From the NCBI GenBank assembly GCA_024686035.1, contig JAIBDW010000004.1, forward strand, positions 1 to 52,732: a stretch of DNA of 52,732 bases, read 5' to 3'. The notes under the pieces were generated by a model that saw only the letters and a program-made list of their open reading frames with translations, was not told the origin of the DNA and made no database searches. The position numbers and the translations under genes are program-made. This document shows, one piece after another, positions 1-52,732 of the stretch (positions are counted from its first letter, which is position 1; every line of letters starts with the position of its first letter). The DNA comes from Oceanospirillaceae bacterium. Its GTDB lineage: Bacteria; Pseudomonadota; Gammaproteobacteria; Pseudomonadales; Balneatricaceae.

Positions 1-228
1 GGCTTTTTTATCGGCTGCTTTTTTATCGGCTGCTTTTTTATCGGCTGCTTTTTTGTCTGCAGCTTTTTTGTCTGCTGCTTTTTTATCGGCAGCTTTTTTA
101 TCGGCAGCTTTTTTATCGGCAGCTTTTTTGTCTGCGGCTTTTTTATCGGCTACCTTTTTGTCCGCTACCTTTTTGTCCGCTGCTTTTTTGTCCGCTGCTT
201 TTTTATCAGCTGCTTTTTTGTCCGCTGC
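1..228 (-). repeat. 15-bp tandem repeats encoding AADKK in tolA
   Basis: About fifteen tandem 15-bp units encode Ala-Ala-Asp-Lys-Lys, with synonymous GAT/GAC and GCx variation and two Ala-to-Val changes. Each unit carries an AAAAAA run from two AAA codons. The array reaches the window edge, so the total copy number is unknown. Confidence 0.9.
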
Positions 229-420
229 TTTATCTACCTGCTTTTGCTGGGCTAATAACGAGTCTATATCAATTAACGTAGCCTCAACACGCTGTTTTAC
301 TTGCACCGGAGGCGTTCTTTGACTACTAGCCTGCCACTCTGACGTAACAATTAAAGCCACGACTAAGTGTACAATAAATGTCAAAAAAACAGGCAGGATA
401 TAACTATGATCTAGCTTCAC
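1..420 (-). CDS. tolA: TolA, Tol-Pal envelope protein (partial, 3' end off window)
   Basis: TolA spans the periplasm and links the TolQR inner-membrane motor to TolB/Pal and the outer membrane. This gene is missing from the ORF track because it runs off the window. I read it from a GTG whose last two bases are the start of the tolR stop (GTGA overlap), giving VKLDHSYILPVF. Residues about 5-26 are a single membrane anchor with the SxxxH-like 'SYILPVFLTFIVH' helix. After a short linker, roughly 15 tandem AADKK pentapeptides (two as VADKK) form the start of the long helical domain II and continue past the edge. Domain III is not visible. The track ORF at 53-322 on plus is the antisense shadow of these repeats. 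Identity is firm from order (tolQ-tolR-tolA) and architecture; the GTG start is inferred. Confidence 0.9.
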   Translation of the reverse strand, partial: MKLDHSYILPVFLTFIVHLVVALIVTSEWQASSQRTPPVQVKQRVEATLIDIDSLLAQQKQVDKAADKKAADKKAADKKAADKKVADKKVADKKAADKKAADKKAADKKAADKKAADKKAADKKAADKKAADKKAADKKA

Positions 421-851
421 GGACTTTCCGACACCAATCCAACACTTTGGGCACCAGCCTGCTGTAACACTGTCATAATTTTAACTATGAGACCATACTC
501 AATCGCCTTATCACCACGCAATAATACTTGAGTATCTGGAGCACGCTGCAAAATTTTTCCTACCTGAATACCAATACGCTCTAAAGTAATGGGTTGTTTA
601 TTATTTTCTCCCAGCTCTAAGTAATAATCACCTGATTTAGTGATTGAAATGACCAAAGGCTGGGAAAGCTCGTCGCTGGCTACCGGATCTGACTTCGCTT
701 GGGGTAGATCAACTGTCACTCCTTGAGTTAACAGTGGGGCAGTCACCATGAAGATGACTAATAACACCATCATCACATCAATATAGGGTACGACGTTTAT
801 TTCCGCGTTGGGTTTATGTCGTTTTGTTCTGGGTCGTCTTATAGCACTCAT
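417..851 (-). CDS. tolR: TolR, Tol-Pal motor subunit
   Basis: TolR is the ExbD-like subunit of the TolQR proton channel. It uses proton motive force to drive TolA and outer-membrane constriction during division. The 144-residue protein has a basic cytoplasmic N-terminus, one membrane helix at about 22-42 and a periplasmic domain. The helix carries the expected proton-binding aspartate in 'PYIDVMMVLL' (Asp25, matching Asp23 of E. coli TolR). Length is normal. The gene lies 8 bases after tolQ and its stop overlaps the GTG of tolA, so the three genes form one transcription unit. Confidence 0.95.
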   Translation of the reverse strand: MSAIRRPRTKRHKPNAEINVVPYIDVMMVLLVIFMVTAPLLTQGVTVDLPQAKSDPVASDELSQPLVISITKSGDYYLELGENNKQPITLERIGIQVGKILQRAPDTQVLLRGDKAIEYGLIVKIMTVLQQAGAQSVGLVSESP

Positions 852-859
852 AGGGCAAC

Positions 860-1543
860 CTATAGCTCAGATGCGTGAGCTTTGCGATGTAAAATACTCG
901 AAAACTCTTCTGCAAATGTTTCGTAGCTAGACAAGATAGAGTCAACGGTATGAGAAAATCTGTTATACGCAATAACTGCAGGTATGGCCGCAAACAACCC
1001 CATCGCTGTGGCAATCAAGGCTTCTGATATGCCTGGTGCTACTGTTGCTAGAGTTGCCTGGTGGGCATTGGCAAGGCCTCGAAAAGAGTTCATGATGCCC
1101 CAAACCGTCCCAAACAAACCGACATATGGACTGACAGAACCAACACTGGCTAAAAATGACAAATGTGCTTCAAGCTTTTCTTCTTCTTTAGAAATAGCCA
1201 CTCTCATAGCACGTTGCACACCCTCCATAACGGCATCACCGTCTGCGTCAGTTTGCTGCCTTAGTCGAGTAAATTCTTTAATACCAGCACGAAATATATT
1301 CTCTGCGCCATTATCAGAGTTAGGCTCGACACTCAATTGACGGAACAATTGACTCAAGTCTATACCAGACCAAAATTGGTCTTCAAAAACCTTCAAATTA
1401 TTTCTCGCAAGACTTAAAGCCTTACGACGTTGAAAAATCATCACCCAGGACATCACAGAAGCGATCAACAACAAAAGCATGACCATTTGCACCAAAAAAC
1501 TGGCGTTAAGAATCAAGCTCAATACTGACATTTTATTGTCCAC
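860..1543 (-). CDS. tolQ: TolQ, Tol-Pal motor channel subunit
   Basis: TolQ is the MotA/ExbB-family subunit that forms the pentameric proton channel with TolR in the inner membrane. The 227-residue protein has three hydrophobic segments at about 12-35, 133-155 and 170-192. A cytoplasmic loop lies between the first two, and the family motif region 'PYVGLFGTVWGIMNSF' is present. The track start is GTG (1543), with AAGGGG about 10 bases upstream; an ATG four codons in is an alternative. It opens the tol operon. The ybgC thioesterase gene that often precedes tolQ is not present here; ruvB comes next upstream. Confidence 0.95.
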   Translation of the reverse strand: MDNKMSVLSLILNASFLVQMVMLLLLIASVMSWVMIFQRRKALSLARNNLKVFEDQFWSGIDLSQLFRQLSVEPNSDNGAENIFRAGIKEFTRLRQQTDADGDAVMEGVQRAMRVAISKEEEKLEAHLSFLASVGSVSPYVGLFGTVWGIMNSFRGLANAHQATLATVAPGISEALIATAMGLFAAIPAVIAYNRFSHTVDSILSSYETFAEEFSSILHRKAHASEL

Positions 1544-1572
1544 AGACGAATCCCCTTCAGGCTCTATATATC

Positions 1573-1589
1573 TTATGTGTTACACATAA
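1573..1589. promoter_or_regulatory. 17-bp perfect palindrome in the tolQ leader
   Basis: TTATGTGT-T-ACACATAA is a perfect inverted repeat with 8-bp arms and a one-base centre, 30 bases upstream of the tolQ start. The size and symmetry suit a dimeric repressor operator. I do not recognise the regulator, and the short AT-rich arms could also be chance. Confidence 0.4.
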
Positions 1590-1737
1590 TTTGTTGTACA
1601 AGAAGTAGTTAGAAAAATTTTCCAACATTACCCAAGCATTAATACTTAGTTGGCTAATATACCATTATAAACACTAAGTTGACGAATAACCGATGCTTTG
1701 AACTGTGTGAAGTTAAAAAGTTCCTGACGACACCTAT

Positions 1738-2769
1738 TCACTTAGTATGAACACTTTCTTTTGGCGGCCCAAGCCCAAAATGATCGTAGGCTCTATCTGT
1801 CACTACCCTCCCTCTGGGAGTACGCATAATAAAACCCTGTTGGATTAAATAGGGTTCAAGCACGTCTTCGATCGTCTCTCTTTGCTCGCTAAGTGCGGCT
1901 GCTAAATTATCAATTCCCACAGGGCCACCTGCAAACTTTTCTATAATCGCCAGCATTAAACATCGATCCATATGGTCAAAACCAAGGTGATCAACATTAA
2001 GCATATCTAGCGCTTTATCAGCCACTCCATCAGTAATGATGCCATCAAACTTTACTTCAGCATAGTCTCTGGCTCTGCGTAAAAGGCGATTAGCTATACG
2101 TGGCGTACCCCTAGAACGTCGAGCTACTTGGGTAGCGCCATCGGCGTCTATTTTAACTTCAGATAGATGGGCAGAGCGAGTCACTATAGTCGTTAAATCT
2201 TGCACAGAATAGTATTCTAAACGTTGGGTAATACCAAACCGATCACGTAAGGGCGACGTTAGTGAGCCCGCTCTTGTGGTGGCACCCACCAACGTAAAGG
2301 GAGGTAAGTCTAATTTTATTGATCTTGCAGCGGGTCCCTCTCCGATCATGATGTCTAATTGATAGTCCTCCATAGCTGGATACAGGATTTCTTCTATCAC
2401 AGGATTTAATCTGTGAATTTCGTCAATAAACAGCACATCGCCAGCCTCTAAATTAGTCAGCATAGCAGCCAAATCACCTGCTTTTTCTAATACAGGCCCA
2501 GATGTTGTTTTTAAATCCCCACCCATTTCATTAGCAATAATATGGGCAAGTGTTGTTTTACCAAGCCCCGGTGGGCCATAAATCAATGTATGATCTAATG
2601 CTTCAGCACGGCCTTTTGCAGCCGCAATGTAGATTCCCATTTGCTCTTGCACTATGGGCTGACCAATGTATTCCGTTAGCAGTTTTGGTCTCAGTGCGCG
2701 CTCTAAATGGTCTTCACCTAACTGAGTTTCAGGCTCTACTAGAGAGCCAAAGCGATCTGCTTCTATCAT
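1738..2769 (-). CDS. ruvB: RuvB, Holliday junction branch-migration ATPase
   Basis: RuvB is the AAA+ hexameric helicase that works with RuvA to drive branch migration of Holliday junctions. The 343 residues match the usual length. Visible motifs are Walker A 'GPPGLGKTT' (about 65-73), Walker B 'LFIDEIH', sensor 'GATTRAG', and the C-terminal winged helix ending in '[16 protein letters not shown]'. It lies 55 bases downstream of ruvA, and the order ruvC-ruvA-ruvB is that of Pseudomonas and relatives. A LexA box before ruvC suggests the whole set is SOS-controlled. Confidence 0.97.
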
Positions 2770-2824
2770 GCTATATCCATCTTTAGTAACATCTGTTCAT
2801 TTCTCTTGGGCGCAGCGAATCAAG

Positions 2825-3436
2825 TTATATCATACCTTTTAACGATAGGCGGATAAGATCCTCGCAACTTCCATTGGGAGCAGACTTTATCGCTGCAGAT
2901 ACAGCCTTTGTGGCTTGTATCGGCTTATAACCCAGGGCTAGCAATGCACTTTCAGCTTCTGAGGCAGCACTAGCCGCAAATAAAGTGGGCCTACTCGTAT
3001 TAACTTGGTCAGCTGCGTTATCCTTTGATTGAAACGATGATAACTTATCACTGAGCTCTAAAACTAATCGTTCCGCTGTTTTCTTACCCACACCAGGTAT
3101 TTTAACTAACGTGGCAGCATCCTGATGGTTGACACAATCACAAAAGGCATGGGCATCCATACCAGATAATATAGCTAAAGCCAGTTTTGGGCCCACGCCA
3201 TTGACCTTGATCAAGATCCGAAACAAGCTTCGTTCTTCTAACTGCGAAAAGCCAAAAAGTAATTGGGCGTCTTCACGCACAACAAAATGAGTGTGCAATA
3301 TAGCAACCTCACCTTCCTCTGGTAATTGGCAGTAACTGTTAAAAGATATTTCAATTTCATAAGCGACTCCCTGTACATCCACTACTACCTGGGCTGGCTG
3401 CTTATGTATTAAGTTACCACTAATGCGTGCAATCAT
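2825..3436 (-). CDS. ruvA: RuvA, Holliday junction-binding protein
   Basis: RuvA binds the four-way junction as a tetramer and loads the RuvB motors. The 203-residue protein has an N-terminal OB fold (residues 1-63, 'MIARISGNLIHKQ'). Tandem helix-hairpin-helix segments follow ('VNGVGPKLALAIL' and 'IPGVGKKTAERLV'). Domain III is at the C-terminus ('EAESALLALGYKP') and contacts RuvB. It lies 27 bases after ruvC and 55 bases before ruvB in the same operon. Confidence 0.97.
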   Translation of the reverse strand: MIARISGNLIHKQPAQVVVDVQGVAYEIEISFNSYCQLPEEGEVAILHTHFVVREDAQLLFGFSQLEERSLFRILIKVNGVGPKLALAILSGMDAHAFCDCVNHQDAATLVKIPGVGKKTAERLVLELSDKLSSFQSKDNAADQVNTSRPTLFAASAASEAESALLALGYKPIQATKAVSAAIKSAPNGSCEDLIRLSLKGMI

Positions 3437-3463
3437 ATAAATCGCCTAATAAATGTATTTAGT

Positions 3464-4027
3464 TTACCGAATTCGCCCGCGTCGGCTGCCTTTAAGTTCA
3501 TGGAGTAAAGCTTGCTTTCTAGCACTTGCAGGACTTCGACTGGTCGCTAGACGAACTAGGCTGGCATGGGTATTAGCGTGGCAAATAGCAATAGCCAAAG
3601 CGTCTGCAGCATCCTCCTGGGGTAAGCCAGGCAAACTCAATAATCGCGCTACCATTTCTTGCACTTGCCTCTTTACCGCTGCACCATTACCCACCACAGC
3701 TTGCTTCACTTGCCGTGCCGAATATTCAGATACAGGCAAACCGTGATTAACGGCAGCCACCATTGCTACGCCACGCGCTTGACCAAGCTTTAGAGCAGAG
3801 TCTGCATTACGTGCCATGAATACCCTTTCGATCGCAAACTCTTGTGGCATATAGGTTTCGATTATTTCATCTACGCCTCTATAAATCTGCCCTAGACGAC
3901 CCGCCAATTCATCGCCAGATATCTTTATATGGCCACTAGCTACGTAAGTGCGTTTCGCCCCTACTGCATTAATGATGCCGTAGCCTGTCTGACGAGACCC
4001 CGGATCAATGCCTAAAATCAGTGCCAT
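3464..4027 (-). CDS. ruvC: RuvC, Holliday junction resolvase
   Basis: RuvC is the RNase H-fold endonuclease that cuts Holliday junctions bound by RuvAB. I start it at the ATG of '[15 protein letters not shown]', 36 codons inside the track ORF, because family members begin here and the upstream codons overlap the LexA box. The 187-residue product keeps all four catalytic acids in family spacing: Asp8, Glu67 ('FAIERVF'), Asp139 and Asp142 ('[10 protein letters not shown]'). It heads the ruvCAB operon. The yebC gene commonly found just upstream is absent. Confidence 0.96.
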
Positions 4028-4073
4028 AAGATAACCATTCCCATCAATTAATGCATAGACCAATACTAGCAAA

Positions 4074-4093
4074 TACTGTACAAAATCACAGTA
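4074..4093 (-). promoter_or_regulatory. LexA (SOS) box upstream of ruvC
   Basis: TACTGTACAAAATCACAGTA has the full CTGT-N8-ACAG core plus the flanking TA on both sides of the gammaproteobacterial LexA consensus. It sits 47 bases upstream of the ruvC start, where a repressor would block ruvCAB transcription. SOS control is known for ruvAB in E. coli; here the box precedes ruvC, the first gene of the set. Confidence 0.85.
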
Positions 4094-4120
4094 GTTTTTA
4101 CATATATATACGCTAGCCAA

Positions 4121-4154
4121 AAAAAGGCTCAACAACTTAATGATGAGCCTTTTT
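4121..4154 (-). terminator. Rho-independent terminator after aspS
   Basis: An 11-bp perfect stem AAAAAGGCTCA / TGAGCCTTTTT encloses a 12-base loop. It is followed on the minus strand by a run of Ts. It lies about 53 bases past the aspS stop and separates aspS from the ruvCAB promoter region. Confidence 0.85.
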
Positions 4155-4206
4155 ATTTTGACTATTTTTACGCTAACCTAAGTCAACTAGCATTATTAAC
4201 CGAATA

Positions 4207-5979
4207 TTATTCAGCAGTAACTTTTTCACGCAATTTAATGTTTAACTCACGCAATTGCTTAGTTGCGACAATACCTGGGGCTTGGGTCATTACACAGGCT
4301 GCACTTTGAGTTTTAGGAAAAGCAATGACTTCTCTGATAGAGCTAGAACCTGTCATCAGCATGACTAAACGGTCTAAACCAAAGGCCAAGCCACCGTGTG
4401 GTGGGCAACCAAACTTTAAGGCATCTAATAAAAACCCAAATTTTTCTTGCTGCTCTTGTGCCTCAATATTCAACAATTCAAACACTTTAGTTTGCATGTC
4501 CTGCTGGTGAATACGAATAGAACCTCCACCTAACTCAGTGCCGTTAAGAACCATATCGTATGCGCGAGACAAGCCGGTTAATGGCGAAGCTTGTAACTCT
4601 TCTGGGGTACATGATGGCGCTGTAAATGGATGGTGAATAGCAGTGATACCACCATCTGAGGTCGACTCAAACATTGGGAAATCCACTACCCATAAAGGTG
4701 CCCATTCACAGGTCATAAGTTCAAGGTCTTCACCCAGCTTACAACGCAATGCACCTAAGGCTTCATTAACAATTTTTTCACTGTCTGCACCAAAGAATAT
4801 TAGATCACCATCTTTAGCATCTAGACGCTCTAACAAAGCTGCACGAACCTCTAAAGGTAAGAACTTAACAATGGGCGACTGCAGACCTTCTTCCAAATCG
4901 CTGGTTTTGTTAACTTTGATATAAGCTAAACCACGCGCACCGTATATGCCCACAAATTTAGTGTAAATATCGATTTGCTTACGGGTTAAGCTTGCACCGT
5001 TGGGTACTTTAAGCCCGGCAACACGCCCGCTAGCATCGTTTGCTGGTCCAGCAAAAACCTTAAAGTCAACCTCTTTCATAAGGTCACTTACCGTCACTAG
5101 TTTTAGCGGGATGCGCAAATCTGGTTTGTCACTACCATACGTTTCCATAGCTTCACTGTAGGGCATGCTTGGAAAAGCGCCTAGATCAACGTCAATCTGG
5201 CTCTTAAACAGCTCTACAACCATTTTTTCAGTCAGCGCCATGATCTGGACTTCATCCATGAAAGATGTCTCTATATCGATCTGGGTGAATTCTGGTTGGC
5301 GATCTGCACGCAGATCTTCATCACGAAAACACTTAGCAATCTGATAATAACGGTCCATACCTGACACCATTAATAGCTGTTTGAACAATTGTGGTGACTG
5401 GGGAAGCGCAAAGAAATGGCCTTCGTGAGTACGGCTAGGTACCAAATAATCACGTGCACCTTCTGGCGTAGCTCTAGTTAAAATAGGTGTTTCAATGTCT
5501 AAAAAGCCGTTTTGATCTAAAAAGTTGCGGATAAAGGTGCTGACCTTAGAACGCAGCTTAAGCTTAGCCGCCATTTCTGGGCGACGTAAATCAACATAAC
5601 GATATTTCAGCCTTACATCTTCACCCACGGACTGATGTTCATCGAGCTGGAAAGGTGGTGTTTCGGATTTATTGAGGATTTCAAACTCTTGTCCCAAAAC
5701 TTCCACAGCGCCTGTCGGCATGTCTGAGTTTTCAGTGCCCGCAGGACGCGCACGAACCAAACCATGAACCTTAACAACATATTCATTACGGCAAGAATCG
5801 GCGAGGGCAAAACTATCTTCACGATCTGGATCAAATACAACTTGAACAATTCCTTCTCGATCACGTAGGTCTAGGAAAATAACGCCACCATGGTCGCGAC
5901 GCCGATGAACCCAGCCGCATAGAGTAATTTGTTGATCAACATCGCTGGCTCTTAATTCACCGCAATAATGGCTTCGCAT
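4207..5979 (-). CDS. aspS: Aspartyl-tRNA synthetase
   Basis: AspS charges tRNA-Asp (in some bacteria also tRNA-Asn). The 590-residue class II enzyme has an N-terminal OB-fold anticodon domain at about 1-105 ('[21 protein letters not shown]'). Class II motif 2 is seen in '[16 protein letters not shown]', a bacterial GAD insertion lies at about 285-420, and motif 3 is in '[12 protein letters not shown]' near 535. Length is normal for bacterial AspRS. It follows the FmdB gene by 36 bases and ends at a strong terminator. Confidence 0.97.
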
Positions 5980-6015
5980 AATTGTACTTCCTAAATCTTA
6001 ATAGTGTTAAAGGTG

Positions 6016-6258
6016 TTATTTTGAATCGCTAGCAGCGGGAGTGGTTTTTGTCTCGCCTGCTAAGTTCTTTTTGGCGCCGGTTTTAAAGTCTGTTTCATAC
6101 CAACCTTGGCCTTTAAGTCGAAACCCAGCCGCAGAAATTTGCTTACGGTACTGATCTTTTCCGCATTCTGGGCAATCTGTTAATGGTGCGTCACTTAATT
6201 TCTGCAATACATCTTTGCCAAAACCACATCCTTGGCAGAGGTATTCATAGATAGGCAT
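6016..6258 (-). CDS. FmdB-family zinc ribbon protein
   Basis: This is an 80-residue member of the FmdB/CxxC_CxxC regulatory-protein family, whose function is unsettled. Four cysteines (Cys8, Cys11, Cys29, Cys32) form a zinc ribbon in 'YLCQGCGFG' and 'LTDCPECGKD'. The C-terminal third is low-complexity, Thr/Ala/Lys-rich and probably disordered. It is the first gene before aspS on the minus strand, an arrangement common in Pseudomonas-like genomes, so it is probably cotranscribed with aspS. The family name comes from a formamidase regulator; I make no such claim here. Confidence 0.9.
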   Translation of the reverse strand: MPIYEYLCQGCGFGKDVLQKLSDAPLTDCPECGKDQYRKQISAAGFRLKGQGWYETDFKTGAKKNLAGETKTTPAASDSK

Positions 6259-6463
6259 AGTCTACTCCAGACAAATAGCTCAAAACACGAAATTATAACC
6301 TATTCCACCTCCTCAGAGGCAGAGGAAAATGTACCTTTATTATGCATTCATACAACTATTCGCTATATATCGCTAATTTAAGCATGAAAGGCATTTATCC
6401 CGCAGCCATGGCAACATACAATAGCGGCTTAGATTTTTTATATTTTATTGGATCCTCTACCCC

Positions 6464-8194
6464 ATGCGCGCCAGCCAATTTTTAATTGCCACTCAAAAAG
6501 AAACCCCCGCAGATGCAGAAGTCATCAGCCATCAACTTATGCTTCGAGCCGGCTTAATTCGTCGCTTAGCATCAGGATTATACACTTGGCTGCCGATGGG
6601 CTTGCGCAGCATTCGCAAAGTTGAGCGCATCGTTAGAGAAGAGCTTGACGCCGCAGGAGCTCAAGAGCTACTCATGCCAGCAGTCCAGCCCTCTGAGCTA
6701 TGGCAGGAATCAGGCCGCTGGCAACAATATGGTCCAGAGCTTTTGCGTTTGAAAGACCGCCATCAGCGTGATTTTTGTATTGGACCCACTCATGAAGAAG
6801 TGATTACTGACATGGTGCGCAAGGAAGTTCGCAGTTATAAAAGCTTGCCAATGAACTTTTATCAAATCCAAACAAAGTTTCGCGACGAAGTGCGCCCTCG
6901 CTTTGGCGTAATGCGTTCTCGAGAATTCATCATGAAAGATGCTTACTCATTTCATTTAGACCAAGCGTCTTTACAGCAAACCTACAACTTAATGCACACA
7001 GCCTATACCAACATTTTTACTCGCTTAGGTTTAAATTTTCGTGCAGTGCGTGCAGACTCAGGCAGTATAGGTGGTGATGCATCACAAGAATTTCATGTAT
7101 TAGCGCGCTCAGGTGAAGATGATATAGCCTTTAGTAATAGCCCAAACAGCAGCTTTGCTGCTAATGTGGAAACAGCTGAAGCGGTGCTACCAAAAACGCC
7201 GCGCCCTGCAGCAAAAAACGTGATGGAAAAAGTACACACACCAAAGCAGAAAACCATAGACAGTGTGTGCGATTTTTTAGGCCTATCCAAACAACAAAGC
7301 CTCAAAACACTAGTCGTCTTAGGGACCGTAGACGAATCAGGGCACCAACCATTAGTGGCTTTAGTACTGCGTGGCGATCACAGCATGAATGAAATCAAAG
7401 CTGAAAAGCACCCACTGATTGCACAACCATTGACCATGGCTCCAGAGCAACGCATTATCGATGAATTAGGCACTAAGCCAGGCTCTATAGGGCCTGTAGG
7501 CTTAACTATATCTATTATTGCTGACAAAGCTGTGACCGTTATGAGTGACTTCACCGCTGGGGCAAATGAAGCTGATTATCACCATGTAAACGTTAATTGG
7601 CAACGAGACTGTGACTATAGCGATGTTGCAGATATCCGCAACGTTGTTGAAGGTGACCCAAGCCCATGTGGGCATGGCGAGATCGAGATCAAACGGGGTA
7701 TCGAAGTAGGTCACATATTCCAATTAGGCGATAAGTATTCACGTGCGATGAATGCGACAGTGCTCAATGAGAACGGCAAAGCCCAATTCATGCAGATGGG
7801 TTGTTATGGCATTGGTATCACTCGTGTTGTGGCCGCGTGTATTGAACAAAATTTTGATGACAAAGGCATCATGTGGCCACTAGCCCTTGCGCCTTTTGAG
7901 GTCGCACTCATTCCACTTAATTATGAAAAGTCTGCAGCTGTGCGTACTGCAACAGATAAGCTATACAATCAACTTAAAACGGCAGGCATTGATGTCATTA
8001 TGGACGACAGAGCCATGCGCCCTGGTGTCAAGTTTGCCGATGCTGAGCTCATTGGCTTATCTCATCGTGTGGTGATTGGGGATCGAGGTTTGGATAGCGG
8101 CACCCTAGAGTACCGCGACCGCCGTGCTGAAGCTAATGAAGACATGCCCTTAGAAGGCGCCCTGGACTTCATTAAAACGAAATTGGGCCGCTAA
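6464..8194 (+). CDS. proS: Prolyl-tRNA synthetase
   Basis: ProS charges tRNA-Pro. The 576 residues match the bacterial-type enzyme with a cis-editing domain. The N-terminal catalytic core is at about 1-225, with class II motif 2 in '[17 protein letters not shown]'. The INS editing domain, which hydrolyses mischarged Ala-tRNA-Pro, lies at about 225-405. The rest of the core includes '[13 protein letters not shown]', and the anticodon-binding domain is at about 475-576. It diverges from the fmdB-aspS unit and heads a plus-strand operon with the next two genes. Confidence 0.97.
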
Positions 8195-8197
8195 ATA

Positions 8198-8548
8198 ATG
8201 AGCGTTACCTTATATCATAACCCTCGCTGCTCTAAGTCGCGCGCCACATTAGCGCTATTAGAAGCACGCAACCTTGAAGTAGAGCTGCGCTTATACCTAG
8301 AGCAAGGGCCAAGTTTAACAGAACTGGAGCAGTTGCTAGTGATGCTTGGCATGGAGGATGCTCGAAGTCTGATGCGCAAAAGTGAACAGGCATATCAAAG
8401 TGAAGGTTTAGCTGAGGCTGGGCTAACTCGACATGAGCTCCTTACAGCAATGGTTAATCACCCTAAACTAATTCAAAGGCCTATTGCAATTAACCAAGGC
8501 CAAGCACGCATTGGCCGCCCACCAGAAGCTGTTTTGGAGATTGTGTAA
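8198..8548 (+). CDS. arsC: ArsC-family (glutaredoxin-dependent) arsenate reductase
   Basis: This 116-residue ArsC/Spx-type thioredoxin fold has the catalytic cysteine in 'YHNPRCSKSRATL' (Cys11). The C-terminal family motif 'LIQRPIAINQGQARIGRPPE' is also present. Family enzymes reduce arsenate to arsenite using glutathione and glutaredoxin. No ars repressor or arsenite pump is nearby, so a housekeeping role of the kind seen for similar genes in Pseudomonas is as likely as real arsenic resistance. It starts 3 bases after proS and its stop overlaps the next start (TAATG). Confidence 0.88.
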   Translation: MSVTLYHNPRCSKSRATLALLEARNLEVELRLYLEQGPSLTELEQLLVMLGMEDARSLMRKSEQAYQSEGLAEAGLTRHELLTAMVNHPKLIQRPIAINQGQARIGRPPEAVLEIV

Positions 8549-8904
8549 TGCTGTACCAACAAAAGCGTAAATACTCTCGTGCGATAAGCTTAGCAGCCTA
8601 CATTGCACTAATCGCCTACTTTGCCATTAGCACCTTGTCGCACCCTTATGGGGTGGTTGGAAGTGTGGTTATTATTGGCCTGAAGTGTTTTCCTCTATTA
8701 GGCTTTGCGCTAGCTATGTATAAACAGCACTTAAGGCAGTTAGCGTGGATGTGTTTTGTGTTGTTGATTTATTTCACCATAGAAATAATGTACGTACCAA
8801 TAAACGGTATTCTAGGTGCTTTTATTATCAGTTTGCTGTTTATCACCACCATGCTGCATATCCGCTGGCACAACCGTGCTAATGAAGAACTTAAAGCTGA
8901 TTAA
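8548..8904 (+). CDS. DUF2069 inner-membrane protein
   Basis: This is a 118-residue protein with four hydrophobic segments (about 13-32, 36-55, 66-84 and 87-105) and short charged ends, matching DUF2069. Its function is unknown. In many pseudomonads such a gene sits next to an arsC-like gene and wrbA. Here arsC is present and overlapping, but wrbA is absent. It is translationally coupled to arsC and followed by a terminator. Confidence 0.85.
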   Translation: MLYQQKRKYSRAISLAAYIALIAYFAISTLSHPYGVVGSVVIIGLKCFPLLGFALAMYKQHLRQLAWMCFVLLIYFTIEIMYVPINGILGAFIISLLFITTMLHIRWHNRANEELKAD

Positions 8905-8909
8905 ATAAA

Positions 8910-8940
8910 ATTGCCCTAAATTTTAGCAATTTAGGGCAAT
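8910..8940. terminator. Bidirectional terminator between DUF2069 gene and rluB
   Basis: A 12-bp perfect stem ATTGCCCTAAAT / ATTTAGGGCAAT encloses a 7-base loop between two convergent genes. The T-rich tail is better on the minus strand (TTTTATTT), so it is the stronger terminator for rluB. On plus it closes the proS operon. Confidence 0.8.
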
Positions 8941-8969
8941 CGTTTGAGTCTAATTAAGTGGGGAGCTAA

Positions 8970-9848
8970 TTAAACATGCCTGCGAGTACGTTGGCGTTTT
9001 TGCTGACGATCAAAGCTCTCTTGCTCTTTAGGTAGGCGACGCTTAACTTTCTTTGGGCGCATACCCACAAACTGTGACAAAGCATTGATTTCTGGCTGTG
9101 GCATTTCCATCCACATCCCTGCTCTTAGTTGCGGCTGTAAAAAGACATTACCATAACGCACACGTTTTAAACGGTTGACTCTCAAACCTTGAGATTCCCA
9201 TAGACGCCGTACCTCACGATTACGTCCTTCCATGATCACCACGTGATACCAACGGTTAATGCCCTCACCACCAAATTCTTGGATGTCATTAAAACGGGCC
9301 ATGCCATCGTCCAACAACACCCCTTGGTGCATCGCATTGACCTGATCCATAGTCACATGGCCCATAACACGCACAGCGTACTCACGCTCAATGGTAGTAG
9401 ATGGATGCATCAAAGCGTTAGCCAACTCACCGTCTGTAGTAAACAGCAGTAGACCTGATGTATTAATATCTAATCGACCCACGGCAATCCAGCGCTCGCC
9501 CTTTAAGCGAGGTAGCTTATCAAATACAGTAGAGCGGTTTTCTGGATCCGAACGGGTGACAATCTCACCTTCAGGCTTATTATAAATAAGCACACGGCGT
9601 TCAATATTATTAGGGGAGACCACGTCAACCTGACGGCCATCCACAGAAATATGATCGCGCCAAGTGACTCGATCACCTAACTGGGCTTTTTCTTTGTTTA
9701 TCGTGACTCGTCCAGCAGCAATCCAACGCTCCATTTCACGACGTGAGCCTACACCTGCTCGGGCAAGTACTTTTTGAAGTTTTTCATCGCTGGCTTTTTC
9801 TTCAACGATCTCGGAAATTTCCCCAAGGGGGAGGTCTTGATCTGTCAT
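8970..9848 (-). CDS. rluB: RluB, 23S rRNA pseudouridine(2605) synthase
   Basis: RluB converts U2605 of 23S rRNA to pseudouridine. The 292-residue protein has an S4 RNA-binding domain at about 22-65 ('KLQKVLARAGVGSRREMERW'). The RsuA-family catalytic domain follows, with the aspartate (Asp127) in 'GRLDINTSGLLLFTTDGELA', and a basic tail ends it ('KRQRTRRHV'). The extended motif after the catalytic Asp favours RluB over RluE/F. It is last in the rnm-scpA-scpB-rluB operon, 42 bases after scpB, as in Pseudomonas. Confidence 0.93.
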   Translation of the reverse strand: MTDQDLPLGEISEIVEEKASDEKLQKVLARAGVGSRREMERWIAAGRVTINKEKAQLGDRVTWRDHISVDGRQVDVVSPNNIERRVLIYNKPEGEIVTRSDPENRSTVFDKLPRLKGERWIAVGRLDINTSGLLLFTTDGELANALMHPSTTIEREYAVRVMGHVTMDQVNAMHQGVLLDDGMARFNDIQEFGGEGINRWYHVVIMEGRNREVRRLWESQGLRVNRLKRVRYGNVFLQPQLRAGMWMEMPQPEINALSQFVGMRPKKVKRRLPKEQESFDRQQKRQRTRRHV

Positions 9849-9890
9849 GATAGTCCCATCAATACAGTTAATATGAATGATTATTATAGC

Positions 9891-10493
9891 TTAATGAACG
9901 GGTTCCGTCACGACTTCGATTTCTTGCTGCTGGGGGTTTTTCAACTTCGCTGGGGCCATAGTGGCTTCATCCCATGAAGCTAGTTCGTCAAGTGCTGGTA
10001 AATCATTGAGCTGCTTTAGGTTAAAGTGATCCAAAAAAGCTTTGGTAGTGGCAAAAAGTTCTGGTCGACCAGGCACCTCTTTGTGCCCAACACTGCGAAT
10101 CCATAATCGATCTATTAGGGTATGAATGATGGAGGAACTCACCCCTACTCCCCTTATCGACTCTATTTCACCGCGCGTAATCGGTTGTTGATAGGCAATA
10201 ATAGAGAGTGTTTCTAGTAATGCTTTAGAGTATTTTTGAGGCTTTTCTTGCCATAGCCGTGATACCCAAAGGGCATAGTTTTGACGCACCTGGAAGCGAA
10301 ATCCAGAGGCTACTTCAACAAGCTCAAAGCCTTTTCCATCATAGCTTTTTTGTAGTTCTTTTAAGGCCTGGCGAATCCGCTTATTGTCAACGCCGTCATG
10401 TTCATCAAAAACTTGGCCTAAACGCTCTACGCTCAAGGGTTGATCTGCAGCCAACAAGATGGCTTCAAGTACTGGAGAAAGCTGAGTAATCAT
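9891..10493 (-). CDS. scpB: ScpB, segregation and condensation protein B
   Basis: ScpB is the winged-helix (kite) subunit that dimerises and binds the ScpA linker in the Smc-ScpAB condensin. The 200 residues show the two winged-helix segments ('ETLSIIAYQQPITRGEIESI' in the second) and an acidic, low-complexity tail. Its start overlaps the scpA stop (ATGA), giving coupled translation. The partner smc gene is also in this window, about 5 kb away. Confidence 0.95.
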   Translation of the reverse strand: MITQLSPVLEAILLAADQPLSVERLGQVFDEHDGVDNKRIRQALKELQKSYDGKGFELVEVASGFRFQVRQNYALWVSRLWQEKPQKYSKALLETLSIIAYQQPITRGEIESIRGVGVSSSIIHTLIDRLWIRSVGHKEVPGRPELFATTKAFLDHFNLKQLNDLPALDELASWDEATMAPAKLKNPQQQEIEVVTEPVH

Positions 10494-11287
10494 ACATTCA
10501 TCTCCTGATTCGGTGAGTCATTCTTCCCACCTAAGCTTACATGAATCGGACCGTACTCTTGGGCCTGAATTAACTTAATCAACTTCTCTTTCACCAACTC
10601 CATTATCGCTAAAAAAGTGACGACAACCCCCATACGGCCCTCTGCAAAAGTAAATAAATCTTCAAACGCCATGAATTGATGTTCTTGAAGTTGAGCCATC
10701 AAACTAGACATCCGTTCCCGTGTAGAAAGCGTTTCTCTAGAAATGGTGTGGTGTTCATACATTTCACAGCGTTTTAACACTTGAGTGTAAGCTGATAATA
10801 GCTCTTCCATCTCTACTTCAGGTTGAGGGTGAGTTTTTTTAACATCAGGCATGATCATGTTGACGGGAAAAACATCTCGTTCCATTCGAGGTAATTGTGC
10901 CACTTCCTCTGACACTTTTTTAAATCGCTCATACTCTTGCAGTTGTTTTATTAACCTTACTCTTGGGTCTTCTTCGTCATCGTATATATTTTCAGTACGC
11001 GGAAGCAAGCTACGACTTTTTATTTCTGCAAGCGTTGCTGCCATCACTAAATACTCCCCTGCCAACTCAAACATATTGGCTTCCATTAATTCAATGTAAG
11101 CAATGTATTGGTAGGTGATGTGAGAAACATCAATACTGATTATATCTAAGTTATGTCGTCTAATTAAATATAATAATAAATCTAATGGGCCTTCAAAGGT
11201 CGTTTCTAAAATGACTTGAAGAGCATGAGGTGGAATATACAGATCTCTAGGGATATCATAAGCCTGACCTTCTACCTTTGCGTCCAT
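10490..11287 (-). CDS. scpA: ScpA, segregation and condensation protein A (kleisin)
   Basis: ScpA is the kleisin that bridges the heads of the Smc dimer. The 265-residue protein begins with the diagnostic kleisin N-terminus 'FEGPLDLLLYLIRRHNLDI'. A linker region follows, then a C-terminal winged helix ('VTFLAIMELVKEKLIKL'). It starts one base after the PHP gene and overlaps scpB, so it lies in the middle of a tight operon. Confidence 0.95.
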   Translation of the reverse strand: MDAKVEGQAYDIPRDLYIPPHALQVILETTFEGPLDLLLYLIRRHNLDIISIDVSHITYQYIAYIELMEANMFELAGEYLVMAATLAEIKSRSLLPRTENIYDDEEDPRVRLIKQLQEYERFKKVSEEVAQLPRMERDVFPVNMIMPDVKKTHPQPEVEMEELLSAYTQVLKRCEMYEHHTISRETLSTRERMSSLMAQLQEHQFMAFEDLFTFAEGRMGVVVTFLAIMELVKEKLIKLIQAQEYGPIHVSLGGKNDSPNQEMNV

Positions 11288-11288
11288 A

Positions 11289-12125
11289 TTAAAACAACTC
11301 CCACACAGGAATGCATGTTTTTGGTAGCTTTGGGTACTGACCTAACCTAACCCATTTATAATCGGGATTATGGAAATCGCTACCCACAGAAGCATGAAAA
11401 TTAAACTCATTACATATTGTTGCCATTGCTTCTGCTACTCCAGGCACCTGATTGCCAGCACATACTTCAATAGCTTGGCCACCTGCATCACAAAAATCTG
11501 CCATCAGTCTACGGCCTTTAGTACGGGTCATTTTATAACGGCTAGGGTGGGCCAGCACCGCCACGCCACCTGCTTCATTGATCCACTTTACTACTTGTTC
11601 TAAATCTGGCCAAATACTAGAGACATCCCCCACCTTTCCTGTACCTAAATACTTAGTGAAAGCTTGCGCAACTGAGGACACCATACCTTGCTCTACCATG
11701 TATTGTGCAATATGTGGGCGGCCAATTTGACTATCTCCTGCAAGCCGCATCGCTCCTTCAGTAATATCAGGAAAACCTCGATGCGTTAATTTTTTGGCGA
11801 TCGTTTTTACTCTTTGCAAACGTAATTGTGTTTGGTGGGCTACGACATTTTTAATCGCTACTGAATCAATATCAATATTTAATCCCACAATATGAATACC
11901 CATATTATTCCATTGACTAGAAATCTCTATACCCTTAATAATATTTATTTGATCTTCCTTATAACCACCATTCATTTGAGCTAGTTGGATGTGCGCATTA
12001 ACCGTATCATGATCTGTAATGGCAAGGTGAGTCACCCCTCTATCAATGGCTAAGTCAATTAACTGTGTCACCGAAAGGCTTCCGTCTGAGCATTTAGTAT
12101 GGGTGTGTAAATCGTATCTATTCAT
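11289..12125 (-). CDS. rnm: PHP-domain phosphoesterase, RNase AM (TrpH/YciV) type
   Basis: This 278-residue PHP-family metal-dependent phosphoesterase matches the YciV/TrpH group, now known in E. coli as the 5'-3' exoribonuclease RNase AM that trims rRNA 5' ends. Metal-binding motifs are in order: 'DLHTHTKCSDG', 'AITDHDT', 'GIEISSQ', 'LAHPSRY' and the C-terminal 'GSDFH'. It is the first gene of the scpAB-rluB operon, its usual place in gammaproteobacteria. The RNase role is by family, not visible directly. Confidence 0.88.
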   Translation of the reverse strand: MNRYDLHTHTKCSDGSLSVTQLIDLAIDRGVTHLAITDHDTVNAHIQLAQMNGGYKEDQINIIKGIEISSQWNNMGIHIVGLNIDIDSVAIKNVVAHQTQLRLQRVKTIAKKLTHRGFPDITEGAMRLAGDSQIGRPHIAQYMVEQGMVSSVAQAFTKYLGTGKVGDVSSIWPDLEQVVKWINEAGGVAVLAHPSRYKMTRTKGRRLMADFCDAGGQAIEVCAGNQVPGVAEAMATICNEFNFHASVGSDFHNPDYKWVRLGQYPKLPKTCIPVWELF

Positions 12126-12165
12126 GGGTATGTACTTGTGGATATATTTCGCTTTATTTGGTTCA

Positions 12166-12180
12166 GTTTCGTTTCGTTTC
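12166..12180 (+). repeat. (GTTTC)x3 microsatellite
   Basis: Three exact GTTTC units plus a degenerate GTTTT lie between the divergent rnm and H-NS-family genes. It is short and may be chance or a small slippage tract. Confidence 0.6.
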
Positions 12181-12213
12181 GTTTTATTTAAAATTAAATT
12201 AGGGTATATTATT

Positions 12214-12258
12214 TATAATAAATTAACATTTGATGTTTTAAAAAACATGTCTATTGTT
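12214..12258 (+). promoter_or_regulatory. AT-rich promoter region of the H-NS-family gene
   Basis: The 130 bases before the H-NS-family gene are strongly AT-rich, with a TATAAT at 12214-12219. A second possible pair is TTGATG (12230) / TATTGT (12252) with a 16-base spacer. I cannot choose between them. The AT richness would suit autoregulation by an H-NS-type protein. Confidence 0.3.
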
Positions 12259-12314
12259 TATTAACTTTGTAACTAAAAAATCCATCGTGGCGTTAGTACA
12301 CCTTTAAAGGAGAA

Positions 12315-12716
12315 ATGATGAACGACTTTTTGACCATTATTGGTAATAAAAAAAGATTTCGAGCGGCTTGTAAAGGGTTGAGTGTGAAACAATTAACCCT
12401 CATAGCAAACCACTTATCTGAATTTATTGAAAAACAATCTCAAGACGAAGAGGCACTTGCTCAAATAACTGCCAAAAAGAAAGCGGAAAAAGAGGCCATT
12501 CTTAACGCCATTGCTGATGCTGGATTAACGCCTGCTGATTTCTTCTCAAGTGAACCGTCTAACAAAGAAAAGAAACCTCGTAAACCCGTTGCACCTAAGT
12601 ATCGCATAACTGATGCACAAGAAATACAGCACGAATGGTCTGGTCGAGGGCGCACACCTAAGGTATTTGAGCGCTATTTCAATAACGGTGGCAGCAAAGA
12701 TAACTGTCGCATATAG
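12315..12716 (+). CDS. H-NS-family nucleoid-associated protein
   Basis: This is a 133-residue xenogeneic-silencer-type DNA-binding protein. The N-terminal 70 residues are helical, charged and coiled-coil-like ('EALAQITAKKKAEKEAILNA'), as needed for oligomerisation. A Lys/Pro-rich linker follows. The C-terminal domain holds the H-NS signature 'WSGRGRTPKVFERYF', which inserts in AT-rich minor grooves. A good ribosome site AAAGGAGAA immediately precedes the ATG. It stands alone between divergent rnm and the convergent ligA. I leave the symbol empty because several H-NS paralogue types share this motif. Confidence 0.85.
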   Translation: MMNDFLTIIGNKKRFRAACKGLSVKQLTLIANHLSEFIEKQSQDEEALAQITAKKKAEKEAILNAIADAGLTPADFFSSEPSNKEKKPRKPVAPKYRITDAQEIQHEWSGRGRTPKVFERYFNNGGSKDNCRI

Positions 12717-12956
12717 CAGCAATGTGTAAGTAAATAGTTTAACAAACCTTCAGTGAAGGCATGATGACCTAGATATAACCGAGCAGGCAAAGCAGCAAGG
12801 TTTTGCTCCCAATTCAATGCATAACCAACTAACATAAGCACTTGTGATTAAGCGATGCCATTGGCAAGATGGCTCTATGCATCTGTGTTTCTAGTGCCTG
12901 CCAGGCGCTCGCTTTTTCACTGTCATGGTGTTCTATTTATTTTTACAGCTTAAATG

Positions 12957-15065
<2,109 letters not shown>

Positions 15066-16418
15066 TTAAAGCTGTGCACGGCGAGTCATGTGACGTCGTT
15101 CAAATTCACGAATTTGTTGGCGACAATGCTCAATAGTTTGCGGGCGCATTACACTGCGTTGTTCGTCAAGTACGTCACCACCAAGATTGCTGGCTAAACA
15201 TTGGGCCGTTTCAAGCATATAGTCAAAGGCTTGCATATTGTTTTGAGCCGTTGGTAACGTTAAAAAAAACACAACACCTGGTGTGTGCAGCTGGTCCATT
15301 TGTGCTAAGTCAAAAGTTCCAGGTTCCATCATATTGGCCATGCTAAATTGAGTTTTTCCAAGTCGCAGACCGTCTTCGAAACGATGGAATATGTTCATTT
15401 CCCCATGCACCATCCCACAAGCTTCCAACAACTCAAGTAACTGAGGACCATAAAATCCTTGACTGTGGTTAGCAGTAACAAAGACGCTGATCACTTGTTC
15501 AACCACTTGAGTTTGCTTAGCTTGCTCACGCTTTAATACAAGATCGCTCGCCTCTTTTGCCGCGATACGTTTGCGATTAAGTAGGTTTTTACCAAAGCTC
15601 AAAGAGGTGACTTTGGCAATCCTTGTAGAGAGACTTTCATCTTGATGCGGTGCCGCTACATTTTCGTCATTCAAAGCCAAGTCTTCGATACCTGTATCAC
15701 TAAACAGGATGTCGTCACTGGTTTCAACTAGGCTGTGTGGCGCTTGATCTTTCACGGCCGCCAAAGAAGCGAGGTCTTGCGACGCAAATAAATCACTTTG
15801 CACCATAATGTTCGTTTCTACCCATTCATGGACAGGTCGAGTAGGATCAAAATCCATTGCGGGGGTAATATGCCCTGAGGCAAGGCTTGTGTCTAAACCT
15901 GAATCATCAACTTCAGCAACAAAAGCAACCTCTTCATCTAGATTCACTGGTGAAGCATCAAGCGCAAACATTGGTTCATCTAAGTCGTTGTCTTCTATAG
16001 AGATATTATCCTGCTCTACCAAACAAACAGACGCATCAGTATGGGGATTTTCTATGACCTTTGAAGGATCTAGTGTGTCACTTGAAACTTCCGGTGTTTC
16101 ATCTAGTAACACCACCTGCTCTTCTATTGACTCCACTAGGTCAGGCTGCACGTCTAAGGCTAGCTCATCTATTAAGGTTTCAGTCTCTAACTGTTCATCA
16201 ACTCGGGTTTGAGACTCTAAAGTTTCTTGCAAAGAAATAGTGCGAGCGCCGCCATTAGGCAGTTCGCTAGAAAAGTCTTCTTCAGGTAAGCCACATAAGG
16301 TTTCGTCTATATCTATGCTTAAAGCGGCATGGTTGGCAAACATACGTCGCACACCATCTAACACTATTGCAGTGGCCGTTAAACTTCCAAACACTAATAA
16401 CCATGTTGTTAACGTCAT
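15066..16418 (-). CDS. zipA: ZipA, FtsZ-anchoring cell division protein
   Basis: ZipA tethers FtsZ filaments to the inner membrane at the division site. The 450-residue protein has an N-terminal membrane anchor ('TTWLLVFGSLTATAIVLDGV'). A very long acidic linker of about 270 residues follows (many Asp/Glu/Ser), then a basic patch and the C-terminal FtsZ-binding domain at about 310-440 ('GFYGPQLLELLEACGM', 'HRFEDG', 'FFLTLP'). The usual Pro/Gln-rich linker is replaced by an acidic one, and the protein is longer than E. coli ZipA (328). It sits between smc and ligA. Confidence 0.93.
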   Translation of the reverse strand: MTLTTWLLVFGSLTATAIVLDGVRRMFANHAALSIDIDETLCGLPEEDFSSELPNGGARTISLQETLESQTRVDEQLETETLIDELALDVQPDLVESIEEQVVLLDETPEVSSDTLDPSKVIENPHTDASVCLVEQDNISIEDNDLDEPMFALDASPVNLDEEVAFVAEVDDSGLDTSLASGHITPAMDFDPTRPVHEWVETNIMVQSDLFASQDLASLAAVKDQAPHSLVETSDDILFSDTGIEDLALNDENVAAPHQDESLSTRIAKVTSLSFGKNLLNRKRIAAKEASDLVLKREQAKQTQVVEQVISVFVTANHSQGFYGPQLLELLEACGMVHGEMNIFHRFEDGLRLGKTQFSMANMMEPGTFDLAQMDQLHTPGVVFFLTLPTAQNNMQAFDYMLETAQCLASNLGGDVLDEQRSVMRPQTIEHCRQQIREFERRHMTRRAQL

Positions 16419-16583
16419 AAGATGATCGATCTTTTAGAATTTGTGTGGCAAAAAACTAGATATTAGTTGGATACTATACCTCTAATATAATATATATAAA
16501 ACCTTTAGGCGTTGTTTTTATGAGCTTATTAGACGATGTTTCAATAAAATACAATAAATATGAAAATAACCAACCATTGATTA

Positions 16584-19500
16584 TTAAATGGCCAGGCGCT
16601 GCTCTGTCATATTAATAGCTTGGGCAATATCAACAGTAACAAGCCTAGATACGCCAGCTTCTTGCATAGTGACACCTAATAACTGCGTTGCCATTTCCAT
16701 TGCAATTTTATTATGACTAATGTAAATGAACTGCACCTGGGATGACATCTCTTTTACCAGTTTTGCATAACGCTCTACGTTGGCATCATCAAGCGGCGCA
16801 TCTACTTCATCCAGCATACAAAAAGGCGAAGGATTAAGCTGGAAGATGGAAAATACCAAGGCAATGGCCGTTAAGGCTTTTTCTCCACCTGACAAAAGAT
16901 GAATACTACTATTTCTTTTGCCTGGAGGCTGAGCCATTATTGTGACACCTGTGGCCAACATGTCGTCATCTGTTAGCTCTAAGGATGCGCGACCACCACC
17001 AAATACTTTTGGGAATAAGTGGTTTAAATGCTCATTGACTGTATCAAATGTTTTCTTAAATCTAGCCTTAGTTTCTTTATCAATTTTTGCAATAGCATGC
17101 TCTAAACTCTCTAACGCTTCAATGAGTTCATCGTGTTGTTGATCAAGAAATACTTTTCGCTCTTGCTGTGTTTTATACTCTTCTATTGCGACTAAGTTAA
17201 TTGCCCCTAAACGCTTGATACGATTTTGACATTGTTCTAATAAATGACTTAATTCTTGTGTGTTAATATGTTCAGGCAGAGTTTGTGCAAACTTTTCGAC
17301 CCGAACATTTTCCGCCAACATGGTTTGTTTAATGTGATCTGCATTCACTTCTAGCTCACGCTCTATCAAACGCTGTTCTTGCAAACGTGAATCAGTGGTT
17401 TGAATCTCATGTTCTTGTTTGAGCTGCTGTTGCTCCAGCTGCCTGGTTAGCTGCTCCAATTGATTCATGGTGTGGCGCTTAGCCTCCATCCCAGCCTCAA
17501 CATCCAACCTTAAGGCTAGAGCTTCTTCAAGTTGATCTGCAAGGAGTTCATCGATACTCTCATTAGTATCTTCACTGGTTGCACCGCTGGCTGCCAACTG
17601 CGCTTGTTTCTCACTCCACTGTGCCCGCTGCTCTTGCATTCGTTCAACTGACCTACCCAAACTATGCCGCTGAGCAGATACACTGCTCATTTTAGTTTGA
17701 AATTCAACAACCTGTTGTTGCTTATGACTAAGCTCTAATCGAGCTTGGCCTAATTTTACTTCTAGTGCTTCTTTTTCAAGGTCCAATACAGGCATGTCTA
17801 ATTGTACATTTTCAAGCATCATTTGGTGTTCACTGAGCTCTTCGTGCAATAATGCCATCTCTTGAACTAATTGATCACGCCTTTTGTTTTGCTCTTTTAC
17901 GCGCTGCTGCAGGCCTTCTTGCTGCTCCAAGAATTGCTGGCTTTGCTGCTGCAATAGTGCCAATTTTTGCTGTTGCTGCAGCAGGTCAGTTTGGCCAAGC
18001 TGCCATTTATGGCGCATTTGACTTAAAGACTGCTCAAATTTGATCGCTTCTTCACGCACAAAAGCTAGTTTTTTTTGTGTCTTTTTTTGCAATTCAAGGG
18101 ATGATCGTTGCCTTGCCGACAAAATATCAACTTGCTGCTTACGCCCTAACACCCCAGTTGAGCTATCTTCTCTTGGAGGCGTGCGAATCCATCCATGGCC
18201 CATCCATAAGCCACTGGGTAAAATGACACTGGAATAAGTGGGTAAGTGCGCTAATATTTTTTTAGCTTCAAGCTCATTCGGCGCTAAATATATGTGCTCT
18301 AACAATCCCCTTAGCTCAACAGGCGCATCTAGCTTTCCAAGCTTATCAAGTATGACAGGGATGCCTTTGTTTACCTTTGCAAACACTTGAGAGCCTGCAG
18401 GCACGAGCAATGCCAGACCTCTCACATCAAACAATTCACTCAGCTTTGAATCGGCTGATACCGGTATTAAATAACTCCCTAACCAACCTTGTAACACATG
18501 CTCTACAGCAGCCTCCCACCCAGACTCCACCGTCATTGTGTCGATGAGCCTGGCACACTCATGTGTGTGCCATTTTGCTGGCAATAATACCGCCTCTTGT
18601 TCTGCTTCTAAGAGCAGCAGCTGCAAAGATGAAATTTGGCCAGATAAAACACCTAACTCTTGCACTTGAACATCTAAGTCCTTTTGGTGCTCACGTTCTT
18701 GCTGTCTTGATCGTTGTAATGCACTTTCTTGGGTTAATATTTGCTCATTCAAGTTTTGCTGTTGTTGGTTTTGGTAATCAATTTTTTCACCTAAAAGCGC
18801 ACCATTTTCACCGCTTGGCTGATGCAGGCCTTGCAGTTGCATCAAACATTTTTCATGGTCTTGGCGGGCTTGCTCATGTTGCTGTTGCTTAAGCTTGAGC
18901 CCCGTATTGGCCACTTCTATAGCGCCCCTAAAGCGCCCATTTTCTTCACTTTTTTGCTGCCATAAAACCTGCCCATGCTGCTGGTTTTCATGACTATCGT
19001 GTAAATTTTGCTCGGCTTCTAGTCTCTGCTCTAAGGCCAGCTCAACATCTAAAACCAATTGTTGGTGCTGCTGCGTTAGGTACTCTAATTCTTTGTTGTC
19101 CGTAGCGTAAGCTTCGTCTATACGTCCAAGTTGAGCAGTGGCTTCTGACATATCTTCAAGCCAACGCTTTTGTTGCATTTTATTGTGCTCTATAGATTGC
19201 TCTATACGCGCAATTTTGGCACCCAGACTATAGAATTCACCCTGCTGCTGCGTGAAACTTTCGTTCAGCACAGCCAAGTCATCCTTTTGCACATCTATTT
19301 GTGAAAAACGCACATCTTGTTCGCTGCGCTGTAAAATAATTTGATCTTCCAGGGCTTTAATTATGGCACTTTGAGCGCCAAGCTTTTGGCTTAATTCACG
19401 CCACTGGACAGTTGCAAGCTGAGATTTAAACTGGCGCTCACTCTGTTTAAGTTGGGTATATTTTTCTGCTGACTCAGCTTGCTGTTTGAGGGTATCTAAT

Positions 19501-20111
19501 TGCCTACTTAACTCATCAGTAATATCCTGCAGGCGGGCTAAGTTTTCACGGGTGCGACTAATTCGGTTAGACGTATCTCGTCTTCTTTCTTTATAGCGAG
19601 AAATACCTGCAGCTTCTTCTATATATACACGCAGCTCTTCAGGGCGCGATTCAATTAAGCGCGAGATGGTGCCTTGTTCAATAATGGAATAACTACGCGG
19701 CCCTAAGCCCGTGCCCAAGAATAAGTCTGTGACATCCCTTCGGCGACACTTTTGACCATTCAAAAAGTAGGTGGATTGACCTTCACGAGTGACCTTGCGA
19801 CGAATAGAGACTTCATTATAGCTAGCAAATTCACCTGCTAAAGTTCTGTCTTGATTGTCAAATATGAGTTCAACAGTTGATTGGCCCACGGGGTTACGGC
19901 TGGTGGATCCGTTAAAAATAACATCTGTGGCGTTTTCGCCACGCAGGTTTTTAGCAGAACTTTCACCCATCACCCAGCGCACTGCATCAATGATATTAGA
20001 TTTTCCACAGCCGTTGGGGCCAACTACAGCACATAAATTGCCTGGTAAGTTGACTTTAGTTGGATCAACGAATGATTTAAAACCAGCTAACTTGATGCTC
20101 TTTAGGCGCAT
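16584..20111 (-). CDS. smc: Smc, chromosome condensin ATPase
   Basis: Smc is the long coiled-coil ATPase of the Smc-ScpAB condensin. The 1175 residues are a normal length. The N-terminal head has Walker A 'GPNGCGKSN' (31-39). Two Gln/Glu-rich coiled coils flank a central hinge at about 510-640. The C-terminal head carries signature 'LSGGEKALTAIAL' and Walker B 'FCMLDEVDAPLDD'. Unlike enterobacteria and vibrios, this organism uses Smc, not MukB, consistent with scpAB upstream. The gene is followed by zipA after about 165 AT-rich bases, and ccmI follows 35 bases upstream on the same strand. Confidence 0.97.
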   Translation of the reverse strand: MRLKSIKLAGFKSFVDPTKVNLPGNLCAVVGPNGCGKSNIIDAVRWVMGESSAKNLRGENATDVIFNGSTSRNPVGQSTVELIFDNQDRTLAGEFASYNEVSIRRKVTREGQSTYFLNGQKCRRRDVTDLFLGTGLGPRSYSIIEQGTISRLIESRPEELRVYIEEAAGISRYKERRRDTSNRISRTRENLARLQDITDELSRQLDTLKQQAESAEKYTQLKQSERQFKSQLATVQWRELSQKLGAQSAIIKALEDQIILQRSEQDVRFSQIDVQKDDLAVLNESFTQQQGEFYSLGAKIARIEQSIEHNKMQQKRWLEDMSEATAQLGRIDEAYATDNKELEYLTQQHQQLVLDVELALEQRLEAEQNLHDSHENQQHGQVLWQQKSEENGRFRGAIEVANTGLKLKQQQHEQARQDHEKCLMQLQGLHQPSGENGALLGEKIDYQNQQQQNLNEQILTQESALQRSRQQEREHQKDLDVQVQELGVLSGQISSLQLLLLEAEQEAVLLPAKWHTHECARLIDTMTVESGWEAAVEHVLQGWLGSYLIPVSADSKLSELFDVRGLALLVPAGSQVFAKVNKGIPVILDKLGKLDAPVELRGLLEHIYLAPNELEAKKILAHLPTYSSVILPSGLWMGHGWIRTPPREDSSTGVLGRKQQVDILSARQRSSLELQKKTQKKLAFVREEAIKFEQSLSQMRHKWQLGQTDLLQQQQKLALLQQQSQQFLEQQEGLQQRVKEQNKRRDQLVQEMALLHEELSEHQMMLENVQLDMPVLDLEKEALEVKLGQARLELSHKQQQVVEFQTKMSSVSAQRHSLGRSVERMQEQRAQWSEKQAQLAASGATSEDTNESIDELLADQLEEALALRLDVEAGMEAKRHTMNQLEQLTRQLEQQQLKQEHEIQTTDSRLQEQRLIERELEVNADHIKQTMLAENVRVEKFAQTLPEHINTQELSHLLEQCQNRIKRLGAINLVAIEEYKTQQERKVFLDQQHDELIEALESLEHAIAKIDKETKARFKKTFDTVNEHLNHLFPKVFGGGRASLELTDDDMLATGVTIMAQPPGKRNSSIHLLSGGEKALTAIALVFSIFQLNPSPFCMLDEVDAPLDDANVERYAKLVKEMSSQVQFIYISHNKIAMEMATQLLGVTMQEAGVSRLVTVDIAQAINMTEQRLAI

Positions 20112-20146
20112 CCATAAACTCTATTATAATTATTGCTTGATGTAGG

Positions 20147-21376
20147 TTACTTCAGGATTTGGTCAATGGTCAAATTTACTTTCCCAGAGCTAGCTTCAGC
20201 AACATTGATGACAAGAGTCGGGCTCATTAAGTCCCCTGCTTTTTGGCCAGGCACCCCTGCCATAGCTACGTGAGCACTTATCTGTAATGTTTCATAATCT
20301 GCCAATTTAGTGCCCTGTTGCAACGCCATAGCATCTGTTAAAAGCACCTCTATAGGGAGATTATTGGGGTTAAGTTTAATGGCAAATAAGGGCATGGGCT
20401 GATCGGCTTGCTTGGCGTAAACAAAAAGTGCAGCTGATGCAGAGGGTACAGACAGTCCATTGGCCAAAGACACGTTAATGGGCACATTGATACCGATGTC
20501 TAGGTCATTACCACCGTTTTGGAGCTGTTGCGCACTATCGATTCCAGCTTGAAGCGATGCTTTACCTTGGCCTTCGCCAGCGCTTGGCAAAGCGCGTTGC
20601 CAAAACTGAATCGCTGCGTCATAGTTTTCACTTTCAAACGCTTGTATACCCAGTAAACTTAAAGCCGAAACATCATTGGGGTTTTTCTCTAGAGCAGCAG
20701 CAATCGCTTGATTTACGCTTTGAGTAAAATCACCCTCATGAAAAAATAACGCTTGGGCATATTGTCCTAAAAGGGCGGCTTGTTGGCGGCTGCCATCTTG
20801 GACATATGCTAGCGCTTGTTCAAACGCATTAATACCCAGAAGCGTTTGTTCACCTTGCATGTAGCTATTGGCTAACAAGTACCATCCTTCTGGATTATTT
20901 GGCTTTTGCGCTAGCTCTTGTCCAAGGTTGGTAATCAAAACCTCTAATGTTGAAGCCGACTCGGTAATAGAGCGAGTAGTCTGTAAATTGATGTTTTGCT
21001 CTAAGCTATCATAAGCGCCTAGCTCAAGGTAAGTCAGCAAGCCTGCAGCGGGCACTAACAGTGCAACAAATAATAAAGACAAACCGCCTGCACGATTGGA
21101 AGAATTTGACGGGGTAAGAGGTACTTGTCGGTCTGCAGTTTCTAGCAATAATGTGTGCTGCATTTCGGCCAAACGCAGGTCATAATCACTTCGGTTAATC
21201 TGCGCAGACTCTAGCTCTTGATCAAGCTCTTTTTGCTTAAGCTGATAAAGCTCCACTACAAGATCATGACGATTGTTTCGCACTACTGAAGGGGGCAGTG
21301 GACGCAACCAAGCCCATAAAATGAAGCCACTTGTTAAACATAATAAAAGAGCAATCGCTGCCCATAGTTCAGTCAT
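20147..21376 (-). CDS. ccmI: CcmI, cytochrome c haem-lyase TPR subunit
   Basis: CcmI chaperones apocytochrome c to the CcmF/H haem lyase. The 409-residue protein has two membrane helices (about 5-24 and 98-117) flanking a cytoplasmic coiled loop ('LYQLKQKELDQELESAQI'). Periplasmic TPR repeats follow ('PNNPEGWYLLANSYM', 'ALSLLGIQAFESENYDAAI'). The C-terminal beta domain resembles the NrfG/CcmI tail ('PLFAIKLNPNNLP'). It starts 3 bases after ccmH and is the last gene of the ccm operon. Confidence 0.92.
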   Translation of the reverse strand: MTELWAAIALLLCLTSGFILWAWLRPLPPSVVRNNRHDLVVELYQLKQKELDQELESAQINRSDYDLRLAEMQHTLLLETADRQVPLTPSNSSNRAGGLSLLFVALLVPAAGLLTYLELGAYDSLEQNINLQTTRSITESASTLEVLITNLGQELAQKPNNPEGWYLLANSYMQGEQTLLGINAFEQALAYVQDGSRQQAALLGQYAQALFFHEGDFTQSVNQAIAAALEKNPNDVSALSLLGIQAFESENYDAAIQFWQRALPSAGEGQGKASLQAGIDSAQQLQNGGNDLDIGINVPINVSLANGLSVPSASAALFVYAKQADQPMPLFAIKLNPNNLPIEVLLTDAMALQQGTKLADYETLQISAHVAMAGVPGQKAGDLMSPTLVINVAEASSGKVNLTIDQILK

Positions 21377-21379
21377 TAT

Positions 21380-21856
21380 TTAATCCCTGTCCCGAAGCTG
21401 ATTATTGGCCAGAAGCTGATGTAGCTTTTGTTGCTCATCAGTAGTTAACATTGCACTTTGTGATTGGCTTTTTCGGCTGAAAAACCACAAAGCAAATAAA
21501 CCAATAAAGATCATACCCACAGGGGTGAGCCACAGCACCAGGGTGGATTTATTAAAGGGCGGATCATACAGTATAAAATCGCCATAACGCTGCACCATAA
21601 AGTCGGTAATTTGCTGGTCTGTGTTGCCGGAGTTGATCAAGGTTTGTATCTGAGTACGAAGATCTTTAGCAATAATAGAGTCCGAGTCTGATAAGTTTTG
21701 GTTTTGACATTTTGGGCAACGCAACACCGTCGTTAAGCCTACAAACCGCTGTGCCATTTCAGGCTCTGCAAATTCATAAGAAGTAATGTCGGCTTGTGCT
21801 AGTGCACACATGGCAGTGGTTATGCAAAAGCACACAGAGACTAAAAAACGACGCAT
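21380..21856 (-). CDS. ccmH: CcmH, cytochrome c maturation thiol reductase
   Basis: CcmH keeps apocytochrome haem-binding cysteines reduced. I start it at the ATG overlapping the ccmG stop (TGATG), 17 codons inside the track ORF, because 'MRRFLVSVCFCITTAMCALAQA' is a proper signal peptide. The 158-residue product has the redox motif 'LRCPKCQNQ' (Cys47, Cys50) and one C-terminal membrane helix at about 103-123. This is the short single-domain CcmH, with CcmI encoded separately. Confidence 0.94.
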   Translation of the reverse strand: MRRFLVSVCFCITTAMCALAQADITSYEFAEPEMAQRFVGLTTVLRCPKCQNQNLSDSDSIIAKDLRTQIQTLINSGNTDQQITDFMVQRYGDFILYDPPFNKSTLVLWLTPVGMIFIGLFALWFFSRKSQSQSAMLTTDEQQKLHQLLANNQLRDRD

Positions 21857-22404
21857 CAGCTTCCATCCTTTAACAAGCTTAGGTATTGAGTGCGTAATTG
21901 TGTCCAAGTGCGTTCGTTCAATTCGCCAGTAACCTTATCTATCACCATACCGTTGGCATCAATCAAATAAGTCTCTGGGGCACCAACAACACCTAAATCA
22001 ATGCCCAGATCACCTTGCGGGTCAAACACTGAAAAAACATAGGGGTTACCTAAGTCGATTAACCACTGCTGTGCAGCGGCCCTTTGATCGTGATAGTTGA
22101 CACCAAAAATACGGACGTTTTCTTGGGCAGCAATAGATAATAGGAACTCGTGTTCAGCTCGACATGTAGGGCACCAAGTAGCCCACACATTAACTAATGC
22201 TGGCTGCCCTAACATATCCTTTTGTGTCACGATGGTCGTGTCTGACATCAAGGTTTCACCACTAAATTCAGGCAGCGGTTTACCAATCAAACTTGACTCC
22301 ATGTTATTGGGGTCTTGGCCAATACCTTGGTATAAAAACAAACCGAGCCCAAAAGCCATTAGCATTGGTAAAACCATCAATAATCGTTTTGTGGCTGTGC
22401 TCAT
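21856..22404 (-). CDS. ccmG: CcmG/DsbE, periplasmic thioredoxin
   Basis: CcmG is the membrane-anchored thioredoxin that passes electrons from CcdA/DsbD to CcmH or the apocytochrome. The 182 residues show an N-terminal anchor at about 7-25. The thioredoxin fold has active site 'WATWCPTCRAEHE' (Cys78, Cys81), the acidic-active-site DsbE type. The 'GVVGAPETYLID' cis-proline segment is also present. Its start overlaps the ccmF stop (ATGA) and its stop overlaps ccmH. Confidence 0.95.
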   Translation of the reverse strand: MSTATKRLLMVLPMLMAFGLGLFLYQGIGQDPNNMESSLIGKPLPEFSGETLMSDTTIVTQKDMLGQPALVNVWATWCPTCRAEHEFLLSIAAQENVRIFGVNYHDQRAAAQQWLIDLGNPYVFSVFDPQGDLGIDLGVVGAPETYLIDANGMVIDKVTGELNERTWTQLRTQYLSLLKDGS

Positions 22405-24356
22405 GATAACGCTTCCTTTACAAAAGATTTTTTACGCCTGTAACGCTTATCCCAGACTGCTAATACACCGCCTAAAGCCATCATTAGAGCGCCTAGCCAG
22501 ATCAAACGTATCATGGGTTTAACATGTAAACGCATGGCCCAAGCGCCATTTTCCAGTGGTTCACCCATAGCAACGTAAACATCCCGATTTAAAGCGGGAT
22601 CAATGGCCGCTTCAGTCATGGTTTGGCCACGAGCAGTGTAAGTGCGTTTTTGGGGTAATAAATAAGCTGAAAACTCACCATTTTTGGCCAGTTTAACTTT
22701 GCCCTCAATCGCAGTAAAGTTGGGTCCCGTTACATTTTCAACACCCATGAAAACAAATTCATAATGGCCAAGAGTCGCCTTGTCTCCAACTTCCATACGC
22801 AAGTCTTTTTGGGTGGAATAGTGGCTTACCACAGCAATACCCAGTGCCGTAATACCAATGCCCACGTGCGCCAACAACATACCGTAGTATCCAGGGTTTA
22901 ATTGTCGTAAACCTACAAAAAACGACTGGTGGCGTAAACGTCTTTTCAAATCCACCCAAGACGCCAAGACGAGCCACACCAAAAGTGCCGCTGCCAGTGC
23001 CGTTGATGGATTAAATTCACCTTTATATGCAAACGGAAACAACACCCCTAAAACAACCGCGATAAGCGCTGGAGAACGCAATACTTGCCATAATTCACGT
23101 GGACTAATTCGTTTCCATTTTGAGCCTAACCCTAAGCCCATAGAAATAATCAACAACACCATCAAAGGCACAAAGGCTGCATTAAAATAGGGTGGGCCTA
23201 CAGATATTTTTCCACCACCTACTGCATCTAAAAACAAAGGATACAAAGTGCCTAGTAATACGGTTAAAGCTGCAACAATTAGTAACACATTATTAGATAA
23301 CAAGAACGTTTCTCGAGACCAAAAACGATAACCAACACGACTTTCTACGGTTGTTGCACGTAAGGCAAACAACAACAAAGACCCGCCTACAGTGATGGCC
23401 AACAATACTAATACATAATAGCCACGCTCTGGATCTGAAGCAAAAGCATGCACTGAGGTTAATACCCCTGAGCGCACTAAAAAGGTACCTAACAAACTTA
23501 AGCTAAACGCCAAAATGGCCAACAATATTGTCCAGTTTTTGAACAAACCTCTTTTTTCTGACACAGCTAAGGAATGTAATAACGCGGTACCTACTAACCA
23601 AGGCATAAAGGAAGCGTTTTCAACAGGATCCCAAAACCACCAGCCGCCCCAGCCAAGCTCGTAGTAAGCCCACCAACTACCCAAAGCAATACCCGCCGTT
23701 AGAAAAGCCCAGGCAACACTTGTCCATGGGCGTGACCATCTTACCCAAGCCGCATCATAACGGCCATCCAGCAAAGCGGCGATGGCGAAAGCAAAAGCAA
23801 CAGAAAACCCAACATAACCCATATACAACATAGGAGGATGAACAATAAGACCAAAATCTTGCAACAAAGGATTAAGGTCCGCCCCTTGCAGCGCAGCTTC
23901 TGGCAACAAACGCGCAAACGGATTACTGGTAAATAAAGTAAAGGAAATAAAACCAACGCCGATCATGCCCATGACTGACAACACTCTTGCCTGCATCGTT
24001 AGCGGCAAGCTTTTGCTTAACAGGCTTACCGCCATCGTCCACATACCCAAGATCAACACCCAAAGTAATAATGAGCCTTCATGACCACCCCACACTGCGC
24101 TCATCTTATATCGCATAGGTAGCGCTGTATTGGAGTTTTGCGCGACATAACTCACACTAAAGTCGTCTTGAGCGAATGCCAACATCAGCATGGCAAAAGA
24201 AATAAGAAGCATTACACCCAATCCCACTGCCAAAGGCTTAGCACTAAGCATCAAACGTGTTTGGCCTGTATATGAGCCTAACATTGGTAATAAGCCCAAA
24301 CTTAAGGCTAGAAATAGCGATGATATTAACGCTACATGTCCTATTTCTGGGATCAT
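22401..24356 (-). CDS. ccmF: CcmF, cytochrome c haem lyase
   Basis: CcmF takes haem from holo-CcmE and attaches it to apocytochrome c. The 651-residue polytopic protein has about 14-15 membrane segments. The periplasmic tryptophan-rich WWD haem-binding motif reads '[19 protein letters not shown]', and conserved His-containing loops include '[13 protein letters not shown]'. Length matches the family. It is coupled on both sides by 4-base overlaps, with ccmE upstream and ccmG downstream. Confidence 0.97.
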
Positions 24357-24856
24357 TTTGAAGCCTCTTGTGAAGGGTAATCCTTGGCAGATTGTGCCTC
24401 AGTTTTTGTGGTATTTGAACTTGCAGCTTGGGCTTCGTTTAATGCTTGAAGCACTTCTGGTGGCATGTAATTTTCATCATGCTTGGCCAGTACTTCATCT
24501 GCTACAAACACCCCCTCATCATTCATTTTTCCTTGGGCCACAATGCCTTGGCCTTCACGAAATAGGTCCGGCAATATACCCGTATAATCTACCTTTACAT
24601 CTTCCACAAAATCAGTGATCACAAAGCGTACTTTTAAGCTGTCTGTCGCACGCTCTAAACTACCGTCTCGAACCATGCCTCCAGCCCTTATTCTTTGACC
24701 TGTGGGCGCCTTGCCTTGAGCCATGTCAGTAGGAGAGAAAAAAAGATTGATATTTTGTGACAAAGAGTACAAAACCAAACCGACAATGATGCTAGTACCT
24801 GCGAGCAGGCCTAAGATGAGTAGTAGTTTTTTACGTCTTTTAGGGTGCATCAACAT
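24353..24856 (-). CDS. ccmE: CcmE, haem chaperone
   Basis: CcmE carries haem covalently on a histidine between CcmC and CcmF. The 167-residue protein has an N-terminal anchor (about 11-32), an OB-fold beta barrel, and the haem-binding histidine in '[14 protein letters not shown]' (His126). An Ala/Ser/Thr/Lys-rich flexible tail closes it. The start overlaps the 3' end of ccmD by 17 bases; an ATG two codons later is an equally good start. Confidence 0.96.
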
Positions 24857-25043
24857 AGGTGTTTGCCTGATAGTTACTGTTACGTCGTATAAAAGCTTGA
24901 GCCTGCTTTAGGGCCTGTTTTCTTTCACTTCTAGCGTGCCACACATTGGCGGCCAACAGCACAATGAAAAGGCCATAACAAGACCAAACATAAGGTCCAT
25001 GCCCTGCCATATGCCATAACGCATCTACAGATTCAAAATACAT
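24840..25043 (-). CDS. ccmD: CcmD, haem exporter accessory protein
   Basis: CcmD is a small membrane protein needed to release holo-CcmE from the CcmABC complex. The 67 residues have the family N-terminus '[21 protein letters not shown]' running into one membrane helix. A basic cytoplasmic coiled tail follows ('[19 protein letters not shown]'). It overlaps ccmC by one base (TAATG) and ccmE by 17. Confidence 0.92.
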
Positions 25044-25810
25044 TACTTTGCTCCGGAAATATCTTTATGCTGCATCAGCCAACTTGCACCATTTTGGGTT
25101 TGCAATATTTGCGCTCTAGTGCGTGTTAACACCACCAAACCAAACAAAAAATAACTGCCTAACACCGTCAAAAGTAAGGGCAGGTACATCTCTGAAGGCA
25201 TCGTTGGCTTGTCCGTGAGACTAAAGCTAGAGCTTTGGTGGAGTGTATTCCACCATTCTACAGAGTATTTAATGATGGGAATATTAATAGTCCCTACAAT
25301 AGCTAATATAGCTGTGGCTTTGCCGGCAATTTGGCGTTCGCTGATGGCTTGATTTAACGCCATGACTCCTGCGTAAAGAAACAGCAATACTAAAGTTGAG
25401 GTAAGTCTTGCATCCCAAACCCAGTAGGCTCCCCAAGTTGGCTTACCCCAAATGGCACCTGTGACCAAGGCAATCAGAGTGAATGTTGCACCAATAGCGA
25501 TACAACTTCGTGCCACCATAAACGCGATTTTCATTTTCCATATGAGACCAATAGCCCCGGCAATTGCCATACTTAAAAAAACAGACTGCGAAAGGATAGC
25601 AGCAGGCACATGAACATACATAATCCGAAAACTGTTGCCTTGTTGATAATCTGCAGGCGCAAAAGCCAAACCCCAAACCATGCCACAGGTTAATAATAGA
25701 AACGCAGCCAAGGTAAACCATGGCTGTAGCAAGCCACCAAAGTTGTAAAACCACTTAGGCGAACCCATTTGATGAAACCAACGAGGCATACGCCAATTAA
25801 ATTGGGCCAT
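25043..25810 (-). CDS. ccmC: CcmC, haem exporter subunit / haem-to-CcmE transfer
   Basis: CcmC is the six-helix membrane protein that loads haem onto CcmE. The 255 residues include the tryptophan-rich periplasmic motif 'WGKPTWGAYWVWDARLTS' and flanking histidine loops ('RIMYVHVPAA' and 'EWWNTLHQ'). Length is typical. It lies 27 bases after ccmB and overlaps ccmD by one base. Confidence 0.96.
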   Translation of the reverse strand: MAQFNWRMPRWFHQMGSPKWFYNFGGLLQPWFTLAAFLLLTCGMVWGLAFAPADYQQGNSFRIMYVHVPAAILSQSVFLSMAIAGAIGLIWKMKIAFMVARSCIAIGATFTLIALVTGAIWGKPTWGAYWVWDARLTSTLVLLFLYAGVMALNQAISERQIAGKATAILAIVGTINIPIIKYSVEWWNTLHQSSSFSLTDKPTMPSEMYLPLLLTVLGSYFLFGLVVLTRTRAQILQTQNGASWLMQHKDISGAK

Positions 25811-25837
25811 AGAAATTATCTCTTTTAAACATATCTT

Positions 25838-26494
25838 TTATAACTTAAGCGCCGCACCAGCAGCCCAAGGTGTAATCATTAACGCAAATACAAACATCGC
25901 CCCTAACAAGGCCATATAGCCATCTACAGGCATACCTAGCGCGGCTGCGGCTACGCTTGAGGCACCAAAAATAATCACTGGCACATACAAGGGCAATATT
26001 AACAAAGTCAAAAGCATACCACCGCCTCTAACCCCGGTAACCAATGCTGCACCAATCGCACCCAATAAGCTAAGGGTGGGAGTGCCAAGAAGAAGGCTTA
26101 GCATCAGTGTAGGCACTGCGTCACTGGGTAAAAACAACATCATGGCGATCAACGGCGATATTAATATTAATGGCAAACCACTCACCAACCAATGCACAAA
26201 AACTTTTGCCAGCACTAAGCACCAACTAGGGTATGGGGCCAACAACAGTTGTTCCAAACTACCATCATCATGGTCTAGTTTGAATAATAGCTCTAACGAT
26301 AACAGGGTTGCCAACATGGCTGCCACCCAAATGACGCCAGCAGCTGTTTGGGATAACAACGACGCTTCAGGGCTAACACCTAAGGGAAACAACGCCACCA
26401 CCAGGACGAAAAACACCAATGGGTTAATCATTTCTGCAGGTTGCCTTGCAACCAGCAATAAGTCACGGCGGATGATCGCCAACATAAACCCCAT
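25838..26494 (-). CDS. ccmB: CcmB, haem exporter permease subunit
   Basis: CcmB is the membrane subunit of the CcmAB ABC transporter that powers release of holo-CcmE. About 218 residues hold six membrane helices and the family motif regions 'LDHDDGSLEQLLLAPYP' and 'LTLLILPLYVPVIIFG'. I prefer the ATG that overlaps the ccmA stop by one base (TGATG). The track start one codon upstream is a GTG in the same overlap. Confidence 0.95.
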   Translation of the reverse strand: MGFMLAIIRRDLLLVARQPAEMINPLVFFVLVVALFPLGVSPEASLLSQTAAGVIWVAAMLATLLSLELLFKLDHDDGSLEQLLLAPYPSWCLVLAKVFVHWLVSGLPLILISPLIAMMLFLPSDAVPTLMLSLLLGTPTLSLLGAIGAALVTGVRGGGMLLTLLILPLYVPVIIFGASSVAAAALGMPVDGYMALLGAMFVFALMITPWAAGAALKL

Positions 26495-27135
26495 CACGTG
26501 ATATTGCCATTTTCATTGGCAAGATATTGGCAGGTTTGACGCGCATAGTCTCCCATGTCTAACACCTGCACTTGCGCCAGGGTGATGTCTTGGTGACTGG
26601 TCATCAGCACGGCTCCCCCTGCCAGGGTATGTTTGTTCAACCACTCTTGTTCATCAGCAATGCCTTGCTGGTCAATAGAAGTAAATGGCTCATCAAGTAG
26701 CCATATATCCGCTTTACATAAGTGCAATCGAGCCAAAGCAACTCTGCGCTTTTGACCTGCAGAAAGCTGAGCAACCACACTTTCTTCGTAACCTCTAAGA
26801 CCCACTTGCTCTAACGCCATGAAACGTTGCTTTTGAGTAGACAATCCATCTAGTCCAGCCAGCCAAGTTAAGTTTTCATCGGCTGTAAGCTGTTCTTTAA
26901 GCCCTAACTTGTGGCCGATGTAAATCATTCTAGTATCGTTATTCAGTAATTGAACCTCTCCCTCATCAACCGCATGAAGGCCGGCTAATTGGCGCAAGAA
27001 GGTGGTTTTTCCGGCACCATTTCGACCTTTTATGTGCCACAAATCACCCGCTTCCACATTAATATTAAGGCCTTGATACAGCGTTCGCGAGTCTCTCTCA
27101 CAGGCCAAATCGCTGATGCATAATAAAGGTTTCAT
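26494..27135 (-). CDS. ccmA: CcmA, haem exporter ATP-binding subunit
   Basis: CcmA is the ATPase of the CcmABC complex. The product has Walker A 'GRNGAGKTT' (38-46), signature 'LSAGQKRRVALARL' and Walker B 'IWLLDEPFTSID'. I start at the ATG of 'MKPLLCISDL', seven codons inside the track ORF, because it aligns with family N-termini; the upstream GTG is possible and neither has a strong ribosome site. It is the first gene of the ccm operon, about 50 bases after a candidate promoter. Confidence 0.94.
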   Translation of the reverse strand: MKPLLCISDLACERDSRTLYQGLNINVEAGDLWHIKGRNGAGKTTFLRQLAGLHAVDEGEVQLLNNDTRMIYIGHKLGLKEQLTADENLTWLAGLDGLSTQKQRFMALEQVGLRGYEESVVAQLSAGQKRRVALARLHLCKADIWLLDEPFTSIDQQGIADEQEWLNKHTLAGGAVLMTSHQDITLAQVQVLDMGDYARQTCQYLANENGNIT

Positions 27136-27188
27136 GGCTGGGCTTGGAAAAGGCACTAAGAGTTAACTCTTTCATAGTAGGGCTTTTC

Positions 27189-27217
27189 ATTGTAACGGTT
27201 TCACACAAGGATGCGAA
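27189..27217 (-). promoter_or_regulatory. Candidate sigma70 promoter of the ccm operon
   Basis: On the minus strand TTCGCA (4/6 to -35) and TACAAT (5/6 to -10) are separated by exactly 17 bases, about 54 bases upstream of the ccmA ATG. This is the only clear pair in the gap between ccmA and the exonuclease gene. Confidence 0.45.
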
Positions 27218-27276
27218 GGTAGTTAAGCGCGCAATTACAAATTTTTACCTACTACATAGGTCGTGTATTCGAGGTT

Positions 27277-27903
27277 TTACGAAAGGCTAGCGGAAGATTT
27301 TAAACGCACATACATAATCGCCGTCGTAATAGCATCGCCCAAAGCGGTATGGCGACCTAATATAGGCACATCCAAGGTTTTGGCAATAGCTTCAAAGGAC
27401 AGGTTAATTTGATATTCCGCACCCCCTGATAAGCGTGCTTTATTGCGATACAAATCCATCACATCAACACAAGAGTTTGGCAACCCGAATTCATACAATG
27501 GTCTTAGGTGCCTATCTAATACGGCTAAATCATAGGCGATGTTGTATCCAACAATCGGACGGTTACCTACAAATTTAAGCATTTTTTTCAATGCTTCCTC
27601 TAGAGGTAAGCCTTCATTTAGGTCCATACGTCGCAGTTTATGGATTTTAACCGAAGCCTTTGGCAACTCGTTAGGCGAAGCTAAGGTCACCGATAGCTTG
27701 TTGCTACTCATGACACGGTTACCTCTAATTACCACTGCGGCTATGGACAATATTTGCGCTTTTGCAACATCTAAGCTTGTGGTCTCTATATCCAAAGAGA
27801 CTAGCTCTTCACCTTGATAGCGATTAAAAAGATACATCCATGAGCTCTTAAGCTGGCGCACCTTCCACACATCTTTAATACGGCGTAATCTTCGCTTTAG
27901 CAT
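27277..27903 (-). CDS. DnaQ-like DEDDh 3'-5' exonuclease
   Basis: This 208-residue protein has a DEDDh exonuclease domain at about 33-200. ExoI is 'SLDIETTSLD' (Asp38, Glu40), ExoII is 'VGYNIAYDLAVLDRHL' and ExoIII is 'GRHTALGDAITTA', with the catalytic His and Asp intact. The basic N-terminus 'MLKRRLRRIKDVWKVRQLK' is typical of the group found beside DUF294 proteins. Its start overlaps the upstream DUF294 stop (TAATG), so the two are made together. The substrate (DNA, RNA or small oligonucleotides) is not shown by the sequence. It is distinct from DNA polymerase III epsilon, being shorter and outside the dnaQ context. Confidence 0.88.
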   Translation of the reverse strand: MLKRRLRRIKDVWKVRQLKSSWMYLFNRYQGEELVSLDIETTSLDVAKAQILSIAAVVIRGNRVMSSNKLSVTLASPNELPKASVKIHKLRRMDLNEGLPLEEALKKMLKFVGNRPIVGYNIAYDLAVLDRHLRPLYEFGLPNSCVDVMDLYRNKARLSGGAEYQINLSFEAIAKTLDVPILGRHTALGDAITTAIMYVRLKSSASLS

Positions 27904-29741
27904 TATAGTCCTGTACCTAGACGGTACCTTAATGAGAGGTGTTTTTTAAAGTCTTTGACCACCTGAAAAGACTGACGCAATAAATCCTTATCTAAGCGAT
28001 CCAAAGCACTTACATTGATATCGTTATTGATTTCCTTTGCACTGCAGCCACTTTCTTGCTGCTTGAGGTGATGAGCCAAGCGAAACCACTGCAACAGCGA
28101 AAAAGAGTCCTTGAGTTCGCTACCCAAACGTTGTGGTAAAACACCCAACTTAATTAAGGTTTCAATACGTTTATATGTATTGGTTTCGGCCACTTGGTAT
28201 TGCATAGAAAGCACTCGTACACCGTGTACAATGGGGAAGATCCCCCCTTTTTTGACATCGATGCCAGATGCTCGGTCTCTGATCCCTCCCAAAAAATTCA
28301 GAGGCGTTTCAAATACTAAAGTAACCTCTGCAAATAAAGATAAAAATCGCTCTTGTTGTTTGAGCTCTTTCAACAACCAATTACGACTGGTCTTAAATAA
28401 GGCCTTATTACCTGCAACAGGGTGTGCGTCTATAGAGATTGCTAGATTTAACAAACTGTCGCTATCTGCTTTTGCCACCCAGTCGCGCATGCGCTGAGTC
28501 CACTCGCTGATCGGCTGCACCCAAAACGGATTACTAACCATCACCCTACCTGGGCACTCAGGATAGCCTAGATCAACAAGTGCTTGGCTGTATACTTCTA
28601 AGGTTTGATGACATTCTGGCCAATCTAGACCATCTCGCATAATAAGACCGTTGTCTTGGTCAATTCTGATGACCTGTTCACCGCGGCCTTCACTGCCCAT
28701 AACCACCAAACACACATGAGGTAATAGGCTTTCTGGAACCACAATATTAAATAGCTTTGACATCAATCTATTATTAAGAGCAGCTAACAGATCCATAGCA
28801 AAACGGATTTTAACTCCTTGAGAATATAAGGAACGGATTAGATCACCCATATCCCCCGCTGCTGCCTTGAGCTGTTCAATATTTGTGGCCCGCTCAATAC
28901 GCAATCCAACCACATGAGAGTGGCTTGAAAAATAGCTTAAGGTATCTGCTAGGTCAATGATTCCATGTAGTTTAGAATCTTTCATCACGACCACACGATC
29001 AATTTGGTTGGCCGTCATCAACACCAGGGCGTTAAATAGGTAATCACCAGACTCCACCGTGATCAGCCTATAGTTTGCAATCGCTTGCGCATCCGTAGTC
29101 ACAGGCAGCTTGTCTAGGACAATTGCATTTAACAAGTCTGTACGAGTCACAATGCCGTAACGACTTCCACGTTGCACCAACACACAATCAACCTGCTGAT
29201 CACTCATGTAAGCGGTGGCGCCTTCTAGATCAGTACCGTTAGGCAACAATGCAGCTTCTCGCATACATGAGCTGTCTATACGAGCGAGCATGAACTCGGT
29301 CATATTTAGTGAATCGCCTCTTTGGGCTAGTAGCTGCTTTTGTAATGATAAGTCTTTGTTAAAAAAATCACCAAAACTTGGATTGCGATAGATTAAATCC
29401 AACAAAATTTTCGTGGGAAGCAAATAACAAATCGTTTCTTCATCAGCTACAAAGTCATGAATTGCAGTGCCACGAAGCGCCGACCAAGCGCCAAAATAAT
29501 CATCATTAGTGTAATGAACAAAAGTATGTCCATGATTTACATCTGAACTTTGGACATCCAGTTCACTCACACACCCTTTAAGAATGATATACAACCCCTC
29601 TGGGGCATCACCTGTTTTGATAATGACTTCACTGGCCTGATAGTAAACAATATCAAAGTTGTCTTGTAGCAAACTGCGCTCATCTTCGTTTAATAAATTA
29701 AACGGCAAAACATCGGTGTTGAACCCACTACTAATTTGCAT
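27903..29741 (-). CDS. cNMP-binding/CBS/DUF294 nucleotidyltransferase-like protein
   Basis: This 612-residue multidomain cytoplasmic protein may regulate the adjacent symporter. A cyclic-nucleotide-binding fold lies at about 18-125 ('GDAPEGLYIILKGCVSELD'), followed by a CBS pair at about 155-275. A GlnD-like DUF294 nucleotidyltransferase domain is at about 300-470, with motif 'GSEGRGEQVIRIDQDNGLI', and a DUF294_C helical domain ends it. The NTase core G-S-x-G-R-x-E and D-x-D are intact, so catalysis is possible. It sits 35 bases after the symporter large subunit and overlaps the exonuclease gene. The ligand and reaction are unknown; the gene set recurs in many proteobacteria. Confidence 0.88.
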   Translation of the reverse strand: MQISSGFNTDVLPFNLLNEDERSLLQDNFDIVYYQASEVIIKTGDAPEGLYIILKGCVSELDVQSSDVNHGHTFVHYTNDDYFGAWSALRGTAIHDFVADEETICYLLPTKILLDLIYRNPSFGDFFNKDLSLQKQLLAQRGDSLNMTEFMLARIDSSCMREAALLPNGTDLEGATAYMSDQQVDCVLVQRGSRYGIVTRTDLLNAIVLDKLPVTTDAQAIANYRLITVESGDYLFNALVLMTANQIDRVVVMKDSKLHGIIDLADTLSYFSSHSHVVGLRIERATNIEQLKAAAGDMGDLIRSLYSQGVKIRFAMDLLAALNNRLMSKLFNIVVPESLLPHVCLVVMGSEGRGEQVIRIDQDNGLIMRDGLDWPECHQTLEVYSQALVDLGYPECPGRVMVSNPFWVQPISEWTQRMRDWVAKADSDSLLNLAISIDAHPVAGNKALFKTSRNWLLKELKQQERFLSLFAEVTLVFETPLNFLGGIRDRASGIDVKKGGIFPIVHGVRVLSMQYQVAETNTYKRIETLIKLGVLPQRLGSELKDSFSLLQWFRLAHHLKQQESGCSAKEINNDINVSALDRLDKDLLRQSFQVVKDFKKHLSLRYRLGTGL

Positions 29742-29776
29742 ATCTCATCGCTTATCAGTGTTTAAATAACTTTCTA

Positions 29777-31600
29777 TCAATAGTATGCAGAGCCCGTATT
29801 TCTAGGAACACGAATGTTTTGCACGATATTTTGTATATGTTTGGGCGGTTCAGGCGTTAAATTTGACACCAGGTATGCCACGATAAAGTTGAGCATCATG
29901 CCTAAAGCACCAAAGCCTTCAGGAGAAATCCCCAGCAACCAATCACTAGGCTTGCCACCCATGAATTTAAAGTAGGCGATATAACATATGGTAGAAATCA
30001 AACCCACCAGCATGCCACTTATGGCACCATATTTATTCATCCGCTGGTAAAAAATACCCATAATAATGGCAGGGAAAAATGACGCACACGCCAAGCCAAA
30101 GGCCAAAGCCACCACAGCAGCCACATAGTCTGGAGGGTTCATACCCAAATAACCGGCAACGAGAATCGCCACCATAGCCGCCAAACGGGCCGCAAGCAGC
30201 TCTTGTTTATCCGTTATTTTAGGTCGAATGGTTTTTTTAATTAAATCGTGAGATACGGCAGTCGCAATCACTAATAGCAACCCTGCTGCAGTGGATAATG
30301 CCGCTGCCATGGCACCTGCTGCAATCAAAGCAATGACCCAATCAGGCAATTCAGCAATTTCTGGATTAGCCAGCACCATAATGTCTGGATCAACGTAAAT
30401 TTCATTCGCAAAGGGCTGAACTTTCGGGTCAAACTCGCCACTACTTGGGTTAATGACATGACGTTGGTTATAGTAAAAATTTCTGGCCACCTTATCTTCT
30501 GCAGTGCCCCAATAAATAGGTTTGTGCTGGCGACCTGTAAAGGCATCTCCTGCGGCATACTGAGTGCGGCCATCGGCATTGTGATCATACCAAGCGATCA
30601 AGCCGGCATTTTCCCACTTCTTAAACCATTGGGGCATTTCTTCGTATGCTGTGCCTGTATTATCTGCGCCGTTTACCGTTTCTATGAGATTGATACGCCC
30701 AAACGCCGCCACCGCAGGAATTGTGGAATAGAGCAATGAAATGAATACCAAAGCCCATGCAGCTGATATACGTGCATCACGCACTCTGGGTACAGTGAAA
30801 AAACGCACAATTACATGGGGCAATCCAGCAGTGCCGAACATTAAAGAAGCGGTGATAAAAAACATATCCATGTTACTTTTACTGCCTTCAGTAAAACTTG
30901 CAAAACCAAGCTCTGTCACTAAAGCATCCAAATGGTCTAGTACAGGTTGCCCATTACTTAAGGTGGCCCCTAAACCTGTTTGTGGCAATAAATGTCCGGT
31001 CATGGAAAAGGTCAAAAATAATGCGGGGACTGTAAAAGCAAAAATCATCACACAGTACTGGGCCACCTGCGTGTATGTGATGCCCTTCATACCTCCCAAA
31101 ACAGCATAAACAAACACCACAGCCATGCCGATCATAACGCCAGTGTCTATTTCTACTTGAAGAAAACGAGAAAATACAATGCCAGTGCCACGCATTTGTC
31201 CTGCGATGTAGGTGAATGAAATAAACAACACGCAAATGACAGCCACTACTCTGGCAACGCTTGAGTAATAACGATCACCGACGAAGTCAGGCACTGTAAA
31301 TTTACCAAATTTACGTAAGTAAGGCGCCAGCAGCAACGCCAACAGCACGTAACCACCAGTCCAGCCCATAATAAATCCACTGGCATCATAGCCAGCAAAA
31401 GAAACAATGCCTGCCAACGAAATAAATGAAGCAGCGGACATCCAATCAGCTGCAGTGGCCATGCCATTAGCCAGAGGGGTTACACCGCCTCCTGCCACAT
31501 AAAACTCTTGCGTACTTGATGCCCTGCTCCAAAACGCGATAGCGATGTAGATACCAAAAGACCCTACCACAAACATGTAAGTGAGCTGTTCTAGGCTCAT
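29777..31600 (-). CDS. Sodium:solute symporter, large subunit (VC_2705 type)
   Basis: This 607-residue SSS-family transporter is of the two-subunit type whose small partner is DUF4212. Thirteen or so membrane segments are visible, with the sodium-site regions 'AADWMSAASFISLAG' and 'MAAALSTAAGLLLVIATAVSHD'. A hydrophilic insert of about 100 residues (roughly 300-410) separates two helices and contains a calcium-loop-like 'DHNADGRTQYAAGD'. Context (crbS, crbR and acs next door) suggests acetate or another short carboxylate as substrate. That is inference; the family is also annotated as ActP-like without proof. Confidence 0.9.
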   Translation of the reverse strand: MSLEQLTYMFVVGSFGIYIAIAFWSRASSTQEFYVAGGGVTPLANGMATAADWMSAASFISLAGIVSFAGYDASGFIMGWTGGYVLLALLLAPYLRKFGKFTVPDFVGDRYYSSVARVVAVICVLFISFTYIAGQMRGTGIVFSRFLQVEIDTGVMIGMAVVFVYAVLGGMKGITYTQVAQYCVMIFAFTVPALFLTFSMTGHLLPQTGLGATLSNGQPVLDHLDALVTELGFASFTEGSKSNMDMFFITASLMFGTAGLPHVIVRFFTVPRVRDARISAAWALVFISLLYSTIPAVAAFGRINLIETVNGADNTGTAYEEMPQWFKKWENAGLIAWYDHNADGRTQYAAGDAFTGRQHKPIYWGTAEDKVARNFYYNQRHVINPSSGEFDPKVQPFANEIYVDPDIMVLANPEIAELPDWVIALIAAGAMAAALSTAAGLLLVIATAVSHDLIKKTIRPKITDKQELLAARLAAMVAILVAGYLGMNPPDYVAAVVALAFGLACASFFPAIIMGIFYQRMNKYGAISGMLVGLISTICYIAYFKFMGGKPSDWLLGISPEGFGALGMMLNFIVAYLVSNLTPEPPKHIQNIVQNIRVPRNTGSAYY

Positions 31601-31653
31601 GATGAATTCCTATTGTTAATAAACGAAAAATGGATTAATAGTTTTGCAGACAA

Positions 31654-31917
31654 TTATTCATGCACATCAAACTCACTATCAAGGCGCCCCATACGGATTG
31701 CATAAGCGATAGTCAGTGCACAAAAAACCAGAATGCTGCCCTGATTAGCAAACCAATAACCCAATTTAAATCCAAATATATTGAATTGATTTAGTTCATC
31801 CACAAAAACAATGCCAAAGCCAAAAGAAACCACAAACCAAATCACAAGGTAGGAAAAAATGATTTGTAAGTTACGCCGCCAATATTGTTGTGCTTTATTA
31901 ATATCTTTTTTCATCAT
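31654..31917 (-). CDS. DUF4212 sodium:solute symporter small subunit
   Basis: This 87-residue membrane protein has two hydrophobic helices (about 17-40 and 53-73) and an early 'YWRRNLQIIFSYLVIWFVVSF' that is characteristic of DUF4212. It belongs with the large symporter subunit that begins 53 bases downstream. A ribosome site AAAGG precedes the ATGATG start. It opens the minus-strand unit symporter-DUF294-exonuclease, and a 17-bp palindrome sits in its leader. Confidence 0.9.
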   Translation of the reverse strand: MMKKDINKAQQYWRRNLQIIFSYLVIWFVVSFGFGIVFVDELNQFNIFGFKLGYWFANQGSILVFCALTIAYAIRMGRLDSEFDVHE

Positions 31918-31937
31918 CTGCCTTTTTTTATTATTTT

Positions 31938-31954
31938 TTATGATTCAATCATAA
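31938..31954. promoter_or_regulatory. 17-bp perfect palindrome upstream of the DUF4212 gene
   Basis: TTATGATT-C-AATCATAA is a perfect inverted repeat with 8-bp arms and a one-base centre, 20 bases upstream of the DUF4212 start. It is followed on the minus strand by an A-rich tract up to the ribosome site. It could be a repressor operator or a leader hairpin occluding initiation; the sequence does not decide. Confidence 0.4.
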
Positions 31955-32086
31955 CCACTTGCAGGATCTAGGGCAACGACATTGTCGGCTAAAGACCTAA
32001 GTTCAGGTGCACTGCTAAACCATAAAAACAAACATTAGACCTTAGTATAAACAATTGTGAGAAAAAACATAGGTAATTGATTTTAA

Positions 32087-32105
32087 TAAACTTTACCAAA
32101 GTTTA
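32087..32105. promoter_or_regulatory. 19-bp inverted repeat, candidate CrbR operator (crbS/DUF4212)
   Basis: TAAACTTT-ACC-AAAGTTTA has perfect 8-bp arms. It lies between possible -10 elements for both directions: TATACT (minus) at 32044-32049 toward the symporter genes, and TATAAA at 32135-32140 toward crbS. Its core TTTACCAAAGT is repeated exactly upstream of acs. Assignment to CrbR is inference from the shared context. Confidence 0.5.
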
Positions 32106-32183
32106 GTTTTAAGGCATAAAACCAGCTGACGTGTTATAAATAGCCAAGGTTTATTTCTTCTGTCTTAACATTGCAGGCATCAC

Positions 32184-35100
32184 ATGCTCGATATTTGGGT
32201 CATTCTGTTTATTTCACTTGCTTATGTAGGTTTGCTATTTGGCATTGCTTACTATGGCGATAATCGCCCTCAACAAGGCTCAAAACTGCTTAGCCAACCT
32301 GTAATCTATAGTTTATCTTTAGCTGTTTATTGCACTTCATGGACTTTTTACGGGTCAGTTTCCCGTGCAACTCAAGGCTGGGACTTTCTCTCCATTTATC
32401 TTGGCCCAATACTGCTATTCACCTTTGGTTGGGGTTTAGTTTATAAAATGATCCTTATTGCCAAGCAAGAAAACCTGACTACCATTGCTGATTTTATTGC
32501 TTCAAGATACGGTAAGAGCCGCAGCTTAGCGATCGTCATTACTGTGATGGCCACTTTTGGCATATTGCCTTATATTGCGCTTCAGCTAAAAGCAGTTGCT
32601 CAAAGTTTTACCATTATGATTTCCGGGGGTGGAAGTTCAGACTTTGGATCCAGCAACACTGCACTAGTGATTGCGATTTTGATGGCAGCCTTTGCCATTT
32701 TATTTGGCACTCGACAGATAGACACCAGTGAACACCATCGTGGTATGGTGCTGGCTATTGCGTTTGAATCTATCGTTAAGCTCGTGGCATTTGTGGCTGT
32801 GGGCTTATTTGTTACTTTTAGTCTATTTGATGGCATTGCCGATTTAAGCGCTCACATCAACCAGAGCGGCCTACAACAGCAACTAGATCACTTTAACCCT
32901 TTAAGAGTGAGTTTTCTTACTGAAACATTATTGGCATTATTAGCCATGCTTTGTCTTCCAAGGCAATTTCAAGTGGGCATTGTTGAAAATACAAACCCCA
33001 ACGATTTACATACAGCACGTTGGTTGTTTCCATTGTACCTCATTATATTCTGTATTTTTATGCTGCCCATTGCCGCTGCGGGTAGCTTTCTTTTTGGTGG
33101 ACAAGATATATCCACTGATACCTACGTACTGATGGTTCCCCTAAGCCAAGGTGCAAGTAGCATAGCCACCTTAGCCTATATAGGAGGCCTTTCTGCCGCC
33201 ACAGGCATGGTTATTGTGGCCACCGTGTCTATCAGCACCATGATCAGTAACGACATTGTCATGCCCGTCATTTTTCACTTGTCCCCACTCCAAGCGTCAG
33301 AAGACAAAAATATAGGTCGCTTGCTACTCAAAGTGCGCCGAGTGGTAATTGTGGCCATGTTATTAGCGGCTTATGGTTACTTTTTATTAATTGGTGATGG
33401 TAAAAGTTTAGTTTCTTTAGGTTTAACCGCTTTTGTTGCCGTTGCTCAGTTTGCACCCGCGTTGATCGGGGCTGTGTTTTGGCGCCGAGGCAATCGCTAT
33501 GGTGCCTTAGCTGGCTTAGGTACAGGCTTCACCATTTGGATATATACCCTTATGGTACCTAATCTAAGTGGCCTTGGGTTTGATACCTTAAGCTTAGTAG
33601 AAGATGGATTATTTGGTATTGGCTGGCTTCGACCCACCTCTATGTTTGGACTGGAAGGGTTTGACCCCATAACTCACGCCACATTGTTATCTCTAAGCTT
33701 AAACATTACTGCTTTTGTATGGGTTTCTAGGCTCACGCAAGCTCGCTTACAAGACCGGATCCAAGCAGACCATTTTGTGGATCTAAGATTAAGCCAATCC
33801 ATAGGCAATACTGACAATAACTTTGAAAACACACGTTTTAGTGACCTTCAAACCCTTTGTGAGCGCTTTTTAGGTACCAATAGAACTCATGAAGCCTTTC
33901 ATCAATTTGCTCGTGCACAAAACCGCGACCTTAACTTAAATGACCCCATAGACCAAGCGCTAGCCACCTATGCAGAACGCCTCTTAGCTGGCGTTATTGG
34001 CGCATCCTCGGCCCGCATCATTGTCGCTTCCAGCCTAATGGATACTGAGATGCATTTAGGCGACGTGGTGTCTATTGCTGATGAAGCTTCTGCCCTTTTC
34101 CAGTTTAACCGCACCATGTTGCAGTCTACCATTGAGCACATTGACCAAGGTATCAGTGTAGTAGATAAGGACATGCGCTTGGTGGTGTGGAATCAACGTT
34201 ATCAGGAAATGTTTGGGTTTCCTGAAGGACTTATTAACATCGGCAGGCCCATTGAAGAAGTCATTCGTCATAACGCACTTAAGGGTGACTATGGTTTAGG
34301 TATCCTTGAACAACAAGTTGAACAACGCCTAAGCACAATGGTAGAGGGCAAAAGCAGCACTCACTTGCGATATAGAGCTGATGGCGCTGTGTTTGAGGTG
34401 CGAGGCAATGCCATGTTAGGGGGTGGCTACGTCAACACCTATATGGATATTACTAACCACAAACGTATTGAAGCAGCCTTAAAAGAAACCAATGAAACCC
34501 TAGAGCAACGTGTTCAAAACCGTACCAAAGCTTTGGTCGTGGCCAATGATGAATTAAGTCAAGCAAAAATTGGCGCAGACCAAGCGAACCAGAGTAAAAC
34601 CCGTTTTTTAGCCGCAGCAAGCCATGATTTAATGCAGCCTCTTAATGCAGCACGACTATTCTCTTCATCATTGTCACAACAACACCCTACAGGCAAGCTT
34701 TCAGAGACCTTACACCATTTAGATGATTCGTTAGGCGCAGCTGAGGAGCTAATTGGCACTTTAATAGAAATCTCTAAGCTTGATGCAGGCAATTTGTCGC
34801 CTAAGTTGAGCCATTTCCCAATCGATAAAATGTTACAAAAACTAGCCGCAGAGCTGTCTTTATTATGTCAACAAAAAGGCATTGAATTTAACTACATCCC
34901 CTGTACCGTAACCGTTTACAGTGACGAACAACACTTGCGGCGCATCGTGCAAAACTTTTTAACCAATGCCATGCGCTACACCCCAAAGGGTAAAGTGTTG
35001 CTGGGCTGTCGATTGAAACAAAACGCCATCGAAATTCAAGTTTGGGATACTGGCATAGGTATAGCGCCTCAAAAGCTTACTGAAGTATTTGAAGAGTTTA

Positions 35101-35684
35101 AACGCCTGGACCACCCAGCGACTCAAGACATCAAAGGCTTAGGTTTGGGCTTAGCAATCGCAGATCGCACAGCCAAACTACTGGGTCACCATTTGACAGT
35201 AAAATCATGGCAAGGCAGTGGCAGCTTATTTGGCATTCTTGTACCTGCTGGAGACCCAGATAAGGTCATCGCTAAAGCCTCTACCCACACTCAATACCAT
35301 AGTGGCAGTGGAAGTTTGGCTAATATGATTGTGCTATGTATAGATAATGAAGCGTCTATACTACTTGGAATGGAACAAGTGCTGTGTGGGTGGGGATGTA
35401 CTGTAATTAAAGCCCTTAGCACCTCTCAAGCCTTACAGAATCTGGCCGATGCTGATGTGCAACCTAGTGTGATCTTGGCGGATTACCACTTGGACCAGGA
35501 CCAAACAGGCACTGCCGCGATCGCAAGAATAAGGCAAGTGTACCAATGCCAAATCCCTGCCATCTGTATTACGGCTGATCGCACAGAAGAAGTAGCAAAA
35601 CTGGTGTCTGATGAGGATGCATTGCTGCTAAACAAGCCGCTAAAGCCTGCTGCACTTAGGGCCACATTAAGTCGCCTTAGATGA
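32184..35684 (+). CDS. crbS: CrbS-type SSS-domain hybrid sensor histidine kinase
   Basis: This 1166-residue sensor kinase has a sodium/solute symporter-like membrane domain at about 1-520 as its input. A STAC linker (about 545-625, 'CERFLGTNRTHEAFHQFAR') and a PAS domain (about 635-745, 'IDQGISVVDKDMRLVVWNQRY') follow. The HisKA phospho-acceptor is in 'AASHDLMQPLNAARLF' (His814). The HATPase has N box 'NFLTNAMRYTP' and 'DTGIGIAP', and a C-terminal receiver domain carries Asp1100 ('ADYHLDQDQTG'). In Vibrio and Pseudomonas CrbS with CrbR controls acs and acetate use, and here crbR and acs are adjacent on the opposite strand. The architecture also fits the ErcS'/NahK-like group, but the neighbours favour CrbS. 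Confidence 0.9.
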   Translation: MLDIWVILFISLAYVGLLFGIAYYGDNRPQQGSKLLSQPVIYSLSLAVYCTSWTFYGSVSRATQGWDFLSIYLGPILLFTFGWGLVYKMILIAKQENLTTIADFIASRYGKSRSLAIVITVMATFGILPYIALQLKAVAQSFTIMISGGGSSDFGSSNTALVIAILMAAFAILFGTRQIDTSEHHRGMVLAIAFESIVKLVAFVAVGLFVTFSLFDGIADLSAHINQSGLQQQLDHFNPLRVSFLTETLLALLAMLCLPRQFQVGIVENTNPNDLHTARWLFPLYLIIFCIFMLPIAAAGSFLFGGQDISTDTYVLMVPLSQGASSIATLAYIGGLSAATGMVIVATVSISTMISNDIVMPVIFHLSPLQASEDKNIGRLLLKVRRVVIVAMLLAAYGYFLLIGDGKSLVSLGLTAFVAVAQFAPALIGAVFWRRGNRYGALAGLGTGFTIWIYTLMVPNLSGLGFDTLSLVEDGLFGIGWLRPTSMFGLEGFDPITHATLLSLSLNITAFVWVSRLTQARLQDRIQADHFVDLRLSQSIGNTDNNFENTRFSDLQTLCERFLGTNRTHEAFHQFARAQNRDLNLNDPIDQALATYAERLLAGVIGASSARIIVASSLMDTEMHLGDVVSIADEASALFQFNRTMLQSTIEHIDQGISVVDKDMRLVVWNQRYQEMFGFPEGLINIGRPIEEVIRHNALKGDYGLGILEQQVEQRLSTMVEGKSSTHLRYRADGAVFEVRGNAMLGGGYVNTYMDITNHKRIEAALKETNETLEQRVQNRTKALVVANDELSQAKIGADQANQSKTRFLAAASHDLMQPLNAARLFSSSLSQQHPTGKLSETLHHLDDSLGAAEELIGTLIEISKLDAGNLSPKLSHFPIDKMLQKLAAELSLLCQQKGIEFNYIPCTVTVYSDEQHLRRIVQNFLTNAMRYTPKGKVLLGCRLKQNAIEIQVWDTGIGIAPQKLTEVFEEFKRLDHPATQDIKGLGLGLAIADRTAKLLGHHLTVKSWQGSGSLFGILVPAGDPDKVIAKASTHTQYHSGSGSLANMIVLCIDNEASILLGMEQVLCGWGCTVIKALSTSQALQNLADADVQPSVILADYHLDQDQTGTAAIARIRQVYQCQIPAICITADRTEEVAKLVSDEDALLLNKPLKPAALRATLSRLR

Positions 35685-35713
35685 ACAGGAAGTATTCAAC
35701 TAAGGCGACTTAA
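35667..35713. terminator. Hairpin between convergent crbS and crbR
   Basis: A 14-bp perfect stem TTAAGTCGCCTTAG / CTAAGGCGACTTAA encloses a 19-base loop. The left arm lies in the last codons of crbS and the loop contains its TGA. No strong T-run follows in either direction, but its place between convergent genes suggests a bidirectional terminator or 3'-end stabiliser. Confidence 0.6.
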
Positions 35714-35727
35714 TTAGTTAAATCAGC

Positions 35728-36390
35728 TTATTTAACAGGCTCATCTTGAGGGTGCTCAATACGCAAACGGCCCGCTAGAATAACGGCCTGCGTGCGGCTA
35801 TAGACACCAAGCTTGCGCAATATTGCTGTGACATGGGCCTTTATAGTGGCCTCTGACACACTCAATTCATAAGCAATTTGTTTATTAAGTAGCCCTTCAG
35901 TTAGCATCACCATGACCTTAAACTGCTGAGGGGTTAAGCTTGCCAGTTGATCAGCAAACTTGCTGTCTTGAGCATCCATTTCTTTGTCGGCTGCTGGTAA
36001 GTCTGCTGGCACCCATTGACCACCATTAAGAACCACTGAAATAGCTTCGATAATATCTGACATTGAAGAAGATTTAGGAATAAAACCTGCCGCACCAAAA
36101 TGCATAGTGCGGTGGATTACACTGGCTTGCTCATTACCTGAGACGACTATGACGGGCACACTTGGAAAGTGATTACGTAAATAGATCAGCCCTGAGAAGC
36201 CATTAGCCCCAGGCATGTGTAAGTCTAATAACACCAAATCTATTTCACTATGCATTTGGCGCTCTAAATGCTGCAGGTGCTCCGCTTCTAACACCTTCGC
36301 ACCATCAACTTGCGCACCGATAGCTTGAGTTAACGCCGCCCGAAATAACGGATGATCATCAGCTACGATAATGGTGTAAGCATTAGACAT
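35728..36390 (-). CDS. crbR: CrbR, LuxR-type response regulator
   Basis: CrbR is the response regulator that activates acs in Vibrio and Pseudomonas. The 220 residues hold a receiver domain at 1-125 with acidic pair 'VADDHPLF', phospho-acceptor Asp56 ('LVLLDLHMPG') and switch Lys ('FIPKSSS'). A LuxR/NarL helix-turn-helix follows at about 152-215 ('LLNKQIAYELSVSEATIKAHV'). It lies 35 bases downstream of acs on the same strand and so is probably cotranscribed with its own target, which would make a positive loop. It converges with crbS. Confidence 0.9.
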   Translation of the reverse strand: MSNAYTIIVADDHPLFRAALTQAIGAQVDGAKVLEAEHLQHLERQMHSEIDLVLLDLHMPGANGFSGLIYLRNHFPSVPVIVVSGNEQASVIHRTMHFGAAGFIPKSSSMSDIIEAISVVLNGGQWVPADLPAADKEMDAQDSKFADQLASLTPQQFKVMVMLTEGLLNKQIAYELSVSEATIKAHVTAILRKLGVYSRTQAVILAGRLRIEHPQDEPVK

Positions 36391-36425
36391 AGATGCACCT
36401 CCTCAAAAATATACAGATAATTAAG

Positions 36426-38366
36426 CTATTTATTGCAGCGATTTTCAATTAATTCTGTCACTACACCTGGGTCTGATAAAGTCGATGTGTCCCCCAACTC
36501 ACCAAAATCGTTAGCCGCAATTTTACGCAAAATACGGCGCATAATTTTACCTGAACGTGTTTTTGGCAAATTAGGTGCAAATTGAATTAAGTCTGGAGAC
36601 GCAATAGGGCCAATTTCTGCTCTGACCCACTGCCTCAATTCCTTCATTAATTCAGCACTACTTTCAACACCATCCTGTAATGTAACATAACAGTATATGC
36701 CTTGGCCCTTAATTTCGTGTGGGTAACCTACCACGGCAGATTCACACACCGCTTTATGCGCAACCAAAGCACTTTCTATTTCGGCAGTGCCCATGCGATG
36801 GCCTGAAACATTCAACACATCATCAACACGGCCGGTAATCCAATAATAGCCATCTTCGTCTCTTCTTGCGCCATCACCTGTAAAGTAATAGTTGGAAAAG
36901 GTTGAGAAATAAGTTTCTTCAAAACGATGATGATTGCCCCAAATAGATCGAGCTTGGCCAGGCCAGCTGTCCTTAATCACTAGATTGCCTTCAGTGGCAC
37001 CTTCTAGCTCACGCCCCTCATTATCCACTATCGCTGGCTGTACACCAAAAAATGGTAAGGTTGCTGAACCAGGCTTAGCATCCACGGCACCAGGCAATGG
37101 CGTAATCATGTGACCACCTGTTTCTGTTTGCCACCATGTGTCCACCACAGGAGCATTACCCGTGCTAAACACACGCCTATACCAAAGCCAGGCTTCAGGG
37201 TTGATCGGCTCTCCTACACTACCCAAAACGCGAATACTTGATACATCAGCGCCTGATAAAACATCGTCGCCATGCTGCATTAGTGCACGTATCGCTGTAG
37301 GTGCAGTATAAAACTGGTTGACTTTGTGTTTTTCAATCACCTGGCCAAAACGAGCATTGGTAGGGTAATTAGGTACGCCTTCAAACATCAATGTCGTAGC
37401 ACGGTTTGCAAGTGGCCCATAGACGATGTAGCTGTGCCCGGTAATCCAGCCTACGTCGGCTGTACACCAATATACATCACCTGGGTTGTAGTCAAACACA
37501 AGCTCATGGGTCATTGCACTCCACACTAAATAGCCTGCAGAAGTGTGCTCTAGACCTTTAGGTTGGCCAGTGGAACCGGAGGTATACAGAATAAACAGAG
37601 GGTCTTCTGCGCCCATCACTTCGGGTTCATGCTCAGTGCCAGCAGGAGCCACGATGTCACCGTACCATACGTCTCGGCCTTCTACCCAATTGATGTCAGC
37701 GCCTGTGCGCTTAACAACAATAACAGTTTCAACACAATCTACGTTAGTTAAGCCAGCATCTACGTTGGCTTTTAAACCAATTTTCTTGCCACCACGTAGA
37801 CCCTCATCCGCCGTGATCACAATATTACTTTTAGCACCTTGCACACGTCCTGCAATGGCATCAGGGGAAAAACCACCAAAAATGACCGAATGCACTGCGC
37901 CAATGCGGGCACACGCTAACATGGCGACTGCCGCTTCAGGAATCATGGGCATGTATAAGGTGATTACATCGCCTTTTTTTGCACCTTGAGCCAATAAAGC
38001 GTTACTAAACTGACACACTTCTTGATGTAACTCTTTGTAGCTGATGTGACGAGAGTCGTTAGGGTCATCACCTTCCCAGATAATGGCGATTTCGTCACCG
38101 TGGTCCGCCAAATGCCGGTCTAGACAGTTAGCTGAAACATTGAGTTTTCCATCAGCATACCATTGGATTGAGACATCATTTGGAGTGAACCTAGTATCTT
38201 TTATATTAGTAGGCGCCTTAATCCAATCCAGTCTTTCGCCCTGCTTACGCCAGAACTCTTCTGGGTCTGTTACTGACTGCTGATACATGGCTTCACGTTT
38301 TTCTTGATTCAGTCCAGAGGCTTGGGCAATTGCTGCATCTGCTGGATATGTCTTCACATCACTCAT
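36426..38366 (-). CDS. acs: Acetyl-CoA synthetase
   Basis: Acs converts acetate, ATP and CoA to acetyl-CoA through acetyl-AMP, allowing growth on low acetate. The 646 residues match the family. The AMP-binding P-loop motif '[11 protein letters not shown]', '[13 protein letters not shown]', the acetate-pocket '[16 protein letters not shown]' and the A10 lysine in '[15 protein letters not shown]' (Lys607, the usual regulatory acetylation site) are all visible. A good ribosome site AGGAAC precedes the ATG. It shares an operon with crbR, and a candidate activator site lies upstream. Confidence 0.97.
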
Positions 38367-38408
38367 TGGATAGTTCCTGATTTTTTAGGACAAAGGATTA
38401 ACCTAACA

Positions 38409-38437
38409 TTTATACCAAGTTAGAGCGCATATTAAAA
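38409..38437 (-). promoter_or_regulatory. Candidate activator-dependent acs promoter
   Basis: On the minus strand a good -10 TATAAA (38409-38414) has a 17-base spacer to a poor -35 TTTTAA (38432-38437). The start would be about 36 bases upstream of the acs ATG. A weak -35 is what an activator-controlled promoter usually shows. Confidence 0.4.
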
Positions 38438-38441
38438 TACT

Positions 38442-38452
38442 ACTTTGGTAAA
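38442..38452 (-). promoter_or_regulatory. TTTACCAAAGT motif upstream of acs, candidate CrbR site
   Basis: TTTACCAAAGT on the minus strand is identical over 11 bases to the core of the crbS/DUF4212 inverted repeat. It is centred about 45 bases before the inferred start point, next to the -35, as expected for an activator touching RNA polymerase. A related ACCAAGTTAG lies on plus at 38414-38423. Confidence 0.45.
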
Positions 38453-38540
38453 TACAGACTTTCATTAGTAAACTTATCTTGCCTTGAGGCATGGCATGGG
38501 CCATGATTTGTTACTATGATTTCAATTAATATTATTACTT

Positions 38541-39026
38541 ATGACCGATCTAAGCCTTGCCTTGTTTATCGCTGTTGAAACCTGTTCAGAACCGCCTTAT
38601 TACCCCATTGTTGCAGCTTGGACTTTGCCTGATGGTAGCATTAAATCTAGCCTCATCATTGCTGATGACAGCTGGCCGCCTCACTTGTGCTATAGCGACC
38701 ATATTTGTGATGAAACCATCGACGCTTTAGGTCACTCAGTAAAAGACGTTTTATTAGAAATGAACGTCGACTTAGATGCTAGCCATGTTGTAGGCCATGC
38801 TGATTTCTCTCCAGCTCAAGGCCTAGAACATTTAGTTGATGCTTTGGATATTGAATTGGCGTTTGAAGTCTCTACCAATCAACAAGACATCAGTGAATTA
38901 CTAGGCCCTAACTGGCGTGATGAATTACAGGATTTATCCCATGAAACGGGGCTAGATTTAATGCAAGCTGAAGACCAGGTAAGGCTGATGCAGCGATGCT
39001 GGGCAAGAGCCAGTGATGAATTTTAA
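38541..39026 (+). CDS. Unrecognised protein, possibly a degenerate DEDD exonuclease fold
   Basis: I do not recognise this 161-residue acidic protein with confidence. Its layout recalls DnaQ-like exonucleases: 'LFIAVETCSEPPYYPIVAAW' sits where ExoI (D-x-E-T) would be. The following 'LPDGSIKSSLI' and 'ETIDALGHSVKDVL' match the usual strand and helix pattern, and 'VVGHADFSPAQGLEHLVDAL' sits where ExoII would be. The first catalytic Asp is Ala and no ExoIII is clear, so it would be inactive if related. It has no signal peptide or membrane helix. It overlaps the following lipoprotein gene by 11 bases, so the two are probably cotranscribed. The fold is inference only. Confidence 0.75.
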   Translation: MTDLSLALFIAVETCSEPPYYPIVAAWTLPDGSIKSSLIIADDSWPPHLCYSDHICDETIDALGHSVKDVLLEMNVDLDASHVVGHADFSPAQGLEHLVDALDIELAFEVSTNQQDISELLGPNWRDELQDLSHETGLDLMQAEDQVRLMQRCWARASDEF

Positions 39027-39609
39027 GCTTATTTTTTCAGCCCTACTAATGCTAGTCATTAGTGCATGTAGCCACTTAGGTACAGTGGCTAGCAAGCCAC
39101 GCACACCAGACAATTTGTGCGGCATTTTCGCCCAATTTAAAGGCTGGCAAAGCAGCGCTATTGCTTCTGAAAAAAAGTGGCAAATAGATCAATCCATAAG
39201 TATGGCGTTCATCAACCACGAGTCTGGCTTTAATGCTAAAGCAAAGCCTCCTCGTAAAAGAACATTGGGCATTTTTCCAGGCCAACACCTATCTTCTGCT
39301 TATGGTTATCCTCAGGCCATCAATGGCACTTGGGCGATGTACAAAAAATTGACTGGTTACACCAGCGCTGATCGCACTGATTTTAACGATGCAATCGATT
39401 TTGTAGGCTGGTACAACGCGAGATCAGTGCGCCTGAACAATATACAAGCCAACGATACCTACAACCTATATCTGGCTTACCACGAAGGTCATGGTGGTTT
39501 TGCTAACAAGTCATATCTGGCTAAACCTTGGCTGCTTAATGTCGCTCAAGATGTGGCCCATCAAGCTGAACGCTACCAACGCCAGTTAGAATATTGCTCA
39601 CCGATATAG
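39016..39609 (+). CDS. Outer-membrane lipoprotein with lytic transglycosylase (SLT) domain
   Basis: This 197-residue lipoprotein has an N-terminal signal with lipobox 'VISAC' (Cys18, followed by Ser, which directs it to the outer membrane). A lysozyme-like SLT domain has the catalytic Glu in 'AFINHESGFNAKAKPPR' and later segments 'AINGTWAMYKKLTG' and 'NLYLAYHEGHGGF'. Such enzymes cleave peptidoglycan glycan strands to 1,6-anhydro ends. I prefer the ATG at 39016 (AAGAG six bases before) to the overlapping GTG at 39013. It overlaps the previous gene by 11 bases. The subfamily was not resolved. Confidence 0.85.
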   Translation: MNFKLIFSALLMLVISACSHLGTVASKPRTPDNLCGIFAQFKGWQSSAIASEKKWQIDQSISMAFINHESGFNAKAKPPRKRTLGIFPGQHLSSAYGYPQAINGTWAMYKKLTGYTSADRTDFNDAIDFVGWYNARSVRLNNIQANDTYNLYLAYHEGHGGFANKSYLAKPWLLNVAQDVAHQAERYQRQLEYCSPI

Positions 39610-39637
39610 TTTATCCCAGTTAATAACGGACCTTTTA

Positions 39638-39856
39638 ATGATCGTACCTTGGCAAAATATCAATGCAGATACGCTAAACCACTTATTAGAGGAATTTGCG
39701 AGTCGAGACGGCACAGACTATGGCGTTTATGAAACAAGCTTAGAAGACAAAGTTGTGCAGCTAAAAGTGCAGCTACAGCAAAAACGAATTGTCGTGGTTT
39801 ATAGTGAGTTACATGAATCTGTGAATATCGTTCCAGCCGATCAGTTCAATGCATAA
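39638..39856 (+). CDS. yheU: UPF0270 (YheU) family protein
   Basis: This 72-residue protein matches the UPF0270/YheU family throughout: 'IVPWQNINADTLNHLLEEFASRDGTDYG', 'SLEDKVVQLKVQL' and 'VVYSELHESVNIVP'. The function is unknown. It lies 28 bases after the lipoprotein gene on the same strand and is probably last in that unit. It ends 17 bases from the convergent tusA with no visible terminator between. Confidence 0.9.
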   Translation: MIVPWQNINADTLNHLLEEFASRDGTDYGVYETSLEDKVVQLKVQLQQKRIVVVYSELHESVNIVPADQFNA

Positions 39857-39873
39857 TCATTAGCTGATTTGTA

Positions 39874-40116
39874 TCAACCACCTTTGCGAATGAGGTACTG
39901 ATATTGAACGCCATCGTCAATTTGCTCGATAAGCTCATGGCCTAAAAACAAACAAAATTTAGGAATATCTCTTTTGGTAGAAGGGTCTGTTGCTAACACT
40001 TTAACCACATCACCGGCCTTAATATCTCTAAAGGTGCTATGCAACATCATGACGGGTTCTGGACAAAAAAGCCCTGTAGTGTCTAATAGTTTGTCAATGA
40101 TCAGGCTATTGTGCAT
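39874..40116 (-). CDS. tusA: TusA-type sulfur carrier
   Basis: TusA accepts persulfide sulfur from IscS and passes it on for tRNA 2-thiouridine synthesis and other sulfur routes. The 80-residue product has the family motif '[16 protein letters not shown]' with acceptor Cys18 followed by Pro, and '[21 protein letters not shown]'. I start at the ATG of '[10 protein letters not shown]', nine codons inside the track ORF, because it aligns with TusA. It lies about 60 bases downstream of the alpha/beta hydrolase gene on the same strand. No other tus gene is nearby. Confidence 0.88.
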
Positions 40117-40175
40117 CACTTTTGATTCTCTGATTGTGACCACTACAAACGGCGACCACTGTTTGTTTTTAAATT

Positions 40176-40835
40176 TTATGACACGCTAAAGTTGGCAGCA
40201 AGTAACCTGTGCTTAGCCCACTTCTCAAGCACTAACACTGAGTGTTTGACCGCTTCAATTTGACTCAACTTTGCGTCTTTAAATGGTGCTAAGCTGTGAT
40301 CCATATGATCAAACCAATGCACCTCAATGTGCTCAGGCAATGAATAACTTAACACCTCGTCATAATTACCTAGGGCATCTCGTGTACCTTGAAACACGAT
40401 GCCAGGCTTATGGCTGGCTAACAAATGCGCCACTCGCAGGGTTTGTGGCTTGCGCTGGGGGTGAAACGGATAACCCATAGCAAACCAGCCTAAAGCATTA
40501 GTGCGCTCTACGATTAAGCTTGCCACACGCCCCCCAAGCGATTTACCACCAATAATTAGTGGCCCAGATAACGCAAGGCTATCAAGTAATGCAATAAACT
40601 CCAACTCTAGATTAGCCACTTTAGCAGGGGGACGCCTAATGCCCGTTGTTTGCATCTGCTGCATATAGTCAAACTCAAACAAATAAACCGTAAAATCTGT
40701 TGCACTCATCGCACTGGCAACACTTTGCATAAATTCATGGTTCATACCTATACCAGAACCATGGGCAAAAACCACATTAATGGCCCCTGTGCCATACTTT
40801 TGTGCCTTACTGTGAGTCACTTGTGTCGTTATCAT
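40176..40835 (-). CDS. Alpha/beta hydrolase (TEX30/KANSL3-like)
   Basis: This 219-residue alpha/beta hydrolase fold belongs to the small group related to TEX30/KANSL3 proteins. The oxyanion region is '[15 protein letters not shown]', the nucleophile is in '[13 protein letters not shown]' (Ser99), a likely acid is in 'FQGTRDALG' and the His is in '[10 protein letters not shown]'. No signal peptide is seen, so it is cytoplasmic. I use the ATG at 40835 because AAGAAGG lies five bases upstream; the track GTG would overlap that site. The substrate is unknown. Confidence 0.85.
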
Positions 40836-40998
40836 AAACACCTTCTTTACTTGGCAATAATTATCCCATACTCACTTCACTGTGACTATGCTGGGTCTAA
40901 GTTCAAAGCCTATTGGCCCACCCTTAAAGCCCTCCAGTAGCTGACAGTCAATGACAAAGGAGCTTGTGCAACTTTTATCCAGGCCAATTGACAGGGGA

Positions 40999-41604
40999 TC
41001 ATTTAGGCCTGATAAGCTCGAGAGTATCATTGGTTAAACTAAAGTAGTTGCCACCCATTTTGCCCACCGTATCGATACTTTGTTGGTCTATAGTGTCATT
41101 TTTATACAGCGCATCATCAACATATATGAAGGTTACATCCAGCAATATGAGTTGGCCACCGGCAGGCAAGCTACCTACGCTGACCACTTCTCGTAAACTA
41201 CATTCATAGCGCACGGGGGCGTATTTTACAGACTTTGGCAACACTGTAGCGCTTTCACAGGCCTCTACATTGGCAAAACTAAACTCGCTATCATCTTTAC
41301 CTAATGCTGCACTGGTAGCATTGAGTTGTTCTAATAACCCACTGTTGACTATATTCACTACACATTCCTTGGTGTCTAGAAGGTTTTGTAGCGTGTCCTT
41401 ATTAATCCCACTACTTTGAGTGACATGGGTATAAAGCAGCACAGGTGGATTACAACTTGCCACGGTAAAAAAGGAGTAAGGCGCTAAATTATCTACGCCC
41501 GCTTTTGAGCGCGTGCTAATCCAGGCGATAGGCCTGGGAGTGATGCCACCCGTTAAAAGCTGATACTTTTGTTGGGCATCAAGCGCTGCTGTGTCAAAGA
41601 TCAT
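40999..41604 (-). CDS. Flavin reductase-like FMN-binding protein
   Basis: This 201-residue member of the flavin reductase-like/DIM6-NTAB family has a split-barrel fold that binds FMN. The motif 'GGITPRPIAWISTRSKAGVDNLAPYSFF' is diagnostic, followed by 'VVNIVNSGLLEQLN' and 'VGKMGGNYFSL' near the end. Family members reduce flavin or act as flavoproteins of unknown substrate. It stands alone between ttcA and the hydrolase gene, with 157 featureless bases downstream. Confidence 0.88.
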   Translation of the reverse strand: MIFDTAALDAQQKYQLLTGGITPRPIAWISTRSKAGVDNLAPYSFFTVASCNPPVLLYTHVTQSSGINKDTLQNLLDTKECVVNIVNSGLLEQLNATSAALGKDDSEFSFANVEACESATVLPKSVKYAPVRYECSLREVVSVGSLPAGGQLILLDVTFIYVDDALYKNDTIDQQSIDTVGKMGGNYFSLTNDTLELIRPK

Positions 41605-41653
41605 CAGTTGTCTATCTCTTTATATAGAGGCTAGGTGGGCATTTTAGGCAAAG

Positions 41654-42544
41654 CTATAGGGCTAAATTGAGCAGCGCTAAGCCTGCATCTGTGTCCTCAC
41701 CAGATTTTTCAACCACGTCGCTTTGCAACACCCGTTGAGTTTGTTTGAAGTTATGTAGCTTGGTATCCATTAAGTGCGAAGGCACTACGTTTTGTAATGA
41801 TTTAGTCATACTTTCCACTCGGCCTGGGTAGTTCATTTCCCAATCTTGCAACATACCTTTAATATGCTGGCGTTGCAGGTTATCTTGAGAACCGCACAAG
41901 TTACAAGGAATAATAGGGTAGTGTTTAAGCTGAGCATATTCTGCAATGTCTTGTTCACGGGCGTAAGCCATGGGACGAATCACTGTATTTAATCCATCAT
42001 CACTCAATAACCGCGCAGGCATTGTTTTAAGCTTGCCTCCATGAAACATATTTAAAAACAGAGTTTCTAGAATATCATCGCGATGATGCCCTAGCGCAAT
42101 TTTGGTAATACCTCGCTCTTGAGCAAAGCGGTACAATGTGCCCCGGCGCATCCGCGAACATAACCCACAGGTGGTTTTACCTTCTTCAATCACGGCTTTG
42201 ACTACACTGTAAGTGTCATGCTCAATGATATGGAAATCTACACCCACTTGGGTGAGGTACTTGGGTAATATGTGCTCTGGAAAATCAGGTTGTTTTTGAT
42301 CTAAGTTAACGGCCAATATCTCAAAATCAATGGGCGCACTCTTTTGCAGCTGCATCAATATATCTAGCATGGCATAAGAGTCTTTACCACCAGACACACA
42401 GACCATAACCTTATCGCCGCTTTCGATCATAGCGTAGTCATCGATTGCACGACCTACATCACGGCGCAGCCGCTTTTGTAGCTTTTGTTGACGCTTGGCA
42501 TCATCTTGGACATTGGGTTGTGAAGGAGTCACTAAAGTTACCAC
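41654..42544 (-). CDS. ttcA: TtcA, tRNA 2-thiocytidine(32) synthetase
   Basis: TtcA is the iron-sulfur PP-loop enzyme that thiolates C32 of some tRNAs. The 296 residues show the PP-loop 'SGGKDS' (51-56), the cluster cysteines in '[12 protein letters not shown]' (Cys126, Cys129) and the third in '[14 protein letters not shown]'. Start is GTG, overlapping the end of the DUF2058 gene by 7 bases, so translation is coupled. Length is close to E. coli TtcA (311). Confidence 0.95.
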
Positions 42545-43077
42545 ATCAAGTCATCGGGAATCACAAAATCTGCGTAGGGATCATCCTCTTGATCCACTGC
42601 ATCTGCTGCAGATTCAGCACGTATAATTAAGCTCTGGGCAGAGCGCTCTTCAATGCGCAAAGCGACATTGGCTGGAACCACATAATAGACCGCTTCTAAA
42701 CCCACAATAACGAGGGAGCCTCGACTTAATGCAGCTTGCTGCATAGGGTCCACATAAAGCTTTTTGATGACTTTCCCATCAACAAAGTTATAACTCACTT
42801 CACCGCCAGACAAATCTAATCGACATCGTTCAAGTATTTGTTTCACTTGTGCCGCCACTGCCCGCTCTTGAATTTGTGCATCACGTTGCGCATTAAGCTG
42901 CTTAGAGCGACTTGCTTGGGCTTCTTTTTCTCTCAGCGCCCGCTGTGCCGGTGTTTCACCTATATCAACGCCTTTGCGCACATCTCGGGTTTGCTTCTTT
43001 TTCGCCTTAGTGGCTTGTTTGGCTTGTTTTTCGTTGGCTAAACCCGCTTTTAGCAATTGATCTTGTAAACTGGCCAT
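42538..43077 (-). CDS. DUF2058 (YaiL-type) protein
   Basis: This 179-residue protein matches DUF2058, sometimes called a nucleoprotein/polynucleotide-associated enzyme, with no proven function. The first 90 residues are highly charged and coiled-coil-like, beginning '[19 protein letters not shown]'. The C-terminal domain contains '[19 protein letters not shown]' and ends '[14 protein letters not shown]'. It overlaps ttcA by 7 bases and follows recQ on the same strand. Confidence 0.88.
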
Positions 43078-43135
43078 GATTGGCTTCCTTAAAAATAATA
43101 GTATTGCGACTGATTGACGATATTATCATAGCTCA

Positions 43136-44935
43136 CTATGCGTGTTGCTTAATTAACGCCAAAAAGTCACCACCATAGCGGTCCAACTTCTTTTCGCCCA
43201 CACCATGTATATGGCTCATTTGAAGCAGTGTTTGTGGTTTGGAGTGAAGCATTTCCAATAATGAAGAGTCACTAAAAATAACATAAGGCGGCACCTTTTG
43301 GTCTTGAGCTAGAGCCATACGCAGTTCTCTCAGTAATTGCCATAAATCCATGTCAGCATCACCTATTTGCAACCTTGCTTTAGCCGCTTTTGGTGCTTTA
43401 ATCGATACTTTACGATCCAGCCGAAGTTGTAATTTGGTTTCACCTTTAAGTAACGGCCTACAGGGAGGCAATAACCGTAACCCACCATAGTTTTCTGGAT
43501 CACTAGAGACTAAGCCAGAGGCTAAAAGCTGCCGATACACCGAACGCCATTGTTTTTGATCAAGTTCTTGACCCAGTGCAAAGGTGGATATTTTATCATG
43601 ACCTGCAGATTTAATTTTGTCGGTAGGTTTACCCATCAAAATGTCGATTAAATGAGCGACACCATAACGCTGACCACTACGAAAGATACACGATAACGCC
43701 TTACGGGCAACTTCTGTACCATCAAAGGTGGCTACGGGTTCTAAACAGTTATCACAGTTGCCACAGCCACTTGAAGAGGTTTCATTAAAATAGCTTAAAA
43801 TGGCTTGCCTTCGACACTGTGTTATTTCACACAGACCTAACATTGCGTCTAGTTTGGATTGCTCAGAGCGCTTTATGCCTGCATCCATATCAGTTTGCTC
43901 AAGCCTCTGCCTAAGCCACATCACATCTTGCAATCCATACACCATCCACGCATCAGCAGGCAGTCCATCTCGGCCTGCACGTCCGGTTTCTTGATAATAA
44001 GATTCAATACTTTTAGGTAGATCCAAATGCGCTACAAAACGTACATTGGGTTTATCTATACCCATGCCAAAAGCAATAGTAGCCACCATCACCAAGCCTT
44101 CTTCATTGAGGAAACGGTGTTGGTGGTGAGTACGTTTTTCTGCTCCTAAGCCTGCATGATAAGGCAGTGCTGCAATGCCCTGCTCCACTAACCAAAGGGC
44201 TGTTTCGTCTACCTTCTTACGAGACATACAGTAGACAATGCCCGCATTGCCTTGGTGTTGTGATTGCACAAAATCTAACAACTGCTGCTTACCTTTTTGC
44301 TTTTGCATGATACGGTAACGAATATTAGGTCGGTCAAAGCTACTAATATACTGCTTCGCTTTGTTTAGTCCTAAACGCTTCACCATTTCCTGCTGCGTAG
44401 GTCGATCAGCTGTAGCCGTAAGCGCCATGCGAGGCACATGGGGGAAGTTTTGCTGCAAGCATTCTAACTGAAGGTATTCAGGCCTAAAATCATGACCCCA
44501 CTGAGACACACAGTGAGCTTCATCAATGGCAAACAAGGCCAACTTAGAAGACCAAAGCAAATTCATACATGCATCTGTCATCAATCGTTCAGGCGAGATG
44601 TAAAGCAAATCTAGCTCACCATTTAAGGCCTGGTGTTCGATGTTTTTTTGCTGTTGCCAATCGATGCCTGAGTGGAGGGCATGTGCATTCACCCCCAGCT
44701 GTTGCATGGACGCTACTTGATCTTCCATCAACGCGATCAAAGGAGAAATGATGACTCCAACCCCAGGCCTTAGCAGTGCTGGAATCTGATAACAGATCGA
44801 CTTGCCACCACCGGTCGGCATCAGCACTAATGCATCGCCACCGTCGATAACATGCTGGATCACATCCAGTTGTTGGCCACGAAAGTGCTCATAACCAAAG
44901 AGGCTGTGTAATAGTTGTTGAGGAGTTTCATTCAT
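43136..44935 (-). CDS. recQ: RecQ, ATP-dependent DNA helicase
   Basis: RecQ is the 3'-5' superfamily 2 helicase of the RecF repair route. Walker A is '[12 protein letters not shown]' and the DEAH box is '[19 protein letters not shown]'. The motif VI region '[15 protein letters not shown]', the zinc cysteines ('GCGNCDNC'), the RQC winged helix and a C-terminal HRDC domain ('[17 protein letters not shown]') are all visible. I start at 'MNETPQQLL'. An ATG three codons upstream has GAGGAT very close and is the alternative; the track ATG/GTG further out is unlikely. No LexA box was seen. Confidence 0.95.
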
Positions 44936-45111
44936 TGCGCGCATTATCCTCGAAGGCAGCGCTACTGTCACCCATATAACGCCTTAGCCGCGTGTAACAG
45001 AGAAATAAACTCATCTAATATGAATGCACGCATCCCAAACCGCTCGTTTTGTAGCTGTTAATGGGCTCCATGAGTTACAATAGCTTCTATTTAATGATCG
45101 AGTCACGCTAC

Positions 45112-45741
45112 ATGTCCATCTCTAACGACCCTTTAACCGATAGCCAAATTGACCAGTTAGACGCCTACTTGTTGTCTGACAAAGTGCAAGAAGAGGCTTT
45201 AGACTACATTGCCCTGCACGGTTATCTGTGTGCCTTAGCGATCAGCCCAGCGCCCATGCCTGGGCATGAATGGATGGCGCAAGTGATGGCTGAAACGCCC
45301 GTAAATGAAGACAGTGCTGAACGTCAACAAATGCTCAACCTAATACGGCAGGAGTATGCTTTTTTACGTGAATGTTTGGAGTCTGATCAAGATATTGACC
45401 TTCCCTGTGATCTCACATTAGAACTGGACCAAGAAGGTGATTGTTTGCTTGAATACTGGGCTCAAGGCTTTATGGAACTTATATTTAGCCAAGAAAATGT
45501 TTGGTTTTCTGAACAAGAAGAAGACGTCGCTGAATGCTTATTGCCCTTCATGTTGGCGGCTAAATTAGACGAAGACGCAGAGCTTGAAGAGCTGCGCCTT
45601 CAGCCAGAATTTTGCCAACAACTGTGTGAGCAAATCCCAGAGTTACTACAAGATTTATATTTGTTGTTCCGCGTGCCTGCTGACAAACCTAAAGGTGGCT
45701 ACGCTGGCAAGAAAGCTTCAGGGCCTAGTAAGAAACGCTAA
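45112..45741 (+). CDS. UPF0149 (YecA-type) family protein
   Basis: This 209-residue acidic protein matches UPF0149/YecA: 'LDAYLLSDKVQEEALDYIALHGYLCALAISP' followed by 'WAQGFMELIF'. It has a basic Gly/Lys tail but lacks the C-terminal SEC-C zinc motif of the longer YecA proteins. I start at 'MSISNDPLTDSQ', since family N-termini align there and the 17 upstream codons look non-coding. The function is unknown. It converges with tupC, leaving only 10 bases between. Confidence 0.82.
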   Translation: MSISNDPLTDSQIDQLDAYLLSDKVQEEALDYIALHGYLCALAISPAPMPGHEWMAQVMAETPVNEDSAERQQMLNLIRQEYAFLRECLESDQDIDLPCDLTLELDQEGDCLLEYWAQGFMELIFSQENVWFSEQEEDVAECLLPFMLAAKLDEDAELEELRLQPEFCQQLCEQIPELLQDLYLLFRVPADKPKGGYAGKKASGPSKKR

Positions 45742-45751
45742 TATTTAAGAT

Positions 45752-46384
45752 CTATTTTTCGTCATGCACTGTGAGCTTGCCCTTGGCTAGCAGCCAGTGC
45801 TGATTGCATAGCTTGGTGAGGGCGTTGTCTTGGTGGCAAGACAACAATATACCTGTGCCTTTTTGATGTAAGTCTTGCAACATCACTTCTATACGCTCCA
45901 CAGACGCATGATCTAAGTTGCTTGTGGGCTCATCAAGTAAAACCAATGCTGGGTCTAACACTAGGGCTCTAGCCAAGGCTAATCGTTGTCTTTCGCCACC
46001 AGAAAGTAAATGTGCCTGGCGCTCTTGAAGGTGATCTAACCCTGCCCATACTAGCGCCTCATCAACTTTTTTTGCATTTTTCTCACGCCTTAGTCGCAGT
46101 CCATATTCCACATTGCTACGCACATCCGTATCAAATAAGTAGGTGTTTTGATGCAGGTAAATGACCGCTTGCTGACGTAAGCTTTCTCCTTGAGTGGGAA
46201 TACATCTGACCTGGCCTGAAGTTGGCTTTTGCAGACCAGCCATGATCTTCATCAAAGTGGATTTACCAGCGCCATTAGGCCCATGCAAATGCACAGCATC
46301 GGTTGTAATGAGTTGTAATTCATCGATGTAAAATAATAGTTGTGGGCCATATTTTTGACAAATACGATCTAGTTCTAGGCGCAT
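45752..46384 (-). CDS. tupC: TupC, tungstate-type ABC transporter ATPase
   Basis: This 210-residue ABC ATPase has Walker A 'GPNGAGKSTLM', signature 'LLSGGERQRLALARAL' and Walker B 'LVLLDEPTSNLD'. It lacks the C-terminal Mop/TOBE regulatory domain found in molybdate ModC. It starts at an ATG overlapping the tupB stop (TAATG). Its role as tungstate importer ATPase follows from the adjacent TupA-type binding protein. Confidence 0.9.
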   Translation of the reverse strand: MRLELDRICQKYGPQLLFYIDELQLITTDAVHLHGPNGAGKSTLMKIMAGLQKPTSGQVRCIPTQGESLRQQAVIYLHQNTYLFDTDVRSNVEYGLRLRREKNAKKVDEALVWAGLDHLQERQAHLLSGGERQRLALARALVLDPALVLLDEPTSNLDHASVERIEVMLQDLHQKGTGILLSCHQDNALTKLCNQHWLLAKGKLTVHDEK

Positions 46385-47094
46385 TAGGTTCCGTGCCTCA
46401 ATACTCGACTATGACTTTGCATCCAGCCTAAACTCACGTTTAACACTAATGCGAGCACTAAAAGCACAATTCCAAGCGCAACCCCTTGCACAAACTCTCC
46501 CTTACCTGTTTCCAAAGCTATGGCAGTGGTAATATTACGCGTGTGGTGGAGGATGTTGCCACCCACCATCATGGCGCTGCCTACTTCAGCAATAACCCGC
46601 CCAAAAGCCGTGACTAGCGCTGCAAGTAGCGCAAATCTGACTTCAAATAATAGTGTCAAAAATGCTTGTAATGGCCTTGCACCTAGGGTTTTTGCGGTCT
46701 CTAGCACACGGTAGTCTGCTGCTTGGAAGGCACTTAAACTCATCGCTACCAATAAGGGAAAACACAATAGTATCTGCCCAATAATCATCGCCGGACGGGT
46801 AAATAAAAGCTGTAGGTCACCCATGGGGCCTGCGCGCGACAAAAGCATATAGAGCACTAGCCCTACCACAACTGTTGGCACTGCTAAGAGGCTATTGACC
46901 ACACTGATGGCCACCCAACGACCAGGAAATCGAAAGTAAGCCAAAACGAAACCTAAGGTCAGTGCAGGCAATAAAGCAATCAGCAAAGCGCTTGCGGACA
47001 CTCCAAAAGACACACCTACAATACTCCAAAGCTGAGGGTCCCCACTTAAAAGCGCAGCAATCGCTTCGCTAAATGTACCCCATAAATTATTCAT
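46384..47094 (-). CDS. tupB: TupB, tungstate-type ABC transporter permease
   Basis: This 236-residue permease has five to six membrane helices and the binding-protein-dependent EAA region 'ETAKTLGARPLQAFLTLLFE'. A downstream 'AFGRVIAEVGSAMMVGGNI' segment is typical of tungstate and related oxyanion permeases. Its start overlaps the tupA stop (ATGA) and its stop overlaps tupC, so the three subunits are coupled. Confidence 0.9.
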   Translation of the reverse strand: MNNLWGTFSEAIAALLSGDPQLWSIVGVSFGVSASALLIALLPALTLGFVLAYFRFPGRWVAISVVNSLLAVPTVVVGLVLYMLLSRAGPMGDLQLLFTRPAMIIGQILLCFPLLVAMSLSAFQAADYRVLETAKTLGARPLQAFLTLLFEVRFALLAALVTAFGRVIAEVGSAMMVGGNILHHTRNITTAIALETGKGEFVQGVALGIVLLVLALVLNVSLGWMQSHSRVLRHGT

Positions 47095-47915
47095 AACACA
47101 GGTGGTGTTGCAGAAGGGATAAATAATACCTCGCCATTAATACGAAACGCACTAATCAACGCTTGGCCTGCCGGGCTAACGATCCATTGAGCAAAGTCTC
47201 TGGCTGAATCGACATTCACATGAGCGTGGCGCTGAGGATTAACTAGGATTACCTGATATGGATTGATTAATCTTGGGTCGCTATCAAGTACTAAGTGTAA
47301 TTGAAGTTTACCTTTTAAGGCTAACCAAGTGCCACGGTCTGTCAGTGTGTATGCGCCCATTTCTGAGGCCATGTGTAAACTGTGCCCCATGCCCCGACCA
47401 GATTCCAGATAACCACTAAAAGTAGGAAGCTGACCAAGGTGTTGCCATAGTTGTAATTCTTTTTTATGGGTTCCAGAGTCATCGCCACGGGAGATAAAAC
47501 GCTGGTTTGAGCCCATAATGAGTGCGAGTCCCTCTATGACCGTTTGGGCTTGGCTCACGCTTGCTAGATCTTCTTTTGGACCGACAAGCACAAAGTCGTT
47601 ATACATCACGCTTAAAGGCTCAATACCAAATTTTTCATCAACAAAATGAGCCTCTGCAATAGGTGCGTGTGTCATGACCAGATCGACATCCCCATTTTCA
47701 CCCATTTTTAAGGCTTTACCGGTGCCCACAGAGATCACTAGCACTTGGGTGTCGCTCACTTTTTCATAGTGACCGACCAAGTAATCCAATAAGCCAGAGT
47801 TATAGGTGCTAGTTGTGGTGGCAAAGCGAATACTATCCGCCCAAGTAATGCCACTTAAGACCGATAACACAATGACTAACCCTGTGCGCATTAGCAGCAA
47901 ATGCAAATATGTCAT
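47091..47915 (-). CDS. tupA: TupA, tungstate-binding protein
   Basis: This periplasmic substrate-binding protein of 274 residues has a signal peptide ('GLVIVLSVLSGITWADS'). It has the TupA hallmarks 'ATTTSTYNSGLLDYLVGHYE', 'VGTGKALKMGENGDVDLVMTHAP' and 'VMYNDFVLVGP', and the oxyanion-contacting segment 'RGDDSGTHKKE'. This pattern distinguishes it from ModA. It starts 5 bases after aroC, so tupABC probably rides on the prmB-aroC transcript. An internal ATG eight codons later ('MRTGLVIV') gives a more standard signal peptide. Confidence 0.9.
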   Translation of the reverse strand: MTYLHLLLMRTGLVIVLSVLSGITWADSIRFATTTSTYNSGLLDYLVGHYEKVSDTQVLVISVGTGKALKMGENGDVDLVMTHAPIAEAHFVDEKFGIEPLSVMYNDFVLVGPKEDLASVSQAQTVIEGLALIMGSNQRFISRGDDSGTHKKELQLWQHLGQLPTFSGYLESGRGMGHSLHMASEMGAYTLTDRGTWLALKGKLQLHLVLDSDPRLINPYQVILVNPQRHAHVNVDSARDFAQWIVSPAGQALISAFRINGEVLFIPSATPPVL

Positions 47916-47920
47916 GGGGG

Positions 47921-49006
47921 TTATTTAATGGTGGGAAGGTCGTTGCTAAAGTCGCCATTTTGCCCACGCTGACGTAAAAAGTGATCCATGATTGTCAACG
48001 CCATCATGGCTTCAGCAATAGGTGTAGCACGAATGCCCACACATGGATCATGACGACCTTTAGTAATCACCTCTACTGGGTCTCCATGAAGGTCTATGGA
48101 CTGCCCAGGTATATGCAAGCTGGACGTTGGTTTAAGAGCTATGCGAGCAATGATGTCTTGCCCACTGCTTATGCCGCCCAAAATCCCACCTGCATGATTG
48201 GATAGAAAGCCATCGGGAGTCATTTCATCGCGGTGCTCTGTACCACGCTGAGTCACCACTTCAAAGCCATCACCAATCTCAACGCCTTTAACCGCGTTAA
48301 TACTCATCAAACCATGAGCCAATTCAGCATCTAAGCGATCAAATACTGGTTCACCAATACCCGCCGCTACTCCTGTAGCAACCACAGTGACTTGGGCACC
48401 TATAGAATCACCAGACTTTCGCAACGCATCCATAAATTTTTCTAGTTCTTCCACTTTATCAGCTTGGCCACAGAAAAATGGATTGTCATTGACAATACTA
48501 GGGTCTGAACAGTCTAGTTTAATAGGGCCTAGTTGAGACAAGTAGCCGGTAATGGCAATACCCTGACCTGCCAAAAATTTCTTAGCGATTGCACCTGCTG
48601 CAACGCGCATAGCGGTTTCGCGTGCAGAAGATCGACCACCACCGCGATAGTCTCGCAAACCATATTTGTGCATATAGGTGTAATCAGCATGGGCAGGACG
48701 AAACTGGTCTTTTATGTTGCCATAGTCTTTCGAGCGTTGATCTGTATTTTCAATCAGCAAGCCAATAGGTGTGCCGGTCGTTCGACCTTCAAATATACCA
48801 GATAAAATACGCACCTGATCCGCTTCACGGCGCTGAGTAGTATGGCGAGAAGAGCCTGGCTTACGGCGATCTAAATCGATCTGTAAGTCGGCTTCACTAA
48901 GCTCTATGCCTGCTGGGCAACCATCAATTGTGGCGCCCAGTGCTGGACCATGGCTTTCACCAAAGGTGGTGACCGTAAACAACTTACCAAAGGTATTACC
49001 CGACAT
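47921..49006 (-). CDS. aroC: Chorismate synthase
   Basis: AroC makes chorismate from EPSP, the last common step to aromatic amino acids and folate precursors, using reduced FMN. The 361 residues show the three family signatures: '[18 protein letters not shown]', '[25 protein letters not shown]' in part, and '[17 protein letters not shown]'. Length is normal. It follows prmB by 69 bases, a conserved pairing in gammaproteobacteria, and is followed directly by tupA. Confidence 0.97.
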
Positions 49007-49075
49007 GAATTTTTACTCTAAAATTTTTCAACTTAAATTATAGCTGGTTACTACACCATGCAGCAAACAATCCTC

Positions 49076-49984
49076 TTATAAACGTGACTGATACCAGGCC
49101 TTAAATCTAGGATGGTACTCTCTGCACTGGGCGCCAGTAAGACAGAACACACCATTGCCACCTTGATGTAACTCAAGCCACATAAAAGGCACTTCAGGCA
49201 AAGCCTCTTGCAACGCGACTTCACTATTGCCCACTTCAATCACGATGAGGCTATCTTGTGACAGCCAATCAACTGCTTGCACCAACATCTTTGCAGTAAG
49301 ATCCAAACCGTCATCACCTGAAACCAAAGCTAACTTTGGCTCGTGAGCAAACTCAGCCGGCATACCTGCGTAGTCATCTGCATCAACGTAAGGTGGATTG
49401 CTCACTATCAGATCATAGGTTTTAGTGGGCAGGCCACTAAATAAGTTGGAATTAAATACCCGAACTTGATCACCCACACCATGATGGTCTATATTTTGCT
49501 GGCTCAACGCGATGGCCGCCTGCTCTATATCGGCCATGTCAACGTGTTCAATACCCATATGCAAAGCCATCGCAATGCCGATACAACCGCTGCCACAACA
49601 AAGGTCTAAAGCTGCTTTTGGAGTGTCTTTTATGAATGGAGAAAAATGCCTAACAATCAATTCAGCGATGGGTGAGCGCGGAATAATAACACCAGGCGTT
49701 ACTTTAAACGGCAGCTCAGCAAACCAAGTTTCACCTAACAGATAAGGCAAAGGTAATCGCTGCTGAATACGCCTTGCTAGCCATTTTTCTATTTGTTCTA
49801 ACTGATGAGCATTGAGTTTTTTTTGTAGCTCATCCGTTTGTGTATCTAATGACATACCACAAGCGCCAAGTACCAAAAATACAGCTTCATCCCAAGCGTT
49901 ATCCGTGCCGTGTCCAAAGTGGACTTGCGCTTCAATGAGCGCCGATTGCGCTGTTTCGATGGCGTGTGAGAGCGTTTTGGTCAT
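49076..49984 (-). CDS. prmB: PrmB, ribosomal protein L3 glutamine methyltransferase
   Basis: PrmB N5-methylates a glutamine of ribosomal protein L3. I start at 'MTKTLSHAIETAQ', 47 codons inside the track ORF; the upstream part overlaps the divergent smrB promoter and is non-coding. The 302-residue protein has a helical N-terminal domain, the SAM-binding 'LDLCCGSGCIGIAMA' (127-141) and catalytic 'NPPY' (196-199). The aroC-prmB-smrB neighbourhood supports PrmB over PrmC, which usually sits by prfA. Confidence 0.94.
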   Translation of the reverse strand: MTKTLSHAIETAQSALIEAQVHFGHGTDNAWDEAVFLVLGACGMSLDTQTDELQKKLNAHQLEQIEKWLARRIQQRLPLPYLLGETWFAELPFKVTPGVIIPRSPIAELIVRHFSPFIKDTPKAALDLCCGSGCIGIAMALHMGIEHVDMADIEQAAIALSQQNIDHHGVGDQVRVFNSNLFSGLPTKTYDLIVSNPPYVDADDYAGMPAEFAHEPKLALVSGDDGLDLTAKMLVQAVDWLSQDSLIVIEVGNSEVALQEALPEVPFMWLELHQGGNGVFCLTGAQCREYHPRFKAWYQSRL

Positions 49985-50079
49985 GGCAGCTTTTATAACA
50001 ATATTTTGATATGTACATTGTAAGCTAAGCCTTGTCCCGATACCATATTGGCATGAGTATAAACCACCGTTAATAAAGC

Positions 50080-50706
50080 ATGAGTAGACCTTCAAATCTT
50101 GATTCAAATGATTTTTCAAAAGCACAAGACCAAAGTACTGAATCTATTACTGATTTTGGCACTGCATTTGGAACAGTTTCGCCGTTAAAAAAAACGGGGC
50201 GCCAGACGACACCTGCGTCAAAAGGCCCTGACCCTTTTAGCACAGCAACTAGGCGTGCCGCTGCTATTATGCAAGTCAAAGAAAAAGCCGCACTTGGAGA
50301 GCAAGGGTTTGAAATGCTTGAATCACAGCAGAGCCTTACCTACTCTCGTGTAGGTCTTGACAGTGGCAGCATACGCAGACTTAGCAACGGGCACATGCGC
50401 CCTACGCTGACGCTTGATTTACATGGTTACACAATTGAAGCTGCAAGAGAGTCGGTGTGGAACGCGATAAGACACGCACAGGCTGAAGGAGACCGTTGTT
50501 TACTCATCGTGCATGGTAAAGCAGGCGCTGGCTATAAAGACGAACAAGGTGAGATAAGAGGGGCAGGACAAGCTTTGATAAAGTCACATGTAAACCATTG
50601 GTTACAACAAATAGATGCTGTTTTGGCTTTCACTTCTGCGTTACCAAAAGACGGCGGCACAGGTGCACTGTATGTATTAGTTAAAAAGAAAACAAAAACA
50701 GCGTAA
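50080..50706 (+). CDS. smrB: Smr-domain endonuclease, SmrB-like
   Basis: This 208-residue protein has a disordered, polar N-terminal 75 residues and a C-terminal Smr domain at about 110-205 with 'LTLDLHGYTIEAARE' (DLHG 113-116) and 'LLIVHGKAGAGYKDE'. SmrB of E. coli cuts mRNA between collided ribosomes, and its gene is likewise divergent from prmB. Compared with typical Smr domains, which read HGKGxGxLR here, about ten extra residues separate HGK from 'GAGQALIKSHVNHWL'. The catalytic DxH is intact. The symbol is by context and domain, moderately sure. Confidence 0.82.
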   Translation: MSRPSNLDSNDFSKAQDQSTESITDFGTAFGTVSPLKKTGRQTTPASKGPDPFSTATRRAAAIMQVKEKAALGEQGFEMLESQQSLTYSRVGLDSGSIRRLSNGHMRPTLTLDLHGYTIEAARESVWNAIRHAQAEGDRCLLIVHGKAGAGYKDEQGEIRGAGQALIKSHVNHWLQQIDAVLAFTSALPKDGGTGALYVLVKKKTKTA

Positions 50707-50708
50707 TA

Positions 50709-50726
50709 TAAAGGCTTAAGCCTTTA
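50709..50726. terminator. 18-bp palindrome after smrB, possible weak terminator
   Basis: TAAAGGCTTAAGCCTTTA is a perfect 18-bp palindrome two bases after the smrB stop. As RNA it folds to a short hairpin with a UUAA loop, but no U-run follows. It may end smrB transcripts or be an operator for folE about 100 bases downstream. Confidence 0.4.
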
Positions 50727-50822
50727 CCTTAAGCATTGCTTCAAGTATTGTGCCCGTAAAAATGATCTGTGTTTTATACAATTAACTCACAGCGCAGCAA
50801 ACCCTTATCAATGAGAAGGTCC

Positions 50823-51365
50823 ATGGAAAAAGCATACGAAGATATTATTGTCAGCATTGGCGAAGATTTAAACCGTCCAGGCTTAAAGGACACCCCAAAA
50901 AGGGCTGCCAAGGCTTTTAAGTTTCTCAATAATGGCTATGAAAAAAATCTTGATGATGTGATTAACGGCGCATTATTTCCGTCGGACAATGAAGAGATGG
51001 TAATTGTAAAAGATATCGAGTTATATTCTTTGTGCGAACATCATTTGCTACCATTTATCGGCAAATGTCATGTGGCTTACTTACCGTCCGGTAAAGTGCT
51101 TGGTTTATCTAAAGTGGCACGTATTGTGGATATGTTTGCTCGACGCTTACAAATTCAAGAAAACATGACTAAACAAATAGCTGACACCATCATGGAAGTC
51201 ACTCAGGCTAAAGGGGTAGGTGTCGTCATTGAAGCAAAACACATGTGTATGATGATGCGCGGTGTGCAAAAACAAAATGCAAGTATGAAAACGTCAGTAC
51301 TGCTTGGCAAATTGCGCGAAGATGCCCGCACTAGAGCAGAGTTTTTAACCCTTATTAAGGATTAA
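50823..51365 (+). CDS. folE: GTP cyclohydrolase I
   Basis: FolE converts GTP to dihydroneopterin triphosphate, the first step of folate (and queuosine) synthesis. The 180-residue product has the zinc ligands in 'CEHHLLPF' (Cys71, His74) and 'HMCMMMRG' (Cys142), plus '[15 protein letters not shown]' and '[17 protein letters not shown]'. I start at 'MEKAYEDII', 18 codons into the track ORF. GAGAAGG lies three bases ahead, rather close, so the ATG four codons upstream is an alternative. It stands alone between smrB and the convergent phospholipase gene. Confidence 0.95.
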
Positions 51366-51385
51366 TGATACGTGACTGAGGCCAA

Positions 51386-52246
51386 TTAGATGTTACGGCT
51401 AGACTGCAACGCTTCAAGTGCTGCAGTTCTGCCAATTTCTATCATTTCTTTAGCGCGATAGAGCTCAAAAAAACTACATACGTCACGATTTATCCGCACC
51501 TCAACGTCTGGCTCAAAACCTGCCATTTTGTACTTTGTCATCGTCGCTTGCATGGTTTCAAAACACTGAATTAACATTTCCATTTTATTCCATTGCAAAT
51601 GACTTCGCTCGCTCTTAGTGGGCTTATGGCGCGTTAACTCTGGCGTATCTTCAAACTGTGATCTGACTAACTGTGCACTTTGAGCAGAGTGTGAATGGTC
51701 TACATTTATATTTAAATTGACCGCAATAATGAGGTCAGCCTGATCTGCAACTGTTGGGATTATGGGTACTGGATTTAATAAGCCACCATCCACCAGAAAT
51801 CGGTCGTCCTGTGCTACAGGCATAATCAAGCCTGGTACGGCTACACTAGCTCGTATTGCGTCCATTAGCGTGCCAGACTGAAACCAAACTTCTTTTTGTT
51901 TCACCAAGTCTGTTGCCACTGCCGTGTAAGGTATTGGTAAATCTTCAATCAGCTGATCACCTACAAATTCTTCTAAAATGGTATAGGCTTTTTCACCGCG
52001 AATGGCCCCCATAGATAATAACGACATATCGACTAGACGAAACACGTCAAAACGTGACAAGCCTGTAACCCATTCGGTGAACAAGGGTAGTTTTCCAGCA
52101 GCATACATACCACCCACCACAGCCCCCATAGAGCATCCTGATATGCTCACAATATCAAAGCCTTGCTCCTCTAATACTTGAATGACGCCAATATGCGCAT
52201 TACCCCGGGCACCGCCACTACCCAATACAAGCGCAACAGTCGGCAT
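51386..52246 (-). CDS. Patatin-like phospholipase (RssA type)
   Basis: This 286-residue patatin-like serine hydrolase has the oxyanion loop 'LGSGGARGNAHIGV', the nucleophile in 'SISGCSMGAVVGG' (Ser39) and the catalytic Asp in 'FLVDGGLLNPVP' (Asp153), so the Ser-Asp dyad is complete. There is no signal peptide. Length and motifs match RssA-like proteins of gammaproteobacteria; the lipid substrate is not evident. It lies 18 bases after the DUF4892 gene on the same strand. Confidence 0.88.
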   Translation of the reverse strand: MPTVALVLGSGGARGNAHIGVIQVLEEQGFDIVSISGCSMGAVVGGMYAAGKLPLFTEWVTGLSRFDVFRLVDMSLLSMGAIRGEKAYTILEEFVGDQLIEDLPIPYTAVATDLVKQKEVWFQSGTLMDAIRASVAVPGLIMPVAQDDRFLVDGGLLNPVPIIPTVADQADLIIAVNLNINVDHSHSAQSAQLVRSQFEDTPELTRHKPTKSERSHLQWNKMEMLIQCFETMQATMTKYKMAGFEPDVEVRINRDVCSFFELYRAKEMIEIGRTAALEALQSSRNI

Positions 52247-52264
52247 AGTTTTATCCTTTTAGCG

Positions 52265-52732
52265 TTACTTTTGCTGGATTATTTCAAGATGCAAATAGAC
52301 TTTTTTATTACCACGCTGTGTACTATACAGCGCATAATAAACCCCTTTTAAAGTGTCTTTTTTGAGCGCAGCATATGCTTGCTGTGTATTTAACCCATAT
52401 AAACGCGACTCATCAAACACTTGATTGGCCCAATGATTACTGGACCCGCAGGTGCGACCATTGCATTCATACATCACTTTTGTATCTTGTGTTTTGAGCT
52501 CTTGTACAGCGTTGTCGTAGGCTGCTTTGGCACTCAAACCAGGAAGCATTTCCCAAGTATAACTGGATAGGTTTCCAGATAAAAATAGATTGTATTCTGC
52601 GCCGATGACACCATTGACCTTGCGCATCGCACTGATTGGGAGCGTGTAGTAAGGGACACTACGTTGTGTTTGTTGGACTAATGGGCTTTGCTTTGTTACC
52701 GCTAAAGACATCTCTGCTTGAGATGCTTGAGA
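52265..52732 (-). CDS. DUF4892 protein (partial, 5' end off window)
   Basis: The reading frame stays open to the window edge, so the track start is probably internal and the N-terminal signal sequence is lost. The visible 155 residues match DUF4892 of pseudomonads: 'VPYYTLPISAMRKVNGV', a conserved cysteine pair in 'MYECNGRTCGSSNHWANQVF', 'ESRLYGLNTQQAYAAL' and the end 'YSTQRGNKKVYLHLEII'. Members are periplasmic or secreted proteins of unknown function; the two cysteines suit a disulfide. It precedes the patatin-like gene. Confidence 0.85.
   Translation of the reverse strand, partial: SQASQAEMSLAVTKQSPLVQQTQRSVPYYTLPISAMRKVNGVIGAEYNLFLSGNLSSYTWEMLPGLSAKAAYDNAVQELKTQDTKVMYECNGRTCGSSNHWANQVFDESRLYGLNTQQAYAALKKDTLKGVYYALYSTQRGNKKVYLHLEIIQQK

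Follow-up and report, generated by a model that had tools for sequence, protein, structure and literature searches.

The window (the whole stretch of DNA analysed, 52,732 nucleotides) carries, in this order, crbS on the plus strand and crbR and acs on the minus strand. To the left of crbS, all on the minus strand, lie the genes for a DUF4212 small symporter subunit, an actP-like symporter and a cNMP-binding/CBS/DUF294 nucleotidyltransferase (Table 1). The assembly to which the window belongs has 2.1 Mb and is 94% complete. Among GTDB genomes its close relatives are MAGs of the Oceanospirillaceae, including one with the name ASP10-02a, and the same family holds Marinobacterium, Nitrincola, Neptunomonas and Neptuniibacter. 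Most of the family loci examined keep the order actP-DUF4212/crbS, crbR-acs. DUF4212 and crbS are about 3 kb apart in several related loci (L058, L091, L093, L096, L098 and L109), with other sequence between them, so the divergent arrangement is sometimes broken.

Domain searches found a kinase, a PAS and a receiver (REC) domain in CrbS. Its N-terminal part matched no Pfam model; a sodium/solute symporter model matched it at 1.6e-11, well below the model cut-off. CrbR consists of REC and GerE domains, and its best NCBIfam match is NF041830 (ErdR), with 250 bits against a cut-off of 390 for a model of type 'exception' that may be narrow. The pair thus has the CrbS/R architecture, an SLC5-like part, PAS, kinase and receiver in the sensor and a NarL/LuxR-type regulator beside it. 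The DNA-binding helices (helix-turn-helix) of CrbR are nearly identical between the genus and the family. A second CrbS/CrbR-like pair, with identities of about 52% and 49%, is present in many members of the genus (L050-L055, six other genomes). Its neighbours in L053 are a FadD11-like acyl-CoA ligase and a LivG-like ABC transporter ATPase, and some of these copies have ACTU-like palindromes upstream. The 94% complete assembly of the window itself yielded no second pair. Elsewhere in the same genome, contig C108 (L037:5738-10120) holds an apparent mevalonate-pathway cluster, judged by eye from translations, with ORFs resembling HMG-CoA synthase, mevalonate kinase and type-2 IPP isomerase. Such a cluster is unusual for a gammaproteobacterium.

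Table 1 Genes and predicted regulatory features of the locus, in window positions
Feature	Position	Strand	Remarks
cNMP-binding/CBS/DUF294 nucleotidyltransferase	27903-29741	-	domain search
actP-like sodium/solute symporter, VC_2705 family	29777-31600	-	TIGR03648, 819 bits (cut-off 321)
DUF4212 small symporter subunit	31654-31917	-	TIGR03647, 113 bits (cut-off 26)
Predicted DUF4212-actP -10, TATGAT	31948-31953	-	TGGTTAT[GCT]AT conserved in most genus members
CTTTAGCCGACAATG, putative degenerate remnant at the place of the related genera's actP-side operator	31980-31994	-	assigned from position
Strongest CrbR-type (ACTU) site, TTATACTAAGGTCTAAT	32034-32050	-	between DUF4212-actP and crbS; palindromic core 32036-32049
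Second exact TTTACCAAAGT copy	32092-32102	+	81 bases before crbS; weak; not conserved
Predicted crbS -10, TATAAA in CGTGTTATAAATA	32135-32140	+	conserved in main genus subclade
crbS	32184-35684	+	SLC5-like membrane part, PAS, histidine kinase, receiver
crbR (erdR-like), NarL/LuxR-type response regulator	35728-36390	-	REC + GerE
acs, acetate--CoA ligase	36426-38366	-	TIGR02188, 986 bits (cut-off 725)
Predicted acs -10, TATAAA preceded by CTTGG	38409-38414	-	CTTG[GA]TATAAAT in most of genus alignment
Predicted acs operator, ATTTACCAAAGTAGTAT	38437-38453	-	17-bp register of published ACTU motif; 11-mer = 38442-38452

The block upstream of acs

A sequence-only reading of this DNA had singled out an 11-base word, TTTACCAAAGT, as a crbS operator core copied beside the acs promoter, and had taken it for the operator of a class-II activator tied to CrbS/R. 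The word does occur exactly at 38442-38452 in the sense of acs and at 32092-32102 in the sense of crbS, with gaps of 75 bases to the acs start codon (38366) and 81 bases to that of crbS (32184). The centre near -45 proposed for it at acs also agrees with our map, in which ACCAAAGT is centred at about -43.5 if TATAAA at 38409-38414 is the -10. This promoter would start transcription at about 38402, leave a leader of about 36 nt and place the 17-mer ATTTACCAAAGTAGTAT at -51 to -35.

EM motif discovery in 28 family acs upstream regions returned TAGACCAATGTCTAATT, essentially the published ACTU motif, with the genus sequences in the same register. ACCAA[TG]GTCTAATT is present in all 38 distinct acs upstream regions from outside the genus, with 31-32 bp from its centre to the TATAA of the -10, and the orthologous block, in variant form, lies 31 bp before the -10 in 8 of 8 genus upstream regions (31 bp from operator centre to TATAA in the window). 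The site thus keeps its place and spacing in 46/46 distinct sequences, which are related by descent, so that such counts are not independent trials. The total leaves out L056, a locus with neither crbS nor crbR beside acs, where the acs upstream region showed no clear site. Of the 17 site columns, 12 do not vary within the genus alignment, compared with 17 of the 200 other columns; because the site is conserved while the surrounding spacer is not, it looks like a footprint.

Most of the genus has TTAAGCCAAAGTAGTATT at this block rather than TTTA-CCAAAGTAGTATT. The site of the window matches the consensus at 11 of 17 positions, its core ACCAAAGT fits the ACTU inverted repeat, and it ranks 28 of 52,719 with a symmetric matrix, 34 with the family matrix and 78 with the published one, so that sequence alone would not call it. 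The symmetric matrix replaced one that mixed family and published sites in a single unsymmetrical register, whose ranking was noisy owing to a one-base offset between the two sets. Core, position and conservation in 46/46 upstream regions agree with the proposal of a class-II operator, and we conclude that 38437-38453 is very probably a degenerate CrbR operator, a site already explained by the known ACTU motif.

The consistently different genus form, TAAGCCAAAGTAGTATT, might reflect weak CrbR binding or another protein. It is off the family consensus at several positions with the CrbR recognition region unchanged, and acs sites of the genus score low on matrices from outside it, as would be expected if another regulator had taken the site over, or if a decayed CrbR site were kept mainly as promoter context (UP-like or -35 DNA). 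We regard both possibilities as improbable, given that the genus site retains the core CCAAAGT with flanking ATT in unchanged register and spacing, and that crbS and crbR still stand beside acs.

Another alternative, that the two 11-mers are a chance match between AT-rich intergenic sequences and neither of them is an operator, draws on the frequency of such matches. Dinucleotide shuffles of the two gaps shared an 11-mer on either strand in 6.9% of trials (2.9% in the same orientation), and 6/120 gap pairs of the window hold one in common. An 11-base match is therefore not the improbable event that it had been taken for; the exact identity was ruled out as evidence, and it does not support linking acs to crbS. 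Neither the acs nor the crbS 11-mer was found in exact form in any aligned genus relative; since the acs site is degenerate in the genus (TAAGCCAAAGTAGTATT; here TTTACCAAAGTAGTATT), the word itself is peculiar to the genome of the window. Chance accounts for the identity of the two words, which we consider largely a coincidence, and largely for the crbS copy. It does not account for the acs site, a block that is among the most conserved upstream parts and whose distance from the -10 is constant throughout the family, and as an explanation of the whole it is very improbable.

Other words were tried and rejected. The 2.1-Mb assembly contains five exact TTTACCAAAGT copies, of which the remaining three lie inside coding ORFs, and the 11-mer was dropped as a genome-wide regulon marker. 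A stricter palindrome pattern found only 32036-32049 and one site at a coding-ORF edge in contig C128. The 'related' ACCAAGTTAG (38414-38423) overlaps the extended -10, CTAACTTGG followed by TATAAAT, which is conserved as promoter; its operator score is lost in relatives, and it is not a second conserved operator. The genus variant GCCAAAGTAGTATT failed as a new regulon word, with a single exact copy per genome in the seven genomes having one and near-matches scattered.

The gap between DUF4212-actP and crbS

Outside the genus, 31 of 32 distinct gaps have an ACTU-like site on the actP side, 86-98 nt before DUF4212 and often CAGACTAAAGTCGGGG; in about half of these gaps it lies 31-34 bp before a recognisable -10-like sequence. 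A second site, also in 31/32, is found about 190-225 nt from DUF4212 and mostly 66-121 nt from the crbS start. The conservation of this crbS-side site in related genera suggests that CrbR may autoregulate crbS across the family. Autoregulation of crbS is not reported in PMC5436829, and PMC5715377 has only a non-significant prediction (q = 0.6).

The genus is arranged differently. Its actP-side site is intact in L041 (TAGACTTTAGTCGACAT), and other members keep only part of it. The strongest site in the window, absent from the sequence-only reading and about 50 bases from the crbS 11-mer copy, stands in mid-gap: its core TAGACCTTAGTATA ranks 1 of 52,719 with the symmetric matrix, whose training sites all came from outside the genus, and 32034-32050 also comes first when the published P. 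fluorescens matrix is used. Nine of 12 genus members have it at the same place, and the three of greatest divergence lack it. Measured from the predicted starts, its centre lies at about -101 for DUF4212-actP and about -104 for crbS, and it is therefore a class-II site for neither promoter.

That the crbS 11-mer is itself a working CrbR site making crbS autoregulated is a separate claim, and one we find doubtful. Its centre, 85.5 nt from the crbS start, is where related genera keep their crbS-side site and within the 66-121 nt range of most of them, and for crbS of P. fluorescens a weak ACTU match is predicted (q = 0.6; PMC5715377). However, 32092-32102 ranks 43 of 52,719 with the symmetric matrix trained outside the genus, misses the acs spacing to the predicted -10 by about 5 bp, and is altered in every genus relative, including a sister genome with a 97%-identical CrbS (TTATCAGAGTC). 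The evidence does not support naming it the operator core of crbS, in contrast to the first rank and conservation of 32034-32050; instead of arising purely by chance, the copy may be what is left of a crbS-side site in erosion. The earlier proposal thus guessed rightly at an acs operator, while its identity argument and its crbS half were mostly wrong in detail.

Two further blocks before crbS are conserved, neither of them resembling ACTU: 32068-32088 (CATAGGTAATTGATTTTAATA), of which the TTGATTTTAA part is present even in the most divergent genus members, and an inverted repeat at 32106-32122 (GTTTTAAGGCATAAAAC) that adjoins the predicted crbS -10.

The simplest reading of these gaps, drawn from few genomes, is that the two old sites eroded and a mid-gap site was gained. 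A wider rewiring of CrbR operators in the genus, with both gap sites lost or eroded, one strong shared mid-gap site gained and the acs site weakened, is a tentative proposal to which we give somewhat less than even odds. On this view the two gap sites of related genera serve one promoter each, which would make crbS autoregulated there. If true, it would mean that the setting of the acetate switch changed without change in the DNA-binding helices of CrbR, and the genus would offer a minor example of operators turning over while the regulator stays the same.

A probable CrbS/R acetate switch and its known counterparts

Taken as a whole, our preferred reading, to which we assign a probability of roughly 85%, is that phosphorylated CrbR, driven by CrbS, activates acs through 38437-38453 and also acts from the actP/crbS gap. 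CrbS, encoded by the neighbouring gene, would respond to acetate-utilising conditions and phosphorylate CrbR. A CrbR dimer would then bind around -43.5, where the imperfect inverted repeat with its ACYNNNGT core is centred beside a weak -35, and help sigma-70 RNA polymerase at the extended -10 of acs. Phosphorylated CrbR would likewise recruit RNA polymerase to the DUF4212-actP operon, and in this genome its action from the actP-crbS intergenic region would run mainly through 32034-32050. The anatomy of the site, its conservation, its spacing and its match to the published motif are direct observations, and the function of the motif is taken from P. fluorescens; from these we infer CrbR binding, the regulation of acs, the point where its transcription starts and the steps that lead from acetate to CrbR.

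The CrbR/ACTU regulon was defined in Pseudomonas and has been surveyed in Vibrio and others. The analysis carries it over to an uncultured marine lineage, together with the named relatives of that lineage, and gives exact, testable candidate operators for them. The crbS-side site across related genera turns autoregulation of the acetate sensor into a concrete hypothesis.

Sepulveda and Lupas found that the ACTU repeat is needed for CrbR-dependent activation in P. fluorescens, where it occupies -52 to -36 relative to the mapped start of acs, with an acs leader of 34 nt; four point mutations in it abolish activity, and in E. coli CrbR activates the promoter only if the motif is intact (PMC5715377). 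ACTU is present in the acs and actP promoters of many Gammaproteobacteria, published examples being TACTACCATCGTCGAAT (acs) and TACTACCAAAGTCTAAT (cheV, predicted) (PMC5715377). The window has the same two-component genes and targets as P. fluorescens CrbS/R, and its predicted acs site, likewise an imperfect inverted repeat with an ACYNNNGT core just upstream of the acs -35 and found also at the actP operon, agrees in position within 1 bp. The nucleotidyltransferase-like product is similar in kind, compared by domain description only, to Pflu5625 of P. fluorescens, a known CrbS/R target (PMC5715377). Unlike in P. fluorescens, the predicted acs site is degenerate in the genus of the window, and crbS, crbR, acs and actP form one cluster, whereas the P. 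fluorescens locus tags are far apart.

The system is also like MxtR/ErdR of P. putida KT2440, a homologous sensor and regulator for acetate use, in which ErdR binds the promoter region of the actP-I operon (PMC8402216). At acsA-I of P. putida, ErdR binding in vitro was not detected and no ACTU motif was identified near the start codon (PMC8402216); the acs gene of the window differs from acsA-I in that a candidate site is present.
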